Positions 1-64,000 of a stretch of 64,000 nt of DNA are shown here, one piece after another. Positions within the stretch are counted from its first letter, which is position 1. Each line of letters begins with the position of its first letter. Source of the DNA: a virus; IMG/VR virus record IMGVR_UViG_3300021952_000001, positions 1-64,000 of that record. One strand, 5' to 3'. The notes under the pieces are model-generated. The model saw only the letters and a list, made by a program, of their open reading frames with translations. It was not told where the DNA came from and searched no databases. Made by a program: the position numbers and the translations under genes.

Positions 1-285
1 ACCATATCAAACTTTCTAGATTACTTAGGTTTACCTGGAGTAGATCTTATTAAAATAGATGTTGAAGGGTTTACACAAGAAGTGCTACATGGATTTGAAG
101 ATAAGCTTCAGAACATTAAAGCTATTCAAGTTGAAACTGAAAAGAGTGAGATGTGGAAAGGTCAAAAGATTCATGATGATATTGTAGAGTTTATGGAATC
201 AAAAGGATTCACACTCTTAAGTAAGTACGATGCATGGGGTAATCAATATGATTGTCTTTTTATAAATAATAAAGCCTCTAATTAA
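1..285 (+). CDS. FkbM-family methyltransferase, 3' fragment
   Basis: The reading frame is open from the first base of the window, so the gene starts upstream and only the last 94 residues are seen. The fragment carries VDLIKIDVEGFTQEVLHG, the hallmark of FkbM-type SAM-dependent methyltransferases (the D-x-E-G strand and following helix), then the usual C-terminal strands. Such enzymes O-methylate sugars or small molecules. It is convergent with the neighbouring glycosyltransferase and separated from it by a terminator, so the two may form a glycan-modification pair on opposite strands. The GTG codon at 82 lies inside the conserved motif and is not a credible start. Family assignment is good; the substrate is unknown. 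Confidence 0.75.
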   Translation, partial: TISNFLDYLGLPGVDLIKIDVEGFTQEVLHGFEDKLQNIKAIQVETEKSEMWKGQKIHDDIVEFMESKGFTLLSKYDAWGNQYDCLFINNKASN

Positions 286-298
286 AGAGGCTTTTTTT
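271..298 (+). terminator. Intrinsic terminator between convergent genes
   Basis: AAGCCTC pairs with GAGGCTT around an 8-base loop and is followed by a run of T. The hairpin overlaps the stop codon of the methyltransferase. The A-run on the other side means it could also end transcripts arriving on the minus strand. Confidence 0.8.
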
Positions 299-959
299 AT
301 TGTCTTAAGAAATTACCAGTAGAGATGTTTTTTCCATGTATATGCCATATACAATCTTCTCGATTATCTACAGCCATATGTTTTAGATTATTCTCTTCCC
401 ACTTATATCTCCACAGCATATCATCATTCCATCCAACTTCATGAAGTGGAATGTTAATAATAGCGTCAAGTGCTTTTTTATTGAAAGCAAATGTCATAGG
501 CATATGATAAAGACTATTATTTGGATTACCTCCTAGATTATCATATCCAAGATCATTAGAAAACATTTGTATTCCGTTAAGCTGATGATTAATTCTAGAT
601 GACACAATGTCTACATCTGAATTAGCTTGGAACAACTCAATGATGTTCTTTACATAATCCTTCTTGTATATATCATCATCATCCATCTTAACAAATACAT
701 CATAATCATTATAATCAGGAACACTTTTAATAGCAATCACTTCATTAATATGAATTTGATTATTGTTTCCTTTTGTAACAATAAGCTTGTCATCTAACAA
801 ATCATCGTATAGAGGAAGGAAGTTTTGATCCTTCCCTCCATCAGATACAATGTTTACTGTGTGTATACAATTCTCATACGATTGATTCTTTGCATTTAAC
901 ATGCATTGTCTCAACATATGAGGTCTGTTATACGAACATGTAAAGATTAATGCTTTCAT
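297..959 (-). CDS. Family 2-type glycosyltransferase
   Basis: A 220-residue GT-A fold glycosyltransferase. The N-terminus ALIFTCSYNRPHML is the typical nucleotide-binding strand-loop of family 2 enzymes, and VKMDDDDIY near residue 90 is the metal-binding DxD motif. The family moves a sugar from a nucleotide-sugar to an acceptor in the cytoplasm. The C-terminal part (GWNDDMLWRYKWE) resembles the acceptor-side acidic motif. It is the last gene of the long minus-strand block and overlaps the GroES-like gene by 4 bases. Together with the FkbM gene opposite it could modify phage DNA, virion proteins or host surface glycans; which of these cannot be told from sequence. Confidence 0.8.
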   Translation of the reverse strand: MKALIFTCSYNRPHMLRQCMLNAKNQSYENCIHTVNIVSDGGKDQNFLPLYDDLLDDKLIVTKGNNNQIHINEVIAIKSVPDYNDYDVFVKMDDDDIYKKDYVKNIIELFQANSDVDIVSSRINHQLNGIQMFSNDLGYDNLGGNPNNSLYHMPMTFAFNKKALDAIINIPLHEVGWNDDMLWRYKWEENNLKHMAVDNREDCIWHIHGKNISTGNFLRQ

Positions 960-1237
960 TCCCAGATCATGATTACATCAAATGGTGATACCAATAATAC
1001 ATTCTGATCATCAGACAATGGAATTAATGGTGCTTTTTGTAAAGCTGCAGGATCAATCAATACAACATCTCCCACTTTAATGTCCATAATTGATGTACCA
1101 ACACTATGTACTGTCAACTTAGACATTTTCTTAAGCATCTCTTTCTCTAATGCTTCTTTAGTATTCTCATCTACAACAAGTTTACTTTCTTCTTTCTTTG
1201 GTATCTCTAAATAGATACGATTTCCTAATAGTTTCAT
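956..1237 (-). CDS. GroES-like co-chaperonin
   Basis: 93 residues, the usual length of a Cpn10 subunit. The N-terminus LLGNRIYLEIPKKEE matches the GroES start (PLxDRVxVKRxE). The middle VHSVGTSIMDIKVGDVVLID matches the VGxG...VKVGDxVxF strand, and the end NVLLVSPFDVIMIWE matches the conserved xYLIxxExDILAIxE tail. The mobile-loop segment (about residues 18-40) is charged and lacks the host GGI(V/L) motif, as in T4 gp31. It probably caps the host GroEL to help fold phage proteins such as the capsid. It overlaps both neighbours by one to four bases. A divergent family member, but the pattern runs the full length. Confidence 0.65.
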   Translation of the reverse strand: MKLLGNRIYLEIPKKEESKLVVDENTKEALEKEMLKKMSKLTVHSVGTSIMDIKVGDVVLIDPAALQKAPLIPLSDDQNVLLVSPFDVIMIWE

Positions 1238-1515
1238 TATCCTTGGTATTCAGTTAGTTTAATAAATCTTTGTGCGTCTTCTGGAGTCAATTCAATTTCT
1301 GATTGTACAGTTTCACGTACAGTTTTGAATCCTTTCATTTTGTTAGTCTTCAAATCAATGTCTGGTTGTTTAGACACTCGTTCATTGAAATCATCTAGAA
1401 TAACAATAAGTCCTCCTTCGTCATTAGCTAATGATCGAATCACTTTGTTGATGTTTAAAGAAGCTGTATACTCCTTATCATTCATCTTCACTTTGTAAAA
1501 AAATTGGTTTTTCAT
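1237..1515 (-). CDS. Hypothetical protein, 92 aa
   Basis: Not recognised. It is a soluble mixed-charge protein with an N-terminal strand-rich half (KVKMNDKEYTASLNINKV, then GGLIVILDDFNERV) and a helical C-terminus ending in LTPEDAQRFIKLTEYQG. There are no cysteines, membrane segments or catalytic motifs. Its stop codon touches the start of the GroES-like gene, and the thioredoxin gene lies 14 bases upstream, so it is co-transcribed with both. Confidence 0.6.
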   Translation of the reverse strand: MKNQFFYKVKMNDKEYTASLNINKVIRSLANDEGGLIVILDDFNERVSKQPDIDLKTNKMKGFKTVRETVQSEIELTPEDAQRFIKLTEYQG

Positions 1516-1529
1516 ATTGGTTGTTTTAA

Positions 1530-1790
1530 TTATATTTCTTTTGAATCATTAATCTCCATGATAAGATCTTCGTACTTCTGTTTAGAGATGGCTCCAGTTT
1601 GTCTATGTACTTCTTTATCATTCTTAAAGAAGATTAATAATGGTACATTTCTAACATTGTAAGATCTGGCTAATTCCATATTCTCATCAATGTCAATGTT
1701 TTCAATACCCTCAACTCCTTCTAGAGTTTGAGCAAGCACTCTACATGGTCCACACCACTTAGCGCTAAATTTCATCACTTTAATGTTCAT
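1530..1790 (-). CDS. Thioredoxin
   Basis: A minimal 86-residue thioredoxin. FSAKWCGPCRVL holds the canonical WCGPC redox site at about residues 11-15, and YNVRNVPLLIFF contains the cis-proline loop (xVPT/L). It reduces disulfides in the cytoplasm; phage versions often feed electrons to ribonucleotide reductase or act as polymerase processivity factors, but no reductase gene is in this window. It overlaps the HNH-like gene by 4 bases. Confidence 0.9.
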   Translation of the reverse strand: MNIKVMKFSAKWCGPCRVLAQTLEGVEGIENIDIDENMELARSYNVRNVPLLIFFKNDKEVHRQTGAISKQKYEDLIMEINDSKEI

Positions 1791-2185
1791 AAGTTGTATT
1801 TAATTTTTAATTGTTCACGTCTTTTATTTACTTCTTCATACTTATAAATGTCAGCTTCAACATTAGTATGTTCATCAAGTGTCAAAAGTATAATATTTTC
1901 TTCATCAAAACAAGCTTCAGGATATTTACTTTTAGGAAGGATGTGATGAAAATATGTACTCATAGGTTCACTACCTAAATACACACCACTCACTTCTGAC
2001 CTATGTGGTCTTGCCTTCCAGCAATCCATAAAGAACATCTTCATTTTCAACGAATTATCAGGAGATTTGTCCAGTTTTTTCGATAATAAACTGGACTTTC
2101 TCTCACCTTGTTTTAGTTGTGTTCTTGGTTTGTGCTTGAAGCAATATTCTTTTTCACATGATTTTCCACATGTTTTACACTTCAT
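1787..2185 (-). CDS. HNH-like endonuclease with N-terminal zinc knuckle
   Basis: 132 residues. The N-terminus MKCKTCGKSCEKEYCFKHKP is a compact Cys-rich zinc knuckle. The C-terminal half has FHHILPKSKYPEACFDEENIILLTLDEHTNVE, which fits the His-Me finger (HNH) layout: HH followed by NIxLL and a C-terminal His. The final catalytic His is in DEHTNVE. It could be a homing-type or recombination nuclease (NinG-like). It overlaps the genes on both sides (4 and 11 bases). Confidence 0.65.
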   Translation of the reverse strand: MKCKTCGKSCEKEYCFKHKPRTQLKQGERKSSLLSKKLDKSPDNSLKMKMFFMDCWKARPHRSEVSGVYLGSEPMSTYFHHILPKSKYPEACFDEENIILLTLDEHTNVEADIYKYEEVNKRREQLKIKYNL

Positions 2186-2468
2186 CTTCTTTCTTAAAAA
2201 AATGATTAAAAGGATTAATTCCTGCAGTGTACGGTTGTGTATTACATGTAGGATTACTACTTAACGGAGAAGGTGTACAATCACAAGAGTCTTTCCATGG
2301 AGCATTAATCTTTCTACATCTAGGACATTCCCAAGCAAGTGTTCCTAATACATTAACTGGTTTAGGACAACTACACATAATTGGTTGTGCTGTACTACTC
2401 CAATTGTAAGGCATAGTTAAATAACCTAAGCACTTACCACATCTCTGAGGGAAATCACTAATTGCCAT
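2175..2468 (-). CDS. Cys-rich double zinc-ribbon protein
   Basis: 97 residues with CGKC, CSC, CPRC and CDC clusters spread over residues 10-65, the pattern of two zinc-ribbon or rubredoxin-like knuckles, followed by a Pro/Asn-rich tail. The family is not recognised; such proteins usually bind nucleic acid or act as adaptors. Start and stop both overlap neighbours, which supports translation. Confidence 0.6.
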   Translation of the reverse strand: MAISDFPQRCGKCLGYLTMPYNWSSTAQPIMCSCPKPVNVLGTLAWECPRCRKINAPWKDSCDCTPSPLSSNPTCNTQPYTAGINPFNHFFKKEDEV

Positions 2469-2763
2469 CTTTCACAAATTGTCCATCAACCATTTTACCT
2501 GTACGTTTAGCAATTACATTGTATGCACTCTCTAAACATTCTGTAAGACTTAATCCTTGCATCTCAGCTTGAATGATGATTGTTACTAGAATATCTCCTA
2601 ATGCATCAACAATCTCTGCTTGATTCTCATCATTAATTGCTTGGATTAATTCATCTGTTTCTTCCCAAGTCTTTAAAGCTTGTCCTTTTGGAGTTCCTTT
2701 TTCTAAGATTCCTTTTTGTGTTGCCCAAGCTATTACAAGGGCTTCTAATTCTTGATATTTCAT
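2458..2763 (-). CDS. mazG: MazG-type nucleotide pyrophosphohydrolase
   Basis: 101 residues, a single MazG domain. WEETDELIQAI gives the first EExxE metal-binding motif and EIVDALGDILVTIIIQA gives the second (E-x3-D). The enzyme cleaves NTPs or dNTPs to the monophosphate and pyrophosphate. In phages it is thought to clean the nucleotide pool or lower host (p)ppGpp. It sits with ThyX, HAD and dNMP kinase in one nucleotide-metabolism run. The spacing to the HExxH gene is 2 bases. Confidence 0.88.
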   Translation of the reverse strand: MKYQELEALVIAWATQKGILEKGTPKGQALKTWEETDELIQAINDENQAEIVDALGDILVTIIIQAEMQGLSLTECLESAYNVIAKRTGKMVDGQFVKDGN

Positions 2764-2765
2764 AA

Positions 2766-3092
2766 TTAATTGTTTAAAAATTCATCAATCTGTTTAACTA
2801 ACCAACCAACAAGATATGCTTCTGGTTCATCATTAAATCTATCTAGTTCTATACCCAAGTCATCATATATGTAGTTCTTTAGATGAGTAACTTCGTGAGC
2901 TATTATACTACTTTCTGAATATTCAAAAGCTATTACATATTCACTAAATGTATCTGGAATTCTCATTGTAATTGCTCCATAATTTTTTAAAGATTTTGTC
3001 TTATATTTTTCTTCAACATAAGACAAATCCTTATCTACTATTATGGTTAATTTACATTGATATATTGGTATATCAATAGTTGTTTCTCTCAT
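2766..3092 (-). CDS. Putative HExxH zinc metallopeptidase-like protein
   Basis: 108 residues. SSIIAHEVTHLKNYIY contains the zinc-binding HExxH motif near residue 66, and a downstream acidic stretch (NDEPEAYLVGWL) provides a likely third ligand (Glu), the arrangement of small gluzincin-like peptidases. The N-terminal half is strand-rich. The target is unknown. It overlaps thyX by 4 bases. Confidence 0.55.
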   Translation of the reverse strand: MRETTIDIPIYQCKLTIIVDKDLSYVEEKYKTKSLKNYGAITMRIPDTFSEYVIAFEYSESSIIAHEVTHLKNYIYDDLGIELDRFNDEPEAYLVGWLVKQIDEFLNN

Positions 3093-3745
3093 AGATTAAA
3101 AGCTTTTAATGTATGTTCAAATGGATTACCTGGTATGTTCTTAACAAGATCTAACATTTCTTGAGCTAATTCTCTAACTTCTACTTGTGCATGTTCTGAA
3201 TTTCTCAATCCTTGGAAGTGAGCAAAGCTTCTCCAATTGAACATTACATCCATAGTGATCTGAGAGTTCATTGATTTAAAGAATCTTGCTGATTCCTTAG
3301 CTCTTTTGCGACCAAGAATAGGAGATAAATCTTCAAGACATTGATGATATAGTTTATTCATCACAGATGATTGAGTTACTAATGTATCTGCCCAATGAGT
3401 TAATATTCCATGTTCTGCAGAAGATTCATGACCCATTGACCAATCTTCAGGAATATATGTCTTATCTTCTTTAAGTTCTTTATACCTAGCACTCTCTCCA
3501 TTAATAGAAACACCAATACGATGTTTTAAGAGATGAATGTGAGTTGCCTGGTCTACTGTTACCAAGAAGTGTAAAGAACTCTTCTCAAACGGTGTATGAT
3601 GTCCCTCTGAAGCTAACATACTTAATAAAGCAGGAATTCTTGCTTCTTTCTCTAATGTAATCTCTCTGGAGGTAGATGTCCATGCAGAACTTGCATGAAT
3701 TTTATCATCTCCATAATGACCAATTAGTTCTACACTATTTTTCAT
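3089..3745 (-). CDS. thyX: Flavin-dependent thymidylate synthase
   Basis: 218 residues, normal ThyX length. The signature RHRxxSxNxxSxRY is present as KHRIGVSINGESARY, with Lys replacing the first Arg. The second conserved region LRNSEHAQVEVRELA matches the C-terminal substrate/flavin motif. It makes dTMP from dUMP using methylene-tetrahydrofolate and FAD. It overlaps the HAD gene by 11 bases and belongs to the nucleotide-supply cluster. Confidence 0.92.
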   Translation of the reverse strand: MKNSVELIGHYGDDKIHASSAWTSTSREITLEKEARIPALLSMLASEGHHTPFEKSSLHFLVTVDQATHIHLLKHRIGVSINGESARYKELKEDKTYIPEDWSMGHESSAEHGILTHWADTLVTQSSVMNKLYHQCLEDLSPILGRKRAKESARFFKSMNSQITMDVMFNWRSFAHFQGLRNSEHAQVEVRELAQEMLDLVKNIPGNPFEHTLKAFNL

Positions 3746-4118
3746 TGTTTATAAATTTTTTATGTATTATGTTATAAATAGTTTCCCATGATGGAAGAGG
3801 TTCCACTCCTTTATCATCAATGTACATATCTGCAGATATCTTACGACAATCAGCTTTGTAATGTTCTATTAGATGAGGAAAGTTACAATTAACATAGTGA
3901 TAAGGAATATCATTCTCTTTTAACCAATGCATAGCATCAGATAAAGCATGTCCTTCTCTACATGTATTAATTACAATACCAAATCCTTCATTGTATAGTT
4001 TTGTGATAGCCACCTTAGCCTCATCTCTGATGGGGCCAAGGGCTGGATAATCACTCATACATATAGTTAGATCAAAGTCTATTGCTAATATATGTTTTGG
4101 TTCAAATCTTGGATTCAT
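3735..4118 (-). CDS. HAD-superfamily phosphatase
   Basis: 127 residues, a minimal HAD fold. LAIDFDLTICMS is motif I (DxD nucleophile and acid/base), IVINTCREG supplies motif II (Thr), and MYIDDKGVEPLP is motif IV with paired Asp. The small size and lack of a cap domain resemble phage and bacterial hydrolases annotated as 5'-nucleotidases or polynucleotide 3'-phosphatases. Its place between ThyX and dNMP kinase suggests nucleotide monophosphates as substrate, which is an inference. Confidence 0.75.
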   Translation of the reverse strand: MNPRFEPKHILAIDFDLTICMSDYPALGPIRDEAKVAITKLYNEGFGIVINTCREGHALSDAMHWLKENDIPYHYVNCNFPHLIEHYKADCRKISADMYIDDKGVEPLPSWETIYNIIHKKFINNEK

Positions 4119-4843
4119 AATAAGTCTTCTCTAATTAATATTTCTCTTACCTTTTCTATAAGATCTTCTATTGTTCCATCATTGATAATTTCATAATCAA
4201 AATGTGAATTGTCAAGAGCTGTTTCTGAAGGATGAAGATTTTTTGGATCTTCTGGACCACCTCTTAGTGCATAATCTCTTACCACTCTAATAGTACATCC
4301 TTCTCTTTTATAAACAGCATCCATCTCATTAGGAAATCTCATATCTGTAATGATCCATTTAGGATGTAGTAATGGCACACCTTCTTTCATTCCATGAAAT
4401 GATTTTTCAAATTGCAAACGAGGGTTGTAATCAGCAAACAAAGCATTAACCCATACATTCTCATGTAATCCATCACGCATTGCTTCTGTACCAAGTCTTT
4501 GGAGAAGAGTTCTAACAGTCATTCCTCCATCATGTTCTACAAAGTCTGGACCAGAGAAAGGTATATTATAAGGAGAGTTCCACTCTTCACCTAAATATGT
4601 CTTCTTGAACTCTTGATCTTCAAACTTCTCTACAGGAATTCCAGTAAGAAGGGAAGCTGTTTGTTTTAGCTTCCCTGCAAACTTTTTAATTTCCCAAACA
4701 CTGTTATGATATCCATCAATAGGTAATCCTCCTCTAACTCTTTTTATACAGTTCTCTGAACTATCTTCAGAAGTTAAGTATTGAATAATGCTACCTACAG
4801 TGTCTTTACCAGATCCAATCTTACCGTTTATACCGATTATCAT
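4115..4843 (-). CDS. Deoxynucleoside monophosphate kinase
   Basis: 242 residues. IIGINGKIGSGKDTVGSII is a Walker A P-loop of the GxxGSGKD type seen in phage T5/T4 dNMP kinases. The later WIITDMRFPNEMDAV and RVVRDYALRGG resemble the substrate and LID regions of that family. It phosphorylates dNMPs to dNDPs with ATP. It overlaps recA and the HAD gene by 4 bases each. Confidence 0.85.
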   Translation of the reverse strand: MIIGINGKIGSGKDTVGSIIQYLTSEDSSENCIKRVRGGLPIDGYHNSVWEIKKFAGKLKQTASLLTGIPVEKFEDQEFKKTYLGEEWNSPYNIPFSGPDFVEHDGGMTVRTLLQRLGTEAMRDGLHENVWVNALFADYNPRLQFEKSFHGMKEGVPLLHPKWIITDMRFPNEMDAVYKREGCTIRVVRDYALRGGPEDPKNLHPSETALDNSHFDYEIINDGTIEDLIEKVREILIREDLL

Positions 4844-5922
4844 AGTTCTTCTGATGTTGCGAATAGATCTGGAGATGGTAATTTTACATCATCTTCTTCT
4901 TCTACTTCAGGTTCTTCCACTTCAATATCACTTTGTTGAATCTTAGCAATAATCTTTTGTTTTAATTCATCATAAAACTCTGGATTATCTACAACAAGTT
5001 GTTTGAATTCTTCAAGATCATATTTGGTTCCATCAATTGTCATTGTTTTACCATACTTACGACCTATCTCAAATTCATTAATCAACTCCATCATCTCATC
5101 AAGAATATCAATCCCTTGACCATAAACAATCTCAAATTGAGCTAGTCTATATGGAGGAGACATTTTATTCTTAGTAGCTTTCACTTTAGTGATATTACCA
5201 TAAGTTACATCTCCATCTTTAGCTAATGATTTAGAAACTTCTATTCTACAATCTGAATAAAACTTCAATGCATGTCCACCTTGTGTTGTTGTTGGATTAC
5301 CAAACATTACACCAATCTTTTCTCTATATTGAGAGATGACAATAAGACATACATTGTTCTTATTGATAGCACTTTTTAGTTTTGGATAAGCAGAACTATT
5401 AAGTTTAGCTTTCTTACCAATAGCATGTTCTCCTACATCACCATCTAATACAGCTTTAGGAATTAATGAACTGTCACTATCTACAATTACAAGATCAACT
5501 TCTCCTGTCTCAATCATTTGTAAAGCAATGTTGAAACCTTCCTCACCACATGATGGTTGAGCAATCAACATATCTTCTGTATTCACTCCTAGTTGTCTAA
5601 AATAGTTTCTATCAACAGCATTCTCACCATCGATATAAACAACTTTTCCTCCTTTAGCCTGACAGTTAGCAACAGCATGTCCACATATTGTAGATTTACC
5701 TGTGCCCTCCCAGCCCATAAGTTCATACATTTTACCTTTAGCAAATCCACCAATACCTAATGTTAGATAATCAAATCCAACACTACCTGTACTGATGAGA
5801 TCATACTCAACATTAGTCTTACTGTCTAATCCTAATATGGTACCTACACCATATTGTTTGTTTAACCTGTCTAATGCATCTTGGAACTTATTTCCACTCT
5901 CTGTTTGTGCTTTCTTAGCCAT
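4840..5922 (-). CDS. recA: RecA-like recombinase
   Basis: 360 residues, full RecA length. ELMGWEGTGKSTICGHA is Walker A (about residues 66-80), LVIVDSDSSLIPK is Walker B, and NPTTTQGGHALKFYSD matches the RecA NPETTTGGxALKFYAS loop. The acidic C-terminal tail (VEVEEPEVEEEDDVK) is also RecA-like. It drives strand exchange during recombination-dependent replication and repair. It is the first gene after a terminator at 5988-6014; a TAAATTTG -7-like box lies at 5946-5953, but no convincing -33 element is visible. Confidence 0.92.
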   Translation of the reverse strand: MAKKAQTESGNKFQDALDRLNKQYGVGTILGLDSKTNVEYDLISTGSVGFDYLTLGIGGFAKGKMYELMGWEGTGKSTICGHAVANCQAKGGKVVYIDGENAVDRNYFRQLGVNTEDMLIAQPSCGEEGFNIALQMIETGEVDLVIVDSDSSLIPKAVLDGDVGEHAIGKKAKLNSSAYPKLKSAINKNNVCLIVISQYREKIGVMFGNPTTTQGGHALKFYSDCRIEVSKSLAKDGDVTYGNITKVKATKNKMSPPYRLAQFEIVYGQGIDILDEMMELINEFEIGRKYGKTMTIDGTKYDLEEFKQLVVDNPEFYDELKQKIIAKIQQSDIEVEEPEVEEEDDVKLPSPDLFATSEEL

Positions 5923-5987
5923 ATTTAATTGTTTTAATTGTCTTTCAAATTTACGAAATATTGTCCTATTTTCCTAGTGTTTTAGTC

Positions 5988-6014
5988 GAAAAAGCCCCTG
6001 ATTTCTCAGAGGCT
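5988..6014 (-). terminator. Intrinsic terminator upstream of recA
   Basis: On the minus strand AGCCTCTGA pairs over 9 positions (one G-U) with TCAGGGGCT around a GAAA tetraloop and is followed by five T. It ends the transcript of the DUF5522-type gene and insulates recA. Confidence 0.85.
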
Positions 6015-6046
6015 ATTCCAACAATTAAAAACAGAAATATGAACAA

Positions 6047-6229
6047 TTATTCAATATTTTTATACTTTTTTCTAAGCTTTGTGTTTCCTTTAAATGGTTT
6101 TGTATAAGGGCAATTGTTACATGCATTCCCACAACAAGTGCCTTTTTTAGCAAGATATTCACTTGACCAAACAACTCGCCCTTCTTCTATTGTGTAATCT
6201 ACACCTAATATATACTCTTTACTACTCAT
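6047..6229 (-). CDS. DUF5522-like Cys-rich protein
   Basis: 60 residues. CCGNACNNCPY at residues 32-42 matches the CCGNGCRHCPY core of a short protein family common in Flavobacteria and Bacteroidetes (DUF5522). The rest is basic. The function is unknown; the four cysteines suggest metal binding. A host-derived gene in a phage and a hint to the host phylum. It is the last gene before the terminator. Confidence 0.75.
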   Translation of the reverse strand: MSSKEYILGVDYTIEEGRVVWSSEYLAKKGTCCGNACNNCPYTKPFKGNTKLRKKYKNIE

Positions 6230-6423
6230 CTTTTTCTATTCATTTTAGAAGCAACTGTTATGTATTCTTCTTTGAACAAACGTTCTACGCTTTTAAGTTC
6301 AGTTGAGAATGCCATACATATTTCTTCTGGTGAAAGACTAGGAAACTTCTCCTTATACTCACATATTAATAGTTTAGTCTTTGGAGACATTCTTATTTTA
6401 TGTTCCCTTGTTTTTGTTATCAT
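6226..6423 (-). CDS. Hypothetical basic protein, 65 aa
   Basis: Not recognised. It is Lys/Arg-rich with a predicted helical core (SPEEICMAFSTELKSVERLFKEEYI) that could be a helix-turn-helix. It overlaps the neighbours by 4 and 26 bases. Confidence 0.5.
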   Translation of the reverse strand: MITKTREHKIRMSPKTKLLICEYKEKFPSLSPEEICMAFSTELKSVERLFKEEYITVASKMNRKR

Positions 6424-6649
6424 TAGCTTGCTTAATTAGCTCACTCTCGTTCTCATAGATATATCTATACTTGACATCTTTATATTCTTCCATTGGTATG
6501 ACAGATGTCTTAGGAAGCTTTCTAAAGGATAATGGATTATTACCTTCTACAGCGAGAATGAAATGTTCATCATTATATCCACATAGCACTCCTTCATAGT
6601 TCTTATGAACTACCTTGAGTCCTTTAAACTGGTTGAATACTCTTTCCAT
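6398..6649 (-). CDS. Hypothetical protein, 83 aa
   Basis: Not recognised. The N-terminal half LKVVHKNYEGVLCGYNDEHFILAVEG reads as alternating short strands, like a small beta-barrel, followed by a charged helical tail. It overlaps both neighbours, consistent with translational coupling. Confidence 0.55.
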   Translation of the reverse strand: MERVFNQFKGLKVVHKNYEGVLCGYNDEHFILAVEGNNPLSFRKLPKTSVIPMEEYKDVKYRYIYENESELIKQANDNKNKGT

Positions 6650-6962
6650 CTTTGTCTAAATTAATGCTTGCTAATCTACGTTCTATTTCGTATTCCACTT
6701 TCAATATGAAGTTGATCTTCTCTTCTAATTCCTGATTAATAATTCTTCCAACAAATGGAAGAAGTTCATCTAGATTTGTGTACACTCTGGCTAATCCAAA
6801 CTTAGTTTTGATCTGCTGGTACTTAAATCCTTCTATCTTTATAAGATCTTGGAATATTTGATCTACATATACAAGAACTGCAGGAATATTAATATCTATT
6901 CCGTAATGATCTCCATCTATGTAGTCTTTGTACTTCTCATTAAATTCTTGGTTGGTTCTCAT
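6624..6962 (-). CDS. Hypothetical protein, 112 aa
   Basis: Not recognised; mostly helical with several Leu/Ile-rich amphipathic stretches and no cysteine. A longer frame begins at 7019, but a consensus Bacteroidetes promoter lies inside that extension at 6981-7011, so the start at 6962 (MRTNQEF) with a leader of roughly 10-20 bases is preferred. Confidence 0.55.
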   Translation of the reverse strand: MRTNQEFNEKYKDYIDGDHYGIDINIPAVLVYVDQIFQDLIKIEGFKYQQIKTKFGLARVYTNLDELLPFVGRIINQELEEKINFILKVEYEIERRLASINLDKDGKSIQPV

Positions 6963-6980
6963 AATTTCTGTTTGTTTTGA

Positions 6981-7011
6981 CAAATATAATCTATCGTTAT
7001 TTAATACACAA
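6981..7011 (-). promoter_or_regulatory. Bacteroidetes-type promoter
   Basis: On the minus strand TTG (7011-7009), a 20-base spacer, then TATATTTG (6988-6981), matching TTG-N(17-23)-TAnnTTTG used by the primary sigma factor of Bacteroidetes. It lies 19 bases ahead of the 6962 start and would drive the downstream 6.9-6.0 kb genes. Confidence 0.65.
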
Positions 7012-7024
7012 GAAACCAATAGAA

Positions 7025-7405
7025 TTATTCTTCTACTGGTTCTGGTGTTAGTTTGTTATTCAAGATTTCAAAAGCTCCTTCAATAGCATGTTTCTCAGAC
7101 TCTCTTCGTGTTTTCCAAAAGTTTGTTGTTGCTAAATTTCCTATCTTGCAAGAGAATGTTTTATCTGGAAATACAATAGTCTCAATAATAACATCATTGT
7201 GATCAAATACATCAAACAAGAATCTAGGTTGTGCATCAATCATGACAGCTAACTTATCGTTATCCACTCCTTGTTGAAGCATATAGTTCTTAAAATCTTC
7301 TGGTACAGATTCATCATTAAATGATTCTAACATCTGTTGCATTACCCACTCACTAACTACTTTAGCAGCTAATGGATATTTTTCTAATAAATCTAGTCCT
7401 GACAT
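7025..7405 (-). CDS. Hypothetical protein, 126 aa
   Basis: Not recognised. A helical N-terminal half is followed by a strand-rich half, then FWKTRRESEKHAIEGAFEILNNKL near the C-terminus, a helix of a type seen in several small phage proteins. No catalytic motif is visible. It overlaps the next gene by 13 bases. Confidence 0.55.
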   Translation of the reverse strand: MSGLDLLEKYPLAAKVVSEWVMQQMLESFNDESVPEDFKNYMLQQGVDNDKLAVMIDAQPRFLFDVFDHNDVIIETIVFPDKTFSCKIGNLATTNFWKTRRESEKHAIEGAFEILNNKLTPEPVEE

Positions 7406-7605
7406 GTGTTTTCTAATTTAGAGATTATTTCTTTATGTTTTTCCATCCACCAATCACGCTCATAATCATATTCAGTAAGAGCATCTGTATTCTTAGCAGC
7501 TTCATACTTAATGTCATACAGTTTAGATATAATATCAGTTACTGCTGGCATTAGTAGTGCACCAAACTCTGCTTTCATTTTTTGGTATATTTCTTCGTTA
7601 TACAT
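7393..7605 (-). CDS. Hypothetical protein, 70 aa
   Basis: Not recognised. All-helical, acidic, Tyr- and Trp-containing (EYDYERDWWMEKHKEII). It overlaps both neighbours by 8-13 bases. Confidence 0.5.
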   Translation of the reverse strand: MYNEEIYQKMKAEFGALLMPAVTDIISKLYDIKYEAAKNTDALTEYDYERDWWMEKHKEIISKLENTCQD

Positions 7606-8149
7606 TTTCTTTGAGTTTATTAATGTTCAACACTTCTTTTTGTTCATCAAATCCATCCCACACCTCCATACCATCATCAAATTTAATTCCTAGCTTTTCT
7701 TCCCAGAAATCAATTAAATCTTGTGTTCTGTTAAATATTCTATACTGTAAAGATATTTCATCTCTATTCAATCCATTCTTAGTTATTTTAATAACTTTTG
7801 GAAATTGCAGTTTGAACTCTTTAGATGTTCTAGAATATTTACCTTCTTTAACAAGATTATAATCATCTTTCAATTCTGAATTCAGTTTATAAACAACAAC
7901 AACATATCCTCCTTCATAATCATAATCCTCTACAACATCTTTTGTTCGTTCATATTCATTATCTAGAAATTCTCTAAACTTATCAATGTTCTCTGGACGA
8001 AATAACAAATAGATGCATCCCTCATAATGATGTTCTGCAGTTTCATCTTTAATATAACCATTGATAAATCCATTACTTCTCAAAGCATCTTTAGGTGCCT
8101 TTAATGTAGGCACCATAAAAATACTTGTTATGGTCTTTTTTACTTCCAT
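7598..8149 (-). CDS. Hypothetical protein, 183 aa
   Basis: Not recognised. The N-terminal part (SIFMVPTLKAPKDALRSNGFINGYIKDE) and the middle (YEGCIYLLFRPENIDKFREFLDNEYE) look like a compact alpha/beta domain. The C-terminus is charged. It lies one base before the exonuclease gene, so it may work with it. Confidence 0.55.
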   Translation of the reverse strand: MEVKKTITSIFMVPTLKAPKDALRSNGFINGYIKDETAEHHYEGCIYLLFRPENIDKFREFLDNEYERTKDVVEDYDYEGGYVVVVYKLNSELKDDYNLVKEGKYSRTSKEFKLQFPKVIKITKNGLNRDEISLQYRIFNRTQDLIDFWEEKLGIKFDDGMEVWDGFDEQKEVLNINKLKENV

Positions 8150-8150
8150 A

Positions 8151-9203
8151 TTATCCTTTAATATTTACAACACCGTTAGCTAAATAATTTTTGTGGCTTG
8201 TGTTCCATACACCTGTGTTGATTGCCCATTTAACACTTTCAATGATATCTTTGACACCTGGATAAGTTCTTCCTTTGTGTACAAATCCATGATATGCATC
8301 TTCCATATCTCCTTCATCAAGAGTGTAGATTAATGGAGAATAATAATTACTAGAATCACATACAATAAACTGCAGATAATCCACTCTATATCCATAATAC
8401 TCACTTAATTCATCTTGTGCAAGATGTAACATTGCATTATAATATAGATAAGCTTGAATGTATGCTCTTCTGTATAAATAATATTCTTCATAGAAGTTCT
8501 CTACAGACCATGTACACTTAAGATCATATGGTTTAATAACTTTTTCTTCATGATCAACTATCACTTTATCAAGCATAGATTTAAGTGGGAAATTGTCAAT
8601 TGTATATCCTTCCACTTGTAACTGATCCATAATTGTATATCTGGCACTATTTACCAAGTTTACAATTGGTGCTGTTGTACTATTAGTTTTCAGCTGTTCT
8701 ACAATCTTTTCAGCAATTGAAATTTCTGCAGTGTTTACAACAGTGAGTCCTTTAGTTCTTACAGTACGAATTTCATTATAATAAACCTCAGCATCACTTC
8801 CTATGAATTTAGTAAGTACAGCTTCAAATTTAATTTTGAATCCTGACAGTTTGTATGCCTCTTCAGCTAATTCACTAAATGGTCTTGTTACAGTACCAAA
8901 TTCATCTGTAGCTTCTTTGGTTACACGATATAATGCTTCAACAAATTCAAGCATAAGTCCTGTTGGTGTAGACATACATGATGACATAAAGAACTTATCA
9001 TCAAATGTTTCTGGTTCCATTAATATGGTTTCTACAATTCTACCCATATTGGCAGCAAGGTTTTCCTTTTCTTCTACTCTCTCACCAAGAACATACTTCT
9101 TGTAATACTTTCTTCTGTCTTGTGAGAAATCTTTTAGTGAACTCGATGAGTCCATTTGTACAGCTCTGTACTCTGCTTCTGTTTTTGCTACTCCCTCTAT
9201 CAT
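8151..9203 (-). CDS. PD-(D/E)XK exonuclease (RecE/Cas4-like)
   Basis: 350 residues. An early conserved helix (AANMGRIVETILMEPETFDDKFF) supplies the Glu of the fold, and PLKSMLDKVIVDHEEKVIKPYDLKCT contains the LD...DLK catalytic core (Asp, then the D-x-K pair). The downstream YLYRRAYIQAYLYY gives the Q-x3-Y helix typical of RecB/lambda-exonuclease-type nucleases. It probably resects dsDNA ends to feed RecA or the Sak4-like protein. It overlaps the next gene by 4 bases. Confidence 0.78.
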   Translation of the reverse strand: MIEGVAKTEAEYRAVQMDSSSSLKDFSQDRRKYYKKYVLGERVEEKENLAANMGRIVETILMEPETFDDKFFMSSCMSTPTGLMLEFVEALYRVTKEATDEFGTVTRPFSELAEEAYKLSGFKIKFEAVLTKFIGSDAEVYYNEIRTVRTKGLTVVNTAEISIAEKIVEQLKTNSTTAPIVNLVNSARYTIMDQLQVEGYTIDNFPLKSMLDKVIVDHEEKVIKPYDLKCTWSVENFYEEYYLYRRAYIQAYLYYNAMLHLAQDELSEYYGYRVDYLQFIVCDSSNYYSPLIYTLDEGDMEDAYHGFVHKGRTYPGVKDIIESVKWAINTGVWNTSHKNYLANGVVNIKG

Positions 9204-9427
9204 AATGTTTGTTTAAATGCTTCTATAATTTGTGGATACAATGCTCTCACTTCTCTTGGCACATTACTAAAGAACCATCTCACTTCAAGTTCATAATTCT
9301 CTCCTTTAACATCTAATCCTTGCGGATGTATTAACCAGAAGAAATGTTGTTTACCCATGTGTTCAATGTTTCCTTCATACCACACTTCATTAAATGAAGG
9401 TGTTTTATTAATCGTTATCTGTCCCAT
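9200..9427 (-). CDS. Hypothetical protein, 75 aa
   Basis: Not recognised. Strand-rich, Trp- and Phe-containing (GKQHFFWLIHPQG, VRWFFSNVPREVRALYP). It overlaps the exonuclease gene by 4 bases and the short gene at 9408 by 20. Confidence 0.5.
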   Translation of the reverse strand: MGQITINKTPSFNEVWYEGNIEHMGKQHFFWLIHPQGLDVKGENYELEVRWFFSNVPREVRALYPQIIEAFKQTL

Positions 9428-9554
9428 ATTTGAATAATCTTTTTAAATGTTTGTACATTCTATCTCTAAAACACCATGGACATGTACCATTGTTTCTACA
9501 TTGATGACTTACAGCTTTAGCTCCAGTCTTCTTTTTCTTTACGGTTCTACTCAT
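9408..9554 (-). CDS. Hypothetical Cys-containing small protein, 48 aa
   Basis: A 48-residue frame starting MSRTVKKKKTGAKAVS and carrying CRNNGTCPWCF, a possible zinc knuckle, in a very basic protein. Its ATG overlaps the previous stop as ATGA, and the frame fills an otherwise empty stretch in a region where every base is coding. The function is unknown; nucleic-acid binding is plausible. Confidence 0.55.
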   Translation of the reverse strand: MSRTVKKKKTGAKAVSHQCRNNGTCPWCFRDRMYKHLKRLFKYGTDND

Positions 9555-9712
9555 AAATTGTTCATTTTTACTCTAAGTCCCCATCTAGATGATGCCATGT
9601 ATACATCAAAGTAGCAATCTCTCCAATAATATACAGGTTTTTGTGCCACTTTATCCCAAAATGATTTACCAAGTTTAACCATAGTAACTCTACTTATAAT
9701 CCATTTAATCAT
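9551..9712 (-). CDS. Hypothetical small protein, 53 aa
   Basis: A 53-residue frame, basic and aromatic-rich (MIKWIISRVTMVKLG, then FWDKVAQKPVYYWRDCYFDVY). It overlaps the next gene as ATGA and the previous one by 8 bases, the coupling seen throughout this operon. Not recognised. Confidence 0.5.
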   Translation of the reverse strand: MIKWIISRVTMVKLGKSFWDKVAQKPVYYWRDCYFDVYMASSRWGLRVKMNNL

Positions 9713-9845
9713 TTTCTTCTCTGACATCTAATATTGGACCTCCTTTGAAATTATTCATAGCATCTTGTATAGATGTAGCTTGTACATCAATCCACTCTTT
9801 GTCCTCTCTACCGTGTGGTAGATATATTATTCTAAATGTTTTCAT
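9705..9845 (-). CDS. Hypothetical small protein, 46 aa
   Basis: A 46-residue frame with the pattern of a small alpha/beta peptide common in Bacteroidetes phages (MKTFRIIYLPHGREDKEWIDVQATSIQDAMNNF). It overlaps the HNH gene by 4 bases. Function unknown. Confidence 0.55.
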   Translation of the reverse strand: MKTFRIIYLPHGREDKEWIDVQATSIQDAMNNFKGGPILDVREEND

Positions 9846-10231
9846 ACTGTTTTCTTTTTAGATTGTTTTTCTTTAAGGGTCTTCTTATCATGGCAACCAG
9901 TGCATAACACTTGTAAGTTGTCTTGTTCACAGAATAATCTTTCTACAAATCCTGGTAAGTCTTGAGCTGTATTTAAGCTACCTGCAGGTTGTATGTGATC
10001 TATATTGATCTGTTTATCTGGAAACCACTTCTTACACTTCTTACACTGATATTCATATTTCTGACGCTTGTTTGGTCCTTTATATGGACGTTTTGCATTC
10101 TCTTTACATACTGATATAGGCTTCCACCATCTACTTTTTTGTCTCAAAGCACTTCTTATGAAGCTCCAGAAGGCTGCTTCACTCATTGTTCCATTACATC
10201 TTGTCTTTGGGACTAACACTCTCTTTGCCAT
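9842..10231 (-). CDS. HNH endonuclease
   Basis: 129 residues. CKKCKKWFPDKQINIDHIQPAGSL has the first zinc-binding CxxC and the catalytic DH. NLQVLCTGCHDKKTLKE supplies the conserved Asn, second CxxC and final His. It is a complete HNH nuclease of the McrA type. It may be a homing nuclease, a host-DNA degrader or part of recombination. A 13-base inverted repeat lies just upstream. Confidence 0.85.
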   Translation of the reverse strand: MAKRVLVPKTRCNGTMSEAAFWSFIRSALRQKSRWWKPISVCKENAKRPYKGPNKRQKYEYQCKKCKKWFPDKQINIDHIQPAGSLNTAQDLPGFVERLFCEQDNLQVLCTGCHDKKTLKEKQSKKKTV

Positions 10232-10245
10232 AATCTTTTAAATTA

Positions 10246-10284
10246 AGTTATGTCGCAAAAATAGTAAATAATTGCGACATAACT
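10246..10284. repeat. 13-base inverted repeat between HNH and rIIB-like genes
   Basis: AGTTATGTCGCAA (10246-10258) and its exact complement (10272-10284) flank a 13-base A/T loop. No U-tract follows on the minus strand, so it may be an operator or an RNA hairpin controlling the HNH gene rather than a terminator. Confidence 0.7.
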
Positions 10285-10297
10285 GTAATTAACATTC

Positions 10298-11812
10298 TTA
10301 ATCAATAGTTGTTACACGACTACTAATCTTCTCTTTCATCTCACTAAGACTCAATACAATAGCTTCTATTTCTTTTGATGAAATAGTAGGCATATTGAAC
10401 TCATATTTCTTAGTTTCAGCAGCGAACCCTGCTAGGGCTTTTTCTGCTAATGATTCTAACTCAGAAATAGCATATTGCTCATCAAGTTGTAATGTATCAA
10501 ACTGACCATCATGTAGAATTCTTGTAGCTTCTTCTCTTGGTACGGTCATAATTGGAAGATACTCATAACATCTACCTTTATGTTGTCCAATACCTACCAC
10601 CTTCATAGGATTGATAAGTACAAGAACAGATTGATCACCACATCCAACATAGTGAATTTGGTCTGCTGTAAAGTGTAATCCTGCAGCAGCACAATCTTGT
10701 GTACTCCAGTTACATTCTTCCATAGGCATACTTGTCAATTGACCAATACGAATATCAAATGTCTTAGTCCAATCATCTGTAAATCTATTTTCCTCTCTAT
10801 TAGGAAGATCTAAATACAACTCAAGAAGTCTACCAATAAGTTGACCATGTTCTACACGAACAGTTTCTGTATATTCATATGCATCTACTTCTCCTGAACC
10901 ATTACAGTTATCACAATCTACCCATTCACCATCTTCCCAACCATCATAATCATTCCATCCACCATCACCATCACACTCTTGACATGTAGTAGATGTGAAT
11001 GTCTTCTCTTCATACAACTTATCATCATGAACAAGTTTATATTCTCCATTTTGTAAAAATACAGAATAGTGCTCTGGGTTCTTTTTCCATACAGCTTTCA
11101 CTTTATTATAAGTGTTACTTACAAAGTGTACAAGTTCTGGAGATCCATGAAGAGTTACAACATTTCTAAGAGCTACGAAGAATCCTTGTTTAGTAATTCT
11201 AAATGAATTCTCATTCAAGAATCTATACAATTCATTTGCCACTTCAGCTCTTGGATTTAAACAACACCACATGAAGAAGTTTTTATGAGCTAAATACTCA
11301 TCATCTTCTTGTAATGATTCAGGAGTGAATCCAAATCCTTTTTGATATTTCACTCTGTTTACAATCTCAATGAATCTCTCCACTAATAATTGTGGCATTG
11401 TTCTAGATGTACCAGATAAAGACACTGAATTACCATCTATAACAAAATCAGGAAGACCATCTAACATTTGAATTCCTTCTTGTAAAGCTTCCATTTTTAC
11501 ACGCATGTCTGCATACATCTGCTTTTCATGTCTAACTTCTGCAGAAGACATAATATTGTAAATAGATTCTTCATCTCTGGCATCCAATACAGCATCATAA
11601 TCATCTTTATCAGCATTAGGCTTACCTATCACTGATCCATCATGTAGCACCACTGTAAGTGTATCATTAACCAACTTGATACTCTTAATAAGGCTCAGTC
11701 TTTCTTCATGGTCGTCTTGCTCCATTAAAGATTCTAATTTACTTGTTACAACTTTTTCAATTGTAGTTTCCACTCTGCTCTTGAACCAGTCAAGACTTAA
11801 AAATTTGCTCAT
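10298..11812 (-). CDS. rIIB: rIIB-like protein with DnaJ-type zinc insert
   Basis: 504 residues. The stretch from about residue 120 to 220 (FVIDGNSVSLSG..., LVERFIE, FFMWCCLNPRAEVANELYRFLNEN, ITKQGFFVALRNV) matches the rIIB pattern of T4-like and crAss-like phages. Unlike T4 rIIB (312 residues) it carries CQECDGDGGW and CDNCNGSGEV, two CxxCxGxG knuckles of the DnaJ zinc-finger type near residues 278-310. It sits directly after the rIIA-like gene, separated by a hairpin. rII proteins act at the membrane/replication interface and block superinfection; the exact role here is inferred. Confidence 0.7.
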   Translation of the reverse strand: MSKFLSLDWFKSRVETTIEKVVTSKLESLMEQDDHEERLSLIKSIKLVNDTLTVVLHDGSVIGKPNADKDDYDAVLDARDEESIYNIMSSAEVRHEKQMYADMRVKMEALQEGIQMLDGLPDFVIDGNSVSLSGTSRTMPQLLVERFIEIVNRVKYQKGFGFTPESLQEDDEYLAHKNFFMWCCLNPRAEVANELYRFLNENSFRITKQGFFVALRNVVTLHGSPELVHFVSNTYNKVKAVWKKNPEHYSVFLQNGEYKLVHDDKLYEEKTFTSTTCQECDGDGGWNDYDGWEDGEWVDCDNCNGSGEVDAYEYTETVRVEHGQLIGRLLELYLDLPNREENRFTDDWTKTFDIRIGQLTSMPMEECNWSTQDCAAAGLHFTADQIHYVGCGDQSVLVLINPMKVVGIGQHKGRCYEYLPIMTVPREEATRILHDGQFDTLQLDEQYAISELESLAEKALAGFAAETKKYEFNMPTISSKEIEAIVLSLSEMKEKISSRVTTID

Positions 11813-11837
11813 AGTTTGTTTATTTAATTGTTTAAAA

Positions 11838-11855
11838 AGGGGGATTTCTCCCCCT
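11838..11855 (-). terminator. Hairpin between rIIA-like and rIIB-like genes
   Basis: On the minus strand AGGGGGA-GAAA-TCCCCCT is a perfect 7-bp stem with a GAAA tetraloop followed by TTTTT. It has all the marks of an intrinsic terminator, so rIIB-like expression depends on read-through or a separate promoter. Confidence 0.85.
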
Positions 11856-11861
11856 ATGTTA

Positions 11862-14189
11862 TTAGTCTAATAATTCTTCTACTTGTTCTTCAGTTAGCAC
11901 TTCTTCATTCAATTTAACATTGTAGTGTTTTAAATCTACTTTCTGTCTGTGATATTTGAATAAGTCACTTACAACATTTACCATTGGATCTTCAGGATTA
12001 AAATATCCCATAGATTTAAACAAAGGATTTAAGAATGGAAGCTTATCAAATAGTTCTTGTAATTGTAATAGTTCTGGATAAACATTCATGTCAAATAGAT
12101 TGTTCTCTTGAGCAACAACTAACATTGCTTCATACAACTCTTTCTCTGAAGAACTTGGATAAGCTCCGCTACCATAGTTTGCAGATCTATAATCAACTAA
12201 CACTTTCATTCTCTCACTCAAGTTTGTTGATACAAATCCAACTATTTCTCTTTTATTGAATGTAGCTTCATATTTACGTATGAAGTTGTGAATCAAATAA
12301 CTTGTTACAAGTCTCTTAAATGGTGCATTGTTACCTTCCATAAATTTATCAAATGACATTATGTTGTGAATATCTAAAGAGTTTACAATCTTCAATTCTC
12401 TTTCTGAAAATGTAATCACTTCAATCTTTTGTTTACCCTTCATTGCATATAAAGCATCTAGTTTCAAATAATCAGCATGATTAGCATACACTTTTAAGTG
12501 CTTAGCTGATTCAAGATCTTCTAGTTTATACAATGTAGAGTCAAATTTACAATTTCTACCCTCTACATATCGCATTAATGCAATACCTTTTTTACCAACA
12601 ATCTCACCTTTCACTTTAAGACGTTTAGATGATGTAGTAGTGGTTACAGCAATTGCAGCTTTAGCTTTCTTTCTAGATTCAATAAATGCTTCTGGTATTT
12701 CAATAGCATCAAGATCAATAAATCCTTCAGTAAGTAATCCAACAACATGTTGATAGTCTTTGATTCTAGTTCTCCATTCAGATTTTGGATATTTATCAAG
12801 ACTAAGAATGTGTCTATAATTTAGATCACTAACTCTACCCTTCTTACCTAACACCTTTGGATGAGCATGTTTAACAAGTATAACATTTTTGGCACCAGAT
12901 GATGGATATAAAGATTTAACATAATCTTTCTTTACTTGGGGAAGTTTTCCTGTATATACATAAACATCAACTTTGTCTTCAGCTATACGATTTGGTCTAA
13001 AGCTCCAACAATAAGACTTGTCAGTTGCATACATTCTATCGCTTCTAAGTTCAAATTGTGTAGCATACTCACCTAACCAATATGTATTAGTTGTAGCATG
13101 TAAATGAGCTATATCAAATAACTCAAGACCTTCTAACTTAGGTGCAGTGAATTGTGTTGTAGCATATTTTTGAAACTGAGAAATATCTTGTCTCTTACCA
13201 TTACCAAGATTTACGTATCTACTTGTACTTTCAAGATAGTTAATGATGCTTTTAACATCAGTTCCTGATTCTATTTGAGTGTTGTATTTCTCTACATAAT
13301 AGTTTGCTACAGTTTTTAGTTTCTCAAGAATAATGTCTTTAGCTTCCTTGGTATATCTCAAAGCTTCTCTATTTGGTGTTGGATAAATACCATCACTTAA
13401 TGAGAATCTAAGAGCTATAGGGAATCTAATAGAATTAATGCCAAGTTTACCAAAGTCTAATGGATAATAAACATTATCTAGACATACATGTAAATATGGA
13501 TCATCAGCTAATTCAGAGAATTGGAAGTGTTCATGTCTAGCAATTACAAATCCATTAGTGATAGATGCATCTTCTGGTACATCGAAATAAACACTTTCAA
13601 AATAACACAATTGCTCTTTAATCTTTCTTCTGAATTGATAACCATCTTGATACTTAACTGGAATAATAATTTTTACACCATTACCTTCTGCAGTTGGTTC
13701 TTCATATAAAAGATCGATAGTGTTTACATCTTCTCCTTCATACATCATATACTTACGCTCCATTCCATTCTTTCTACATACAAAATAGAAACTAGAGCTA
13801 TATGCTAGAGGAGCTTTGAAACCAAGACCCATCATACCTAACTCTGTAGCAGAGTCACGCTTTGTAGACTTACCATATTTACTAATAATGTTCTTTACAT
13901 CATCAGCATCAAGTCCTACACCAAAATCTTCTACAGTGAATTCATAATTTCCACTTGCTGCAGGTTTGAATCCCACAATGATAGGCATGTGCACTCCAGC
14001 TCTTCTATGACTATCTAGTGCATTAGATGCACATTCTCTGACAGTCGAACCTATGTCATCAGAATATAAATTCTTACTTAACATCTGCATCAATATCTGT
14101 GCAGAATCTAAGTCTAGTGACATTCCTATACTCTCTTGTGTTGTTCCTTGTTCAATAATGTTTGCTTCTGTTTGTTTTTCTAAAATCAT
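11862..14189 (-). CDS. rIIA: rIIA-like GHKL-ATPase protector
   Basis: 775 residues. The N-terminus is a GHKL ATPase: N-box VRECASNALDSHR (about residues 50-62), G1 box VEDFGVGLD (about 85-93) and G2 region LGMMGLGFKAPLAYSSSF (about 116-133). The long C-terminal part is unlike known enzymes. This is the layout of T4 rIIA and its crAss-like relatives. rIIA is a membrane-associated factor that affects lysis timing and protects against the lambda Rex exclusion system. It is paired with the rIIB-like gene. Confidence 0.8.
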   Translation of the reverse strand: MILEKQTEANIIEQGTTQESIGMSLDLDSAQILMQMLSKNLYSDDIGSTVRECASNALDSHRRAGVHMPIIVGFKPAASGNYEFTVEDFGVGLDADDVKNIISKYGKSTKRDSATELGMMGLGFKAPLAYSSSFYFVCRKNGMERKYMMYEGEDVNTIDLLYEEPTAEGNGVKIIIPVKYQDGYQFRRKIKEQLCYFESVYFDVPEDASITNGFVIARHEHFQFSELADDPYLHVCLDNVYYPLDFGKLGINSIRFPIALRFSLSDGIYPTPNREALRYTKEAKDIILEKLKTVANYYVEKYNTQIESGTDVKSIINYLESTSRYVNLGNGKRQDISQFQKYATTQFTAPKLEGLELFDIAHLHATTNTYWLGEYATQFELRSDRMYATDKSYCWSFRPNRIAEDKVDVYVYTGKLPQVKKDYVKSLYPSSGAKNVILVKHAHPKVLGKKGRVSDLNYRHILSLDKYPKSEWRTRIKDYQHVVGLLTEGFIDLDAIEIPEAFIESRKKAKAAIAVTTTTSSKRLKVKGEIVGKKGIALMRYVEGRNCKFDSTLYKLEDLESAKHLKVYANHADYLKLDALYAMKGKQKIEVITFSERELKIVNSLDIHNIMSFDKFMEGNNAPFKRLVTSYLIHNFIRKYEATFNKREIVGFVSTNLSERMKVLVDYRSANYGSGAYPSSSEKELYEAMLVVAQENNLFDMNVYPELLQLQELFDKLPFLNPLFKSMGYFNPEDPMVNVVSDLFKYHRQKVDLKHYNVKLNEEVLTEEQVEELLD

Positions 14190-14200
14190 CTTGCTTTAAT

Positions 14201-14530
14201 TTAATCGTTATTTTCTCTTTTTACTAACCAGATTTGTCTATCTGATAAATCTTGGGATATTCTAATATTATGATCTTCAGCAGTCACTCCCCATTCTTTG
14301 TGTGTTCTAGTGTATGAATTACCATTATGTGTATAGGTATTTGTAATTACATCTTGCCTAGTGGAACATCTAACTGATTTATACAAAGGAGCACCTGTAC
14401 TCCAATGTTTCTTAGTAGGACTAAGTCTAGGCACATCTAACACTTTGAGATATTTCATGTGTGACTGACATGAAATAAGTATTTCATCTCCTATTCTAAG
14501 ATCTTCTAATTTTATTAATGCATTCTCCAT
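14201..14530 (-). CDS. Hypothetical protein, 109 aa
   Basis: Not recognised. The N-terminus IKLEDLRIGDEILISCQSHMKYLKVLDVPR looks like a small beta-barrel, and the rest is strand-rich and basic. It is preceded by the recurring leader AAACAAATAAGAT shared with several other genes on this strand. Confidence 0.5.
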   Translation of the reverse strand: MENALIKLEDLRIGDEILISCQSHMKYLKVLDVPRLSPTKKHWSTGAPLYKSVRCSTRQDVITNTYTHNGNSYTRTHKEWGVTAEDHNIRISQDLSDRQIWLVKRENND

Positions 14531-14544
14531 AATCTTATTTGTTT

Positions 14545-14781
14545 TTAAATGTTAAACAGTCTTTTCAAAAAACTTTTTGGTTGAGTTTTATCAAGTATAC
14601 TTACTACTATTTCAGTATAAACTTGTTCAGCACTCATTGGATTTGCTGTGCACCAATCATGTCCAAGGAAATGTACTGTTAATATTTCTAAAGCCTCTTC
14701 TGCACTTGTAGGAGGTGGAAGTATTCCATAATCAATTTTTGATTCTCTACATTTTTTAGCTAAAAATTGTTCTGCTGTCAT
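14545..14781 (-). CDS. Hypothetical protein, 78 aa
   Basis: Not recognised. Helical; the segment FLGHDWCTANPMSAEQVYTEIVVSIL resembles a small domain that recurs in Bacteroidetes phage proteins. No catalytic residues stand out. Confidence 0.5.
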   Translation of the reverse strand: MTAEQFLAKKCRESKIDYGILPPPTSAEEALEILTVHFLGHDWCTANPMSAEQVYTEIVVSILDKTQPKSFLKRLFNI

Positions 14782-14790
14782 ATCTTATTT

Positions 14791-15132
14791 CTATTTAAAT
14801 TGTTCAAATATTAATCTTCTTGCTTCTGCATCAGATTTTGTTGCTCTTAATCTTTGCAGAAATTCTGACTTACCTATTTGTTCTTGTTGCCATTTAGCAC
14901 CTTCAATAAACGCACAATATTCAACTCCTAATGTATAATCAAATATTTCAGCAGCTTCTTCAAGCGTTTCTTGTTTATGTTCTTCTTTTGGAGGAATTTG
15001 ACCCATATCTAAAATATCAATGTGTTTTTCTACTACCCTTTTACCCCAAGTATCAGGATTGAAAATACCTTCTGTAAGTTCATTATCCTTATTGTCAAAT
15101 CTTTCAGAATATTTTTCAAGTCTTTGTTTCAT
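14791..15132 (-). CDS. Hypothetical protein, 113 aa
   Basis: Not recognised. Acidic and helical, with the C-terminal segment EYCAFIEGAKWQQEQIG that recurs in many small phage proteins of unknown function. Its leader carries the AAAACAAATAAGATATG motif. Confidence 0.5.
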   Translation of the reverse strand: MKQRLEKYSERFDNKDNELTEGIFNPDTWGKRVVEKHIDILDMGQIPPKEEHKQETLEEAAEIFDYTLGVEYCAFIEGAKWQQEQIGKSEFLQRLRATKSDAEARRLIFEQFK

Positions 15133-15154
15133 ATCTTATTTGTTTTTAAAATGT

Positions 15155-15325
15155 TTACCCTTGTCTACCTGACGAATGCTTTTCATAGCATTTCCAGCAT
15201 AACATATACCTCCATTCAACTTTAGTAAATGTATATCTATCAAAAAGACAATTAAAACAATATTTATACTTTCTTCCAAACCAATAAAATAAACTATATT
15301 TTAATTTATGTAAAAAGAATTTCAT
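15155..15325 (-). CDS. Hypothetical Cys-pair small protein, 56 aa
   Basis: A 56-residue frame filling the gap before UDG. It is basic and aromatic-rich, with CFNC near residue 24 and CWKC near residue 44, the spacing of a single zinc ribbon (two CxxC pairs). Not recognised; a DNA- or RNA-binding role is plausible. Confidence 0.55.
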   Translation of the reverse strand: MKFFLHKLKYSLFYWFGRKYKYCFNCLFDRYTFTKVEWRYMLCWKCYEKHSSGRQG

Positions 15326-15338
15326 ATTTTATTTCTTT

Positions 15339-16058
15339 TTAAAATGGTACATCCATGTCCAACCATTGAACACCAAATCCATTACTTTCTTCTAATAATA
15401 CATCTATTTTACCAAACACTCCTTCTGTATCCCAATCAGTTCCTTTATAAGAAGCAGCTGCTGGATGACTCACTACAAAACTATGAGAGAATATGCCTGT
15501 ATACTTTTTATACTTACCAGCATCCTTACCTAAGAATAGCACTGGTACTCCTGTAACATTCAACACTTCTTCAAATAAATATTTCATAAATGGTTCCCAT
15601 ATATCAAGATGACTACCTGCTTTATTTACTTCTACAGATAGAGAAGCATTAAGCATAAGCACTCCTTGTTTGGCCAAATAACTTACATCTGGATTAGGGA
15701 TATAACTAAGGTTTAGTCCATTGTATAATTCTCTTTCTATACCACCGTAAAACTGTTCTAATGTAGGTTGTAATTGATTAGTGATAGAACATCCCATCAA
15801 TAAACCATCAGCTACTGGCATATCATTCTTAAATGTGTGATAGGGTGCCATACCTACAATCACAGCTTTAATATCATCTAATGAGGTCTCTAAGAAACAT
15901 CTCCAAAGGTGCATAGATTGAGGGGCAATCTTTTTACCCCTCCTACTCTCTGCTTTTAGAAATGCATAAATCTTATCACACTCTTCACTCTCTATAAATG
16001 GACGCATCTTTGCATGCCAACTAGGGTGAAACATTGGTTTAAATTTTTGCCATTCCAT
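15339..16058 (-). CDS. Uracil-DNA glycosylase-like protein, catalytic Asp replaced
   Basis: 239 residues, family-1 UDG length. Motif A is GMAPYH in place of GQDPYH, LMLNASLSVEVNKAGSH matches the LLNxxLTVxxxxxxSH motif, and VVSHPAAAS matches the HPSPLS loop with its catalytic His kept. The Gln and the catalytic Asp of motif A are replaced by Met and Ala. UDG removes uracil from DNA; crAss-like phages commonly carry one. With the water-activating Asp lost, this protein may bind rather than cleave. It lies near the primase and SSB genes. Confidence 0.8.
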   Translation of the reverse strand: MEWQKFKPMFHPSWHAKMRPFIESEECDKIYAFLKAESRRGKKIAPQSMHLWRCFLETSLDDIKAVIVGMAPYHTFKNDMPVADGLLMGCSITNQLQPTLEQFYGGIERELYNGLNLSYIPNPDVSYLAKQGVLMLNASLSVEVNKAGSHLDIWEPFMKYLFEEVLNVTGVPVLFLGKDAGKYKKYTGIFSHSFVVSHPAAASYKGTDWDTEGVFGKIDVLLEESNGFGVQWLDMDVPF

Positions 16059-16060
16059 TT

Positions 16061-16240
16061 TTATAAAGTTGTTATTTTAACATCGTTTAATTCAACAACA
16101 GCTACTGGTTTTAGAACATAAACTGTTCGTCTTTCCATTTGAGCTAATCTAGTTGCTTCAGCTACTGCTGAATCATAATCATCGTGAAATTTTGATGGAG
16201 AAGATTTGCCTTCTACCATTACTGCATACTTTGTGTCCAT
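16061..16240 (-). CDS. Hypothetical small protein, 59 aa
   Basis: A 59-residue frame between UDG and the coiled-coil gene. It reads as a beta-alpha-beta peptide (MDTKYAVMVEGKSSPSKF, then DSAVAEATRLAQMERRTVYVLKP), similar to small helper proteins found in phage operons. It overlaps the upstream gene by 22 bases. Not recognised. Confidence 0.6.
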   Translation of the reverse strand: MDTKYAVMVEGKSSPSKFHDDYDSAVAEATRLAQMERRTVYVLKPVAVVELNDVKITTL

Positions 16241-16455
16241 GGTTTAATGTCTAATGTTACTAATGCTTTTTCAAGTTCTTCCACTTGAGCTTCTAATTCA
16301 GATACACGTTCTTCTAATTCTTGATTTTTATCTTCTAAAAGTTCGTTTTGAGCTTGAAAAGTTTCAACTTCTGATTCTAATGATTCAACAAATGAAACTA
16401 ATTCATTAATTGTTGATACAGCATCATTTGCTTGTCTTTCTAATCCTCTGTCCAT
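16219..16455 (-). CDS. Coiled-coil protein, 78 aa
   Basis: Almost the whole protein is a heptad-repeating, Glu/Leu-rich coiled coil (about residues 15-68), ending with a short tail. It probably oligomerises. No function can be assigned. Confidence 0.6.
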   Translation of the reverse strand: MDRGLERQANDAVSTINELVSFVESLESEVETFQAQNELLEDKNQELEERVSELEAQVEELEKALVTLDIKPWTQSMQ

Positions 16456-16457
16456 AA

Positions 16458-16631
16458 TTATCTTTGTTGAAGAGTTACTTGTTTACCTAAAAACTTACTA
16501 AGAATAACTTCTAAGTTTTCTACACCTATACACTCCACCTCATCATCTTCTGTTGTGTATAACCATTCTACATTCTCTTTGATAGTTTCTTCTAAGAAGT
16601 AAATGTTGTCGTCATTAATTTCTAGTATCAT
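16458..16631 (-). CDS. Hypothetical acidic small protein, 57 aa
   Basis: 57 residues, very acidic (MILEINDDNIYFLEETIKEN), with a Gln/Lys tail. A start at 16700 is possible, but the ATG at 16631 overlaps the primase stop as ATGA, the usual coupling here, so the short form is chosen. Not recognised. Confidence 0.5.
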   Translation of the reverse strand: MILEINDDNIYFLEETIKENVEWLYTTEDDEVECIGVENLEVILSKFLGKQVTLQQR

Positions 16632-17632
16632 ATTATGTCTTTCTGTGTTAAATATTTTTCTATTGTTTTTAATCCATGCACTCGTGCTAAGTCTGCCCAA
16701 TCTTTAATTCCTTCTCCTAAATATAATCTAGGAACATTGCAATATTCAAATCCAAACTTATCTGTAATCTGTTGTGAGTTCTTCACACCAGTCTCATCAG
16801 AATCAAAGCTTAGTATCTGTCTATCGGAATTCTCTTTTAGATATGCAACATTCTCTTCAGAGAAACATCCCATACCTTCATTTTGGACAGCACAACAACA
16901 AGGATAGATCTTTTTCATTACCATATAATCTTTCTTACTCTTGTTAATGAATGCTACATCACAATCTTTTATGTCTTGTAGGCCATCCATCATGGTGATA
17001 GGAACATTATTAGGCATCCATTTGGTTTTCTTGTCAGCAAACGGTCTATAAATCTTCCAATGTCCTTCATATAGATACCCAAAACGCAATTCTGTGTCCT
17101 TTAGAGGAAACTTCTTCTTGTTTAGGTAAACTGTATCTATTGAGTACACATTGTTCTCTCTGAGGTCATCTATATCTTGATAATACTCATTCCAATATGC
17201 AAGTTCTTCATGTGTAAACTTTCTGGCTTTTACCTGAATAAAATACTCACGTTTCATTGTTGCTGTTGGTTGAGCATAATCAGAAATTATTCTTACATAA
17301 TTCTGTGTAGATGTACCAGTTGCAATACCGAGATCAAAATCTCTATCAATCATTCGTAATGCATCATCGAATGTTGGTAACCTGAACAACTTCTTCACAA
17401 ATTCAAAACAATCTCCTTTAATACTACTGTCACCAAAATCTATAAATGTTAGATTCTTGGACTTATATCCTATTAAGAAGGAAGGATGATTATCTTTTCT
17501 AAAGGGAGAGTTTGTTACAGAATTAATTCTCCAATTCTGATGTGGCATATAGAAACGAAAGATGTCATAATCAGAAATCTTATCAAGTATAGCCTCTGCT
17601 GTTAAACTTGTTCTTCTTACTCCTTTTATCAT
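16628..17632 (-). CDS. DnaG-like primase (zinc-binding and TOPRIM domains)
   Basis: 334 residues. The N-terminal NSPFRKDNHPSFLIG and FIDFG...GDCFEFVKKLF match the CHC2-type primase zinc domain, although the zinc cysteines are mostly lost. ILSFDSDETGVKNSQQI is the TOPRIM DxD/GxKNS metal site and KDWADLARVHG is its C-terminal motif. It makes RNA primers for the lagging strand, most likely with the DnaB-like helicase. It lies 68 bases downstream of the SSB gene, past a terminator. Confidence 0.82.
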   Translation of the reverse strand: MIKGVRRTSLTAEAILDKISDYDIFRFYMPHQNWRINSVTNSPFRKDNHPSFLIGYKSKNLTFIDFGDSSIKGDCFEFVKKLFRLPTFDDALRMIDRDFDLGIATGTSTQNYVRIISDYAQPTATMKREYFIQVKARKFTHEELAYWNEYYQDIDDLRENNVYSIDTVYLNKKKFPLKDTELRFGYLYEGHWKIYRPFADKKTKWMPNNVPITMMDGLQDIKDCDVAFINKSKKDYMVMKKIYPCCCAVQNEGMGCFSEENVAYLKENSDRQILSFDSDETGVKNSQQITDKFGFEYCNVPRLYLGEGIKDWADLARVHGLKTIEKYLTQKDII

Positions 17633-17650
17633 AGCTCTATAGTTTAGATG

Positions 17651-17678
17651 AAAAAGCCCTTACATTTCTGCAAGGGCT
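17651..17678 (-). terminator. Intrinsic terminator downstream of SSB
   Basis: On the minus strand AGCCCTT pairs with AAGGGCT around a 10-base loop and runs into five T. It ends the SSB transcript and separates it from primase. Confidence 0.85.
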
Positions 17679-17700
17679 CTATCTATCTATTTAAATTAGA

Positions 17701-18576
17701 CTAATAGTCTCCACCATCGTCTGATAAATAATCATCAGATGCAACTAAATTGTCATCAGCATTATACTCTTGTAAGTCTGAGAATATAAAATAGTCTTTA
17801 CAACCATATTCTCCAGCAACACTAAGAACAAATTTCTCATGACCTTTCAAATCACGTGGTTTCTTATTCTTAAGATCTGCTTGTGTGCGTTTGTTGTTGT
17901 AGTCAATATTACGGAATTGCTTCATAGCATATCCACCAATGAAAGCTTTATTAAATACACCTTGATATTCTTTTGGTTCACCATCTCTTTCTTTAGTGAT
18001 CACTGTAGCCATAGCTACAACTGTGTTACACCACTCACCATTGATTTGATCTCTCAGGTCTTTAACATTACCTCTCATCAACTTTTTCCATTCTAACATA
18101 AGAGTGGTTTCTGCATGACGATAATCTAATCCTCCTAACCATGTACGTAAGAAGTTATAAAGATCTTCTTCACCTGTATAAGCTACACGATAGTCTCTAT
18201 CTTTTGTAAACCAATCAGCAAGATCATTCTCATCACCTGCCCAAGAACACATACCAACAGAATTGATATATTGTTTCTTAGTTCCATCTTTGTTTTCACG
18301 TTCTTTGTCCTCTAAGAAGAATGTAGTCTTGAACTTTTCTTTAGTTTTAACTTCTTCTAACCACATATCTACACGTAAATAGGTGTTTCCATCTTTAGTA
18401 TCACCTAAATACTCAGCAGCTTTGCTGTCTTCTTTAAGTTCCATACCAATGACATCTTTAAACTCCTCAATTGTAGGGTTAATTGCAATTACATTTGCTT
18501 CAAATAAACCAACTTTCTTTGAAAAGTTACCTTCTCCACCTGTTGATTCTCTTCTTGTTCCTCCAATACCACTCAT
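17701..18576 (-). CDS. Single-stranded DNA-binding protein (probable)
   Basis: 291 residues. The C-terminus is a flexible, very acidic tail ending DDYLSDDGGDY, the protein-recruiting tip typical of SSBs. The body has a strand-rich region (NTYLRVDMWLEEVKTKEKFKTTFFLEDKE) and a conserved Trp- and Tyr-rich middle (SWAGDENDLADWF, DYRVAYTGEEDLYNFLRTWL). The family is seen in crAss-like and related Bacteroidetes phages as the predicted SSB. It has its own terminator and lies next to a Sak4-like ATPase gene, a common SSB partner. Function is inferred from tail and context. Confidence 0.6.
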   Translation of the reverse strand: MSGIGGTRRESTGGEGNFSKKVGLFEANVIAINPTIEEFKDVIGMELKEDSKAAEYLGDTKDGNTYLRVDMWLEEVKTKEKFKTTFFLEDKERENKDGTKKQYINSVGMCSWAGDENDLADWFTKDRDYRVAYTGEEDLYNFLRTWLGGLDYRHAETTLMLEWKKLMRGNVKDLRDQINGEWCNTVVAMATVITKERDGEPKEYQGVFNKAFIGGYAMKQFRNIDYNNKRTQADLKNKKPRDLKGHEKFVLSVAGEYGCKDYFIFSDLQEYNADDNLVASDDYLSDDGGDY

Positions 18577-18609
18577 AGCTTTAATTTTAATTTAGTTTTT
18601 ATTTATTAA

Positions 18610-18891
18610 TTATAGTTCTTCGTCTTTAGCAAATCTTTCTTCCCATATCATTCTAGTTTCATATGGATTAGCTACATAATCATTCAATGCTTTCATTGCT
18701 TCCTTTACTGTATGAAAAGGAATTGATTTACATCCCACTCTAATAAGACATCCTATTGATAAAAATTCAATTTGAACTGAATAATCTCTAAGTACATCTT
18801 TATTAGATGGTCTGTATTCTTTTGGTGAATCTATTTGATCCACATTACCTGTCATAGGTCTTTGTATTGGTCCTGCATTATCTCCATTCAT
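18610..18891 (-). CDS. Hypothetical protein, 93 aa
   Basis: Not recognised. It has a Pro/Asn-rich N-terminus, then a compact alpha/beta part (YSVQIEFLSIGCLIRVGCKSI, VKEAMKALNDYVANPYETR). It lies between the SSB and Sak4-like genes and may belong to the recombination module. Confidence 0.5.
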   Translation of the reverse strand: MNGDNAGPIQRPMTGNVDQIDSPKEYRPSNKDVLRDYSVQIEFLSIGCLIRVGCKSIPFHTVKEAMKALNDYVANPYETRMIWEERFAKDEEL

Positions 18892-18903
18892 AATTTTTGG
18901 TTT

Positions 18904-19575
18904 TTAGTTATAATATTCTGTTAGACTATCTGCAACAAATTGCAAATCATTTGGAATTTTTAAGTCCTCAAACATTCCATCTGGACTCTTTGCTGGATAT
19001 TTTCTGTATCTATTGGTAATGAAACCATATGATGCAGATCCATCTTTGTTTTCTTCTACATTAGTGTAAAGACACACAGTTAGAAGTCCTTCTAGTAACA
19101 CTTGATTATCAATCAACTTACCTGCTGTTTTAATTTTGTATCCAATAATCTCTCCACCATCTTCAACAGTTTCTGGGTGAGTTAAATAGAACACTGTGAT
19201 GTCATCACGTAACATTCTAGCTGTTCTGAATAGATCCACCATATCTTTAGCCATAACACTAAACTTAGTAAATCCTGTTTCAGTAGCTTTAGCCACCATA
19301 TTAAATCCCATGATGTAATTTGAATCTTCAATTACAATGTTCTTAATGTGAGGAGCTTTGTCTGAAATCACACGTAATAATCTTGTAATCTCATTTGCAT
19401 CATCTACTTCTTTGTAGTTCTTCTTTTCTACGTTGTAAAGCTTTTCAGATCCTTTGAAAGGAAGTTCTTTCTTTGCAACATTAATAATATACGTTTCATC
19501 TGGATTTAAATGCTTGATACTTGTTGACTTTCCAGTACCTGTAGCACCTACAATTCCTACTAATTTGCTTGCCAT
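18904..19575 (-). CDS. Sak4-like RecA-fold ATPase
   Basis: 223 residues. GIVGATGTGKSTSIKHL is Walker A (about residues 7-23), IKNIVIEDSNYIM is Walker B, and VFYLTHPETVED is the sensor strand of a minimal RecA fold. These are the features of phage Sak4-type single-strand annealing/recombination ATPases (AAA family 24). Sak4 proteins work with an SSB, and an SSB-type gene is two genes away. Strong ATPase; the annealing role is inferred. Confidence 0.7.
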   Translation of the reverse strand: MASKLVGIVGATGTGKSTSIKHLNPDETYIINVAKKELPFKGSEKLYNVEKKNYKEVDDANEITRLLRVISDKAPHIKNIVIEDSNYIMGFNMVAKATETGFTKFSVMAKDMVDLFRTARMLRDDITVFYLTHPETVEDGGEIIGYKIKTAGKLIDNQVLLEGLLTVCLYTNVEENKDGSASYGFITNRYRKYPAKSPDGMFEDLKIPNDLQFVADSLTEYYN

Positions 19576-19591
19576 TGTTTACTTGCTTTAA

Positions 19592-19786
19592 TTATTTATT
19601 TAATTCAATTCTTGTTCCTAGTATGTTAACATACTCCGACATTACTTCTAATTGTTTTTGAAGAAGATATTGATTTCCATCAGATAATTCTTGATAGGCA
19701 TCAGTTGTTAGAAATTCACTTAATTTAATTGCTTTACTAGCTAGTTCTTTTTCTTCTTGTTCTAATCTTTCTAAAAATGTGCTCAT
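19592..19786 (-). CDS. Hypothetical coiled-coil protein, 64 aa
   Basis: Short, helical, Glu/Leu-rich (FLERLEQEEKELASKAIKLSEFL). No family recognised. A near-consensus -7 box (TATCTTTA at about 19824-19831 on the minus strand) sits downstream of it, just before the SF2 helicase gene's end, and is not assigned. Confidence 0.5.
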   Translation of the reverse strand: MSTFLERLEQEEKELASKAIKLSEFLTTDAYQELSDGNQYLLQKQLEVMSEYVNILGTRIELNK

Positions 19787-19845
19787 AGTTTTACTTTAAT
19801 TAATTATTGATTTTTGTTGTATAAAGATACGAATAATTTTTTTAA

Positions 19846-20922
19846 TTATACATATTTTATCTTGTCTTTGTCAAAGAATTCTAGTGCTTTGTTTAACCAT
19901 TTAAGTTCTACAGGTTCATTACTACTCACTATATAAATATGTGCTTTCTTATCTGGAGTGTTATACTCCATAGCCATACATCTGTTTATTTTCTGAGCTA
20001 AGTTCTCTGCATTACTATCAAAATAGTTTATAATCACTTTGTTTAATGGTTTATAAGTTACACCTGTGTTACCAATCTTAACAACAGCAAGGTGATTACC
20101 TTTCCCTTCAGCAAAATCAGCAAACATTTGTTTCTCACTGGATTTACTATGATAGGAAGGAATACCAAGATCATCTGCCACTTTTGTTGTACCACAGAAT
20201 ACTAACACTCTTTCATCTTCATGTTTAGCAAGTAATGCTTTTGTAGCATTTCTTTTAGCTAAAGAGGATTGAATAAGTCGCATTCTTGCAAGTCTCATAA
20301 ACATTGTATCACTTCCACTATTCTGCAGTTTATTGACTACCCAGGTAAGAGCATCGAACTGTTTCTTTTCAGTCTTTTGCTTTCCTTTATAGTCTTGCAT
20401 TGTAGTGTTATCTAAAGGTACTCTCACTACATGTATTTCATAATCCACAATAACTCCTTCATCAATCGCTTTCTCAATTGGGTAATGTGCTAATACATGA
20501 AGATCAAGTTCTTCCTCTAGGGTTCTTTCTGTCCAACTGGATAATGTACCAGTTAAACCAAGAATCTGTCCATTAACATCAAACAGATCCTTACACACTT
20601 CTATTTGAGCCTCGCTCAATAGATGGATTTCATCAATGATTACAACATCAAAACTTTGATCAGCAAGCTTCTTTAATGATAAGTGTGTAGTATATGTGAC
20701 AATACTGTCATCAAATCCTAGTTCTTCAAAATCAGCTTGCCAAGACTCTTTGATCTTGTTATCTGGATAAGCAATTAATATGCTTTCAGGCTTTAGTTTC
20801 TTTAAAGCATGTATACTAGTTCTAATCTTACCAAATCTTGGACATAGATTCAATATACCAAACTTACCATGTTTGAGCCACACATCAGCAAACTCCTTCT
20901 GCCTCTTGTCTCTTATTGTCAT
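19846..20922 (-). CDS. SF2 helicase with atypical Walker A
   Basis: 358 residues. LNLCPRFGKIRTSIHAL is motif I, FDVVIIDEIHLL is motif II (DEIH), GLTGTLSSW is motif III, HLAVVKIGNTGVTYKPLN is motif V, and NLAQKINRCMAMEY fits motif VI. Walker A normally reads PRxGKT; here the Thr after GK is Ile, which may reduce nucleotide binding. Phage SF2 helicases of this kind (UvsW-like) remodel forks and recombination intermediates. It is followed closely by the lipoprotein gene upstream. Confidence 0.78.
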   Translation of the reverse strand: MTIRDKRQKEFADVWLKHGKFGILNLCPRFGKIRTSIHALKKLKPESILIAYPDNKIKESWQADFEELGFDDSIVTYTTHLSLKKLADQSFDVVIIDEIHLLSEAQIEVCKDLFDVNGQILGLTGTLSSWTERTLEEELDLHVLAHYPIEKAIDEGVIVDYEIHVVRVPLDNTTMQDYKGKQKTEKKQFDALTWVVNKLQNSGSDTMFMRLARMRLIQSSLAKRNATKALLAKHEDERVLVFCGTTKVADDLGIPSYHSKSSEKQMFADFAEGKGNHLAVVKIGNTGVTYKPLNKVIINYFDSNAENLAQKINRCMAMEYNTPDKKAHIYIVSSNEPVELKWLNKALEFFDKDKIKYV

Positions 20923-20924
20923 AG

Positions 20925-21179
20925 TTATTGAGGTTTATTGGTTAAGCAAAATTCTTGAATAATATCTGAAGAATATGACCCATCATTATTTTTGTAATAA
21001 ACTCTATAAGTAGGCTCTTCTTCAATAAATAAAAGTGGGCTTTCTATCATAATTTTAGTCCCATCTAGTCTTAAATAAACTATATCTCCTTTTTTGTACT
21101 TATAAAAAAGTCTTTTTTCAGGTATCTTGTCACAACTTATAAATAGTATCAGTGCCAATAATGTAATTAATTTTCTCAT
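20925..21179 (-). CDS. Phage-encoded lipoprotein
   Basis: 84 residues. MRKLITLLALILFISCDKIPEKR is a type II signal peptide: basic N-terminus, hydrophobic core, then a lipobox ISC at about residues 14-16. The mature part is soluble and contains a Tyr/Lys-rich strand region (GDIVYLRLDGTKIMI). It would be anchored on the outer side of the inner membrane or in the outer membrane. Phage lipoproteins often block superinfection by binding receptors, which is the likely but unproven role. It overlaps the next gene by 4 bases. Confidence 0.7.
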   Translation of the reverse strand: MRKLITLLALILFISCDKIPEKRLFYKYKKGDIVYLRLDGTKIMIESPLLFIEEEPTYRVYYKNNDGSYSSDIIQEFCLTNKPQ

Positions 21180-21391
21180 AGTTTCTTTGTTAAATAATAT
21201 TTAAGATCTAGAGCTCTTCTTTTAACAGCTCCTGACATTCTAGTTCCAGAGATGTCATGTTTACCATAAAGATATGTACCACTTCCAATAGTGTGACCAG
21301 GAGTTAGTTTTGCTAAAGCAATAGCTTCATCTATTGTGTTTTGAAATCTGTTAACTTCACTCTTGATCTCCTGTAGTTTCTCTAAGTTCAT
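21176..21391 (-). CDS. Hypothetical protein, 71 aa
   Basis: Not recognised. A helical start (LEKLQEIKSEVNRFQNTIDEAIALAKL) is followed by a Gly-rich, basic second half (GSGTYLYGKHDISGTRMSGAVKRR). It overlaps both neighbours by 4 and 35 bases. Confidence 0.5.
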   Translation of the reverse strand: MNLEKLQEIKSEVNRFQNTIDEAIALAKLTPGHTIGSGTYLYGKHDISGTRMSGAVKRRALDLKYYLTKKL

Positions 21392-21572
21392 CTAGTTCTG
21401 CTTTTACAATTACTTCTAAATTAAAAGATTCAAGATCTACAATAACTCCTACTGGTTCTTTACCACTATCAATTATCATTTGCATGAACTCTTTTAAATT
21501 GTTTCTGACAAAATATCCTCCCTGAGCAGTATATTCTCCATCTTTCCAAAATTCTAATTTGGTTCCTTCCAT
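21357..21572 (-). CDS. Hypothetical protein, 71 aa
   Basis: Not recognised. Acidic and mixed alpha/beta, with VGVIVDLESFNLEVIVKAELDELRE toward the C-terminus. It lies 2 bases after the DnaB-like gene and overlaps the following gene by 35 bases. Confidence 0.5.
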   Translation of the reverse strand: MEGTKLEFWKDGEYTAQGGYFVRNNLKEFMQMIIDSGKEPVGVIVDLESFNLEVIVKAELDELRETTGDQE

Positions 21573-21574
21573 GT

Positions 21575-22639
21575 TTATCTAAGAAAATATGATTTGTTAA
21601 TAACTGCTGCATAATCATCATCTGTTATGTCTTTCTTTCTAGGAAGCTCTTTGAACATACCAACTTGGCCTAAGAAGCCTAGTCCTATTCTAAGATCATC
21701 TTCACCATAAGAATTCTTAATAACTCTGACACTTCTGAAATACTTAGCTCCATATTCATCCTTAAGCTTATCTAGGTTATATCCAGAAGGATCTGGTACC
21801 TTATATCTCATAGGATCAAATAAAGCCATCACAACATCAGCATCATTTTGTGTACTTGATGATTCTGCAAAATCTTCTAGTTGAGGCTCAACATCACCAT
21901 TCTTAATCCTCATTGGATTAGAAATAGATCTATTGAACTGACTCACCACTACAGGACTATATCCATAGAAATCTCTAGCATAACGTAATTCATCAGACAT
22001 CTTATCAATAGCTTCCTTTTTAGTAGGCTGGTCTTTAGTTGTCTTTAACAAACCAATATGATCTACAACTACAAGAGTTATTTCATTTGGATTATTGGGA
22101 ACATAAATACTATTATACTTGTCAATCTTTTCTATAGTTCCTCTCTCTTCAGCATAAGCTTTAAGTTCTTTGGCTATACCAACAGGATTCTCTGGACCAT
22201 CGATGATTGTAACACATTCTTCTAGCTCCTTCATGTAATCTTCATAATACAAGAATAAGTCATGTTCATCTTTGGTCATTTTCTCTGTCCAACCAAGAAG
22301 CTTATTAACAGGAATGATTATTCCTTGGTCAATAAAAATCTTTCTGGTTACCCATTTAGCCATTTTGTAAGTTCTACTTCTTTCCATAGATCTATACCAA
22401 ACCTTCACAGTGATACCAGAAGCTTTTCCTTCTTTAGATAGGGCCCAATCAATTGGATTAAGAACAAATGCATCATCTATAAATGATGTTTTACCAGAAC
22501 CAGTATTACCACCAACAAGATAGTACATACCTTTTCTGATCCCAACATAGCGGCTAAGCCTATCAAAACCCATTGGTATACCACCATTCTTATCAGCAAG
22601 TCCTTTTTCTACTTCTGCTTTTAATAAGTCAAAACTCAT
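21575..22639 (-). CDS. DnaB-like replicative helicase
   Basis: 354 residues, a RecA-type hexameric helicase core. YYLVGGNTGSGKTSFIDDAF is Walker A (about residues 38-57), ITLVVVDHIGLLK is Walker B, and PVVVSQFNRSISN is the sensor Gln strand with the arginine-containing motif after it. The N-terminal collar domain of DnaB is missing, as in short phage helicases. It unwinds the fork ahead of the polymerase. It overlaps the upstream winged-helix gene by 4 bases, which suggests that protein is its loader. Confidence 0.85.
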   Translation of the reverse strand: MSFDLLKAEVEKGLADKNGGIPMGFDRLSRYVGIRKGMYYLVGGNTGSGKTSFIDDAFVLNPIDWALSKEGKASGITVKVWYRSMERSRTYKMAKWVTRKIFIDQGIIIPVNKLLGWTEKMTKDEHDLFLYYEDYMKELEECVTIIDGPENPVGIAKELKAYAEERGTIEKIDKYNSIYVPNNPNEITLVVVDHIGLLKTTKDQPTKKEAIDKMSDELRYARDFYGYSPVVVSQFNRSISNPMRIKNGDVEPQLEDFAESSSTQNDADVVMALFDPMRYKVPDPSGYNLDKLKDEYGAKYFRSVRVIKNSYGEDDLRIGLGFLGQVGMFKELPRKKDITDDDYAAVINKSYFLR

Positions 22640-23265
22640 ATGTCTGTACCTCCTTCTGGTTTATCTGGTGATTCTTCTATTGTAGCACCTTCATTAATAA
22701 GTTCTATGTAAGCTTCGAATGCTCTTTGATTTAGATATACAGAAGATCCTTGCATGAATGTCATTCTATTACTATTAGTAGCAACAGAAGCTTCTTTCTT
22801 TTGTAAGATTTCATACTTGAGAGCTTCTATAAGCTGTGCAGCTGTATAATCTCCCTCTAGTATAATCTTATCAAACTTCAATCTACATTCATCCTTACCC
22901 TTTCTAATAGCTCTGGTACCTTTGAACGTCTTTCCTTTATACTCAAAGGAATCTGTACCTGGATAAGTCTTCCACCATTCTTCAAAATCTGTTGTTGCAG
23001 GTTTTCTTTTGATTATCTTCTTGGAATCCTTTGCTCCTACAAACTCTAAAAGATCTTTCCCTAACACTGTCAGCTTTTCATCTGTCTCAGTGATCAATCC
23101 TTTTCTTATTAAAGACTGATATAATGCTGATATTTTCATGCTATCAGCATAAAGAGGAGCAATGTCATACTGCTCCTCTATTAGCTTTAATAAATAAATG
23201 ATATCTAGGTTATAACTTCTTTTGATGAGTTCCTCAAATTGTTGAGGTGTTATGTGTAACTTCAT
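22636..23265 (-). CDS. Winged-helix replication protein, possible helicase loader
   Basis: 209 residues. The first 80 residues read as a winged-helix (ISALYQSLIRKGLITETDEKLTVLGKDLL). The second half FEEWWKTYPGTDSF...RKGKDECRLKF...YTAAQLIEALKYEILQKK resembles the C-terminal domain of phage replisome organiser or loader proteins. It is coupled by ATGA-type overlap to the DnaB-like gene. The loader role is an inference from fold pattern and position. Confidence 0.5.
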   Translation of the reverse strand: MKLHITPQQFEELIKRSYNLDIIYLLKLIEEQYDIAPLYADSMKISALYQSLIRKGLITETDEKLTVLGKDLLEFVGAKDSKKIIKRKPATTDFEEWWKTYPGTDSFEYKGKTFKGTRAIRKGKDECRLKFDKIILEGDYTAAQLIEALKYEILQKKEASVATNSNRMTFMQGSSVYLNQRAFEAYIELINEGATIEESPDKPEGGTDI

Positions 23266-23428
23266 CTTTCTTTGGTGTTAAAACTTTGATTAATGCAGGC
23301 TTTCTTCTTTTAGAAGCCTCTTCTTCTTCCCATTGTTGCCATTCTAATTCTATCTGATGCTGTCTTTCCATAGCATAGATTTCATCCTTGGGATACTCAT
23401 GCTCCCAATCTTGAAGCAACCAATCCAT
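23234..23428 (-). CDS. Hypothetical protein, 64 aa
   Basis: Not recognised. Trp- and Glu-rich N-terminal half (MDWLLQDWEHEYPKDEIYAM, ELEWQQWEEEEASKRRK), helical. It overlaps the neighbour genes by 32 bases and 1 base. Confidence 0.45.
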   Translation of the reverse strand: MDWLLQDWEHEYPKDEIYAMERQHQIELEWQQWEEEEASKRRKPALIKVLTPKKDEVTHNTSTI

Positions 23429-23703
23429 TATGTAGTTTTTCTAGGTCTTCCTACTCTTTTAGTAGCTACAGGAATAACTTCAGGAGCTGCTGGTGCTGCT
23501 ACTGGAGCTTTCTTTTTACGTTTTTTATAACGTCTTTTAGGCTTAGCTACAAGTTCTGATGTAATGGGAGCTTGTTCTTCTTCAGACTCAATGTTCAATG
23601 TAATTGTATACTCTCTATCTTTCGAATGATAAAAGAACAAACTTAGTGCTGCAACTAATGCAACAACTGGTAATGCAACAAATAAAATTTCTAACATGTT
23701 CAT
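23428..23703 (-). CDS. Single-pass membrane protein with AT-hook-like tail
   Basis: 91 residues. An N-terminal hydrophobic segment (about residues 4-24, LEILFVALPVVALVAALSLFF) would anchor it in the inner membrane. A long basic cytoplasmic tail follows, with KPKRRYKKRKKK and ending KRVGRPRKTT, whose GRPRK core is an AT-hook DNA-binding motif. It could tether AT-rich phage DNA or the replisome to the membrane. It lies between helicase/loader and polymerase genes. Membrane and AT-hook features are visible; the tethering role is inferred. Confidence 0.6.
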   Translation of the reverse strand: MNMLEILFVALPVVALVAALSLFFYHSKDREYTITLNIESEEEQAPITSELVAKPKRRYKKRKKKAPVAAPAAPEVIPVATKRVGRPRKTT

Positions 23704-23972
23704 AATTGTTCAGGATTAATACGAAGACCATATGACAAATCAAACCAACTGAATGTTTGTAATGCCTTCGTTTTGTTAAACTTAAATACTTTTTTTAATA
23801 GAGGAATAGCATAAGCTTTGAATTCCTCATGTTGTTCTGGACTCATGGTGTTATTAGAATACCAAAGTTCATCAGTTTCAATTTCATCAACTGTCTTACC
23901 TATCATATTGAGTTGGTATTCGATTAGATGATTTGTAATGTTGTTACGATTGATTGTTTTCTTTTTTTCCAT
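23700..23972 (-). CDS. Hypothetical protein, 90 aa
   Basis: Not recognised. Basic and helical N-terminus, then ELWYSNNTMSPEQHEEFKAYAIPLLKKVFKFNK. It lies 2 bases after the polymerase gene and overlaps the membrane protein gene by 4, so it is co-expressed with the replisome. Confidence 0.5.
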   Translation of the reverse strand: MEKKKTINRNNITNHLIEYQLNMIGKTVDEIETDELWYSNNTMSPEQHEEFKAYAIPLLKKVFKFNKTKALQTFSWFDLSYGLRINPEQL

Positions 23973-23974
23973 AT

Positions 23975-25939
23975 TTATCCAAATAAATTTAATTGATTAG
24001 GATCTACAATAACCATACGTCTGCTACCTCCAGTTTTAATCTTATTGATTATTCTTTCAGCTTTTTCAATGTAATACTTATAGTTTACACCTTCTACTTT
24101 TGTATTCTTTGGTAAGAAGTTACAAACTGTTGCTAACCATTCACCAGCTTCCACCTGACTAATCTTTGCAGCTTTAGTCTGACAGCTCTCGTTCTTGATT
24201 TTAAGCAGTTTCACTCCCTCATCAGATACATAGTAACGTATTAGTTTATCAAATACAATTGTTTCTCCTGTGGATCTATCAATGCCCTCGTAATGAAAGT
24301 CTCTAGATGCTTTCTGTCTTATGCAGAAATCATATAGATTATCATGATTACATATCGTATCCTCCACAGGCACACCATCAACAAAATAACGCTCAAGAGC
24401 AATAGGAACAATTCTCGCTGATTTGTTCTTATGAAGCTCAAAGTCAGTAAGGAAATCACCTTTCTTTTTAATCTCTCCATCGGTTTTAATTGCTAAATAA
24501 TCATTAACTGTACTAAAGATAATTTTACTGTAATCCGTACGCTCTAACTCATATTGAGTTAACTCAGACCACCAATCATTAAGTCTGTGCATGAGTGGAA
24601 TAAGATCTTTCTTAATCTTGATAGTTACACCATCCGTATTTGCAGAGATCACGTGTATGCCATTTAACTCGTATTGTTCAATAAGCATCATTAAGCTAAG
24701 CTCACCAGTTATAGTGGTGAACATAGTTAACTGCCTATCATAAATCCAGTTTTGCATATCAGATGACTTACCATATACAGAGTTAACTGCAAGTTTAAGT
24801 GCTCCAACAATCCCTTTAATACGTTTATCCTTCTTTGCTTGAGGTTTAAGCTCCAATCTCTTCTCAAACATCTGTTTGTATCCAAGAAGGAATTCTTTAC
24901 CTAAGTGAGCAGGAAATCTACCGTTATTAATAATGATTGCTGGGTAGTAAGAACTAACATCCCAATCGATTATCTCGTATTCTTCATCAGCTTCAAAGAT
25001 TTCAGGTTTGTTCTCTGTATGGAGACCACCCTTCATAAATGAATATACATTTCCATGGAAATTTATATGCTCTTTGAAATCATCCTGAAGACCGAGATTT
25101 AGCTTTTTAATCTTCTTAAGAAATTCATGTAACTGATCTGTCTCAAAGCACACATACTTTGCAATGCAATTCTTAACTTCTATGTTCTTTCTGAAAAATC
25201 CTTTTCTTGGAAGTTCTCTATACTCAATACCTTTCTCTTGACAATAGTACTTCTTGATCATTTCATCCCCTATCTTACTATCAGAATAGTTTAAACATGG
25301 AATACCAAATTCTTCCTCGATATCTCTTCTCAGTTCTATTCGGTTATCTCCTTTGTAAAGTGGATGATCTGTATCACCCAGGGTTATTTTATAGAATTCA
25401 TAAGTTGCATCCACATCATTATAACAATAATCAATAGTGAGTTCTACCTCTTCTTTAGTCATGTTAGTTTTGGTGTGATGTATGGGCATCTCTTCAATGT
25501 TCTCTAGGTCCATTTCAAACTCAAGCCTCTTTAAGCTAACTCTTCTGTTCTTGTTGTCATAATGATGTATCTTGAACAGATCTAATTGTTTGAGTGTTAA
25601 TTCATGTTCTCTATACTCAGGAAACACATCAAAGTTTGCATCATGTATAACATCTGCAGCTTTCTGTGCTATCTTAGCAGTGATCTCTAAATTACTTAAC
25701 TCATGCCAATTATCATAGTTTCTCAATATCCACTCAACAACTTGGCTATCAAAGCGTAGATTATTATAACCTACCCAATAAGCATCAGGGTGCTTCTCTG
25801 TATATCTAACAAAAGCATCTAGTTGATTCTTCCATTTAGATACCTGAAAGCTCTTACCTGCTTTACCTGGTTCCATACAAACAACAAGAAATAGTTCTTG
25901 CATGGTTTCAATATCATATATAATTACTTCTTCTTCCAT
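23975..25939 (-). CDS. polB: Family B DNA polymerase
   Basis: 654 residues, compact for PolB. The 3'-5' exonuclease motifs are all present: ExoI YDIETM (residues 8-13), ExoII YNNLRFDSQ (58-66), ExoIII YCYNDVDATY (171-180). Polymerase motif A is DWDVSSYYPAI (325-335), motif B is KLAVNSVYGKSS (382-393) and motif C is ISANTDGVTI (431-440), where the usual YxDTD is reduced to a single NTD. KGGLH at 303-307 matches another PolB core motif. It copies the phage genome; several crAss-like genera use PolB. It has its own promoter at 25961-25990. Confidence 0.9.
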   Translation of the reverse strand: MEEEVIIYDIETMQELFLVVCMEPGKAGKSFQVSKWKNQLDAFVRYTEKHPDAYWVGYNNLRFDSQVVEWILRNYDNWHELSNLEITAKIAQKAADVIHDANFDVFPEYREHELTLKQLDLFKIHHYDNKNRRVSLKRLEFEMDLENIEEMPIHHTKTNMTKEEVELTIDYCYNDVDATYEFYKITLGDTDHPLYKGDNRIELRRDIEEEFGIPCLNYSDSKIGDEMIKKYYCQEKGIEYRELPRKGFFRKNIEVKNCIAKYVCFETDQLHEFLKKIKKLNLGLQDDFKEHINFHGNVYSFMKGGLHTENKPEIFEADEEYEIIDWDVSSYYPAIIINNGRFPAHLGKEFLLGYKQMFEKRLELKPQAKKDKRIKGIVGALKLAVNSVYGKSSDMQNWIYDRQLTMFTTITGELSLMMLIEQYELNGIHVISANTDGVTIKIKKDLIPLMHRLNDWWSELTQYELERTDYSKIIFSTVNDYLAIKTDGEIKKKGDFLTDFELHKNKSARIVPIALERYFVDGVPVEDTICNHDNLYDFCIRQKASRDFHYEGIDRSTGETIVFDKLIRYYVSDEGVKLLKIKNESCQTKAAKISQVEAGEWLATVCNFLPKNTKVEGVNYKYYIEKAERIINKIKTGGSRRMVIVDPNQLNLFG

Positions 25940-25960
25940 ATGCGTTGTGGTTTGAACTTA

Positions 25961-25990
25961 CAAAGATAATCTAAAAAATTAGAGACACAA
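25961..25990 (-). promoter_or_regulatory. Bacteroidetes-type promoter for the polymerase operon
   Basis: On the minus strand TTG (25990-25988), a 19-base spacer, then TATCTTTG (25968-25961), an exact TTG-N19-TAnnTTTG match ending 21 bases before the PolB start codon. The -33 element overlaps the loop of the preceding terminator hairpin. Confidence 0.75.
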
Positions 25991-26003
25991 TAAGTGCCTC
26001 TAA
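25979..26003 (-). terminator. Intrinsic terminator upstream of polB
   Basis: On the minus strand TTAGAGGCAC pairs with GTGTCTCTAA over 10 positions (one G-U) with a 5-base loop, followed by TTTTTT. It ends the transcript of the 26013 gene. Confidence 0.85.
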
Positions 26004-26012
26004 TTATTTTTG

Positions 26013-26669
26013 TTAAAAATAAATTCTGAAGTGATCAGAATGTAATGTGATACGTTTTGGTTTACCTTCAAATGTCATACCATGTGGAACATCTACACCT
26101 ATATCTGCAGGTTGTTGTTGCTCTTTTTTTACTACAGGTTCTGGTTTAACATTTTTCTTTGGTTCAGTAGTTGATTTTGTTTTTAATTCTTTTCCAGTTT
26201 CTAGTTTTCTTTTTAATTGATACATTTTAAGTTTAACTGCTTCATGACTTCTTTCATGTTTTTTTGCTAATTCTAAACTAACATTATGTATATTAACTGT
26301 TGGATCTTTAATTAATGATACCATTTCATCAATTTCCTTTTTTGTATAAAACTTTATTTGGTGCATACGGTTTGTTTTTTTCATTCTACGTGTTTCTGGT
26401 ATATCAAAAGATTCATTAGTTTCACTATATGAAGACACTTTTATTTTTTCGTATAATCCAAAAGCTGGTTGCATTAATAAATAAGGTGTGCATGTACTTA
26501 ATAATTCACTAACTGTTCTTGCTTTCATGTAAAATTTTTCACCTATAGCAAGAGCTTCTTTTAAAGTAAATAAGTCTGGTAATTCTTCAAAAAATAATTT
26601 TTTATTAAGTTTTGATCTAAAAATACAAGCTTTATAATAATCTGATTGTTCTAATGTTAAAATTTCCAT
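26013..26669 (-). CDS. Hypothetical protein with SANT/Myb-like helices, 218 aa
   Basis: Not recognised. The centre FYTKKEIDEMVSLIKDPTVNIHNVSLELAKKHERSHEAVKLKMYQLKR (about residues 107-154) has the three-helix pattern of a SANT/Myb or HTH domain that scans DNA. The C-terminal third is Lys/Pro/Gln-rich and flexible. A DNA-binding regulator is plausible. The gene ends at the terminator just before the polB promoter. Confidence 0.55.
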   Translation of the reverse strand: MEILTLEQSDYYKACIFRSKLNKKLFFEELPDLFTLKEALAIGEKFYMKARTVSELLSTCTPYLLMQPAFGLYEKIKVSSYSETNESFDIPETRRMKKTNRMHQIKFYTKKEIDEMVSLIKDPTVNIHNVSLELAKKHERSHEAVKLKMYQLKRKLETGKELKTKSTTEPKKNVKPEPVVKKEQQQPADIGVDVPHGMTFEGKPKRITLHSDHFRIYF

Positions 26670-26674
26670 GTTTT

Positions 26675-27220
26675 CTAGATTTTAGCAAAACAACACATTG
26701 CTGATGTGTCGAAATACTTGATAAATAAATAGTTTCCATTTTCTGTTGTATACACTGTATGTGGAAGAGGATAATTAATATTCTCCTCTTTCAACACAGT
26801 TTCTTTTCTTGCTTTAAAAAATGTATCTATTGTTTCCTGTAGGCCTATTCTTGTGCTAAAGGTCATTATGAAATTGTCTTTAAATTTTGCAATGTGCTCT
26901 TGTAAAAATCTTACAGAAGCACAAAAATCAAGATCGAATAATGTATTAGGCTTATAAGGATTTGCATCAAGAATGTCTCCACAGACAATAGATAATTTGG
27001 ACTTTGTTTTAACTTTAGCTAGTTGCTGTAATGCAACCATCGAATTGTTCTCATATATCTCAAACTCTTTACATCCTTTTGTTTCTAAGTGATGTAAATA
27101 GTCATTAATATCTGGACCAGCAAGTCCAACAATTGATTCAAATTGAAATCTTTGGAGAATAAACTCTCTCACTATTTTCTTGTTGTATGAATCAACGTAT
27201 GTTTTCTTTCTTTCAGCCAT
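26675..27220 (-). CDS. Possible SAM-binding Rossmann-fold protein
   Basis: 181 residues. ESIVGLAGPDINDYLHHLETKGCKEFEIYENNSM has the strand-Gly loop-helix-acidic-end pattern of a SAM methyltransferase, KLSIVCGDILDANPY matches the next strand with its Asp, and TLFDLDFCAS would be the catalytic-strand region. No clear DPPY/NPPY motif is seen, so the target base or protein is unknown. It may be a divergent or inactive methyltransferase. Confidence 0.4.
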   Translation of the reverse strand: MAERKKTYVDSYNKKIVREFILQRFQFESIVGLAGPDINDYLHHLETKGCKEFEIYENNSMVALQQLAKVKTKSKLSIVCGDILDANPYKPNTLFDLDFCASVRFLQEHIAKFKDNFIMTFSTRIGLQETIDTFFKARKETVLKEENINYPLPHTVYTTENGNYLFIKYFDTSAMCCFAKI

Positions 27221-27232
27221 GTCTTTCTAGTT

Positions 27233-27559
27233 TTATAGGAGCTCTGTAAAATATGTAACTTTCTTTTCTCTAAATTCTTCTATGTTTTCAACGTAATGAT
27301 TAATTAGATCAGATAGCATAATTGCATCTGGTTCATTCATCTCTGATATCTGGCTTATCAATCTATGTTTTGAATTCATTACATTGATAGCAGCTTGTGG
27401 GTCATTCTGGTACATCTTATTATAGTTGTCTTCAACAGTCTTTTCTAACTCTTTGACAAACATGTTACCAAGTTGCTTTGTTCTTCCTTTGAGTCCTATG
27501 TCATCCATAAGCTCTAACACCAGCTGCATAGCTAATGTTATTTCAGTTGTTCTATTCAT
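27233..27559 (-). CDS. Hypothetical helical protein, 108 aa
   Basis: Not recognised. All-helical, beginning MNRTTEITLAMQLVLELMDDIGLKGRTKQ with repeated amphipathic helices and no cysteine. It overlaps the next gene by 4 bases. Confidence 0.5.
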   Translation of the reverse strand: MNRTTEITLAMQLVLELMDDIGLKGRTKQLGNMFVKELEKTVEDNYNKMYQNDPQAAINVMNSKHRLISQISEMNEPDAIMLSDLINHYVENIEEFREKKVTYFTELL

Positions 27560-27891
27560 AAGCTATTTGCTTTTACAAAGTTCTCTACTAATGTCTTGAT
27601 AATGAATTCATCAGCATGTGCTTCTTCATAACCTGTCCATACTAAAGATCCAGTGATTGCATCAGCTAGTTCTGCATATGTTTTGGGAGTTGTACATAAG
27701 AACTTGTCTACTTTATACTCAATATCTACCATAGCTCTGTCCATTGTTGGATAACCATTAGAAAGATTTGCATCTTTATCTTTATTTGATGTAGATAAAA
27801 TATCTAAGGCATAACCATGAAAGAATCCATCATCATACACTTCTATTTTTATATCAATACCTTTATATTTATATTTTTTTACTGTAGCCAT
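27556..27891 (-). CDS. Hypothetical protein, 111 aa
   Basis: Not recognised. An N-terminal beta-rich part (YKYKGIDIKIEVYDDGFFHGYAL) resembles a small DUF-type strand domain; the rest is helical. Confidence 0.5.
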   Translation of the reverse strand: MATVKKYKYKGIDIKIEVYDDGFFHGYALDILSTSNKDKDANLSNGYPTMDRAMVDIEYKVDKFLCTTPKTYAELADAITGSLVWTGYEEAHADEFIIKTLVENFVKANSL

Positions 27892-27918
27892 AATTAATTA
27901 TTTAATTATTTTATTATT

Positions 27919-28398
27919 TTATTCTTCTAATCCATCGTTAAGTGTTACATTCCAATCACTAAGGTCATCTTCTTCCTCATCATAATCTGTAAGAAACCTA
28001 AGTGTCACCTTGTTCATTTGTAATGTAGGGCTTACATATCCCTCTTCATAGTCTTCATCATTAATCTCTATTTCAACTAATCCATCATGTTCGTTAAGAA
28101 TTATGTTTAGTTCTTTAAGACTAATGTCTGTTAATGTCATAAATGCTTCTCCAAGATCAAACCAAGCTATCTCTTCTGGTTCAGCTAGTACATCACCTTC
28201 TTCATCTATGATGAATAGTTCTACTGGTGCACCATTTTCTGATAAGAACTTATCCTTATCTTGTGGCACTCTGTCTAGTGTCCATAGCTCTACAAGTTCT
28301 TTTACAGTTCCTGGATGAAGAATCTTCATAAACAACATGCCAGAAGTTAATTCATCTGGCATGTAGTTTTTGTATACAAGTTCTGCTGGATAATACAT
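27919..28398 (-). CDS. Hypothetical acidic protein, 159 aa
   Basis: Not recognised. Strongly acidic, especially the C-terminal third (DYDEEEDDLSDW), with hydrophobic strands between. Its stop region adjoins an A/T-rich gap. It could be a DNA-mimic or protein-binding factor, but no motif proves that. Confidence 0.5.
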   Translation of the reverse strand: MYYPAELVYKNYMPDELTSGMLFMKILHPGTVKELVELWTLDRVPQDKDKFLSENGAPVELFIIDEEGDVLAEPEEIAWFDLGEAFMTLTDISLKELNIILNEHDGLVEIEINDEDYEEGYVSPTLQMNKVTLRFLTDYDEEEDDLSDWNVTLNDGLEE

Positions 28399-28715
28399 TA
28401 GAATTCTATTTTTGACTGTTGTGACATCTCATAAACATTTGGTGTTTTGAGATCAGCAAGTCTTAATAAGATTTCTAACTGTTGAGCATAATGATAATCG
28501 ATCTCACCTTTCTTACTAGGTTTAGCATTACCTGTGAGCTCATATCCATCACCATCATCTTTTATTGTAGCAGCTAGTGTTCCTCTAATCTCTGAATTCC
28601 AAACTTCAGCGTTAGCATAATAAAGACTGTGTGTTGTGATCAGACCATTTGATGTCTTTTCATAATCGTATTCATGCATTCCATTGATGAATATCATGTT
28701 TTCTTGTTCTTCCAT
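28398..28715 (-). CDS. Hypothetical protein, 105 aa
   Basis: Not recognised. A beta-rich first half (MIFINGMHEYDYEKTSNGLITTHSLYYANAEVW), Gly/Asp turns, then a helical end. It abuts its neighbours by 1-2 bases. Confidence 0.5.
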   Translation of the reverse strand: MEEQENMIFINGMHEYDYEKTSNGLITTHSLYYANAEVWNSEIRGTLAATIKDDGDGYELTGNAKPSKKGEIDYHYAQQLEILLRLADLKTPNVYEMSQQSKIEF

Positions 28716-28717
28716 GG

Positions 28718-29032
28718 TTATTTGTTTTTAACAATTTCTATTAGTTTAAGTGCTTCTTGTAATCCAATCTCCAATGCTTCTTCATACAAGTTGTATTTAT
28801 ATATTTCAACAACTTCTGTATTATTGGCTATTGTAGTTATTTTATATCCAAATATTAGCACTTCATCCATATAAGGGATGTCAATATGAATATTATGAAC
28901 TTCTCTTAACCATTTTTGAAGAAGTGATTGAGTTGGTAGGCTTTTTCTAAATACTTCACCTAATAAAATAGGTGAATACCCTTTTTCACTAGCTAACTTA
29001 GCTGTTTCAAATGTTATTAGTTGTTCTTGCAT
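28718..29032 (-). CDS. Hypothetical protein, paralog of 29017 gene, 104 aa
   Basis: It shares with the next gene the plan: an N-terminal helix with LASEKGYS, a central QSLLQKWLREVHNIHIDI (matching FRWFREKYGYDVTI next door), then strands and a C-terminal YEEALEIGLQEALKLIEI helix. The family is widespread in Bacteroidetes phages, but its function is unknown. It overlaps the upstream gene by 16 bases. Confidence 0.6.
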   Translation of the reverse strand: MQEQLITFETAKLASEKGYSPILLGEVFRKSLPTQSLLQKWLREVHNIHIDIPYMDEVLIFGYKITTIANNTEVVEIYKYNLYEEALEIGLQEALKLIEIVKNK

Positions 29033-29388
29033 AATTCTATTAGTTTTTTAAGACATTCAAGTTCTGCTTCTTCGTAGGATGTGAACGGGAAATCGATAAA
29101 ATAGTAACTATCCCCCTTGACAAATAATTGTTCGATTTCAAACTTATATTCACTTGGTGTACATTTTTTAATTGTCACATCATAACCGTACTTCTCTCTA
29201 AACCATCTAAATGCTTGTTGGTAAAGTGGTGCTTTTATGAAATGTAAATCATCTATAGAATCAAATTTATCTTTTACAACCTTATATAATTCCTCTCCAT
29301 TCTTTCCATAAATTCCAAAACATTCTTCATCAAATCCTAATTCTTTAAGTTTTAATGCTTGTTCGTATGGTATAAATTCTTTTTCCAT
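29017..29388 (-). CDS. Hypothetical protein, paralog of 28718 gene, 123 aa
   Basis: It has the same helix-strand plan as the neighbouring 28718 protein: LKELGFDEECFG, then AFRWFREKYGYDVTI, then a C-terminal YEEAELECLKKLIEL helix. Together they form a paralog pair next to the six-gene array. Function unknown. Confidence 0.6.
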   Translation of the reverse strand: MEKEFIPYEQALKLKELGFDEECFGIYGKNGEELYKVVKDKFDSIDDLHFIKAPLYQQAFRWFREKYGYDVTIKKCTPSEYKFEIEQLFVKGDSYYFIDFPFTSYEEAELECLKKLIELCKNN

Positions 29389-29390
29389 GG

Positions 29391-29666
29391 TTATAAGGAT
29401 TTAATTTGTGTTAATAATTCGTTTAGATCTATAGGTACTTTATTTTGTATTTGTTCTCTTACTACTTCTGTTGGATACCAAAGTTCTGTTGAAACATCAT
29501 CACTTACTTTAAATATTACTTTACAGTATGGTAATTTATAATGTAGTTTTTCTACAATACCAATCTTTCCTAAAAATTCACAATGATGACTACTATAATA
29601 TAATATACCAAGATCTTTAAACATGACACCTTCAAACTCTTCTCCTATGATATCTTCATCTTTCAT
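29391..29666 (-). CDS. Tandem-array paralog 1 (small barrel-like protein)
   Basis: 91 residues, first of six similar genes. Core plan: IIGEEFEGVMFKD, then FLGKIGIVEKLHY, then strands, ELWYPTEVV, and a C-terminal VPIDLNELLTQIKSL. The repeated (F/Y)xGKxGxI turn followed by a YP strand looks like a KOW/SH3-type small barrel, and the PxDLxxLxxxI tail is shared by all six. Function unknown; the array suggests duplication under selection. Confidence 0.7.
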   Translation of the reverse strand: MKDEDIIGEEFEGVMFKDLGILYYSSHHCEFLGKIGIVEKLHYKLPYCKVIFKVSDDVSTELWYPTEVVREQIQNKVPIDLNELLTQIKSL

Positions 29667-29950
29667 AATCTACTAATTTCATTAAACAACTTATCGAGAT
29701 CTACAGGCTCTACATCTACTAAATGGTCTTCAAGTTCTTTGGTTGGATAGTAGTATTGTCTTGCTTCTTCATGAAAAACAACTTTTGTATATTCAGGATG
29801 TGTACCATGAAGCTCACGTATCTCACCTATTTTTCCAACATATTTCTTCATGTCATCTGTAGCACCAAAACCTTTAAATTCAAAACCATAAACTTTTTTA
29901 GCTTTTAGTTCTTTATTGATTTTTTCGTAATCGATTTTTGCGTATTTCAT
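29663..29950 (-). CDS. Tandem-array paralog 2
   Basis: 95 residues. KKVYGFEFKGF, KYVGKIGEIRELHG, YYYPTKELEDHL and EPVDLDKLFNEISRL follow the shared plan of the array. It has an extra basic N-terminal helix. It overlaps both neighbours by 4 bases. Confidence 0.7.
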   Translation of the reverse strand: MKYAKIDYEKINKELKAKKVYGFEFKGFGATDDMKKYVGKIGEIRELHGTHPEYTKVVFHEEARQYYYPTKELEDHLVDVEPVDLDKLFNEISRL

Positions 29951-30222
29951 ATCCTACTAATGTCTTTAAATAATTGATTTAAATCTACAGGGTTAACAAT
30001 ATGATTATCTATATTATCCATTGGATACCATTCACCTTCTTCATTATTAGGAAATTGAACTCTACAAGAATAATCTCCATCATCATTATCTTCTTCAACT
30101 TCTACTATTGTACCAAGAACACCAACATAATTTTCATGTTCACAACCATAATCTATATATGTTGTATCCTTAAACTCAAATCCTATAATTTCTTGTCCTA
30201 CATATTCTTGCATGTCTTTCAT
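29947..30222 (-). CDS. Tandem-array paralog 3
   Basis: 91 residues. EYVGQEIIGFEFKD, NYVGVLGTIVEVEED, GEWYPMDNIDNHI and NPVDLNQLFKDISRI carry the array signature. The middle is more acidic than in the other copies. It overlaps both neighbours by 4 bases. Confidence 0.7.
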   Translation of the reverse strand: MKDMQEYVGQEIIGFEFKDTTYIDYGCEHENYVGVLGTIVEVEEDNDDGDYSCRVQFPNNEEGEWYPMDNIDNHIVNPVDLNQLFKDISRI

Positions 30223-30482
30223 AATTTCTGTATTTGGTTAAACAATGATTTTAAATCTATAGATGTTTGAGGAAACATTTCATGAATTTTATCAGCTGGA
30301 TAATTATACTGTGAACGATCTTGAAATCTCAGGCTATATGTTTTTTTTGATGGACCAATTCCTACAATTTCACCTGGCTTACCTATATGTCTATTCATAC
30401 CAGGAGTATGAGAAACATTTTCATTACGATCAAAGTAAAATCCTTCTACAGTCACTCCTATATATTCTTCTTTTGCTAACAT
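30219..30482 (-). CDS. Tandem-array paralog 4
   Basis: 87 residues, the shortest copy. EYIGVTVEGFYFDR, RHIGKPGEIVGIG, YNYPADKIHEMF and SIDLKSLFNQIQKL follow the plan. Its basic loop (GPSKKTYSLRFQDR) is the most positive of the array. Confidence 0.7.
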   Translation of the reverse strand: MLAKEEYIGVTVEGFYFDRNENVSHTPGMNRHIGKPGEIVGIGPSKKTYSLRFQDRSQYNYPADKIHEMFPQTSIDLKSLFNQIQKL

Positions 30483-30754
30483 ATCTTACTGATTTTATAA
30501 AATAATTCTTCTAATGGAATATCTGGTATATGATATTCTAATACAAGATGTGCTGGATATAAATAAGTATTACCATTAAGAAATCGGATAGTGAAATGTG
30601 TCTCTCTATCACTAGAACCATCAGTAAAACTTTCAATAACTCCTTCTTTACCAATATAATTATCCATATTAACACCATATCCACAATTATATTTTTTTCC
30701 ATCAAACTTAAATCCTTCAATAGTTTGACCTATAAGTTCTTTATACTTTAACAT
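30476..30754 (-). CDS. Tandem-array paralog 5
   Basis: 92 residues. KELIGQTIEGFKFDG, NYIGKEGVIESFTD, YLYPAHLVLEYHI and IPLEELFYKISKIC carry the signature. It ends in Cys like copy 6. It overlaps copies 4 and 6 by 7 bases. Confidence 0.7.
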   Translation of the reverse strand: MLKYKELIGQTIEGFKFDGKKYNCGYGVNMDNYIGKEGVIESFTDGSSDRETHFTIRFLNGNTYLYPAHLVLEYHIPDIPLEELFYKISKIC

Positions 30755-31032
30755 ATCTTACTAATTTCATTAAACAATTCATTAATGTCTATAGGAGGAA
30801 CTAAATGATGTTTCACTTGAGAAGCTGGATAATGCCAATATTCACCATCATCAAAACGAAGTTTTGCAAGTAAATTTAGAGAACCTTTACTTACATCTTC
30901 AATGGTTCCCACTTTACCTATATAATTTTTCATCTCAGGAACAAAATTAGGACCAGTAACACTTGTAAACTTAAATCCATAAGCTTCTTTCCCTATTAGA
31001 TCTTCATAGTCTTTAATTTTCTTCTTAACCAT
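30748..31032 (-). CDS. Tandem-array paralog 6
   Basis: 94 residues. EDLIGKEAYGFKFTS, NYIGKVGTIEDVSKG, WHYPASQVKHHL and PIDINELFNEISKIC follow the plan. It is the most upstream copy. The annotated start overlaps the 30996 gene by 37 bases. Confidence 0.7.
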   Translation of the reverse strand: MVKKKIKDYEDLIGKEAYGFKFTSVTGPNFVPEMKNYIGKVGTIEDVSKGSLNLLAKLRFDDGEYWHYPASQVKHHLVPPIDINELFNEISKIC

Positions 31033-31328
31033 AATACAAATTTATTACTTACAAGTTTACAAGCTTCTTCATGTTGCTCAATAGCTTCATCCCATGTAGA
31101 ACATCTCATTTGATATTCATCATGTTTACCACCAAATATCATTGTCTCAAACAATAATGGTTTACCACCATCCCAAGAATGATCTATCCCTAAAAACACT
31201 GTAGATACTAACACTTTACCAAATGTATCTCTATCTACAGATCTAGTACCTTGAAATTTCTCAGCCCATTCTTTAACACCTGCCACTTGGACAGGTGTTT
31301 TATCCTCTAGTATATAATACTTACTCAT
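30996..31328 (-). CDS. Hypothetical protein, 110 aa
   Basis: It contains KVLVSTVFLGIDHSWDGGKPLLFETMIFGG, a distinctive stretch that recurs in small proteins of many bacteriophages, followed by STWDEAIEQHEEACKLV. No function is known for the family. The C-terminus is basic (LWLRRKLKTMKI). It sits directly upstream of the paralog array. Confidence 0.6.
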   Translation of the reverse strand: MSKYYILEDKTPVQVAGVKEWAEKFQGTRSVDRDTFGKVLVSTVFLGIDHSWDGGKPLLFETMIFGGKHDEYQMRCSTWDEAIEQHEEACKLVSNKFVLWLRRKLKTMKI

Positions 31329-31482
31329 CTTTATAAATATTTATGAATTGAGCATGTAAACTCATTCCGTTTAATAATACCTGGAATAGACCAAATCCTA
31401 TTGATCCTTGGTCTAATAAATAACATCCGTATGCTAACAAGCATATTTGTAATAATCTTGTTAATGATTTAATATTTCTCAT
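31321..31482 (-). CDS. Small hydrophobic protein, 53 aa
   Basis: A 53-residue frame in the gap before 31485. It is hydrophobic over most of its length (LLQICLLAYGCYLL, GFGLFQVLLNGM) and probably makes one or two membrane passes. Not recognised. Confidence 0.5.
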   Translation of the reverse strand: MRNIKSLTRLLQICLLAYGCYLLDQGSIGFGLFQVLLNGMSLHAQFINIYKDE

Positions 31483-31484
31483 GA

Positions 31485-31718
31485 TTAATATCCTGCTAGT
31501 TTAGAAATTAGTGAATGGTCTTGTAACAAGTCAGCAATAATGCTTTCTTGCTTTGAATTAAGTGATTTTAATGATCCTACAAGCTTAATTCTCTCATAGG
31601 TGATGTCTTTACCATATAACGCTGTTACATGGTCTGAAATCTCAACTAATTCACTTACATTAAAATGATCTACTGGGTTTTCAAATTTGTCTACCCATTT
31701 TCCGTTTACTATTTGCAT
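31485..31718 (-). CDS. Hypothetical protein, 77 aa
   Basis: Not recognised. Soluble and helical toward the C-terminus (LKSLNSKQESIIADLLQDHSLISKLAGY). It overlaps the next gene by 10 bases. Confidence 0.5.
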   Translation of the reverse strand: MQIVNGKWVDKFENPVDHFNVSELVEISDHVTALYGKDITYERIKLVGSLKSLNSKQESIIADLLQDHSLISKLAGY

Positions 31719-31996
31719 GTCTCTTCGATTTTAGGACAACACCCTTCGATGATTGTCTGTTTAATAATTGTTCTTGATAGATTGCTGAAGTTCCCCCAAT
31801 CGAGTTCTTGATCAACAATCTTGTTAAATTTTGCTTCCGATATTGTATATGCTTTACTTTTAATGAGCTTTTTACCATCTTTTACAATTGCATTCTGAAC
31901 TAATCTTTCATAATCAGCTGAAGGATATGCATTCTTGTATAATTTGGTATATATAATGTGTATAGCTCTAATCTCTAGTTCTCTTTGCGTATTCAT
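31709..31996 (-). CDS. Hypothetical protein, 95 aa
   Basis: Not recognised. Helical and basic, ending with CCPKIEETCK. The competing frame at 31681-31878 is a shadow; this one is coupled by overlap to genes on both sides. Confidence 0.5.
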   Translation of the reverse strand: MNTQRELEIRAIHIIYTKLYKNAYPSADYERLVQNAIVKDGKKLIKSKAYTISEAKFNKIVDQELDWGNFSNLSRTIIKQTIIEGCCPKIEETCK

Positions 31997-32406
31997 TTTT
32001 TTCTTTCACGTTGATCTATCCATTCCAACACTTCTAATACTGATGGAATTCTATCATTAAACATAGCATGTCTTGAATCTAATAATATCTGAACCATTTC
32101 ATCTTTATGGATGTATTGAGTCATATCAATTGGTTCAGGTCTTACTTCTTCAGAAATTGCATCTGCTCCATAAATATATCCATTAGGAGTTGGTGGTGTA
32201 GAGTTGAACATAAACATACTTTGTGATATAGATAATTTTAGTTTACGTCTTATTTCATCTTGTTCCATTCGCACAGCTAACTCATCAGTTCTATCTGCTA
32301 GCTCTTCTTCTTCTTCTTCTTGAGCTTGTGCTTTTTTCTTTGATTCATGTACTGGCTTAATCCACTTACTAAAGAATCCTAAGTATTCTGGTTTATCGTC
32401 TTCCAT
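31993..32406 (-). CDS. Hypothetical protein, about 137 aa
   Basis: Not recognised. The middle is a Glu/Gln/Lys-rich helix (KKAQAQEEEEEELADRTDEL), flanked by hydrophobic ends. A start at 32439 is possible, but the ATG at 32406 gives a 14-base overlap with the phosphatase gene instead of 47, so it is preferred. Confidence 0.5.
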   Translation of the reverse strand: MEDDKPEYLGFFSKWIKPVHESKKKAQAQEEEEEELADRTDELAVRMEQDEIRRKLKLSISQSMFMFNSTPPTPNGYIYGADAISEEVRPEPIDMTQYIHKDEMVQILLDSRHAMFNDRIPSVLEVLEWIDQRERKK

Positions 32407-33127
32407 TTTCTTCTGGGTATAATAAGGTTGCGAAATCACTTTGCCAATATTCTTTACTATCTATGTTCATGATGGTAAGTTTACCAGTCCAACCAGCTCC
32501 ACTATCAAGATTCCATAGATTACCATATTGATGAGGTCCTGTGTTATCAGCAGTGTGTCCAACATAGATTTCATGAAACTGTTCAAGAGGTTTAAACTTA
32601 CCAGCAGGATTATTCTTCTTACCAAATGCTGATCTAGCACCAAGTATAAGGCTTCTATCCCAATGACATTCTCTTGCTGTTGTACCAGCATTCACTCTTA
32701 AACCAGCTTGTTTCTCCCATGGTCCTTCATAATGATAATCCCAACCAGCATGTATAAACAATCTATTCTGATCATCTATATACCAATCTTGTTGGTCTTT
32801 CCAGAAGTCTTTATGATGTTGATCTACTAACAATCCTGTTCTTACATAGGAAGCCATAGTTGCTTTACCACCTTGTTCTGTCCATAATATAGGTGTTTGG
32901 CCCATTTGGAACCAATCATTAACCCATACATCATGATTACCTCTAATACTAATTAGATTCTTGATGGATAATAGTTCTTCTACACATTCTGCAGTTTCAC
33001 TCCATCCATCTGCTACATCACCTAATTGTATAAGTGTGTCTTTCTGTTTGTCAAATCCACTTCTCTCAAAGCATTGTAACATTGCTCTATGATTACCATG
33101 GATATCTCCCATTACAAATGTTTTCAT
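32393..33127 (-). CDS. PPP-family metallophosphatase
   Basis: 244 residues. FVMGDIHGNHRAML is the GDxHG motif, LIQLGDVADGW the GDxxDxG-type motif and ISIRGNHDVWVN the GNHE/D motif, the three metal-binding signatures of the lambda-phosphatase/ApaH group. It dephosphorylates proteins or cleaves dinucleoside polyphosphates; lambda phage carries a similar enzyme. The leader has the AAATAAGATATG motif. Confidence 0.85.
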   Translation of the reverse strand: MKTFVMGDIHGNHRAMLQCFERSGFDKQKDTLIQLGDVADGWSETAECVEELLSIKNLISIRGNHDVWVNDWFQMGQTPILWTEQGGKATMASYVRTGLLVDQHHKDFWKDQQDWYIDDQNRLFIHAGWDYHYEGPWEKQAGLRVNAGTTARECHWDRSLILGARSAFGKKNNPAGKFKPLEQFHEIYVGHTADNTGPHQYGNLWNLDSGAGWTGKLTIMNIDSKEYWQSDFATLLYPEENGRR

Positions 33128-33130
33128 ATC

Positions 33131-33343
33131 TTATTTGTTTTTTAGTAATATTGCTAAATGTCGTGATAACTTATTTACATCTGTAAATGTTTTTCCTGTT
33201 TTTATACACTTGAATGATGGGATACGTTTTTTACTTGCTGTACAATAACCTAATGTTGTTGTAACTAATTTTCCTAAATCATATTGCTCACCATTATGAT
33301 CAAGCATCATGTTTTGTGTTATTTTTCGTTTAATGACTGACAT
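33131..33343 (-). CDS. Hypothetical protein, 70 aa
   Basis: Not recognised. Basic, with a C-terminal KTGKTFTDVNKLSRHLAILL segment and two cysteines. It follows the non-coding RNA region and the small membrane gene at 33409. Confidence 0.5.
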   Translation of the reverse strand: MSVIKRKITQNMMLDHNGEQYDLGKLVTTTLGYCTASKKRIPSFKCIKTGKTFTDVNKLSRHLAILLKNK

Positions 33344-33408
33344 AATAATAATTTATTTATTGATTAAAAGAATAAGGGCTCCTGTTACAGAGCCCATCAT
33401 TCCCCTCC

Positions 33409-33555
33409 TTAATAACCCAACTTCTCAAGTTGATTTATATTGGCCTCTACAATATACACACCATGTGCTATTGTACATACAAATGCAACACTCATTGCAA
33501 ATGCTAATTGTCTGAACTGATAAAACTCAGTTGGTTTCATTTTAATTGTTTTCAT
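33409..33555 (-). CDS. Small membrane protein, 48 aa
   Basis: A 48-residue frame with one membrane segment (about residues 17-35, LAFAMSVAFVCTIAHGVYIV). Its upstream leader holds the recurring TTAATCCTTAATAAC motif also seen before several genes. It lies directly after the terminator that ends the RNA region. Not recognised. Confidence 0.5.
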   Translation of the reverse strand: MKTIKMKPTEFYQFRQLAFAMSVAFVCTIAHGVYIVEANINQLEKLGY

Positions 33556-33586
33556 GTTTTTATAGTTATTAAGGATTAATATAAAA

Positions 33587-33612
33587 TAAAAAAGGCTACC
33601 ATTTCTGATAGC
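33587..33612 (-). terminator. Terminator ending the RNA gene region
   Basis: On the minus strand AAGGCTA pairs with TAGCCTT around a 10-base loop, then a run of T in TTTTTTATTTT. It is placed to end the transcript carrying the tRNA-like and tmRNA genes. Confidence 0.85.
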
Positions 33613-33748
33613 CTTGTTGTTGAGATTGGACTCTACTTCCTCCGTAAGTACTCAACTCCTTCTCTGTGTGGATAGGACTTAACATTCATGAGAAGCCAAA
33701 TTTCTCCAATGTCTGTTGCTGTACATATTTGACATCAAGCAACTGCTG
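33613..33748 (-). other. Non-coding stretch with hairpin, no gene seen
   Basis: Between the tRNA-like RNA and the terminator. On the minus strand GTTGAG...CTCAAC closes a 38-base hairpin (about 33619-33656) whose inner part TACTT...AAGTA exposes a GGAGG on the minus strand (CCTCC on the plus). Only frames of 18 codons or fewer are present. Confidence 0.4.
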
Positions 33749-33934
33749 TGATTGAGACAGGATTCGAACCTGTATTGTTGTACACCATCTTATGTATTGT
33801 TTAGGTGTTATGTACACCATCTATGCGGTAACTTTGCCAAGACTCTGACCATAGCAATTTTTTTATATCACAAATACATAAAGCGTCTACCATGAAAGGA
33901 CCTTTAATATTCCTAACTATTCCGCCACTCAATC
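33749..33934 (-). ncRNA. Oversized tRNA-like RNA (class II type, interrupted)
   Basis: On the minus strand a perfect 7-bp acceptor (GATTGAG 33934-33928 with CTCAATC 33756-33750), a 5-bp T-arm with TTCGAAT loop (33757-33773), a tRNA-Leu-like D-arm (GCG, GAAT...TGGTAGA, CGC; 33925-33883) and a 16-base variable region are present. The D-loop holds about 26 extra bases. The anticodon stem is 9 bp (33881-33873 with 33798-33790) and closes a 74-base loop with internal hairpins such as GGTGT-ACATA-ACACC, with no normal anticodon. No CCA is encoded. It may be an interrupted tRNA or a non-decoding tRNA-like RNA. Confidence 0.55.
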
Positions 33935-34088
33935 ATTTAATAGTCTTTCCTATTAGTCACCTATGTTATTATTCGCTATTTAATAAATGTACACGTAATG
34001 TAACAGAATTGCAGATTAGCACTTCATAATAACGGCCAACATTACAAGGTTTGTAAGGAATCAATGTATCTACAATTCCAAGTTCTAG

Positions 34089-34411
34089 TGGAGGCGGTGG
34101 GAATCGAACCCACGTCCAAACTACTTTCATTAATACAATTTATACAGCTTATTTAGGGTCAAGCTAGGCTTAACGATCCACCACTCTGTTTAATCTAACA
34201 GAGAAATCCTTATTCAATTTAGGCTGCTACAGCAACTTCTTCTCCCAATAGAGAGAATACTTTGTTCATGTTAGCTTCGATTTGTGCGTTTGCTCCTAGA
34301 GCTACTACACGAGTTGTTTTGTTGCCAATTAATTAAATTCACCTTAGTTTACAGTTATCTCTCTGGCTGATTGTATTAATTAGTGGTAACCTGTCAAAAC
34401 CAGTCGCCCCC
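34089..34411 (-). ncRNA. ssrA: Transfer-messenger RNA (tmRNA)
   Basis: The 5' end reads GGGGGCGACTGGTTTTGACAGG, the near-universal tmRNA start. The 3' end reads GTGGG-TTCGATT-CCCAC then CGCCTCCA, pairing its last 7 with the first 7 bases. An 11-bp P2 helix joins 34380-34370 to 34139-34129. The tag frame begins after GTAGTA with GCT at 34302 and runs 27 codons to TAA at 34219; it begins ALGANAQIE and ends GEEVAVAA, a degron-type tail. A CTCTGTT/AACAGAG hairpin follows the tag. tmRNA rescues stalled ribosomes and tags their products. CCA is not encoded (CTA). A tag of 27 residues is about three times the usual length. Confidence 0.95.
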
Positions 34412-34956
34412 AATATTCCTCATGTGAGGACACTTATCATTACTTTTTTAAATCTAGCACCCTCTTTCTTATATGACTGTTTCTTTATATTTACGCCCAT
34501 ATAAGAGTAGGGTCAAGCTGAGAACTCATTTGTGTTGTGTGGGAGTTGGAAACCCATTGCCACATTTCTCCAATTCCTTTCTCAAGGGAACAACACATCT
34601 ACCATTACTGATAGTATCTTTATGTAAAACTTATATGAACACCTCTACCCTTACTTGGTTTCACGATTATCGTTCTTTAGTTATTACAAAGGTATTCAAT
34701 GTTTAACCTATAGCTTCTAACAGATTATCAGTTCTGACACTTTACACAGCTTAGCTATTTTATTATAAAACCACACATCCATCAAGATTGGGATAAATCA
34801 TTAAAGTAGAGCTAACGCAAAAAGTCAGGTGTACGCTTTAACTATTATCATACTCAACAAACATAACACCTCTTGATAGTGTTATAAGTGAGAGTTTTCA
34901 TAATTTGCACTCACAAATATTTTTAACTTACTTGTTTGTCTTTCTATGTGTGGTTT
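34412..34956 (-). other. 545-base non-coding stretch with structured RNA
   Basis: No convincing gene on either strand. It holds the branched hairpin at 34532-34596, an ATAACAC/GTGTTAT hairpin near 34862-34884, a GTGAG/CTCAC hairpin just beyond it, and a TTAAAG/CTTTAA pairing near 34800-34850. It is probably the 5' part of the transcript that carries the tmRNA, or separate small RNAs. Confidence 0.45.
34532..34596 (-). ncRNA. Branched hairpin, candidate structured RNA
   Basis: A 7-bp closing stem (GTGTTGT 34532-34538 with ACAACAC 34590-34596) encloses an inner TTGGA/TCCAA stem and a TTCC/GGAA hairpin, giving a possible three-way junction of 65 bases. It lies about 120 bases upstream of the tmRNA on the same strand. 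The family is not recognised. Confidence 0.35.
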
Positions 34957-35076
34957 TTAATCATTATCATTAGCTTTCTTACATTCCTTACTACAAAATT
35001 CTTTGTTTGTAGGCTCTCCACAAAAAGCACATTCTCTTTCGAACTCTTCTGGTGGTTCATTATATGTATCTATCAT
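34957..35076 (-). CDS. Small zinc-knuckle protein, 39 aa
   Basis: A 39-residue frame with CAFCGEP and FCSKECKK, i.e. CxxC...CxxxC, the MYND/treble-clef-like pattern of a single zinc site. The N-terminal part is acidic. Its ATG overlaps the stop of the 35073 frame. Not recognised. Confidence 0.55.
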   Translation of the reverse strand: MIDTYNEPPEEFERECAFCGEPTNKEFCSKECKKANDND

Positions 35077-35153
35077 GGGTTTGTTACCTTTGTTATCATT
35101 AATAATAAAAAGAACGTAAATAGTAATACAACACCTGCTGTTTTCTTCTTCAT
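35073..35153 (-). CDS. Very small membrane protein, 26 aa
   Basis: A 26-residue frame, MKKKTAGVVLLFTFFLLLMI then a short tail: a basic N-terminus and one hydrophobic helix. It overlaps the next small gene by four bases as ATGA, which supports translation, but at this size it could be chance. Confidence 0.4.
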   Translation of the reverse strand: MKKKTAGVVLLFTFFLLLMITKVTNP

Positions 35154-35168
35154 AAGCTTTAGTTTAAT

Positions 35169-35195
35169 AGCCCTGCAAATATACATTACAGGGCT
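35169..35195 (-). terminator. Hairpin after the VWA gene
   Basis: AGCCCTG (35169-35175) pairs with CAGGGCT (35189-35195), a 7-bp stem with a 13-base loop. It is placed just after the VWA gene stop, but the U-tract on the minus strand is weak, so termination may be partial. Confidence 0.5.
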
Positions 35196-35210
35196 TAATT
35201 AACAAAATTA

Positions 35211-36581
35211 TTAAGAGATGATTTGTTCTCCTTGTTTAGAATATGCTGTAACAACATCATTTTCTTCCACCTTCACTTGCTTACCATCTGTTGCAACACA
35301 AAGATTTTTTAATTGATCGCTAAATTGCATTAATGATATAGCATTCACTTTATAAGGGAACTTCTCTGAATGCACTCTATCTTGACCATCATTGATGATT
35401 AAGATTTCTGGTTTCTCTTCTGACAAATCAATATCAAGATTGTGTAACTTATGATGATTAACAACTTGATCAGCTACATAGTTTACAATGTCACCAATTG
35501 CTGTTGTACCACCATCAGGTTCATTAGAGAACATTTGCCAGAATTGAATAACTTCCTCTCTATTAGTAACATGATGAAATTGAAGTTCTCCTGTGTGTTC
35601 AACAAAATAACTAAAGAACACTTCAGCTTCTCCTTTCATAACATATCTGAATCTATCTATAAGAATAGCATTAACCCAGATTTGTTTCTCATCATAATCC
35701 ATAGATCCAGAGTAATCCAAAAGAATAATAATCTTCTGCTTTTGTTCTTTTCTATCAACAGGAACATTAACTGTTAAGTCTTTAGTTAAGAACTTACTTC
35801 TAAAGTTAGGAAACATCTTTTGATATAGATCAATCATGTGAAACTGTGAATAGTCTCTCATAATCTTCTTAGCATACTGATCAGAGTTTGCTACAATCTT
35901 CTCCTCAACTTCTTTCTCCACTTTAAACTGAGTACCAAGATCACCAATGATAGAAATCTTATTCATGATCTCCATCTTTCTCTCTTTACTTAACTCATTA
36001 TAGTTTAGTTGTTCGTTGATTGTTGGATCAGAATATAATTCTCTATCAAATCCTAATGTCTTCTGCATATCTAGTTCATCTGACTTCTCACCTCCATCTC
36101 TTTCAGCATTACTACTTTGTAATTGAAGAAATATAGCAATTGCTTGCTCTAATGGTGTAAATCCTGGAATAAATTGATCATAAATGCTATCATATAGTTC
36201 TTTCTTTTGACTATATTGTCCTTTCAATTCATCATCTATATTTTCCCAGTCTGCAAGATCTTCTCTTAGATAGTCTTTCTCATCTAACATTTTGAAATAA
36301 CACACACGTGCTAACTCTTTGATAGTATCAATAGCCTCATCTTTCCAAACACTTGCTTTTCTTTTGATCTCAACCTTTGTTGGTGTAATATAAGACACAG
36401 GGTCTTTCACCATCAAATCAGCATCATCATCTTCAAATGCTGTTGCAAATGAAAAACCTGACCAACTAGTTCTAGACCAACTAGTTCTGCCTTTACTTTT
36501 GTAGCCACCACCATATGTGTAGCTATATGGATTATGGGCCTTTGAAGACCCATATCCATAATCAAATTCATCTTCCCACAT
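35211..36581 (-). CDS. VWA-domain protein (MoxR partner)
   Basis: 456 residues. The C-terminal von Willebrand A domain has the MIDAS motif IILLDYSGSMDYDE (about residues 277-290) and the second metal Thr region EPDGGTTAIGD, with a third Asp in ILIINDGQD. The N-terminal half is Tyr/Ser/Gly-rich then charged and helical. VWA proteins paired with MoxR AAA+ ATPases act as adaptors for metal insertion or complex assembly. It is coupled to the MoxR gene, 2 bases downstream. In a phage the client is unknown. Confidence 0.8.
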   Translation of the reverse strand: MWEDEFDYGYGSSKAHNPYSYTYGGGYKSKGRTSWSRTSWSGFSFATAFEDDDADLMVKDPVSYITPTKVEIKRKASVWKDEAIDTIKELARVCYFKMLDEKDYLREDLADWENIDDELKGQYSQKKELYDSIYDQFIPGFTPLEQAIAIFLQLQSSNAERDGGEKSDELDMQKTLGFDRELYSDPTINEQLNYNELSKERKMEIMNKISIIGDLGTQFKVEKEVEEKIVANSDQYAKKIMRDYSQFHMIDLYQKMFPNFRSKFLTKDLTVNVPVDRKEQKQKIIILLDYSGSMDYDEKQIWVNAILIDRFRYVMKGEAEVFFSYFVEHTGELQFHHVTNREEVIQFWQMFSNEPDGGTTAIGDIVNYVADQVVNHHKLHNLDIDLSEEKPEILIINDGQDRVHSEKFPYKVNAISLMQFSDQLKNLCVATDGKQVKVEENDVVTAYSKQGEQIIS

Positions 36582-36583
36582 AA

Positions 36584-37603
36584 TTATAGTTCTACTACTA
36601 TTTGTGCTACTTGTTGTTTCTTATCAAAAGCTTTCACTTTCTCACCAACAGCTTTAGTCAATGATGCAAGCATGTGTGCAATATCATCATTAACAGTTAA
36701 TTTCTTAACAGCTGCTAATTTGTTTTGAAGCTCTGTAAGATCTTTCTTGAACTGTTTTGTAGCATCACTAGTTGACATACTATTAGCTTCCAATAGATCA
36801 ATCAATTCAGAAATCTCTGCAGACATCTCTCTAAACTTGATGGTTGATTCAAATTTCTTGATAGCATCAGCAATTAATGATGGTTTCTTAGCAAACTCAG
36901 CAATAAATGTTAATGAATCTGGTCCACATTGCTCAAACACTTGGTAAGCTGTTACAGCTACACGAGGTGAAATAACAATACCATTCTTAGCATACTCTTG
37001 TAACAAGAATGGAATGATTGGATCAATGTTACCTTCACCAAACTTAGTTTCTAACAACTTGTTGTAAGCAATCTCTGTATAATTATCCCATACAACATTA
37101 AGTTCAAGAGGAAAACGCTCCATTAATGCTTTCAATGACATATTCTTAGAGAATTCCTCACGAGTTCTATTTGTACAACATACAATGAACTTAGTTTTGA
37201 TAGGAAACTTCTGTGTACCATTTCTGAATACACCACTTGAGATGATATCTTTCAATTGCTCCAAGATAAAATCTGGTGCATCAAACATCTCCTCGAAGAT
37301 AACATACTCATGGTTCATGAAACTATTCTCAACCAAGTATTCAATCTTACCTGATGCTTCAAATGTTGGTATGTTAAGACCACCAAACAATCTGTCTGTT
37401 GTCATACCTGTACCCATAGTGATGATATATGGATCAATTCCCTTCTCTTTCAAGAAATCTAATGTGATTTCTGATTTACCATGTCCACCTGGACCATATA
37501 ACACTACATTCTTGTTTGTAGCCATACCTACATTAAGGATAGACATAGTCTTATCCATAAATACAAATTTCTCTCCGATTGTTGTTGTTCTTTCTGTGTT
37601 CAT
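36584..37603 (-). CDS. MoxR-family AAA+ ATPase
   Basis: 339 residues. NVVLYGPGGHGKSEITLDF is Walker A (about residues 34-52), HEYVIFEEMFDAPDFIL is Walker B with an acidic pair, FIVCCTNRTREEF is sensor 1 with Asn, and MSLKALMERFPLEL holds the arginine finger. This is the MoxR/CobS-type core. With the VWA gene it forms the usual MoxR-VWA pair. Its leader holds the TTATTAAGG motif (37612-37620) shared with other small genes. Confidence 0.85.
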   Translation of the reverse strand: MNTERTTTIGEKFVFMDKTMSILNVGMATNKNVVLYGPGGHGKSEITLDFLKEKGIDPYIITMGTGMTTDRLFGGLNIPTFEASGKIEYLVENSFMNHEYVIFEEMFDAPDFILEQLKDIISSGVFRNGTQKFPIKTKFIVCCTNRTREEFSKNMSLKALMERFPLELNVVWDNYTEIAYNKLLETKFGEGNIDPIIPFLLQEYAKNGIVISPRVAVTAYQVFEQCGPDSLTFIAEFAKKPSLIADAIKKFESTIKFREMSAEISELIDLLEANSMSTSDATKQFKKDLTELQNKLAAVKKLTVNDDIAHMLASLTKAVGEKVKAFDKKQQVAQIVVEL

Positions 37604-37607
37604 TTTT

Positions 37608-37901
37608 CTAGTTATTAAGGATTTTATTAAATAATTGTTTTAATTCGTTGTTAATTTCTTCTTCGCTTTTTTCTCTTTCTATAGGTTCTACTGGTTCAAT
37701 ATCAATAGGTTTATATGTATTATTGTCATATTGGCTCCAAGTTACTTCATATACATAAGAATCGTCATATGTGTATTTAGAACTTAAATGACATGTTACT
37801 TCACCAATAATTTTTTTACCACCACTTACACCTTGTTCATAATATTCTGAATCATCTCTGATATAAACTTTAGTTCCTATAGGTAATAGTTTCTTTTCCA
37901 T
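37608..37901 (-). CDS. Hypothetical protein, 97 aa
   Basis: Beta-rich N-terminal part (IGTKVYIRDDSEYYEQG, GEVTCHLSSKY), then an acidic stretch and the tail INNELKQLFNKILNN. Overall plan and the LFxxI tail recall the tandem array at 29.4-31.0 kb, so it may be a distant relative. Function unknown. Confidence 0.5.
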   Translation of the reverse strand: MEKKLLPIGTKVYIRDDSEYYEQGVSGGKKIIGEVTCHLSSKYTYDDSYVYEVTWSQYDNNTYKPIDIEPVEPIEREKSEEEINNELKQLFNKILNN

Positions 37902-37903
37902 GT

Positions 37904-38107
37904 CTATACATAATCAATTAGACCAAATGTTGCATTCTTTGATATACCATGTACAATGATGTTGTACACAAGTAGTGAAAATGCTAGTATTGCTACTAGC
38001 ATTATAATCACTACAAGCACCTTAATAAACATAGTAAATGCTCTGTTTATCTCTTCATCATGCTGGTCTATATCAAGAAACTTAAATAGTTCTTGTATTA
38101 GTTTCAT
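37904..38107 (-). CDS. Single-pass membrane protein, 67 aa
   Basis: An amphipathic N-terminal part followed by one long membrane segment (about residues 26-52, MFIKVLVVIIMLVAILAFSLLVYNIIV). Holin-like size, but no family match. It ends in the 37901 leader. Confidence 0.5.
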   Translation of the reverse strand: MKLIQELFKFLDIDQHDEEINRAFTMFIKVLVVIIMLVAILAFSLLVYNIIVHGISKNATFGLIDYV

Positions 38108-38367
38108 TATTCCTCGCTTTCAATGTGTTTCATAAAGCCATCAAATTGTCCCTTGATGTAAAATCCTGCTAATAATGCAATTTGTTCATCTGAACAAATA
38201 GCTACCATATCTTCAACAATTGTACTAATTGATAAAGTTTCTTTTTCAGCTAGTGTACTAGTGATCAACACTATCTTCTTAGTCAACTTTTCTGAAAAGT
38301 CTTGTTCTAAACCTAGAGCTTCATCTAAGTTTTTACTGTCATGATTGTAATTGAAATCTGGATTCAT
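38107..38367 (-). CDS. Hypothetical protein, paralog of 38564 gene, 86 aa
   Basis: The N-terminus FNYNHDSKNLDEALGLEQDFSEKL matches the start of the 38564 protein (KFDHSKNHFHEALGMDNDDHQLL). Helical and acidic. Function unknown. The recurring leader motif TATTAAGGATT lies upstream. Confidence 0.55.
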   Translation of the reverse strand: MNPDFNYNHDSKNLDEALGLEQDFSEKLTKKIVLITSTLAEKETLSISTIVEDMVAICSDEQIALLAGFYIKGQFDGFMKHIESEE

Positions 38368-38384
38368 AATTTTTGTATTAAGGA

Positions 38385-38561
38385 TTATTGTTCATACGAT
38401 GTTCTTACCTCACCCACTTGTTGAGATAACACTTTATAATTTAAAGCTGAATATATCACTTTGACTATCAGCCTCTTAGAGATAATACTCTTGTGAACAT
38501 TAGTAGATGCTACTAATGTCCCTTTGAGTATTCTCCTTCTAGGTTTAGATATAGTCTTCAT
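38385..38561 (-). CDS. Hypothetical basic small protein, 58 aa
   Basis: A 58-residue frame between the two paralogs. It is Lys/Arg/Ser-rich (MKTISKPRRRILKGTLVAST, HKSIISKRLIVKVIY) and may bind nucleic acid. Not recognised. Confidence 0.5.
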   Translation of the reverse strand: MKTISKPRRRILKGTLVASTNVHKSIISKRLIVKVIYSALNYKVLSQQVGEVRTSYEQ

Positions 38562-38563
38562 AA

Positions 38564-39061
38564 TTAATCTTCTTGGTCACTAAGTCTATCTTTCATCTCT
38601 TGCAAGATGCGTTTCTTTAACTCAGATTTAATTTCATCTGGAAGATCATATTTGTCTAAAGATCCATCTATATCTGTTGGATCAATGGCAATTGATTTGA
38701 TAGATGATGATGAAAATGGTGAGGCAGATTTACTTTTCTTTACAGCTTCATGCATTGCTTCTGTAAATTCATCACTATCTCTTTCAAGACCTCTTTCATC
38801 TACCATCTTTTGAAAATCACCGTATACATCTAATGCATCTTTAGTTTTCATTTCAAGACCTTCTGTTGCTAAATATAACAACTCTCTGTAACTCAATGTG
38901 TTAGCTAATAGTTCAGCCATTTCACTTTTAGTTGGTTCTTTCTTAAGTAAATATGTTGACATATCTGCTAATGATTTAACTAATAATTGGTGATCATCGT
39001 TATCCATTCCTAATGCTTCATGGAAATGATTTTTACTGTGATCAAATTTGATTGTACTCAT
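38564..39061 (-). CDS. Hypothetical protein, paralog of 38107 gene, 165 aa
   Basis: Shares the N-terminal SKN-x-(L/F)x-EALGxxxD block with the 38107 protein and extends it with a long helical, acidic C-terminal part (SELKKRILQEMKDRLSDQED). Not recognised. The TTATTAAGGATTTA leader lies at 39063-39076. Confidence 0.55.
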   Translation of the reverse strand: MSTIKFDHSKNHFHEALGMDNDDHQLLVKSLADMSTYLLKKEPTKSEMAELLANTLSYRELLYLATEGLEMKTKDALDVYGDFQKMVDERGLERDSDEFTEAMHEAVKKSKSASPFSSSSIKSIAIDPTDIDGSLDKYDLPDEIKSELKKRILQEMKDRLSDQED

Positions 39062-39084
39062 GTTATTAAGGATTTAATTGGTTA

Positions 39085-39255
39085 TTATTTCTTTTGTTTT
39101 TCTGCTAATGTTATACCAACAATGATTGGTAATATCACTGGAGCAATAAATAGTCCTACAAGTTGTCTTAATGAAAAAGATTCATTGTCTTGACTATTAT
39201 TTTCCAATATCATGCCTAGCATGATTAATTGGCTTACTATACAATAAAGAATCAT
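39085..39255 (-). CDS. Membrane protein, 56 aa
   Basis: A 56-residue frame with two hydrophobic segments (residues 1-17 and 33-50, LVGLFIAPVILPIIVGIT), overlapping the coiled-coil membrane gene upstream as ATGA. Not recognised. Confidence 0.5.
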   Translation of the reverse strand: MILYCIVSQLIMLGMILENNSQDNESFSLRQLVGLFIAPVILPIIVGITLAEKQKK

Positions 39256-39512
39256 CGTATTGCAGCTATTATGAGATCAGCAACAATACATATCACTGTA
39301 CCAACTACAAGACCAAAGAATGTTCCTGCTTTGAATGATAGATGTCCTCTTCTTTTCTCTATTTCTAATTCATCTCTTAGTTCACCAATCAAATCTTCTT
39401 GCAATTTAATGATTGAACTTCTTAGTTCATCAAGAGATTTTTGTTTCTTGATTAGTGTATCAAGCTTTTCTGTTAACTGTTCTACAGTTGGTTCTTGTTC
39501 TTGCTCTGCCAT
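39252..39512 (-). CDS. Coiled-coil single-pass membrane protein, 86 aa
   Basis: An N-terminal Glu/Lys coiled coil (about residues 10-55) followed by one C-terminal membrane segment (TFFGLVVGTVICIVADLIIAAI). This N-in tail-anchored layout resembles T4-type or spanin-like lysis accessories, but no family match supports a role. Confidence 0.5.
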   Translation of the reverse strand: MAEQEQEPTVEQLTEKLDTLIKKQKSLDELRSSIIKLQEDLIGELRDELEIEKRRGHLSFKAGTFFGLVVGTVICIVADLIIAAIR

Positions 39513-39523
39513 GTTTATTTAAT

Positions 39524-39754
39524 TTAACGGGTTTCTATTTTAATCTCGAAAATATCATCTGACATACAATAATCATCTAACATATCTCTTACTTGTTTAG
39601 CAAAATTTTTATTATTATTACCAAACACTTCAATAATGTACTTTGCCTGTCCTTCTTTCTTTCCACCAGGAACGAAATACTCTCTACTTGGTTCTGTTGT
39701 TTCTCTAATCTTATTATCTTTAGAAGAAACATAGAATGTACTTGTATTTGCCAT
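39524..39754 (-). CDS. Hypothetical protein, 76 aa
   Basis: Not recognised. Short alpha/beta protein (PGGKKEGQAKYIIEVFGNNNKNFAKQVRDMLDDYC) with one Cys pair. No membrane segment. Confidence 0.45.
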   Translation of the reverse strand: MANTSTFYVSSKDNKIRETTEPSREYFVPGGKKEGQAKYIIEVFGNNNKNFAKQVRDMLDDYCMSDDIFEIKIETR

Positions 39755-39766
39755 GCTTAGTTAATA

Positions 39767-39982
39767 TTAATCGTTTAATATTTTTTCAAAGAATGATGCT
39801 ATTCCACTTCCTGCAAATAATCCAAGAATAATCATTGATACTGACAGCAATGTTTCAGCTATTGGATGAACTATTGATTTGTTGTGTTTAATGTATATCC
39901 ATTCCTCAGGAAGAAAAAATGGACCTATTAATAGCAAAGCTGTTGCTATAGAAAATACTAACACAAGGATTGGTTTTCTCAT
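39767..39982 (-). CDS. Two-pass membrane protein, 71 aa
   Basis: Two hydrophobic segments (about residues 5-25 and 44-62) separated by a short polar loop (EEWIYIKHNKS). Holin-like size and shape, but unrecognised; several similar genes follow, so it may be part of a membrane-protein set. Confidence 0.5.
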   Translation of the reverse strand: MRKPILVLVFSIATALLLIGPFFLPEEWIYIKHNKSIVHPIAETLLSVSMIILGLFAGSGIASFFEKILND

Positions 39983-39993
39983 AATGTTTAAGT

Positions 39994-40161
39994 TTATGCT
40001 ATATTAAATAGCTTATTAAGTTTCTCTTCTAGTTTTGTTTTCTCAATCATATAGTCCATATATGATATCATGTTGGCTCCATATCTAAGCTCAATTGCAT
40101 CAAGCTTAGAATACAGGACATCAATCTCTGACATCCTGTTTCTTACTACTTCCATTGTCAT
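39994..40161 (-). CDS. Hypothetical helical small protein, 55 aa
   Basis: A 55-residue frame, all-helical and amphipathic (MSEIDVLYSKLDAIELRY, IEKTKLEEKLNKLF). Its ATG overlaps the previous stop as TAATG. Not recognised. Confidence 0.5.
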   Translation of the reverse strand: MTMEVVRNRMSEIDVLYSKLDAIELRYGANMISYMDYMIEKTKLEEKLNKLFNIA

Positions 40162-40358
40162 TAGTAGTTCTGTTTATCATCATGAATTGTTGCTGCAAAA
40201 AGCATAGATACTGAAAATCCAAAAAAAGCAATAGCTCCTCTAAGATGTATATCCCATTGACTAATGTCAAATGATGCTGCTATAAATGCTCCTATTAGAT
40301 AAAACAATATCATGAAGCTCACGAATGTTATTATTGATTCTTTCATAAGATTATTCAT
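40161..40358 (-). CDS. Two-pass membrane protein, 65 aa
   Basis: Two hydrophobic helices (about residues 9-29 and 40-58). Not recognised; another of the run of tiny membrane proteins. Confidence 0.5.
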   Translation of the reverse strand: MNNLMKESIITFVSFMILFYLIGAFIAASFDISQWDIHLRGAIAFFGFSVSMLFAATIHDDKQNY

Positions 40359-40387
40359 TATTATTCATTATTATTTATTTTTAAATA

Positions 40388-40534
40388 TTAATTTTCTGCT
40401 TCATCTAATTTCTGTTGTATGTAAGGCAAATAGTCTTTTAAATCATCGTCGTCAGATTTATTTATTAAATCATAAAGCCTTTTTAGATCCCAATATAAAA
40501 AATGAGTATCTAAATGTATAACATATTGGTCCAT
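40388..40534 (-). CDS. Hypothetical small protein, 48 aa
   Basis: A 48-residue frame, acidic and helical (FLYWDLKRLYDLINKSDDDD). Its leader carries the AAATAAGATATG motif. Not recognised. Confidence 0.5.
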   Translation of the reverse strand: MDQYVIHLDTHFLYWDLKRLYDLINKSDDDDLKDYLPYIQQKLDEAEN

Positions 40535-40544
40535 ATCTTATTTG

Positions 40545-40763
40545 TTATTTAAATTGAATGTAAATACTATCACTAACTTTCTCTACAACTAATGTATCAC
40601 CTGGTTCAGCCATATATATTTCCTCTGGATATGATATAGGCTTTTGTTGTGTCCATTTAGTTGTTTTATACTCTGATTGTAGTAAACCTACACTAACAAC
40701 TAATGCTGCTAGTGTAAATATTACTATAAGTATTGTTATTTTCTTGTTGATTTCTTTCTGCAT
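40545..40763 (-). CDS. Single-pass membrane protein, 72 aa
   Basis: One N-terminal membrane segment (about residues 8-26, ITILIVIFTLAALVVSVGLL) and a soluble outside domain ending GDTLVVEKVSDSIYIQF. Not recognised. Confidence 0.5.
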   Translation of the reverse strand: MQKEINKKITILIVIFTLAALVVSVGLLQSEYKTTKWTQQKPISYPEEIYMAEPGDTLVVEKVSDSIYIQFK

Positions 40764-40765
40764 GA

Positions 40766-41026
40766 TTATTTGGTATATCTGTTATTTGTATCTGCGTATT
40801 GATAGTTCTTTCTATTAAGAATAAAATCCATGAGTGTATCATATCTATATTCTTCTATTGTACAAAATATAGTCTTGATATAATATGTACGATGATCTTG
40901 CCAAAGCTCTTCTAGATTCTCAAAGCTTAAGTCCCATATAACTAATACAATAGTTGCTATTGCAAGAATTATATATTTGGTCAGCATATATAATACACCG
41001 ACCAATGTTCTAACTATATACTTCAT
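40766..41026 (-). CDS. Single-pass membrane protein, 86 aa
   Basis: One membrane segment (about residues 7-30) followed by a soluble part rich in Tyr and Arg (YYIKTIFCTIEEYRYDTL). Not recognised. Confidence 0.5.
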   Translation of the reverse strand: MKYIVRTLVGVLYMLTKYIILAIATIVLVIWDLSFENLEELWQDHRTYYIKTIFCTIEEYRYDTLMDFILNRKNYQYADTNNRYTK

Positions 41027-41028
41027 AA

Positions 41029-41226
41029 CTAAAATGCTACAAGTCCATAATATGCGTTCTCACTATCTAATGCATATAGATCTTCATTATGTATGAAATC
41101 ATCTTCTGCAATAATACATTCAACAGCTTGTTGTATCTGTCTGATTGTAGATTGTTCTAATGTTGTACCAAATTGCATCAGAGTCATATCTGATAATCTG
41201 TCTAAGTTTGTTTGAGTTGTAACCAT
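41029..41226 (-). CDS. Hypothetical protein, 65 aa
   Basis: Soluble and helical, Gln/Asp-rich (IRQIQQAVECIIAEDDFIHNEDL). The leader at 41228-41242 carries ATTATTAAGGATTTA. Not recognised. Confidence 0.5.
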   Translation of the reverse strand: MVTTQTNLDRLSDMTLMQFGTTLEQSTIRQIQQAVECIIAEDDFIHNEDLYALDSENAYYGLVAF

Positions 41227-41247
41227 GATTATTAAGGATTTAATAGT

Positions 41248-41475
41248 TTATAATGTTTGTTTAGTTAATATGCCTATTAGTTCATCTCTATTAGGTCTTT
41301 TGTTCCTACATGCACTACATGTACATGGTTCAGTCTTAAACCTACCACAATGAGGAGCAAATATATACCCCTCATCAATAAGTTCTTTATACCAACCTAA
41401 GTCTATCCATCTCTGTAATGTTTTAGGATTGGATATTCTTGTTGTACCACAATCTGGTGCTGTCCATTGTTCCAT
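41248..41475 (-). CDS. Cys-rich small protein, 75 aa
   Basis: CGRFKTEPCTCSACRNKRPNR places four Cys within 15 residues, a likely zinc knuckle, with Trp-rich N-terminal helices. It abuts the membrane gene at 41475. Function unknown. Confidence 0.5.
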   Translation of the reverse strand: MEQWTAPDCGTTRISNPKTLQRWIDLGWYKELIDEGYIFAPHCGRFKTEPCTCSACRNKRPNRDELIGILTKQTL

Positions 41476-41672
41476 TATAATGTTTGTTCAAGATCAGCTC
41501 CAACAATAAGAGCAGGAACCCAGCCTATAAATAACATAAGCCATCCAATACCAGCATTAGATATACATTCTTTATATGTCATATTAGATAGGACATAAAA
41601 CAATAGGCCAATTGTTAGCCAAGTGATTACTAATGTAGCTAACATAGCTAACATAATTTTAGTTGATTTCAT
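41475..41672 (-). CDS. Two-pass membrane protein, 65 aa
   Basis: Two membrane segments (about residues 7-30 and 42-60, IGWLMLFIGWVPALIVGADL). Not recognised. Confidence 0.5.
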   Translation of the reverse strand: MKSTKIMLAMLATLVITWLTIGLLFYVLSNMTYKECISNAGIGWLMLFIGWVPALIVGADLEQTL

Positions 41673-41686
41673 AATGTGTTTGTTTA

Positions 41687-42013
41687 TTAAGGATTATAAG
41701 TATTACATGTTAAGCACAAAACATATCCATGTGGATGTATAAATACATGTTTTCTTTCTGTTACAATTAACTCATCTGTAGCTTGAACAATTAAGTTCAT
41801 ATCAAGATAACTACAAGATTCATCTGGATAATATAATTCTCCTTTAGATAGGAAATCTTTAAATGATGGTAAATCTATTACATCTCCAACATTAAACTGA
41901 ATAGAAGGAAAATCATCACTGTAACATGCTATGTAATCAATTGCAGCCACTTGATTTTTTACATCATGATATATATAACCATCAATGTCTTGTATGTTTA
42001 TTTGTATTTTCAT
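41687..42013 (-). CDS. Hypothetical protein, 108 aa
   Basis: Beta-rich N-terminal half (KIQINIQDIDGYIYHDVKNQ), then YSDDFPSIQFNVGDVIDLPSFKDFL, a pattern like small capping or DUF domains seen in other Bacteroidetes phages. It is the most upstream gene of the long minus-strand run; the leader carries TTATTAAGGAGATTAA. Confidence 0.5.
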   Translation of the reverse strand: MKIQINIQDIDGYIYHDVKNQVAAIDYIACYSDDFPSIQFNVGDVIDLPSFKDFLSKGELYYPDESCSYLDMNLIVQATDELIVTERKHVFIHPHGYVLCLTCNTYNP

Positions 42014-42389
42014 AATATGTATTATTAAGGAGATTAATATTGTTTCTAATGTTTAATCAGACCGTAGAAGAGTCTGTAATAATGTTATATAAATATATAT
42101 TCATACTATATAAGAACTTAATATTTATATATAGGAATATGTTTAGTTAATGCTATATGTATTTGATTAGCATGTGATGTTGCATACAATGCTTTCAAGG
42201 GTTAAATACATGCCTATGTATCCACTGCTATATCATTACACTCACAAAAAAGTTTTCTATATATACAGAAATAAACTTTTTACCTATATATATAGGACAA
42301 TAAACTTTTATTCTATATATAGGAGAAACTTTTTTATAGCCCACCCAAATGATTTGTCAATCCCACCCTTATATATAGATGATAATGAA
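42014..42389 (-). promoter_or_regulatory. 376-base intergenic control region
   Basis: It is free of genes and very A/T-rich, with tandem repeats at 42271-42339, further TATATATAG(A/G) copies near 42129 and 42372, and a CAGAC/GTCTG hairpin at 42058-42076. It lies upstream of the long minus operon and next to the strand switch, where promoters and a replication origin are expected. No exact TAnnTTTG promoter was found in it. Confidence 0.5.
42271..42339. repeat. Tandem AT-rich direct repeats
   Basis: Two near-copies of about 27-29 bases (42271-42299 and 42300-42326), each starting ATAAACTTTT and containing (C)TATATATAGGA, followed by a third partial AACTTTTTTATAG at 42327-42339; a diverged copy precedes at 42244-42270. 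The first copy holds the palindrome CCTATATATATAGG. Confidence 0.8.
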
Positions 42390-42421
42390 AAAAGAGTCTA
42401 CCAATTAAGGCAGACTCTTTT
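42390..42421 (-). terminator. Terminator at the strand switch
   Basis: AAAAGAGTCT (42390-42399) pairs with AGACTCTTTT (42412-42421) around 12 bases. With the flanking A and T runs it can work in both directions. It follows the 42431 gene. Confidence 0.85.
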
Positions 42422-42430
42422 GTTTGTTTA

Positions 42431-42829
42431 TTAGATTGCGTCTAACAATGCATTAACTCTTGTTTGAGACAATCCTGCAGTTGTAGCGTGAGCTTGAATT
42501 GCTGATTGAATGTCAATGTCCAATGATACTTCATCAATTGCGTCTTGAATCAAAGCCTCTTTGGTTTTGTAGATGCAAGTGATTTGGTCACGCAACACTG
42601 TTACAGCAACTCCATTGCTATCAACTAATGGTTCTCCATTACTATCAAGTTGTCCAATTGGTTTAGTAACAACATTAGCAAAGAATGGTAATGTTACATC
42701 AGCCTCTGTTGACCAACCATTATTTTCCATTACTCTTTTGTTAACAAAGTATCTTGTACCTTTGTTGTCGTAAGCTGAATAGTTTCCTGCTTCTGTGAAG
42801 TTACCACTGATGATTTTTACATTTTTCAT
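42431..42829 (-). CDS. Hypothetical protein, 132 aa
   Basis: Not recognised. The first half is beta-rich (VKIISGNFTEAGNYSAYDNKGTRYF), and the C-terminus is helical and ends GLSQTRVNALLDAI. Codon use is like the major capsid gene, so it may be strongly expressed. It stands alone between a terminator and the strand switch. A small DNA-binding or virion protein is possible. Confidence 0.6.
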   Translation of the reverse strand: MKNVKIISGNFTEAGNYSAYDNKGTRYFVNKRVMENNGWSTEADVTLPFFANVVTKPIGQLDSNGEPLVDSNGVAVTVLRDQITCIYKTKEALIQDAIDEVSLDIDIQSAIQAHATTAGLSQTRVNALLDAI

Positions 42830-43130
42830 GTTTTCTGTTTTTTAAATGATTATTGTTTATGTTAACTGTGGGGGGTATCCCCAATCTCTCAAATCGTACT
42901 GGGGGTCTTTGGATGGAGTGGTCAACACCCCCATATACACAAACGGTTTTTAGATTTTGAAAATTTTTTTTCCACATCCTCTCACAAAAGTTTTGTTCAT
43001 TAATATATTTTGTTTTACCTTTGGCGGGTGGGTGGGTTTGTTCTATTAGAAGATCTATATATGATTGATCGTTATTTAACACATTTCTAGTTCCTTTGTA
43101 CAGAATAACGATCAATTCTTCTACATCCAT
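42801..43130 (-). CDS. Doubtful gene, 109 aa
   Basis: Open for 109 codons, with a reasonable N-terminus (MDVEELIVILYKGTRNVLNN) but a C-terminal half crossing G/C-run sequence and overlapping the 42431 gene by 29 bases. The end could be read-through of non-coding DNA or a frameshift product. Kept as a possible gene only. Confidence 0.35.
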   Translation of the reverse strand: MDVEELIVILYKGTRNVLNNDQSYIDLLIEQTHPPAKGKTKYINEQNFCERMWKKNFQNLKTVCVYGGVDHSIQRPPVRFERLGIPPTVNINNNHLKNRKHEKCKNHQW

Positions 43131-43206
43131 GTACAGATACTAGTCCATAATATAGCATATGTATTAAAAAATATATGTAATGTATGTATTGTATATATTA
43201 TTTGTA

Positions 43207-43214
43207 TATCTTTG
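43207..43214 (+). promoter_or_regulatory. -7 box of the late (virion) operon promoter
   Basis: TATCTTTG matches TAnnTTTG and lies 19 bases before the first plus-strand gene. A TTG lies upstream, but only 15 bases away instead of 17-23, so the -33 part is uncertain. Confidence 0.55.
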
Positions 43215-43233
43215 TCTTATAGTTAACTAAATT

Positions 43234-43653
43234 ATGGAAGAGAGAAAGATTATAGTACAAACACTTAAGAAAGATGTAACCAACCATTTCATCTTAGCGG
43301 AGAAATACTATTCCATCCTATCAGCTATTAACAATCTTGGTCTTACACAAAGAGAGATACAGTTGGTAGCATTTACAGCTATCAAAGGAAACATTACATA
43401 TGCTAATGTTAGGGAGGAGTTTTGCAAGAAGTATAATACGACAAGTCCAACAATAAATAACATCATCAGTAAGTTAAAGAAGATGGGTATATTTATTAAG
43501 GAAGCAGGGAAGGTGAAGATCAATCCAGCTATTGTTGTAGATTTCAATAAGAATTTAACGTTAGTAATAAAGCTGGAACATGGAGAAACCAATGTCAATG
43601 TCAGTGAAGGAATGGATCATCAAGAAGATGGCCATCAAGATGGTGATATCTGA
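43234..43653 (+). CDS. Winged-helix DNA-binding protein, first gene of the virion block
   Basis: 139 residues. NNLGLTQREIQLVAFTAI and EFCKKYNTTSPTINNIISKLKKMGIFIKEAGKVKINPAIV form a winged helix-turn-helix with a clear recognition helix and wing. It may regulate the late genes or act as a packaging factor. The C-terminal tail is His/Asp-rich. It is the first plus-strand gene after the strand switch and overlaps the HU-like gene. Confidence 0.65.
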   Translation: MEERKIIVQTLKKDVTNHFILAEKYYSILSAINNLGLTQREIQLVAFTAIKGNITYANVREEFCKKYNTTSPTINNIISKLKKMGIFIKEAGKVKINPAIVVDFNKNLTLVIKLEHGETNVNVSEGMDHQEDGHQDGDI

Positions 43654-43942
43654 GAAGGTGATTAATGACGTTGTCACACACCAGTTTGATTCAGCCAATG
43701 ACGCTTTAAATATTCATAAGAGTGTAGAGCTCTCTGGATTTGGTAAGTTCTATTTCAATGAAAAGAAGGCAATCAAAACAATGGAGAAGTATTCATCTCA
43801 GAAGGATATGTACGAAACTATATTGGAAGATCCAACAACAACAGATGCAAAGAGAGCTAATGTTCAAGTGAGACTGGCTAACTTATTGATTAGTATTAAA
43901 ACATTAAAACCAAAACTAAATGAAACTAGGACAGATATATGA
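43580..43942 (+). CDS. HU/IHF-like DNA-bending protein
   Basis: About 120 residues. EKVINDVVTHQFDSANDALNIHKSVELSGFGKFYFNEKKA carries the IHF/HU pattern (helices, then the V-x-L-x-GFGxF strand). crAss-like phages carry IHF-like genes near terL. The start could be this ATG or one of the next two (43595 or later), because it overlaps the upstream gene by 74 bases. It probably bends DNA during packaging or transcription control. Confidence 0.6.
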   Translation: MEKPMSMSVKEWIIKKMAIKMVISEKVINDVVTHQFDSANDALNIHKSVELSGFGKFYFNEKKAIKTMEKYSSQKDMYETILEDPTTTDAKRANVQVRLANLLISIKTLKPKLNETRTDI

Positions 43943-44204
43943 GGGATGGAAGAATCATCTGCTTCCTGAAGATAGAAAGAAAGCATTCATTGAACATGTT
44001 AGCCAGGAACGAATGGATATATGTACACAATGTGAAGAGCATTCTTATAACAAACCAGAATACACAACAGTCAGACCTGATGCACATTGCACAAATTGTG
44101 GATGCACATTAGCTGCTAAGACAAAATGTCTTTCATGCGAATGCCCATTGAAGAAATGGGGACCAGTGGATGAACCTAATGACACATTATATGCAACTAC
44201 GTAA
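43920..44204 (+). CDS. Zinc-ribbon protein (DUF6171-like)
   Basis: 94 residues. CTQCEEHSY, HCTNCGCTL and CLSCECPLKKWG give eight closely spaced Cys, a two-site zinc ribbon ending in CPxxxW. The arrangement matches a family of small phage proteins of unknown function found next to terminase genes. It overlaps both neighbours by 23-35 bases. Confidence 0.65.
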   Translation: MKLGQIYEGWKNHLLPEDRKKAFIEHVSQERMDICTQCEEHSYNKPEYTTVRPDAHCTNCGCTLAAKTKCLSCECPLKKWGPVDEPNDTLYATT

Positions 44205-44430
44205 AATCCCTTTGGCAGAACTACTCACTATTCTTACAGAATTATATGAAGATGGTGTAGATTATATTGATATATCAGGAAAATCTTCTACAGCTACAGA
44301 GGACCCACAAGATCTTATTAAGATTACAGTGAGACCAGATTATATGAGTAAGGATGACACAGAAGAAAACACTTCTTCAAACATTGATGTGAGCAGATTG
44401 TCTGATACAGATATTAACGACCTAATATAA
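44170..44430 (+). CDS. Hypothetical acidic protein, 86 aa
   Basis: Not recognised by name. IPLAELLTILTELYEDGVDYIDISGKS is the core, and the C-terminal half is acidic and flexible. The likely real start is 44191 (MQLRKIPLAELL), which reduces the overlap. It lies in the packaging gene run. Confidence 0.55.
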   Translation: MNLMTHYMQLRKIPLAELLTILTELYEDGVDYIDISGKSSTATEDPQDLIKITVRPDYMSKDDTEENTSSNIDVSRLSDTDINDLI

Positions 44431-44436
44431 ACTCAC

Positions 44437-44706
44437 ATGAGTAGAAAACCAAACTACTATAAGCAAATCCTAACAGTGTTGGAAGATCTTCAAAAGAATC
44501 ATCCTACATATAATATAGGTAGACACATCTCTACAGCATTAGATGGATCAGATATTTGGAGCATTTCAGATAAAGACTTTTTACAAGTGCTTAAAGATTA
44601 CAGAGCAGAATTAGATTCTGATGTCATACATGAGGATGATGTTGATCTAATAATTAAACAAGGGCTAGACCTAAATCACATTCTAGACGAAGAGGAGGAG
44701 GATTAA
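44437..44706 (+). CDS. Hypothetical protein, 89 aa
   Basis: Helical and acidic, with NHPTYNIGRHISTALDG near the start and an acidic tail (ILDEEEED). This type of small protein precedes terL in several Bacteroidetes phages. Function unknown. Confidence 0.6.
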   Translation: MSRKPNYYKQILTVLEDLQKNHPTYNIGRHISTALDGSDIWSISDKDFLQVLKDYRAELDSDVIHEDDVDLIIKQGLDLNHILDEEEED

Positions 44707-44710
44707 TACA

Positions 44711-45043
44711 ATGGCAATAAAGAAAACTACATACATCAATACAGAACTTGATTGGGCAGAACAACAACTAGCTTCTTGGAAGCAATATGTTGATGCTAAT
44801 CCATTACATGAGTTGAAAGATAGAATTGAATGGAAACCTACAGCTAAAGGAGGCTTGCTTCCTATGGTGATAGCATCAATTGAATCACAAGGAAAGTTTG
44901 TCCAAGAGACAATGAAGAACTATCTAGCTCTGTTAGAGCAAGTTGACAAACTACGTGAGAAAGAAGAAGCTAAGAAGGTAGAGACTAGAGGTGGTGCAGA
45001 GCTTGGAGCTATGGCAGAAGACTTCTTAAAAGGTAGACGATAA
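44711..45043 (+). CDS. Possible small terminase subunit
   Basis: 110 residues, helical with a coiled coil (LLEQVDKLREKEEAKKVE) and a basic end. It stands directly before terL with a one-base overlap, the usual place for the small terminase, which recognises DNA and activates TerL. No sequence match supports this, so it rests on position and shape. Confidence 0.4.
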   Translation: MAIKKTTYINTELDWAEQQLASWKQYVDANPLHELKDRIEWKPTAKGGLLPMVIASIESQGKFVQETMKNYLALLEQVDKLREKEEAKKVETRGGAELGAMAEDFLKGRR

Positions 45044-47064
45044 TGCAATTACACACTATAGAATATAAAGATTGGTTCATCAATCAAGGACGTGTTCCAG
45101 ATAAAGCATCTGAGGAGTATAGAGAATTCTTTAACTTCCACAGAGAGCTTTGTATGAATGGATGTATGATGGATGGACAATATATCAATCCTTTTCTATA
45201 TTGGCATTTGAATATATGGCATACAGAGGTGGATATTCTAGATGAATATGGAAGAATCAACCAGAAATATGCAAACCCGCTTCTTAGAGATAATGAGTGG
45301 TTAGTAACAAACGAAATAGATAGAGCTCAGAAAGAGAAAAAAGGACTAGTGATACTTGGTATCCGAAGGTTTGCTAAGTCTGTATTAGAAGCTTCCTATA
45401 TAGGTCAGGGAGCTACATTTGATGAGAACTCACAGAATATTATTGCTGGATTGAATGCTCCCGATATAAAGCTTATTACAGATAAGATTGATAAAGGACT
45501 TAACTTTGTTCCAGAAGCTTGGAGATGGCAGAGAGTTGAAGATAACTGGAAGAATCAAGTTACATTAGGTATCAAGACTAAAGCTGGAGAGCGTATACCA
45601 TTTTCTCAGATCCTTATTCGTAACTTAGATGAAGGTAATAATGAGGAGGCTATTGCAGGTACTAAACCTCGTAGGCTTATTATTGATGAGATAGGTAAAG
45701 GAAGTTTCCTTAGAGGACTTCAAGCTGCCACACCTGGATTTACAACACCATTTGGTTGGGGATGTTCTCCTATATTAACAGGTACAGGTGGGGATATGAA
45801 GAAGTTTATGGATGCAAAGAGCTTAATGTTCGATGTGGAAAACTTCAACTTCTTAGAATATAACAGTGCTAAAGATGATAAACGAGTTCATGGACTTTTC
45901 ATCTCACATAAATATAGAATGGAAGCTAAAGAACCTTCCACTCTTGGTGCTTTCCTAGATGCACCAAAAGAATCTTCTTTACATGAAGTGTCTATGATGG
46001 TGTCAAATGAAGACCTTGCTACAAAGATTACCAATGATAACTTAGATAAGTTAAAAAAAGCTGGTGATAGAGTAGCATACCTGAAAGAGAAGATGTATTA
46101 CCCACAAGAGGTGGATGATATATTCTTGAATGAAGATACAAACATCTTTGATATAGAAGCTGCTAAACGTCAGAAGTTTAGACTGAGTCAACAAGAAAGA
46201 ACAGGGACACCTGTATTATTATACGATGATGGTCAAGGAGTTAGACATGAGTTTACAGATAAACTTCCTATAACAAACTTTCCATTAAAGAATACAGATC
46301 TTAAGGATGCACCTGTAGTGATATATGAGTTTCCTATAGAATCTCCTCCTTATGGATTATATGTAGCAGGTATTGACCCTTATAGACAAGGGAAGTCTGC
46401 ATATAGTTCATCTCTAGGATCTGTGTATATATACAAACGTATGCACGCTATTTCTGGAGAGAAATATCAAGATATGTTTGTTGCTAGTTATTGTGCTAGA
46501 CCAGATAAGAAAGAAACATGGGAAGAACAAGCACGTATGCTTATTAAGTATTACAATGCTAGAGCTCTATGTGAAAATGATGAGATCAGCTTTATTGACT
46601 ACATGATATCTAAAGGTGATGCACATTACTTGGAAAGACAACCAGATTGGTTGAAAGAGATTGTTCCAAATACCACAGTTAGAAGGGATTACGGAATACA
46701 TAGATCTTCTGAAAAGATTAGAGACTTTTTACATGGAGCTCTGAAAAAATATACAGAGGAAGTGATGCATGTAGAAAAAGATGATGAAGGAAACATCATT
46801 TCTGAAACTAAGGGTATGTCAAAGATATTTGATCCTGTGTTATTAGAAGAAATGATACAATATAATGAAGAGGGTAACTTTGACCGTATCATTGCTGCAG
46901 AGCTTGCAATAGCATTAGCAATGAAGTTAGATCCTATAATAGGAAGAGTGGGAGCAGAGAAAGATCCAAGAGCAGCAGCAATGTTCACTAAAAATAAAAA
47001 GAATACGCTTTTCACAGAAAGCAGATCAATGTTTAACACACCAAAAAGTAAATTGTTTAGATAA
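45043..47064 (+). CDS. terL: Large terminase subunit
   Basis: 673 residues. LVILGIRRFAKSVLEAS is the terminase Walker A (residues 103-118, RRxxKS type), RRLIIDEIGKGS is Walker B with the catalytic Glu (210-221). A RNase H-like nuclease follows, with GIDPYRQGKSAYSSSLGSVY (about residues 445-464) providing the first metal Asp. The motor pumps DNA into the prohead and cuts it. It is followed after one base by the portal gene. Confidence 0.92.
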   Translation: MQLHTIEYKDWFINQGRVPDKASEEYREFFNFHRELCMNGCMMDGQYINPFLYWHLNIWHTEVDILDEYGRINQKYANPLLRDNEWLVTNEIDRAQKEKKGLVILGIRRFAKSVLEASYIGQGATFDENSQNIIAGLNAPDIKLITDKIDKGLNFVPEAWRWQRVEDNWKNQVTLGIKTKAGERIPFSQILIRNLDEGNNEEAIAGTKPRRLIIDEIGKGSFLRGLQAATPGFTTPFGWGCSPILTGTGGDMKKFMDAKSLMFDVENFNFLEYNSAKDDKRVHGLFISHKYRMEAKEPSTLGAFLDAPKESSLHEVSMMVSNEDLATKITNDNLDKLKKAGDRVAYLKEKMYYPQEVDDIFLNEDTNIFDIEAAKRQKFRLSQQERTGTPVLLYDDGQGVRHEFTDKLPITNFPLKNTDLKDAPVVIYEFPIESPPYGLYVAGIDPYRQGKSAYSSSLGSVYIYKRMHAISGEKYQDMFVASYCARPDKKETWEEQARMLIKYYNARALCENDEISFIDYMISKGDAHYLERQPDWLKEIVPNTTVRRDYGIHRSSEKIRDFLHGALKKYTEEVMHVEKDDEGNIISETKGMSKIFDPVLLEEMIQYNEEGNFDRIIAAELAIALAMKLDPIIGRVGAEKDPRAAAMFTKNKKNTLFTESRSMFNTPKSKLFR

Positions 47065-47065
47065 A

Positions 47066-49645
47066 ATGGCAATAATTAGATATACAAAAGATGCTACCAT
47101 TAGGTATGCTTATTTGAACATCTTCCCTGATCAGTTCAAAACAGATAAGGAAAAAGAAGATGAGAGTTGGATTAAGAATACAATGGACTATTTCTCCAAC
47201 AAAGCATATGCTGAGTACATCAAGAATAGAGATACGTTCGTAAAGAACTATGATCTTATGAAAGGAATCCTGAGAATGGAAGATTTCTATCAGGAACCAG
47301 AGGTAAGAAGTTTTACAGATGTGCTTACAGCGGATCTAGAACTTCCTGCATATGTAAAACATTATTCAATTATCACCACTCCTGTTAATGAATTAGTAGG
47401 AGAGATCTCTAAACGTCCAGATGCATTCAAAGTGAAAGCATTTGATGATGATAGTCAAGCAGAAGAACTTCAGTTTAAGACAGACATCCTTCATAAATAT
47501 GTAATGCAACAAGCTAAACAAAAGATTTATGAAAAGGCTGCTATGGAAGGAGTTGAACTTTCTGATGAGGATGCTGAGAAGATGACTATGGAACAGGTTC
47601 AGGATCAGCTAGATAACTATACATCTGTAGCAGAGAAATGGAGTAACCACATATTAACATGTCAAAAAGCAGACTTTAACCTAAAGGAGAAAAGCGAAGA
47701 TGCATTTAGAGATCTTTGTATTTCTGCTAGAGAATTTTATCACATCTATGAAGACAACTCAAAACTCGGATTTAACGTTGAAGTCGCAAATCCAAAAAAC
47801 ACATGGTTCCTTACCACACCAGACAGAAAATGGATTTCAGATCCTACAGGAAGAGCACAAGGAGCTTATGCTGCTGGGACTGTGCAGGTTATGGAATTAT
47901 CAGAGATCATTGAAAGCATTCCAGACCTTACAAAAGAAGAAATAGATCACTTAAGGAGTTCATTACAAGACTATGGACTTATTAATGTACGTGAGTCTAA
48001 CTTAGGTAATCCAGAAGCTACACCAGGACAAGACTCTGTACAGTATGATACATTTGACCCATTAGTTCTACAAACTCGTATGCTTATTGAAAGTGAGATG
48101 AAAGAGAACAATGATGGATTGAAAGACTTCTTAGGACTTACTAATAATGTTAGTTCATTTGGATATAAATATGTAGTTGTACGTAGTTATTGGATATCTA
48201 AGAAAAAGATTGGTAAGTTGATCTACTTGGATGAGATGGGTAATGAGCAATCTACATTAGTGGATGAGAGCTATAAATCAGGAACTATTCCTACACAACA
48301 ATCATTAGAATGGGGATGGATTAATCAATGGTACCAAGGAACTAAGATTGGTCCAGATATCTATCACATTAAACCATTCAAGTTATTAAACTATTGTCCT
48401 ATTATAGGAACAACATATGAAGTGAAGAATACAGAAGCTAAATCTCTTGTGGATCTTATGAAACCATTCCAAGTGATTTACAATGTATGTATGAATCAAT
48501 TGTATAAGCTTCTTGAGAAAGAGGTTGGTAAGGTGCAATTGATGTCACTGAGACATATTCCTATTCCAAAAGATGGAGATGCACAAGATGCTCTTGATAT
48601 CTGGGAAATGGAAGCACGTAATAGAGGAGTAGTGTTTGTTGATGATAGTCCAGAGAACATGAAATCTCCGAGCTCATTCAACCAGTTTACAGCATTAGAT
48701 CTTACACGTACACAAGAGATTCAATCTAGATATACATTAGCTCAACAAATCAAGAATGAATGCTGGGAACTTGTAGGATTATCTAAACAACGTTTAGGAA
48801 GCGTATCAGCTTCAGAAAGTGCTACAGGGACCAATACTGCTATACAACAAAGTTATTCGCAAACAGAGCCTTTATTTGTAGCACACGAGTATGTGTTAGG
48901 TCAATTATACCAAGCTATTATTGATGCAGCATTATATACAGAGAGTGCTAAGCCACAATCTACTCTTTCATACATTACAGGAGAAGGAGAAGCCGCATTT
49001 GTACAAGTGAATGGGTCAGATCTTAAGTTCAGAGACTTAAAAGTATTCTTAACTAATAGACCAGAAGATACTCAGATGTTTAATGAACTTAGACAATTGT
49101 CTCAAGCTGTTATTCAGAATGGTGGTACATTATATGAAATCATTGAACTATATAGCACTAAGTCTATTAGAGAGATGAAGAAAGTGTTTAAAGATCTTAG
49201 AGATAGACAGATTGCTCAACAAGAACAAGCACAACAACTTGAACAACAAAAAGTACAACAACAACAACAAGCTGTTCAAGCTCAAATTGCTTCTGCACAA
49301 CAATTACAACAAGAAAAACAAGCTCATGATGATTATCAAAATGAACTTGATAGAATCAATAAGAAAGAGATTGCTCTTATTGCAGCAGAAGCTAAGGGAG
49401 GTCCATTATCAGATCTTGATGCATCAGGAACTCCTGATGTTCTAGAAATCAATAAGTTAGCAATGGAACATTCAAAAGCTCAACAAGAATATGATGCTAA
49501 AATGGCTGATGTAAATTCTAAAAATGTATTAGCTGCACAAAAACTAAAACTAGAGCAAGAGAAAAATCAAATTGCTAGAGAGAATATGGCAAATGATTTG
49601 GCAGTAGCAAAAGAGAATGCTAAGGGCAGAAATAACAAAAAATAG
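47066..49645 (+). CDS. Portal protein
   Basis: 859 residues, the size of crAss-like portals. The body has long helices (VISEISKRPDAFKVKAF-type stem, YTLAQQIKNECWELVGLSKQRLG in the crown-side part), and the C-terminal 150 residues are a Gln/Ala/Glu-rich coiled coil. Position (directly after TerL and before scaffold/MCP) and the ...SVSASESATGTNTAIQQSYSQTEP... segment, typical of crAss-like and P22-like portals, support the call. It forms the 12-subunit gate for DNA at the capsid vertex. Confidence 0.85.
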   Translation: MAIIRYTKDATIRYAYLNIFPDQFKTDKEKEDESWIKNTMDYFSNKAYAEYIKNRDTFVKNYDLMKGILRMEDFYQEPEVRSFTDVLTADLELPAYVKHYSIITTPVNELVGEISKRPDAFKVKAFDDDSQAEELQFKTDILHKYVMQQAKQKIYEKAAMEGVELSDEDAEKMTMEQVQDQLDNYTSVAEKWSNHILTCQKADFNLKEKSEDAFRDLCISAREFYHIYEDNSKLGFNVEVANPKNTWFLTTPDRKWISDPTGRAQGAYAAGTVQVMELSEIIESIPDLTKEEIDHLRSSLQDYGLINVRESNLGNPEATPGQDSVQYDTFDPLVLQTRMLIESEMKENNDGLKDFLGLTNNVSSFGYKYVVVRSYWISKKKIGKLIYLDEMGNEQSTLVDESYKSGTIPTQQSLEWGWINQWYQGTKIGPDIYHIKPFKLLNYCPIIGTTYEVKNTEAKSLVDLMKPFQVIYNVCMNQLYKLLEKEVGKVQLMSLRHIPIPKDGDAQDALDIWEMEARNRGVVFVDDSPENMKSPSSFNQFTALDLTRTQEIQSRYTLAQQIKNECWELVGLSKQRLGSVSASESATGTNTAIQQSYSQTEPLFVAHEYVLGQLYQAIIDAALYTESAKPQSTLSYITGEGEAAFVQVNGSDLKFRDLKVFLTNRPEDTQMFNELRQLSQAVIQNGGTLYEIIELYSTKSIREMKKVFKDLRDRQIAQQEQAQQLEQQKVQQQQQAVQAQIASAQQLQQEKQAHDDYQNELDRINKKEIALIAAEAKGGPLSDLDASGTPDVLEINKLAMEHSKAQQEYDAKMADVNSKNVLAAQKLKLEQEKNQIARENMANDLAVAKENAKGRNNKK

Positions 49646-49654
49646 TAAAAAACT

Positions 49655-49672
49655 TCCCCTCTACGGAGGGGA
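49655..49672 (+). terminator. Hairpin after portal gene
   Basis: TCCCCTC-TACG-GAGGGGA is a perfect 7-bp stem with a UACG tetraloop; the following sequence (TAAATTAC) is not a strong U-tract, so partial termination or mRNA processing is likely. Confidence 0.6.
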
Positions 49673-49712
49673 TAAATTACATTAATGCTATATTATCAAA
49701 AATATTGATCCA

Positions 49713-49732
49713 CAAAGACTGATAAGTCTTTG
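49713..49732 (+). other. Second hairpin before the scaffold gene
   Basis: CAAAGACT-GATA-AGTCTTTG is an 8-bp stem with a 4-base loop and no U-tract. It may be an mRNA-stabilising or processing element. Confidence 0.55.
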
Positions 49733-49791
49733 ATATTAAATATCCTTGATATACTTTTACATTAATAAACCAAACATAAATACAACTACAT

Positions 49792-51063
49792 ATGGCTGAT
49801 GATTTAGAAACTATGGGTAACTTTAGTATCCAAGATACTATGGAAATGGGTATGGGTAACCAAGAATTACTTCAAGGGTTATTCGAACCTGAAACTGCTT
49901 CTAGTAATCCTGATGATGTTGAACCTATAATCAATGAGGCTAATCCACCTGCTGCACCTGCTAAACCAGATGTACCAAAAGGTAAGGATATAGTACCTCC
50001 TAAAAATGTTGATGGTAAAACAGACGAAGAAAAACAAGAAGGACAATCTTTAATATCTGACTTTTTAAGTGATGATGAAGATGAAGATGATGATGATACA
50101 CCACCAGTAGCAAAAGCTCCTAAGAAAACAGAGACTGCTACAGATGAAGGTGATGATGATGATGAACCACAAGAAGGTACACAATTTTCTGCTCTTGCAA
50201 ATGACTTATTTAAGTTAGGTGTATTCACTAATGATGGAGAAGAAGATGAGGAACCAGTTTCTACAGCAGAAGAATTTCTAGAGAGATTTAATGCTGAAAA
50301 GAAGAAAGGTGCTTCTGAAATTGTACAAAACTTTATTGGACAATTTGGAGAAGACTACCAAGAAGCTTTTGATGCCATATTTGTAAAAGGAGTTAATCCT
50401 AAAGATTACTTCGGTACTTACAATCAAGTAGTTGATTTTGCTGAGATGGATTTAGCTGATGAAAATAATCAAGTTAGAATTATCAAACAAGCACTTACTG
50501 ATCAAGGATTTGATCCTGAAGATGTAGAAACAGAAGTTGAAAGACTTAAAAACTATGGAGATCTAGAAAGTGTTGCAGCTAAACATCATAAGGTATTGGT
50601 TAAAAAAGAAGCAGCTAAGCTTCAACAAATGGAATCTAAAGCTCAGCAAGAGTTACAACAAAAGCAAGCAATTAGAAACCAATATATTACAAATGTTCAA
50701 TCTATCCTACAGGATAAAGTGAAGAATAAAGAGTTTGATGGTATTCCTATCAATCCAAAAATAGCAGGCGAACTACAAGACTTCTTATTAGTTGATAAGT
50801 GGAAAACTCCTTCAGGAGAAACTCTTACAGACTTTGATCGTGCTATTTTGGATATGAAGAAACCAGAGAACCACGAGATGAAAGTTAAGGTGGGTCTTAT
50901 TCTAAAAATGTTAGAAAAAGATCCTACATTATCAACCATACAAAGAACAGGTGTGACTAAAAAGTCTAATCAGTTATTTGGAGAAGTTGCTAGACAGGTT
51001 TCTAAAGCTAAGAGTAGCGGAGGTCCTGGTTCAAAAGCTGACCCTAAATCATGGTTCTTATAA
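49792..51063 (+). CDS. Capsid scaffolding protein
   Basis: 423 residues. The N-terminal third is highly acidic and low-complexity (SDDEDEDDDD, EGDDDDEPQ), followed by helical, Gln/Lys-rich coils and a basic C-terminal segment (VSKAKSSGGPGSKADPKSWF). This acidic-coil-basic order, just before MCP, is the layout of phage scaffolds, which guide prohead assembly and leave or stay inside. The exact role is inferred. Confidence 0.7.
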   Translation: MADDLETMGNFSIQDTMEMGMGNQELLQGLFEPETASSNPDDVEPIINEANPPAAPAKPDVPKGKDIVPPKNVDGKTDEEKQEGQSLISDFLSDDEDEDDDDTPPVAKAPKKTETATDEGDDDDEPQEGTQFSALANDLFKLGVFTNDGEEDEEPVSTAEEFLERFNAEKKKGASEIVQNFIGQFGEDYQEAFDAIFVKGVNPKDYFGTYNQVVDFAEMDLADENNQVRIIKQALTDQGFDPEDVETEVERLKNYGDLESVAAKHHKVLVKKEAAKLQQMESKAQQELQQKQAIRNQYITNVQSILQDKVKNKEFDGIPINPKIAGELQDFLLVDKWKTPSGETLTDFDRAILDMKKPENHEMKVKVGLILKMLEKDPTLSTIQRTGVTKKSNQLFGEVARQVSKAKSSGGPGSKADPKSWFL

Positions 51064-51097
51064 CAAACATATTAATAATTAACAAATTCGAATAAAA

Positions 51098-52651
51098 ATG
51101 GCAGTTCAAACAATCCCTGGGTTAACTGGTTTTACTTACGCTCGTGTTGCCTCTATGGACAAACGTGCAGTAGGAAAACTTACTGACTCAAATCACTTAG
51201 AGTCTTTTCACTCTACTGAGCCTGCTGACTATGATAAAAAAATCATCAGTCTGTATACGCAAAGCTCATTGTACAGTAACGACTTCTTGGACATGATCAA
51301 CAAGAGCACTCCTTATTACATTGATAATAACAGTGACGCTTGGAAATGGCAAGTAGCAGTTCCTTACAAATTCCCTAAAATTATCGATGTTCCTAGTTCT
51401 ACTCAACAATTGTTGAAACCAGGTATCGATGGTCAAGAATTTCAATTAGTAATTGATACTAATGAGTTTTCTAAAAATGCAATTGTATCTGTAGGTACTC
51501 GTCAGTACGGTCCTAGATTCTATGTAATCAAAGATCCTGTGCCTTGGAATGCTGGTTACTTGTATACATTTAACTTGGTAACTGATAACCCAACAGTTGA
51601 TTTCGTAACTCCAAATTTCTTACAAGTAGGTATTGAGTTAGAATTGGTTGATGCTGCTATCGGTGAGTTTGATCAAGACTTATTAGGTCTTCCTCGTTTA
51701 GGTGAGCAAATCACTATGTTTGAATCTTTAGGTTCTGCATATGGATATGAGCACAAAATCACAGAATGGGCTGATGACAAAATGATGAGAGATGCTGGTG
51801 GTAAACCATTAGATATCTTGGTATATGCTCCACAAAGACGTAACCAATTACCTTTAACTCGTAATGATGTTAAATGGGAACCGTTCATCGAGTTCTGGAT
51901 GCGTAAATCTATGTTAGAATTGAAAGTTAAACGTATGATCTGGGCTAAACCTGGAACAGTTAAAACTAATGGTTCTAAACAAGAAGTTAAACGTACATCT
52001 GCAGGTGTTTACCACAGAATGCGTAACAACGGAAACTTGGTACAATACAACCGTGGAGAATTCTCTGCTAACTTGATTCGTTCAGTATTTGGAGATTTGT
52101 TCTACAGAAGAGTAGATGTTAAAGACCGTAGAGTTAAAATGTACACTAATGAGGCTGGATTCGATGTATTCCAACAAGCTCTTAAAACTGATGCATTAAA
52201 TTCAGGTCTTACTTTCATGGCTGATTCTGGAAACAGATACATGCAAGGAGAAGGACAACATATCACTTACAACTTTGCATTTGATGCAATGGTAACTCGT
52301 GAGACTGGACGTGTTGAATTGATTCACTTGAAAGAATTAGATTTACCTCAAACTAACTTAGAGTTTGGACAAAACAAAAAATCTACTCCAGTATTTATGG
52401 TGTTTGATGTTTCTCCAATGTCTGATGGTTCAATGGTGAACAACATCCGTGAAGTTCGTATGAAAGGTGCGCCTTCTATGACTTGGGGTTATATTGATGG
52501 TACTCGTCACCACTTAGGTTTTGCTAAGTCTCAAGGTATGAGTTCAGCTAACAAATTCCCAGGATACGAAATCTGGATGAAAGACAGATGTGATGTATTC
52601 ATTGAAGATTTATCAAGAACTGTATTGATCGAAGAGATCCCACAATTCTAA
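51098..52651 (+). CDS. Major capsid protein
   Basis: 517 residues, crAss-like MCP length (HK97 fold expected). It has the extended N-arm (AVQTIPGLTGFTYARVASMDKRA), a Phe/Tyr-rich middle and many small strands ending EDLSRTVLIEEIPQF. Codon use is clearly biased to the codons of highly expressed genes (GTT, CGT, AAC), unlike the neighbours. A strong hairpin follows the gene. Position after the scaffold gene supports the call. Confidence 0.85.
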   Translation: MAVQTIPGLTGFTYARVASMDKRAVGKLTDSNHLESFHSTEPADYDKKIISLYTQSSLYSNDFLDMINKSTPYYIDNNSDAWKWQVAVPYKFPKIIDVPSSTQQLLKPGIDGQEFQLVIDTNEFSKNAIVSVGTRQYGPRFYVIKDPVPWNAGYLYTFNLVTDNPTVDFVTPNFLQVGIELELVDAAIGEFDQDLLGLPRLGEQITMFESLGSAYGYEHKITEWADDKMMRDAGGKPLDILVYAPQRRNQLPLTRNDVKWEPFIEFWMRKSMLELKVKRMIWAKPGTVKTNGSKQEVKRTSAGVYHRMRNNGNLVQYNRGEFSANLIRSVFGDLFYRRVDVKDRRVKMYTNEAGFDVFQQALKTDALNSGLTFMADSGNRYMQGEGQHITYNFAFDAMVTRETGRVELIHLKELDLPQTNLEFGQNKKSTPVFMVFDVSPMSDGSMVNNIREVRMKGAPSMTWGYIDGTRHHLGFAKSQGMSSANKFPGYEIWMKDRCDVFIEDLSRTVLIEEIPQF

Positions 52652-52671
52652 TAAATAAGAATTCCGAGAAA

Positions 52672-52706
52672 GATCCCCTCATCCCCACTCCCTCCTAGAG
52701 GGGATC
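52672..52706 (+). terminator. Strong hairpin after MCP
   Basis: GATCCCCTC (52672-52680) pairs with GAGGGGATC (52698-52706), a perfect 9-bp stem with a 17-base loop. There is no long U-tract, so it could be a terminator, an mRNA stabiliser or a processing site. Confidence 0.7.
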
Positions 52707-52764
52707 AATCTCAATCATAGACTTAGTAAAGCCTCTTATGTTTTAACATAATGTAACTAAGTTA

Positions 52765-52819
52765 TAGAGTGATGGATTAGGCATTTCCTGATTGCATTCC
52801 CTTCGATGGGAACACTCTA
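52765..52819 (+). ncRNA. Three-way-junction tRNA-like element
   Basis: TAGAGTG/CACTCTA (7 bp), GATTAGG/CCTGATT (7 bp with wobbles, 5-base loop) and TTCCC/GGGAA with a TTCGAT loop (5 bp) form three helices in 55 bases. Acceptor plus T-arm lengths match a tRNA that has lost one arm, but there is no CCA and no plausible anticodon. It ends six bases before the tRNA. It may be a tRNA relic or a processing signal for RNase P/Z. Confidence 0.4.
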
Positions 52820-52824
52820 CAAAT

Positions 52825-52898
52825 CGTGTGGTAGAGCAGTTGGTTAGCTTGCTGGACTCATAATCCAGAGGTCGTAGGTTCGAGTCCTACCCACGCAA
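52825..52898 (+). tRNA. tRNA with CAT anticodon, initiator-like
   Basis: A full 74-base cloverleaf: acceptor CGTGTGG/CCACGCA, D-arm GAGC/GCTT, anticodon stem CTGGA/TCCAG with loop CTCATAA (CAT), 5-base variable loop and T-arm GTAGG-TTCGAGT-CCTAC. Position 1-72 is C-A, unpaired, the hallmark of bacterial initiator tRNA, and the D-arm is like tRNA-fMet; only the three G-C pairs in the anticodon stem are reduced to two. Discriminator A; CCA is not encoded. It sits between MCP and the next late gene, on the same strand. Confidence 0.92.
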
Positions 52899-52934
52899 CT
52901 AAAATAAACCAAACATTATTAATTAAACTACATT

Positions 52935-53903
52935 ATGGGTAAATTAGGAAAGATCTCTACAATCAAAAGAGAGTATACCACTTCTCAATTGCAAACAATG
53001 CAAAGTGGGTTGGCACAGAAAGGATTAACTAGAATTCCTGGTACAGGAGTTTTTAAGTATCCTTACAAAGAATTAGATGGTAAGTATAGAACAGGATTAG
53101 ATCCAGATGCTGCTTACATTAGACGAATTGCAGATCCAACTGAAAGAGAATTAGAAACTGAAAGAGTTACTAATCTACGAGCTAAACTTGAAGCTGATCT
53201 AGGTGATATTGATCTTGGTCCACGTTCTAAGTTCTGGAACTATGGATTATCAACTTCTACAGAAGATCAATCTCATGTGCAGCCAGTTAAATTGTTAGAT
53301 GGTGATAACTATTATGATCTTTCTATTCCGTTTCAAGAACTTGCTTTTGCATGGTTGAGAGTACATCCTACTATTGCTTCTTCATACCAAGCTTGGGAAA
53401 GAGGAGATTATCCTGCAGATACTCAATTCTACATTGTAGATGATGAGATTGAAAATGCAGTGGTCTTCAAGAAAAAACAATTGATCAACAAAGCTATTGT
53501 TAAGTTTGATGCAATGACTCCTGAGAAAAAACGTAAAGTGGGTAGATTATTAGGTCTTCCAGTTACAGAGGATACAAAAGAAGAAGTTGTATACAACCAA
53601 GTAGATAACATGTTGAAACAATCAGAATTTAAGTCTGGTGCTTTCCAAGGATTAAATCCTGTAGAAGTATTCAACAGATTTGCTGACATGAAGGAAAATT
53701 TACTCCATATTAAAGATTTAGTTAAACAAGCTATTGCTCATTCAATTTATAGAGTTAAACCAAGTGGTAAAGTTTATGAAGGTGAATTTGAAATTGCTAA
53801 AGATGAAGAAGATCTTATCAAGTTCTTAGCTGATGATGACCATCAAGATGAGTTACTTGTATTAGAAGGAAAACTAAAAACTAAAAAACTAGCTTCTGTT
53901 TAA
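52935..53903 (+). CDS. Virion neck or ring-type protein, 322 aa
   Basis: Not recognised by name. Helical with many charged segments, N-terminus GKLGKISTIKREYTTSQ, middle AWERGDYPADTQFYIVDDEIE, and a C-terminal acidic helical part. In crAss-like phages the genes after MCP encode head-tail connector rings, so it is likely a head-completion protein. The gene ends inside a terminator hairpin. Confidence 0.5.
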   Translation: MGKLGKISTIKREYTTSQLQTMQSGLAQKGLTRIPGTGVFKYPYKELDGKYRTGLDPDAAYIRRIADPTERELETERVTNLRAKLEADLGDIDLGPRSKFWNYGLSTSTEDQSHVQPVKLLDGDNYYDLSIPFQELAFAWLRVHPTIASSYQAWERGDYPADTQFYIVDDEIENAVVFKKKQLINKAIVKFDAMTPEKKRKVGRLLGLPVTEDTKEEVVYNQVDNMLKQSEFKSGAFQGLNPVEVFNRFADMKENLLHIKDLVKQAIAHSIYRVKPSGKVYEGEFEIAKDEEDLIKFLADDDHQDELLVLEGKLKTKKLASV

Positions 53904-53915
53904 GGAGCTAGTTTT
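53885..53915 (+). terminator. Terminator overlapping the stop codon
   Basis: AAAACTAGCT (53885-53894) pairs with AGCTAGTTTT (53906-53915) around 11 bases that include the TAA stop. The tail is U-rich. It should cut read-through into the next gene. Confidence 0.7.
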
Positions 53916-53931
53916 ATAAATATACAAGCAT

Positions 53932-54663
53932 ATGATACCAGTAGATAGTTTATTATACAAGATTGATCAAAAACTAAATAAACTATCAACTAATGAGCAC
54001 CAACAGATTCAACTAGAAGACAAAATCTTAGCTCTGAATGAGGCTCAGATAAAGTTGATAAAACAAAAAGTTGATGGCATTAGTGCTGCAAATGCAATGG
54101 GAATGGATGCTTTTAAGAAGCGTTATGAAGACCTACAAAGTCTTGTAATGAATTATGATCATCAACCATTACCTTTAGTATTGAAGGATGCTAATTTAAA
54201 TCAATGGGCTGCTAATGTACATACATTAGAACCAAAGTATATGTTCTACGTTGATAGCTATGCATTAGCTGATAAAGGTAGATGTATAGATAGACAGATC
54301 TGGATTAATCGAGATCTAGCTAAACACGGAGATTTACAGTTCATACTAAACAATGAACATTACAAACCTTCATTTGAATATCAAGAAACATTTAACTTTC
54401 TTGCTTCTGATGAGATAAGTATATTCACTGATGGAACTTTCACTCCAAAGACATTACAAATAATGTATATGCGTTATCCTGATTATATTAATAAAGAAGG
54501 ATATATTATGTTAGATGGAACACCTTCTTTTGATCAAGACTGTGAACTTGAAACATATCTAGAGGATGAATTATTAGATTTAACAGTTCAAAACCTAGCA
54601 ATGTATACTGAGAATCAATCTGCTGTACAAAATGCAGCATATAGGATTCAAACAAACGAATAA
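53932..54663 (+). CDS. Virion neck or ring-type protein, 243 aa
   Basis: Not recognised. Begins with helical, Gln/Lys-rich sequence (MIPVDSLLYKIDQKLNKLSTNEHQQ), then strand-rich aromatic stretches, ending in a helical acidic part. It is a plausible head-tail connector subunit by position between MCP and tail-type genes. Confidence 0.5.
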   Translation: MIPVDSLLYKIDQKLNKLSTNEHQQIQLEDKILALNEAQIKLIKQKVDGISAANAMGMDAFKKRYEDLQSLVMNYDHQPLPLVLKDANLNQWAANVHTLEPKYMFYVDSYALADKGRCIDRQIWINRDLAKHGDLQFILNNEHYKPSFEYQETFNFLASDEISIFTDGTFTPKTLQIMYMRYPDYINKEGYIMLDGTPSFDQDCELETYLEDELLDLTVQNLAMYTENQSAVQNAAYRIQTNE

Positions 54664-54687
54664 ACTATTAATTTAAATAAATAAACA

Positions 54688-55785
54688 ATGGCTGATTTTT
54701 CATTAACCACGTTATTCGTGGTGCCAGTAGGACAGACTGTTCTTCCTAGCTCTGGTTCGACACAAGATCTTACTGCAGGTCAAGTAGGTATCTTCAACAG
54801 CAATTATGCAACTGTTAACGCAGGAACTATTGCAGCATCTCCTTATTTCTACGTTGCACAAGGTAGAGCTAACACTTACTTGCAAGGATCTAAAAGATCT
54901 GACAAAATTGCTAGTAATGGTTCTAACGTAACTGAATGGTACAAAGTATCAGGAACTACAACTGCAAATGTTCAAGTTACAGATGTAACAGATTTTAATG
55001 TACAAGCAGGTGAGGATATCACTTTGACTTTACGTGCTCACTCAAGCTACTTGGATACATTGTACTTCAATGGATTTACACGTTCAGTAACTGTAGCTGC
55101 TGCATGTTTAGAGTGTGGTGGTGATCCATGTGCTAGTGTTGATGTAAATGCATTAATTGATGCTTTGATTGCAAAATTAGAAGCTCAAGCTCCAGGTACT
55201 AACCCTGACAACATTTCATTGAACCAATTTTATACATTTGAAAATGTAGGTGGTACAATTTTACGTATTACTGGTAAACCATTAACTGCATATGGACAAC
55301 CATGTGATGTAGCTGCTTTTCCTTACGAATATGACAGAATGTATTTCCGTACTTTCGTATATGCTGGACCTGCTACAACTGCTGACTTTATTGTTGCTGA
55401 CAACTGTAACATTGTTGCTACAGCTACTGTAACTCAAGAAGCTTCTTACCCAACAGGTGTATCTGCAGAGATTGCACAATTGGAGAAAAACTTCTACAGC
55501 TACCAAGCTGGTTACTTGAAACATTTATATAGAATGAATGGTTACAATGAGAACTTTGAGTCTTATGTAGCTGCTGGTATCGCTTATGATACATTTTATA
55601 TCAAATTCAACGAGTACAACAAAGGTGCTTATGTATGGGGTGATTATATCCATGAAGATGCTACTGTAATTATTGCTGTTCCAGTTAACTCAATGCTTAC
55701 AAGTTCTCTTCAAAGTACGTTAGAAGCTGCTTTAGGTGCTCTTCCAAGCCCTTCTTCAACTACTACTACTACTACAACTATGTAA
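54688..55785 (+). CDS. Abundant virion protein with poly-Thr tail, 365 aa
   Basis: The N-terminus MADFSLTTLFVVPVGQ lacks a signal peptide. Strand-rich domain repeats with Gly/Ser/Thr, an ECGGDPCAS Cys pair around residue 146, and a C-terminal SSTTTTTTTM. Codon use resembles MCP, so it is probably made in large amounts, e.g. a head decoration or fibre protein. It has its own strong terminator. Confidence 0.55.
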   Translation: MADFSLTTLFVVPVGQTVLPSSGSTQDLTAGQVGIFNSNYATVNAGTIAASPYFYVAQGRANTYLQGSKRSDKIASNGSNVTEWYKVSGTTTANVQVTDVTDFNVQAGEDITLTLRAHSSYLDTLYFNGFTRSVTVAAACLECGGDPCASVDVNALIDALIAKLEAQAPGTNPDNISLNQFYTFENVGGTILRITGKPLTAYGQPCDVAAFPYEYDRMYFRTFVYAGPATTADFIVADNCNIVATATVTQEASYPTGVSAEIAQLEKNFYSYQAGYLKHLYRMNGYNENFESYVAAGIAYDTFYIKFNEYNKGAYVWGDYIHEDATVIIAVPVNSMLTSSLQSTLEAALGALPSPSSTTTTTTTM

Positions 55786-55817
55786 TCCATAGAAGGTAGA
55801 AAATTTTAACAATAACC

Positions 55818-55858
55818 TATGCCAGGGGAAAGAGGATAACTCATATTCCTCTGGCATA
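55818..55858 (+). terminator. Strong terminator
   Basis: TATGCCAGGGGAA pairs over 13 positions (one G-U) with TTCCTCTGGCATA around a 15-base loop, followed by TTTATTTAAA. It isolates the 54688 gene from the Thr-linker gene set. Confidence 0.85.
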
Positions 55859-55872
55859 TTTATTTAAACAAC

Positions 55873-56436
55873 ATGGCAGATTTAAAACTAGATATAATTG
55901 TAGTTCCTACATATAATGTATTTAACTTAGCAATTATGGATGCTTCTACATATCCTGATGATCCACCTTTGGTATCAGGTGCAACTATTGATATAGATGT
56001 ACCAGGATTTGGTTTAGTAAGCTTACCATTCATAGTTGGTGAATTGAATATATTTACATCATCAAATCTTGGCATAAGTGCTGTTGGTGTGAGTGAACCT
56101 CTCCCTGATGGAATATATCATTTAAGATATTCTATTGCACCAGCTACAACTAATTTTGTTGAGAAAACAATTATTCGTGTAGATAAACTACAAGAGAAGT
56201 TTGATGAAGCTTTTATGAAACTTGATATGATGGAATGTGATAGAGCTATTAAGACACAAGCAAAAGTGGATCTTAATACTGTATATTTCTTTATTCAAGG
56301 ATCAATAGCAGCAGCTAACAACTGTGCTGAGGTAGAGGCTAACAAATTGTACACTCAAGCAAATAAAATGTTAAATAACTTTATAAAAACCAATTGTGGT
56401 TGTTCAGGTAACAACTATCAAGTAAACTTTTACTAA
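55873..56436 (+). CDS. Hypothetical virion-associated protein, 187 aa
   Basis: Not recognised. The N-terminal half is a beta-sandwich-like, Pro/Asp-rich domain (VPTYNVFNLAIMDASTYPDDPP, GATIDIDVPGFGLVSL), and the C-terminal half is helical with several Cys (MMECDRAIKTQ, NNCAEVEANKLYTQ, TNCGCSGNN). The combination suggests a structural protein with a disulfide or metal site. Confidence 0.5.
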   Translation: MADLKLDIIVVPTYNVFNLAIMDASTYPDDPPLVSGATIDIDVPGFGLVSLPFIVGELNIFTSSNLGISAVGVSEPLPDGIYHLRYSIAPATTNFVEKTIIRVDKLQEKFDEAFMKLDMMECDRAIKTQAKVDLNTVYFFIQGSIAAANNCAEVEANKLYTQANKMLNNFIKTNCGCSGNNYQVNFY

Positions 56437-56437
56437 T

Positions 56438-56536
56438 ATGGCAACTTGTAATTCATGTGGAGCTAATGTGGGATGTGGATGTAACTTAAACAAAAGTGGA
56501 CAATGCGCAGCCTGTGCTTCTAAAGTAAATAAATAA
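56438..56536 (+). CDS. Six-Cys microprotein, 32 aa
   Basis: A 32-residue frame, MATCNSCGANVGCGCNLNKS then GQCAACASKVNK, with Cys at 4, 7, 13, 15, 23 and 26. It lies between two virion genes with spacing of 1 and 6 bases. Perhaps a metal-binding cofactor or minor virion component. Confidence 0.5.
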   Translation: MATCNSCGANVGCGCNLNKSGQCAACASKVNK

Positions 56537-56542
56537 TAAATT

Positions 56543-57457
56543 ATGTTATCACCTAGATTAACAAATTGTGTTGAGTGTTCAACTATACCAGTTTTATTAA
56601 ACAATATAGATTGTAAACTTGCAGAGATGGCTAATAATTTATATAACAATGTTATATTAATGCTTAACCAACCTGTTCAAGGAAATACAATTATTGATCT
56701 ATTGAACTACAGAAGAATACTTACTTTCAAGTATTGTAATCCAGATTATGCTGGATGTTATACAGTACCAATGATTGCTAGTAGAATTAAAATTCTAACA
56801 GCTGGATGTAAAACTATTCCATGTCAACCATGTATGGAACCACTTACAACAACTAGTACTTCTAGTACCAGTACCAGTACCAGTACCAGTACATCAACTA
56901 GTACAAGTACAACAACAACTACCACTACAACAGATCCATATTATTACTATATAGCTAATTTATATGCATGTCCTAATTGTGATACTCCTAGTGGTACTGA
57001 TACAATAATTAAATCAGTATCTCCTTTAACTATTGGAAATTGGATTCCTTGGGTTAGTGGTGGTAATGTTTATATGTTCAATGTATTGTCTGTAACAAGT
57101 CCTTTTTATATGGCAACATTTATTGATGCTGGTGGAGAAATTACAACCTGTGGTTGTCCGACAACTACAACTACTACTACCACAATTGCAGGTCCTACTA
57201 TTAACATAGGACTAGATGTATCATCTGGATGTAATATACTTACTCCAATTAGTGGAACATTTGATGGTGGTACTTTTTGTACTTCTTCAACTATAACTTC
57301 ATTAGGACTTCCATTTAGTGATTATATAGGATCACCTGATACATATGTATCATTTTTTGTATCTGATGGTAGTGGTCAATATAGAGAGGTACTCAATCCT
57401 GCAATAGGTGAACATACAGCAACAATTATAGGACCTTGTTCAACTTGTCCAGTATAA
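56543..57457 (+). CDS. Thr/Ser-linker protein with two Cys-bearing domains, 304 aa
   Basis: A helical Cys-rich N-terminal domain (about residues 1-95), a 30-residue Thr/Ser linker made of repeated (ST) pairs (about 95-129), a strand-rich domain with paired Cys (ACPNCDTPSG), a second poly-Thr tract after GCPTTTTTTT and a last beta domain with Cys. The DNA under the first linker is a hexanucleotide repeat (AGTACC). Modular virion proteins of this type are tail fibres or appendages. Function inferred. Confidence 0.55.
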   Translation: MLSPRLTNCVECSTIPVLLNNIDCKLAEMANNLYNNVILMLNQPVQGNTIIDLLNYRRILTFKYCNPDYAGCYTVPMIASRIKILTAGCKTIPCQPCMEPLTTTSTSSTSTSTSTSTSTSTSTTTTTTTTDPYYYYIANLYACPNCDTPSGTDTIIKSVSPLTIGNWIPWVSGGNVYMFNVLSVTSPFYMATFIDAGGEITTCGCPTTTTTTTTIAGPTINIGLDVSSGCNILTPISGTFDGGTFCTSSTITSLGLPFSDYIGSPDTYVSFFVSDGSGQYREVLNPAIGEHTATIIGPCSTCPV

Positions 57458-57486
57458 TAAATTAATAATATATAAATAAAAATAAA

Positions 57487-57711
57487 ATGAGTTGTACCAA
57501 TTGCTTTAATGGTTGTGCTGAAACAACTTCAGATCAATGTGTAAAATATACAGGAATAGACATTCCTGAATTAGGTATTGTCAAAGGTGACCCTTTAGCT
57601 GCTGTGTTGCAAAGTATCAATGATGCCATTATAGCGCTACAGATAGCTATTACAACAACAACTACTACCACTGTGGCACCAACTACCACAACAACTACTA
57701 CTAGTGCTTAA
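57487..57711 (+). CDS. Small Cys-rich protein with poly-Thr tail, 74 aa
   Basis: CTNCFNGCAETTSDQC holds four Cys near the start, then a helical part (VLQSINDAIIALQIAI) and a C-terminal poly-Thr tract (TTTTTT...TTTTTTTSA). Similar in composition to its neighbours; likely a virion accessory or linker. Confidence 0.5.
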   Translation: MSCTNCFNGCAETTSDQCVKYTGIDIPELGIVKGDPLAAVLQSINDAIIALQIAITTTTTTTVAPTTTTTTTSA

Positions 57712-57722
57712 AACCAAAGAAT

Positions 57723-58307
57723 ATGACAGTATTAATAACATTAACAACGGCAGGAACAGATTCTGGTCCTTTTAGTTTATATTCAAATCTAGATGGATTT
57801 GTTACACCATTTGAAACAGGTGTAAGTAGATTTGCATTAGAAGCTGGATATACATCTACACTTGTTCCAGATTTTACAGCCACTGTAAGAGTTAAATCTA
57901 CAGGAGCATGTACAAACTATACAGATTTGCCTATTACAGGTACAACCACAACTACAAGTAGTAGTACCACTACAAGTACAACTACTATCCCTGCTTATGT
58001 GTTTAGTAATGGTACAATCTTAAGTAAAGCATCTAGTTCAGGAACTGTTACAGAAACTATAACAGGAACATTAACTGTAAACTCAGGACCTGCAGTATTT
58101 CATGCAAGAATAAATGTAAATACTGGTGATTCAGGATATGTTAATTTTACAGTGAGTGGTATTGATGCTAGTATAATTTCTAGATCTGGATCAGGTATTA
58201 GTGATGGTCCAAGTTTCTCTGTACCTGTAGGAGTATATTCTTATTCATTAAGAGTAGATGCAACAAGTGCACCTGTATTTACAGTAGTGACTGGAGAAAT
58301 TGTATAA
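57723..58307 (+). CDS. Beta-rich virion protein with Thr/Ser linker, 194 aa
   Basis: Two beta-rich parts joined by a Thr/Ser linker (TGTTTTTSSSTTTSTTT). The first part DSGPFSLYSNLDGFVTPFETG and the GYTSTLVPDFTATVRVKSTGACTNY stretch form a small Ig-like domain that recurs in phage tail and appendage proteins of gut and aquatic Bacteroidetes phages. Likely a surface-exposed structural protein. Confidence 0.5.
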   Translation: MTVLITLTTAGTDSGPFSLYSNLDGFVTPFETGVSRFALEAGYTSTLVPDFTATVRVKSTGACTNYTDLPITGTTTTTSSSTTTSTTTIPAYVFSNGTILSKASSSGTVTETITGTLTVNSGPAVFHARINVNTGDSGYVNFTVSGIDASIISRSGSGISDGPSFSVPVGVYSYSLRVDATSAPVFTVVTGEIV

Positions 58308-58349
58308 TATATTTCAGTAGGTTTGTTGGTTTTCTTACTGAACATAATT

Positions 58350-58386
58350 CCTCAGTGTAATATTTTACACTGGGGTTTTTTGTTTT
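58350..58386 (+). terminator. Intrinsic terminator after the Thr-linker cluster
   Basis: CCTCAGTGTAA pairs over 11 positions (one G-U) with TTACACTGGGG around a TATT loop and runs into TTTTTTGTTTT. A TCAGTA/TACTGA hairpin lies just before it. Confidence 0.9.
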
Positions 58387-58430
58387 ATAACTATTTTAGT
58401 TATAAATAATAACCTGTCTAATTAAAAATA

Positions 58431-58463
58431 TTTGGAAAGTATAAAAACTATTCTTTATCTTTA
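58431..58463 (+). promoter_or_regulatory. Possible internal promoter
   Basis: TTTG (58431-58434), 21 bases, then TATCTTTA (58456-58463), a one-mismatch form of the Bacteroidetes promoter, 29 bases before the phosphoesterase gene and downstream of a strong terminator. Confidence 0.4.
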
Positions 58464-58492
58464 CCATATTTTTTAACTAAATAGCACTCTAT

Positions 58493-59710
58493 ATGTCTGA
58501 AAACCAAGCATTGTTAAATCAATTAGAAGACCTGCTTCGATTAAAAAGATCTAAAAAATTCTACGCTGAAAGACTTGGAATTACAGAATCTGAAGTAAAT
58601 GATTTGTTAAAAGAATTGAAAGAACAGAATAACGAACCTCTACCAGAAGTTTATAATGCTGTTACAAAGAAAGTTAATATTGACAAAGGTACATTAGAAA
58701 GTACAATTGTTTCTGACTTTGATCCAAAGGATGATATTGAACTAGCCAAATTACATAAAATAGATCTTGACAAGTATGTTATTACAAACTACTGGTCTAA
58801 GATGTTACCAAGTGGGAAGTTTACTTCCTCAGTCTTCTCAAAAAGAAAACAAGCAGAAGATTATTCTCCCGAAGACTTTATCAAGTTTTTAGAAAACTAC
58901 ACACCTAGACCTCAATCAATATTTGCTGTTGATGTTGATAGTAGTAAAGAACATGTGAATGTTGAAATATCATTATCAGATTATCACTTAGCCAAAAGAC
59001 ATATTGATGGAGATAACAGTCCTGCTGAAAGAGCTAGACGTTATTTTAATGTTGCTGAGTCATTAATTAGAAAAGTGAGATCAATATATAACATAGACAC
59101 AATTGTGTTCCCTATATCGAATGATTTCTTTCACACTGATAACTATCAACATCAAACTACAAATGGTACACCACAGGACACTATAATGGATTATAGTTCT
59201 GAGTATGAATTAGGATTTGATATTCTAGTTAGCACTATTAACATGTTGAAAAACAATTGTAGTAATGTAGAAGTTATATTAGTTCAAGGTAATCATGATA
59301 GAACTAAATCATTTTATCTTGCACATGCATTAGATGTGTTCTTCAAGAATAATTATGATGTAAGATTTAAAAGAGAACATAGTGTTGTAAAAGGAATAAC
59401 ATTAGGTAATACATTTATTGGTTGGCACCATGGCAACTGTAAAATAGAAGATCTTCCTTTATTATTTGCTACACATCCAGATTATAGTAAAGAATTTGGT
59501 AATGCAACATTTAGAGAAGTTCATACAGGTGATAAACATCACTACATGGCTAAAGAAATTAAGGGAGTAAGAATACAACAAATGCCTAGTTTATCAGGAA
59601 CTGATAGATGGCATCTAGATAGTAATTATGTACATTCAGTACGAGCAGCCCTGGCTTTAGTTTATGATTATAAACATGGAAAGGTTTGCGAGTTTGAAGA
59701 AAGAATTTAA
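58493..59710 (+). CDS. Metallophosphoesterase (MPE-family) with N-terminal HTH
   Basis: 405 residues. The N-terminus LLRLKRSKKFYAERLGITESEVNDLLKEL is an HTH-like helix pair. The phosphoesterase part has SLSDYHLAKRH (DxH), VFPISNDFFHTDN (second motif, with Asn-Asp in place of Gly-Asp), LVQGNHDRTKS (GNHD) and a HTGDKHHY end (GxKHxH type). It probably acts on nucleic acids or cyclic nucleotides; its place among structural genes is odd, as in crAss-like genomes where a phosphatase sits near tail genes. Confidence 0.75.
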   Translation: MSENQALLNQLEDLLRLKRSKKFYAERLGITESEVNDLLKELKEQNNEPLPEVYNAVTKKVNIDKGTLESTIVSDFDPKDDIELAKLHKIDLDKYVITNYWSKMLPSGKFTSSVFSKRKQAEDYSPEDFIKFLENYTPRPQSIFAVDVDSSKEHVNVEISLSDYHLAKRHIDGDNSPAERARRYFNVAESLIRKVRSIYNIDTIVFPISNDFFHTDNYQHQTTNGTPQDTIMDYSSEYELGFDILVSTINMLKNNCSNVEVILVQGNHDRTKSFYLAHALDVFFKNNYDVRFKREHSVVKGITLGNTFIGWHHGNCKIEDLPLLFATHPDYSKEFGNATFREVHTGDKHHYMAKEIKGVRIQQMPSLSGTDRWHLDSNYVHSVRAALALVYDYKHGKVCEFEERI

Positions 59711-59712
59711 AA

Positions 59713-60441
59713 ATGGCAACACTAAGAAAATTAGTATCGGATGTACGTTCAGTACATAAAATTTTATCCACTGACAGTTTGATAACTGACAGAGCTATTG
59801 CATCTGAAATTAGAAACAACTCTCTATTGTTAATCAAACGAGAAACTAATTTAAGAAAGCTCTGGGCAACTGATACTTTATTTACTACTATTCCATGTTT
59901 AGAGATGATAGAAGTACCAATCTCTGAATGCTGTGATTATGTAGATCCTTGCAGTATAGCAAGAACAAAATATAAACTCCCACGTATCTCTGAAGGAAAC
60001 TATCAGTATGTTATACAGGGAGTTTACTCTATTAATGCAATGAGTGGTCAAGGAAAGAAATTGAAAGAGATTTCAGTTAATAGATATTTGAATCTATTAA
60101 AACTTCCTATTATTAAGAAAGAAGATTATTTCTGGATTTCTAATGGTTATTTGTATGTCACTAACCCATTGTTACAAGCTATACGATTTGTAGCATTCTT
60201 TGAAGAAGATGTTGATAATAACATCATGTATCCAGAATGTGGATGTGGAAGTGCACAATACACTACAGAACAAATCTGTCAGAATCCATTAGATAAAGAG
60301 TTTCCTCTTCCAGGATACTTAGAACAACAGGTTCTTGAATTAACATCTAAGAAGTTATTATCTACTTATTTTAATCTTAAAACAGATGTAAGTCAAGATA
60401 ATGTAGATGGCCAAGCACCAAATGCAAAACCAAATAATTAA
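59713..60441 (+). CDS. Virion protein, probable neck/ring component, 242 aa
   Basis: Not recognised. Helical N-terminus, an ISECCDYVDPCSIAR segment, strand-rich middle (YQYVIQGVYSINAMSG), and a PECGCGSAQ Cys pair near residue 178. By position between the phosphoesterase and the tail genes it is probably a ring or adaptor protein. The family is unclear. Confidence 0.45.
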   Translation: MATLRKLVSDVRSVHKILSTDSLITDRAIASEIRNNSLLLIKRETNLRKLWATDTLFTTIPCLEMIEVPISECCDYVDPCSIARTKYKLPRISEGNYQYVIQGVYSINAMSGQGKKLKEISVNRYLNLLKLPIIKKEDYFWISNGYLYVTNPLLQAIRFVAFFEEDVDNNIMYPECGCGSAQYTTEQICQNPLDKEFPLPGYLEQQVLELTSKKLLSTYFNLKTDVSQDNVDGQAPNAKPNN

Positions 60442-60917
60442 TGAGAACAAAGATTGATTGGAGAAGTGCCAGTAAAGAAAACTATAATGACTTCTGTAAA
60501 AAGCATCCAACTATAAAGATTACATTTGATAACTGGAGAAACATTCTCTACACTTACAATGAATCATTTAAAGAGTATGTTTTAGAAACAGGAGAGAAAG
60601 CTAAGCTTCCTTATGGTTTTGGTGAGTTTTCAATCAATAAAAAGAAAAGAAGAAGATTAAAAGGAATAGATGGTAAGGAGTTTGTTAATCTTCCTATAGA
60701 TTGGCAAAAGACAAAAGAAAAAGGTAAAGTGATTTACAATTTCAATTATCATACAGAAGGTTATTTCTTTGGATGGATGTGGTTTAAAACTACAGCTAGA
60801 TTTAAAAACTCTGATCTTTGGTATTTTAAACCATCAAGACTTACATCCAGATTACTATCGCACTATCTTAAAACCAGCGACAAGTACCAACACATTTACA
60901 AAGAATGGAAACGCTAA
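60441..60917 (+). CDS. Conserved virion-region protein, 158 aa
   Basis: Basic, aromatic-rich protein (FDNWRNILYTYNESFKEYVLET, GYFFGWMWFKTTARFKNSDLWYF). This type occurs at the same place in crAss-like phages, before the tail genes; its role is not known. It starts on the last base of the previous stop. Confidence 0.5.
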   Translation: MRTKIDWRSASKENYNDFCKKHPTIKITFDNWRNILYTYNESFKEYVLETGEKAKLPYGFGEFSINKKKRRRLKGIDGKEFVNLPIDWQKTKEKGKVIYNFNYHTEGYFFGWMWFKTTARFKNSDLWYFKPSRLTSRLLSHYLKTSDKYQHIYKEWKR

Positions 60918-60920
60918 ACT

Positions 60921-61907
60921 ATGAGCTACTACTATAAATATGATTTCGTATCACCAGAACCTGTCTATGCCACTGTAAAAGAGGAATTAAAATCCTATTT
61001 TGATACAGGAGCAGTAGATGATCTTTTATTCCCTACTTACTTGGACAAATGTCTTAAGAAGCTAGGTAGAACTACTTATGTAATTGCGGAAGAAACTCTT
61101 TATATAGAAGACTTCCAAGCAAGACTTCCAGATAACTTTTATGCTGTAAGAGAAGCTTGGATGTGTACAGAGATTCCTCAGTACCCATATCAGTCTGCTA
61201 ACTCATTCTATTCACAAGCAGCTAGTGCTACAACTATTCAAGTTAGTCCTATTGTTTATGGTGGAAATCCATGTGATAATCCATGTTCTAATCCTGAATG
61301 TCAACAATGTGATTGTAATGGTGCATGTATGCCTTTATTAGCTCAAGCTGTATACAAAACAAATACACAGACATCTAGATCATTTAGACTTGAGTATTTA
61401 CTTAAACCAGGTAATATTTCTGCTAAACAACATTGTGGTGTAGAATATACAAATAACTGGGAGTTCTATCAAGATGCTCCTCCTGTACATGAGTTTACTC
61501 CAGGATCTGCAAGTTATGATTCATTTGATGTTAGAGATAATAAACTTGTAACTAATTTCAGAAATGGAATTGTACATTTAGTATTCTATGCTACAGAATA
61601 CGATCAAATAGGAAATCAAATGATTCCTGATAACTATCGTATTAGAGAGTATGTAGAAGCATTCATTAAATACAAAGTATTTGAAATGTTAACTAACCAA
61701 ACTGTTGATGAAACATTCAATCAGTTACAACAAAAGTTAGTTTACCATAAACAGCTATATGAAGAAGCATTCATCATGGCTAGTATTGAAATCAAGAAAC
61801 AAACTGCATGGGAAAAACAAAGACGAGTTAAAAATGACTTGAATAGGTTTAACATGTACGAACTACCAAATAGAACTAATAGATACGGTAGAAGAAGAAA
61901 TAATTAA
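60921..61907 (+). CDS. Virion protein, probable ring component, 328 aa
   Basis: Begins YYYKYDFVSPEPVYATVKEELKSYFDTGAVDDLLFPTYLDKCLKKL, a helical start typical of head-tail rings in this phage type. A Cys-rich insert (NPCDNPCSNPECQQCDCNGAC, residues 115-135) likely binds metal or forms disulfides. The C-terminus is Arg/Asn-rich. It precedes the large final gene by 7 bases. Confidence 0.5.
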   Translation: MSYYYKYDFVSPEPVYATVKEELKSYFDTGAVDDLLFPTYLDKCLKKLGRTTYVIAEETLYIEDFQARLPDNFYAVREAWMCTEIPQYPYQSANSFYSQAASATTIQVSPIVYGGNPCDNPCSNPECQQCDCNGACMPLLAQAVYKTNTQTSRSFRLEYLLKPGNISAKQHCGVEYTNNWEFYQDAPPVHEFTPGSASYDSFDVRDNKLVTNFRNGIVHLVFYATEYDQIGNQMIPDNYRIREYVEAFIKYKVFEMLTNQTVDETFNQLQQKLVYHKQLYEEAFIMASIEIKKQTAWEKQRRVKNDLNRFNMYELPNRTNRYGRRRNN

Positions 61908-61914
61908 TTAAGTT

Positions 61915-64000
61915 ATGGCAAATAACACAGAAGATACAACTCCTCAAGGAAACATCAGACAAGAGTATAAGAATGCCACTGTAGGTTTAAACTTGGACCA
62001 AACTGTTAATCAGATTAAACCAGGTACACTTACATATGCATTAAATGCTGCTGTTGAAAACTTTGATGCTAACTCAATTAATTACCAAAATGAACAAGGT
62101 AATGAGTTTTGTTTGCAGTTTCCTGAGAATCATGTATTAATTGGTACATATTTTATTAGTGAACAAAACAAACATATTTTCTTTTTAGTAAATCCTACTG
62201 CTGACAATTATAGTTGTGAGATTGGATTCATGGATAATAATGATTGTATTTATCAAACACTTGTATCTGCTACTTGTTTAAACTTTCAAGTTGATCATCC
62301 TATACATAAAGTTGTACATAGAATTACAAATTGTACAACAGAGATATATTGGACAGATGGGTTTAATCCTAGAAGATATTTAGATATAAATAATATTCCT
62401 TATAAGTTAGCTTCAGGAAGTCCTTTATGTAATCCTATATATTCAAATGAATTAGATTGCAATCAATTAAAGATGCAACCTAATTTTGATATTCCTCAAT
62501 TAGAAGTAGATAAAATTACTACTGGAGGAAGTGTTACTGCTGGTACATATCAGTTTGCTGCACAGTATTCTGATGCATCTGGTAATGGATATACATCATT
62601 TTACTCTGTTACAAATCCAACACCTGTTGCTGACATACATATTACATCTCAAGATTTTAATTATCCTGTAGGTAAATCTATTGTTGTTAATGTTTCACAT
62701 TTAGATTTAACAGGACAATTTCAATATTTTAATCTTGCTGTAATTAAAACAGTAAATGCAATTACATCAGTAGAGCTAATTGGTACATATTTTATTGATG
62801 GTGAAAATAGAAAGATTACTTATACAGGGCAGATTGTAGATAACATTCGTTTGTCTATTAATGATATCTTTGAAAAGTTTCCATACTATGATGTTGCTGA
62901 AGACTTAACTGCTGTACAAGATATTCTTGTATGGGATGGTCTTAAGTCTAATGAAAGAGTCAGTTATCAAAAGATAGCTAATCAAGTTTCTTTATTATGG
63001 GAAACATATAAAATTCCTAACACTGAAAATTATGCAAATGAATTAAATGCTACAAACTTACGTGGATATCTACGTGATGAAGTGTATGCATTTGAAATTG
63101 TATTTCTTTTAAATAATGGAATGCAAACAGATGGATTCCATATTCCTGGTAGAGTATCTACTCCATCAGATAATGATCCTATTTATGTAACTGATCCAGA
63201 TTTTATTGGAGAACCTATCACTGGACATAATTATAATTATCGTTGGACAGTATATAACACTGCTACAGTAATTGGAACTGCTACAGGAGAAAAGATAGGA
63301 AATGCCACTCCATATCAATATGGTAACTTTGCTTATTGGCAATCAGAAGAAAAATACCCTTGTGATGAGAATATATGGGGAGATCTTGCAGATCAACCTA
63401 TTAGACATCATAAGTTTCCAGATGTATTAGTATCACCTATATATGAATCAAAAACATTTACAGGAAAAGATACAATGGAGATGGGTAATGATGCTGTCTA
63501 TCCTATTGGTGTTAAGATAAATACAGAACAAATTAAATCATTAATAGATTCTTCAAATCTTACACAAGATCAAAAAGATAGTATTGTAGGATTTAAAATT
63601 GTACGTGGTGATAGATCTACAAATAAATCTATTATTGCAAAAGGTATTCTTAGAAACGTAGGAAAGTATACAAGAGAAAATCAAGACTATTACTATCCTA
63701 ACTATCCATATAATGATCTTAGTGCAGATCCTTTCTTAAATACAACTAATAATGCTTGGACACAGTTGTGTACAGCATTTGAAATAAATGTTTTAAAATT
63801 TAATCTTCCTGAAGATAATCCTACATATTTAGAAGTTAAGTATACAGATTGTAATACTAATAAAACTGCTTCTATAAAATATGATACATTAGGTTTGAAA
63901 TCATTATGTTCTATAGGTGTTCCTGTTATACAAGGAATTGGTCCTAAGAATAAAATGGATATGGTAAATGGTGGATTATATGTTCCTGCTCCAGATTGTA
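61915..64000 (+). CDS. Large virion protein, probable tail muzzle/tube, 5' part
   Basis: Open from ATG at 61915 to the end of the window (695 codons and more), so the 3' end is missing. The start (TVGLNLDQTVNQIKPGTLTYALNAAVENFDANS) and the repeated beta-rich, Tyr/Asn-rich domains match the large tail or muzzle proteins that follow the ring genes in crAss-like phages. It would close the tail and touch the host surface. No enzyme motif is seen in this part. Confidence 0.6.
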   Translation, partial: MANNTEDTTPQGNIRQEYKNATVGLNLDQTVNQIKPGTLTYALNAAVENFDANSINYQNEQGNEFCLQFPENHVLIGTYFISEQNKHIFFLVNPTADNYSCEIGFMDNNDCIYQTLVSATCLNFQVDHPIHKVVHRITNCTTEIYWTDGFNPRRYLDINNIPYKLASGSPLCNPIYSNELDCNQLKMQPNFDIPQLEVDKITTGGSVTAGTYQFAAQYSDASGNGYTSFYSVTNPTPVADIHITSQDFNYPVGKSIVVNVSHLDLTGQFQYFNLAVIKTVNAITSVELIGTYFIDGENRKITYTGQIVDNIRLSINDIFEKFPYYDVAEDLTAVQDILVWDGLKSNERVSYQKIANQVSLLWETYKIPNTENYANELNATNLRGYLRDEVYAFEIVFLLNNGMQTDGFHIPGRVSTPSDNDPIYVTDPDFIGEPITGHNYNYRWTVYNTATVIGTATGEKIGNATPYQYGNFAYWQSEEKYPCDENIWGDLADQPIRHHKFPDVLVSPIYESKTFTGKDTMEMGNDAVYPIGVKINTEQIKSLIDSSNLTQDQKDSIVGFKIVRGDRSTNKSIIAKGILRNVGKYTRENQDYYYPNYPYNDLSADPFLNTTNNAWTQLCTAFEINVLKFNLPEDNPTYLEVKYTDCNTNKTASIKYDTLGLKSLCSIGVPVIQGIGPKNKMDMVNGGLYVPAPDC

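Follow-up and report, generated by a model that had tools for sequence, protein, structure and literature searches.

Background

The tags encoded by tmRNAs are usually regarded as short, interchangeable degrons. According to one review their usual length is 10 residues, within a range of 8–35 (PMC3968760), and 10 is also the commonest length in a 2025 database that includes 79 phage sequences (PMC11915505). Phage-borne ssrA genes are known from Bacillus phage G, the Mycobacterium phages Bxz1, Wildcat and DS6A, Cellulophaga phage Calle and Maribacter phage Panino. The phage G tag has 13 residues (ARAGORN), as against 35 at the locus described here, and the DS6A tmRNA, unlike ours, has no tag (PMC11915505). 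The literature that we found on Calle and Panino gives the tmRNA gene but no tag sequence; a seemingly similar tag of Bxz1 was not found in the phage collection and is not used as evidence.

The tmRNA gene and its genomic setting

The analysed DNA (the window) comprises 64,000 nucleotides of an IMG/VR virus record of 114,355 bases. The record derives from a tailed phage with genes for terminase, portal, major head protein, DNA polymerase and an rII-like protein. The best match of the terminase was found in Leptolyngbya phage Lbo-JY46 (40%), with more distant matches in phi17:2 and crAss-like phages. The hosts of the phage are Bacteroidota bacteria.

ARAGORN called a single tmRNA in the window (34088–34411, minus strand), and the Rfam covariance model RF00023 matched 34086–34411 on the same strand with 93.3 bits (cut-off 47; E 5e-35). 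Both programs thus agreed on the gene, strand and ends given by the first-pass annotation, which had described a complete minus-strand tmRNA and proposed precisely this check; the acceptor stem, the P2 helix that connects both halves of the molecule and the T arm are all there (Table 1). The T arm, GGGTTCGATTCCC, contains the GTTCGA expected of a tmRNA, and a G3.U70 wobble can be read in the acceptor stem. Such a wobble is the identity element for alanine. The encoded 3' end reads ...CCTCC-A-CTA, i.e. CCA is incompletely encoded, so the RNA probably depends on CCA addition by the host, along with the host alanyl-tRNA synthetase. The gene appears to encode a working phage tmRNA.

Table 1. Features of the phage tmRNA gene (window coordinates)
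Feature	Position	Strand	Basis or remark
tmRNA gene (ssrA)	34086–34411	minus	ARAGORN and RF00023
Acceptor stem, 5' strand GGGGGCG	34405–34411	minus	partner CGCCTCC 34090–34096; pairing in RF00023 alignment
P2 helix, 5' strand TTAATACAAT	34370–34379	minus	complementary to 34130–34139
Hairpin CAG-AGAGATAA-CTG, at pseudoknot 1 place	34352–34365	minus	conserved, covarying in relatives
ACTAAGGTGAA, 3' of hairpin	34338–34348	minus	near-invariant among relatives
Resume element UAAUU (34331–34327) and resume codon GGC (34326–34324)	34324–34331	minus	
Tag coding sequence, 35 codons, GNKTTRVVALGANAQIEANMNKVFSLLGEEVAVAA	34222–34326	minus	comparative
Conserved core QIEANMNKVFSLLG	34243–34284	minus	third-position variation; predicted helix
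Putative degron AVAA	34222–34233	minus	xAA ending in 80/86 relatives
Tag stop TAA	34219–34221	minus	sequence and homologs
Post-tag hairpin TTTCTCTGTTAGATTAAACAGAG	34184–34206	minus	near copy in crAss-like phage cr128_1
7-bp stem GTTAAGC-CTA-GCTTGAC	34158–34174	minus	fold
P2 helix, 3' strand ATTGTATTAA	34130–34139	minus	
T arm GGGTTCGATTCCC	34099–34111	minus	RF00023 alignment and sequence
Acceptor stem, 3' strand CGCCTCC	34090–34096	minus	

Where pseudoknot 1 would be expected, the RNA has a short hairpin with a C-A-G/C-U-G stem and the loop AGAGAUAA. In relatives the CAG/CTG stem becomes GAG/CTC and CAC/GTG, and the next outward pair is A-U, C-G, G-C or U-A depending on the phage. These paired changes indicate that the hairpin is a real helix. 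The second helix of pseudoknot 1 (S2) was not found, and no complement of the AGAGATAA loop could be recognized by eye. A palindrome, TCCTCACATGAGGA, lies immediately upstream of the mature 5' end (34417–34430, minus strand); it too displays paired changes in relatives (CCCTCACATGAGGG, CCCATACACATGGG).

Several other elements were noted on the minus strand around the gene. A tRNA-like gene (33749–33934; acceptor GATTGAG/CTCAATC, T arm ACAGGTTCGAATCCTGT) has stretched D-arm and anticodon regions and matched Rfam weakly (23.3 bits); it is possibly an interrupted or decayed tRNA-Leu. Directly after its 3' end is an RNA-like element (33618–33748; CAGTTGCTTGA...GCAACAGACATTGG...GAATGTTAAGTCC...GTTGAGTACTT), which gave no Rfam match and recurs right after tmRNA or tRNA 3' ends in four viral contigs (L036, L119, L120 and L093); it might be a processing element. 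Upstream of the tmRNA, the segment 35211–37603 encodes a MoxR-like AAA ATPase (bpMoxR) and a 456-aa protein without a family match.

A class of related tmRNAs in Bacteroidota phages

BLAST identified relatives of the locus in Flavobacterium phages (Fpv group), in the Cellulophaga phages phi38:1 and Calle_1, and in the crAss-like phage phi14:2. A search with the conserved region AGAGAGATAACTG...AACTAAGGTGAA as pattern retrieved at least 119 viral-contig stretches; genomes from 84,980 species of bacteria and archaea gave no match. In total, at least 86 distinct homologous tag reading frames were obtained from Bacteroidota phages, with lengths of 24–49 codons (median 35). The long tag is thus not peculiar to this phage, and tmRNAs proved to be common in viral contigs. 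The class was defined by the hairpin followed by ACTAAGGTGAA and by a core, QxxANMxxVxxLL, read in the frame of the resume codon; the window tmRNA has all of these. It is best read as a class of phage tmRNAs with a bipartite tag, composed of a conserved core and a degron.

No protein common to the window, Fpv4, phi38:1 and phi14:2 was detected at E<1e-3, and none of the genes next to the tmRNA is a constant neighbour (the best was present at 29 of 143 loci), which suggests that the tmRNA element moves alone between phage lineages. A metallophosphatase encoded in the window (32393–33127, minus strand) shares 58% identity with one in the otherwise unrelated phi38:1, and is another gene exchanged between these phages.

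Group I introns (RF00028) were detected at the T loop of three related phage tmRNAs (L097, 1524–1739; L156, 3280–3538; L006, 3097–3366). One contig with a long-tag tmRNA also contains a Hatchet ribozyme match (L102, 3304–3454; 75 bits).

Position of the resume codon

Nucleotides U at −5 and A at −4 set the reading frame of a tmRNA (the U85/A86 rule; PMC2481249), and both precede GGC 34326 in the window. In 91 distinct relatives a resume-like element, mostly TTAAAT or ATAAAT followed by GGC, GGA or GAC, is located 14–17 nt past the ...ACTAAGG motif. The same layout was found in host tmRNAs (TTTTTTAAAC-GGC-GAG-AAT and similar; UUUAAAC-GGC), and in the Rfam alignment GGCAAC of the window falls on the consensus resume region. 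The fixed spacing from the hairpin, the likeness to the hosts, the U/A rule and the Rfam alignment together identify this GGC as the resume codon. A single sequence is no proof of a 35-codon tag, because 35 open codons occurred in about 10% of shuffled sequences; the proof lies in the set of homologs.

It could be argued that translation resumes downstream, at GCT 34302 (27 codons, the start chosen in the first-pass annotation) or at GCA 34293 (24 codons, chosen by ARAGORN), in which case the first 8–11 codons would be an untranslated spacer. Both are alanine codons, as in most tmRNAs, and both follow a UAGNA with A at −4, as read from the sequence. However, neither site is conserved, and relatives with leaders of 5–10 codons have no such codon there. 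The starts predicted by ARAGORN differ in phi38:1 and lie far beyond the core in phi14:2, whereas the GG[CA]/GAC site keeps a constant distance from the hairpin, resembles that of the hosts and is in frame with the core in 90 of 90 cases; moreover, the third-position excess described below is already apparent in codons 1–8. Both downstream starts were consequently rejected on comparative grounds, and this explanation appears improbable. With the start at GGC 34326, the tag is indeed unusually long, as originally claimed, although at 35 rather than 27 codons; its stop had been placed correctly (TAA in 70 and TAG in 16 of the 86 distinct tags). In this class ARAGORN evidently sets the resume codon at the wrong position, and tags already on record for such phages may therefore be incorrect.

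Evidence that the tag is read as protein

The tags consist of a variable leader beginning with G[KN] or D[KN], the core, a variable linker and, in most cases, a C-terminal xAA. The family motif Q[VI]xANMxxV[FHY][SN][LI][LI] corresponds to the first 13 core codons (34284–34246 in the window). Leaders come in nine lengths (5–17 codons), yet the ANM core shares the frame of the resume codon in 90/90 cases. None of the 86 distinct tags is open in either of the other two frames; one relative (L037) has no ANM in its tag. Positions 1 and 2 of the A-N-M, V, L and L codons are largely fixed and position 3 varies, with synonymous variants such as GCT/GCA/GCC/GCG, AAC/AAT and GTA/GTT/GTG, and also TTA/TTG/CTT/CTA. 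This third-position excess in the core (permutation p = 0.004) argues for selection on the peptide. Within the clade of the window, codons 1–8 displayed 537, 676 and 1097 pairwise differences at positions 1, 2 and 3, respectively; codons 9–17 showed no such excess because there is little variation there in this clade. The suggestion that the tag carries extra signals is thus borne out by a core under protein-level selection. It was unnecessary to invoke internal initiation at the invariant ATG, as the preceding Q, A and N are just as fixed.

AlphaFold2 (84-row alignment) modelled a single helix at residues 10–34, with pLDDT above 80 in the core. Models of short peptides are prone to be helical, which makes this weak evidence; the core is probably helical. 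The tag gave no similarity to solved structures at E<=10 and no convincing match among PHROG families (best 0.004).

The ending of the tag, judged in the first-pass annotation to be of a protease-recognized type, is AVAA, and 80 of 86 relatives end in xAA; by analogy, such an end would act as a ClpXP-type degron. The tag of phi38:1 and Calle (L003, L005) ends in AVGV instead: not every tag carries the degron, which this lineage may have lost.

Possible host partners

Host tmRNAs were collected in part by the GENNYALAA pattern and otherwise by a class-wide search. The tags of Flavobacteriia have 9–10 residues and are chiefly GENNYALAA. SmpB was present in 25 of 25 Flavobacteriia genomes and was not found in the phage, whose tmRNA therefore probably works with the SmpB of the host. 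SspB was found in none of the 25 genomes, which rules out the best-known tag-binding adaptor as a partner of the core. A phage-encoded partner was also considered and rejected, as the four phages share no protein and the tmRNA has no constant neighbour; the partner, if any, is more likely a host protein.

Discussion

On comparative and structural grounds, it is quite probable that the window encodes a working tmRNA whose bipartite tag of 35 residues would deliver proteins to ClpXP-type proteases through its degron and whose core is a candidate second signal. The conservation of the core in dozens of phages, together with the absence of the RNA motif from all searched prokaryote genomes, suggests that the tag is more than a mark for destruction.

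A simpler interpretation is that the tag is merely a spacer with a degron, its length providing an unstructured handle for the protease and the core having no specific partner. Most tags do keep the degron, the lengths of leader and linker vary widely (24–49 codons in total), and unrelated viral tmRNAs also have tags of 21–31 residues according to ARAGORN. A pure spacer, however, would not retain Q-x-x-ANM-x-x-V-x-x-L-L at the protein level across distant phages, and we consider this explanation rather unlikely. Much less credible is a decoy that competes with the host tmRNA, the tag sequence being incidental: a short form of the DS6A RNA inhibits the host tmRNA (PMC11915505), but an inhibitor needs none of the features kept here, i.e. 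a tRNA-like domain, a resume element, an open and selected tag, a stop and a degron. Finally, integration at tmRNA genes is common and tags resembling those of hosts occur in some viral contigs, so the gene could in principle be a decayed or passenger host tmRNA acquired at such a site. Selection on the tag, and the lack of the motif in every one of the 84,980 prokaryote species genomes searched, leave this origin barely conceivable.

The reading that we favour, a bipartite tag with a second signal, implies the following course of events. By analogy with its family, the phage tmRNA would be charged with alanine and brought by host SmpB to ribosomes stalled on cut mRNA, where translation would restart at GGC 34326. 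The template would then add 35 residues comprising a short variable leader, the conserved core and the C-terminal AVAA, which, like the ends of host tags, presumably targets the tagged products to proteases of the ClpXP type. The core would provide the second signal, perhaps most likely as a docking site for a host factor. This could be a protease or adaptor, giving faster handover or access to another protease, or something that keeps stalled chains soluble. With mRNAs being cut in the course of infection, the phage would benefit from the ribosomes and amino acids set free.

More tentatively, we propose that Bacteroidota phages exchange this tmRNA across distant lineages and that a recognition helix preceding the degron allows a host factor to re-route stalled proteins. 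If true, a conserved second signal in a tmRNA tag would serve to re-route quality control during infection, beyond what the 9-aa host tag does; tags of up to 49 residues with a peptide-selected core imply a second tag function and, probably, a host factor recognizing it. Cultured members of the class in which this can be tested are Fpv4 and its relatives in F. psychrophilum, and phi38:1 and phi14:2 in C. baltica.

Comparison with known tmRNAs

A general T-arm pattern retrieved 120 viral stretches with tmRNA-like ends. Most of the tags called on them by ARAGORN have 9–14 residues and about one-sixth have 21–31 residues of other sequence, although some of them may be miscalls or belong to prophages. 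The tmRNAs of six viral contigs from other lineages (L357, L412, L413, L415, L420 and L436) have such tags, unrelated in sequence, by the same program. Long tags may have more than one origin among viruses.

Calle_1 and its relative phi38:1 have the same tag class as the window. The crAss-like phage cr128_1 (Steigviridae) carries an unannotated tmRNA-like locus that shares the post-tag hairpin and has a UUUAACU-GGC resume element, but differs in an apparently short tag, GNTYRAAA, and in a group I intron at the T loop, because of which it was missed by both ARAGORN and RF00023.

The window tmRNA resembles Flavobacteriia ssrA (GENNYALAA) in its tRNA-like domain, P2 helix, U at −5 and A at −4 before GGC, glycine as the first tag residue, xAA C-terminus and, presumably, dependence on SmpB. 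It differs from it in a tag of 35 instead of 9–10 codons with a conserved core, and from standard one-piece tmRNAs in a pseudoknot 1 region that consists of a short conserved hairpin and ACTAAGGTGAA.
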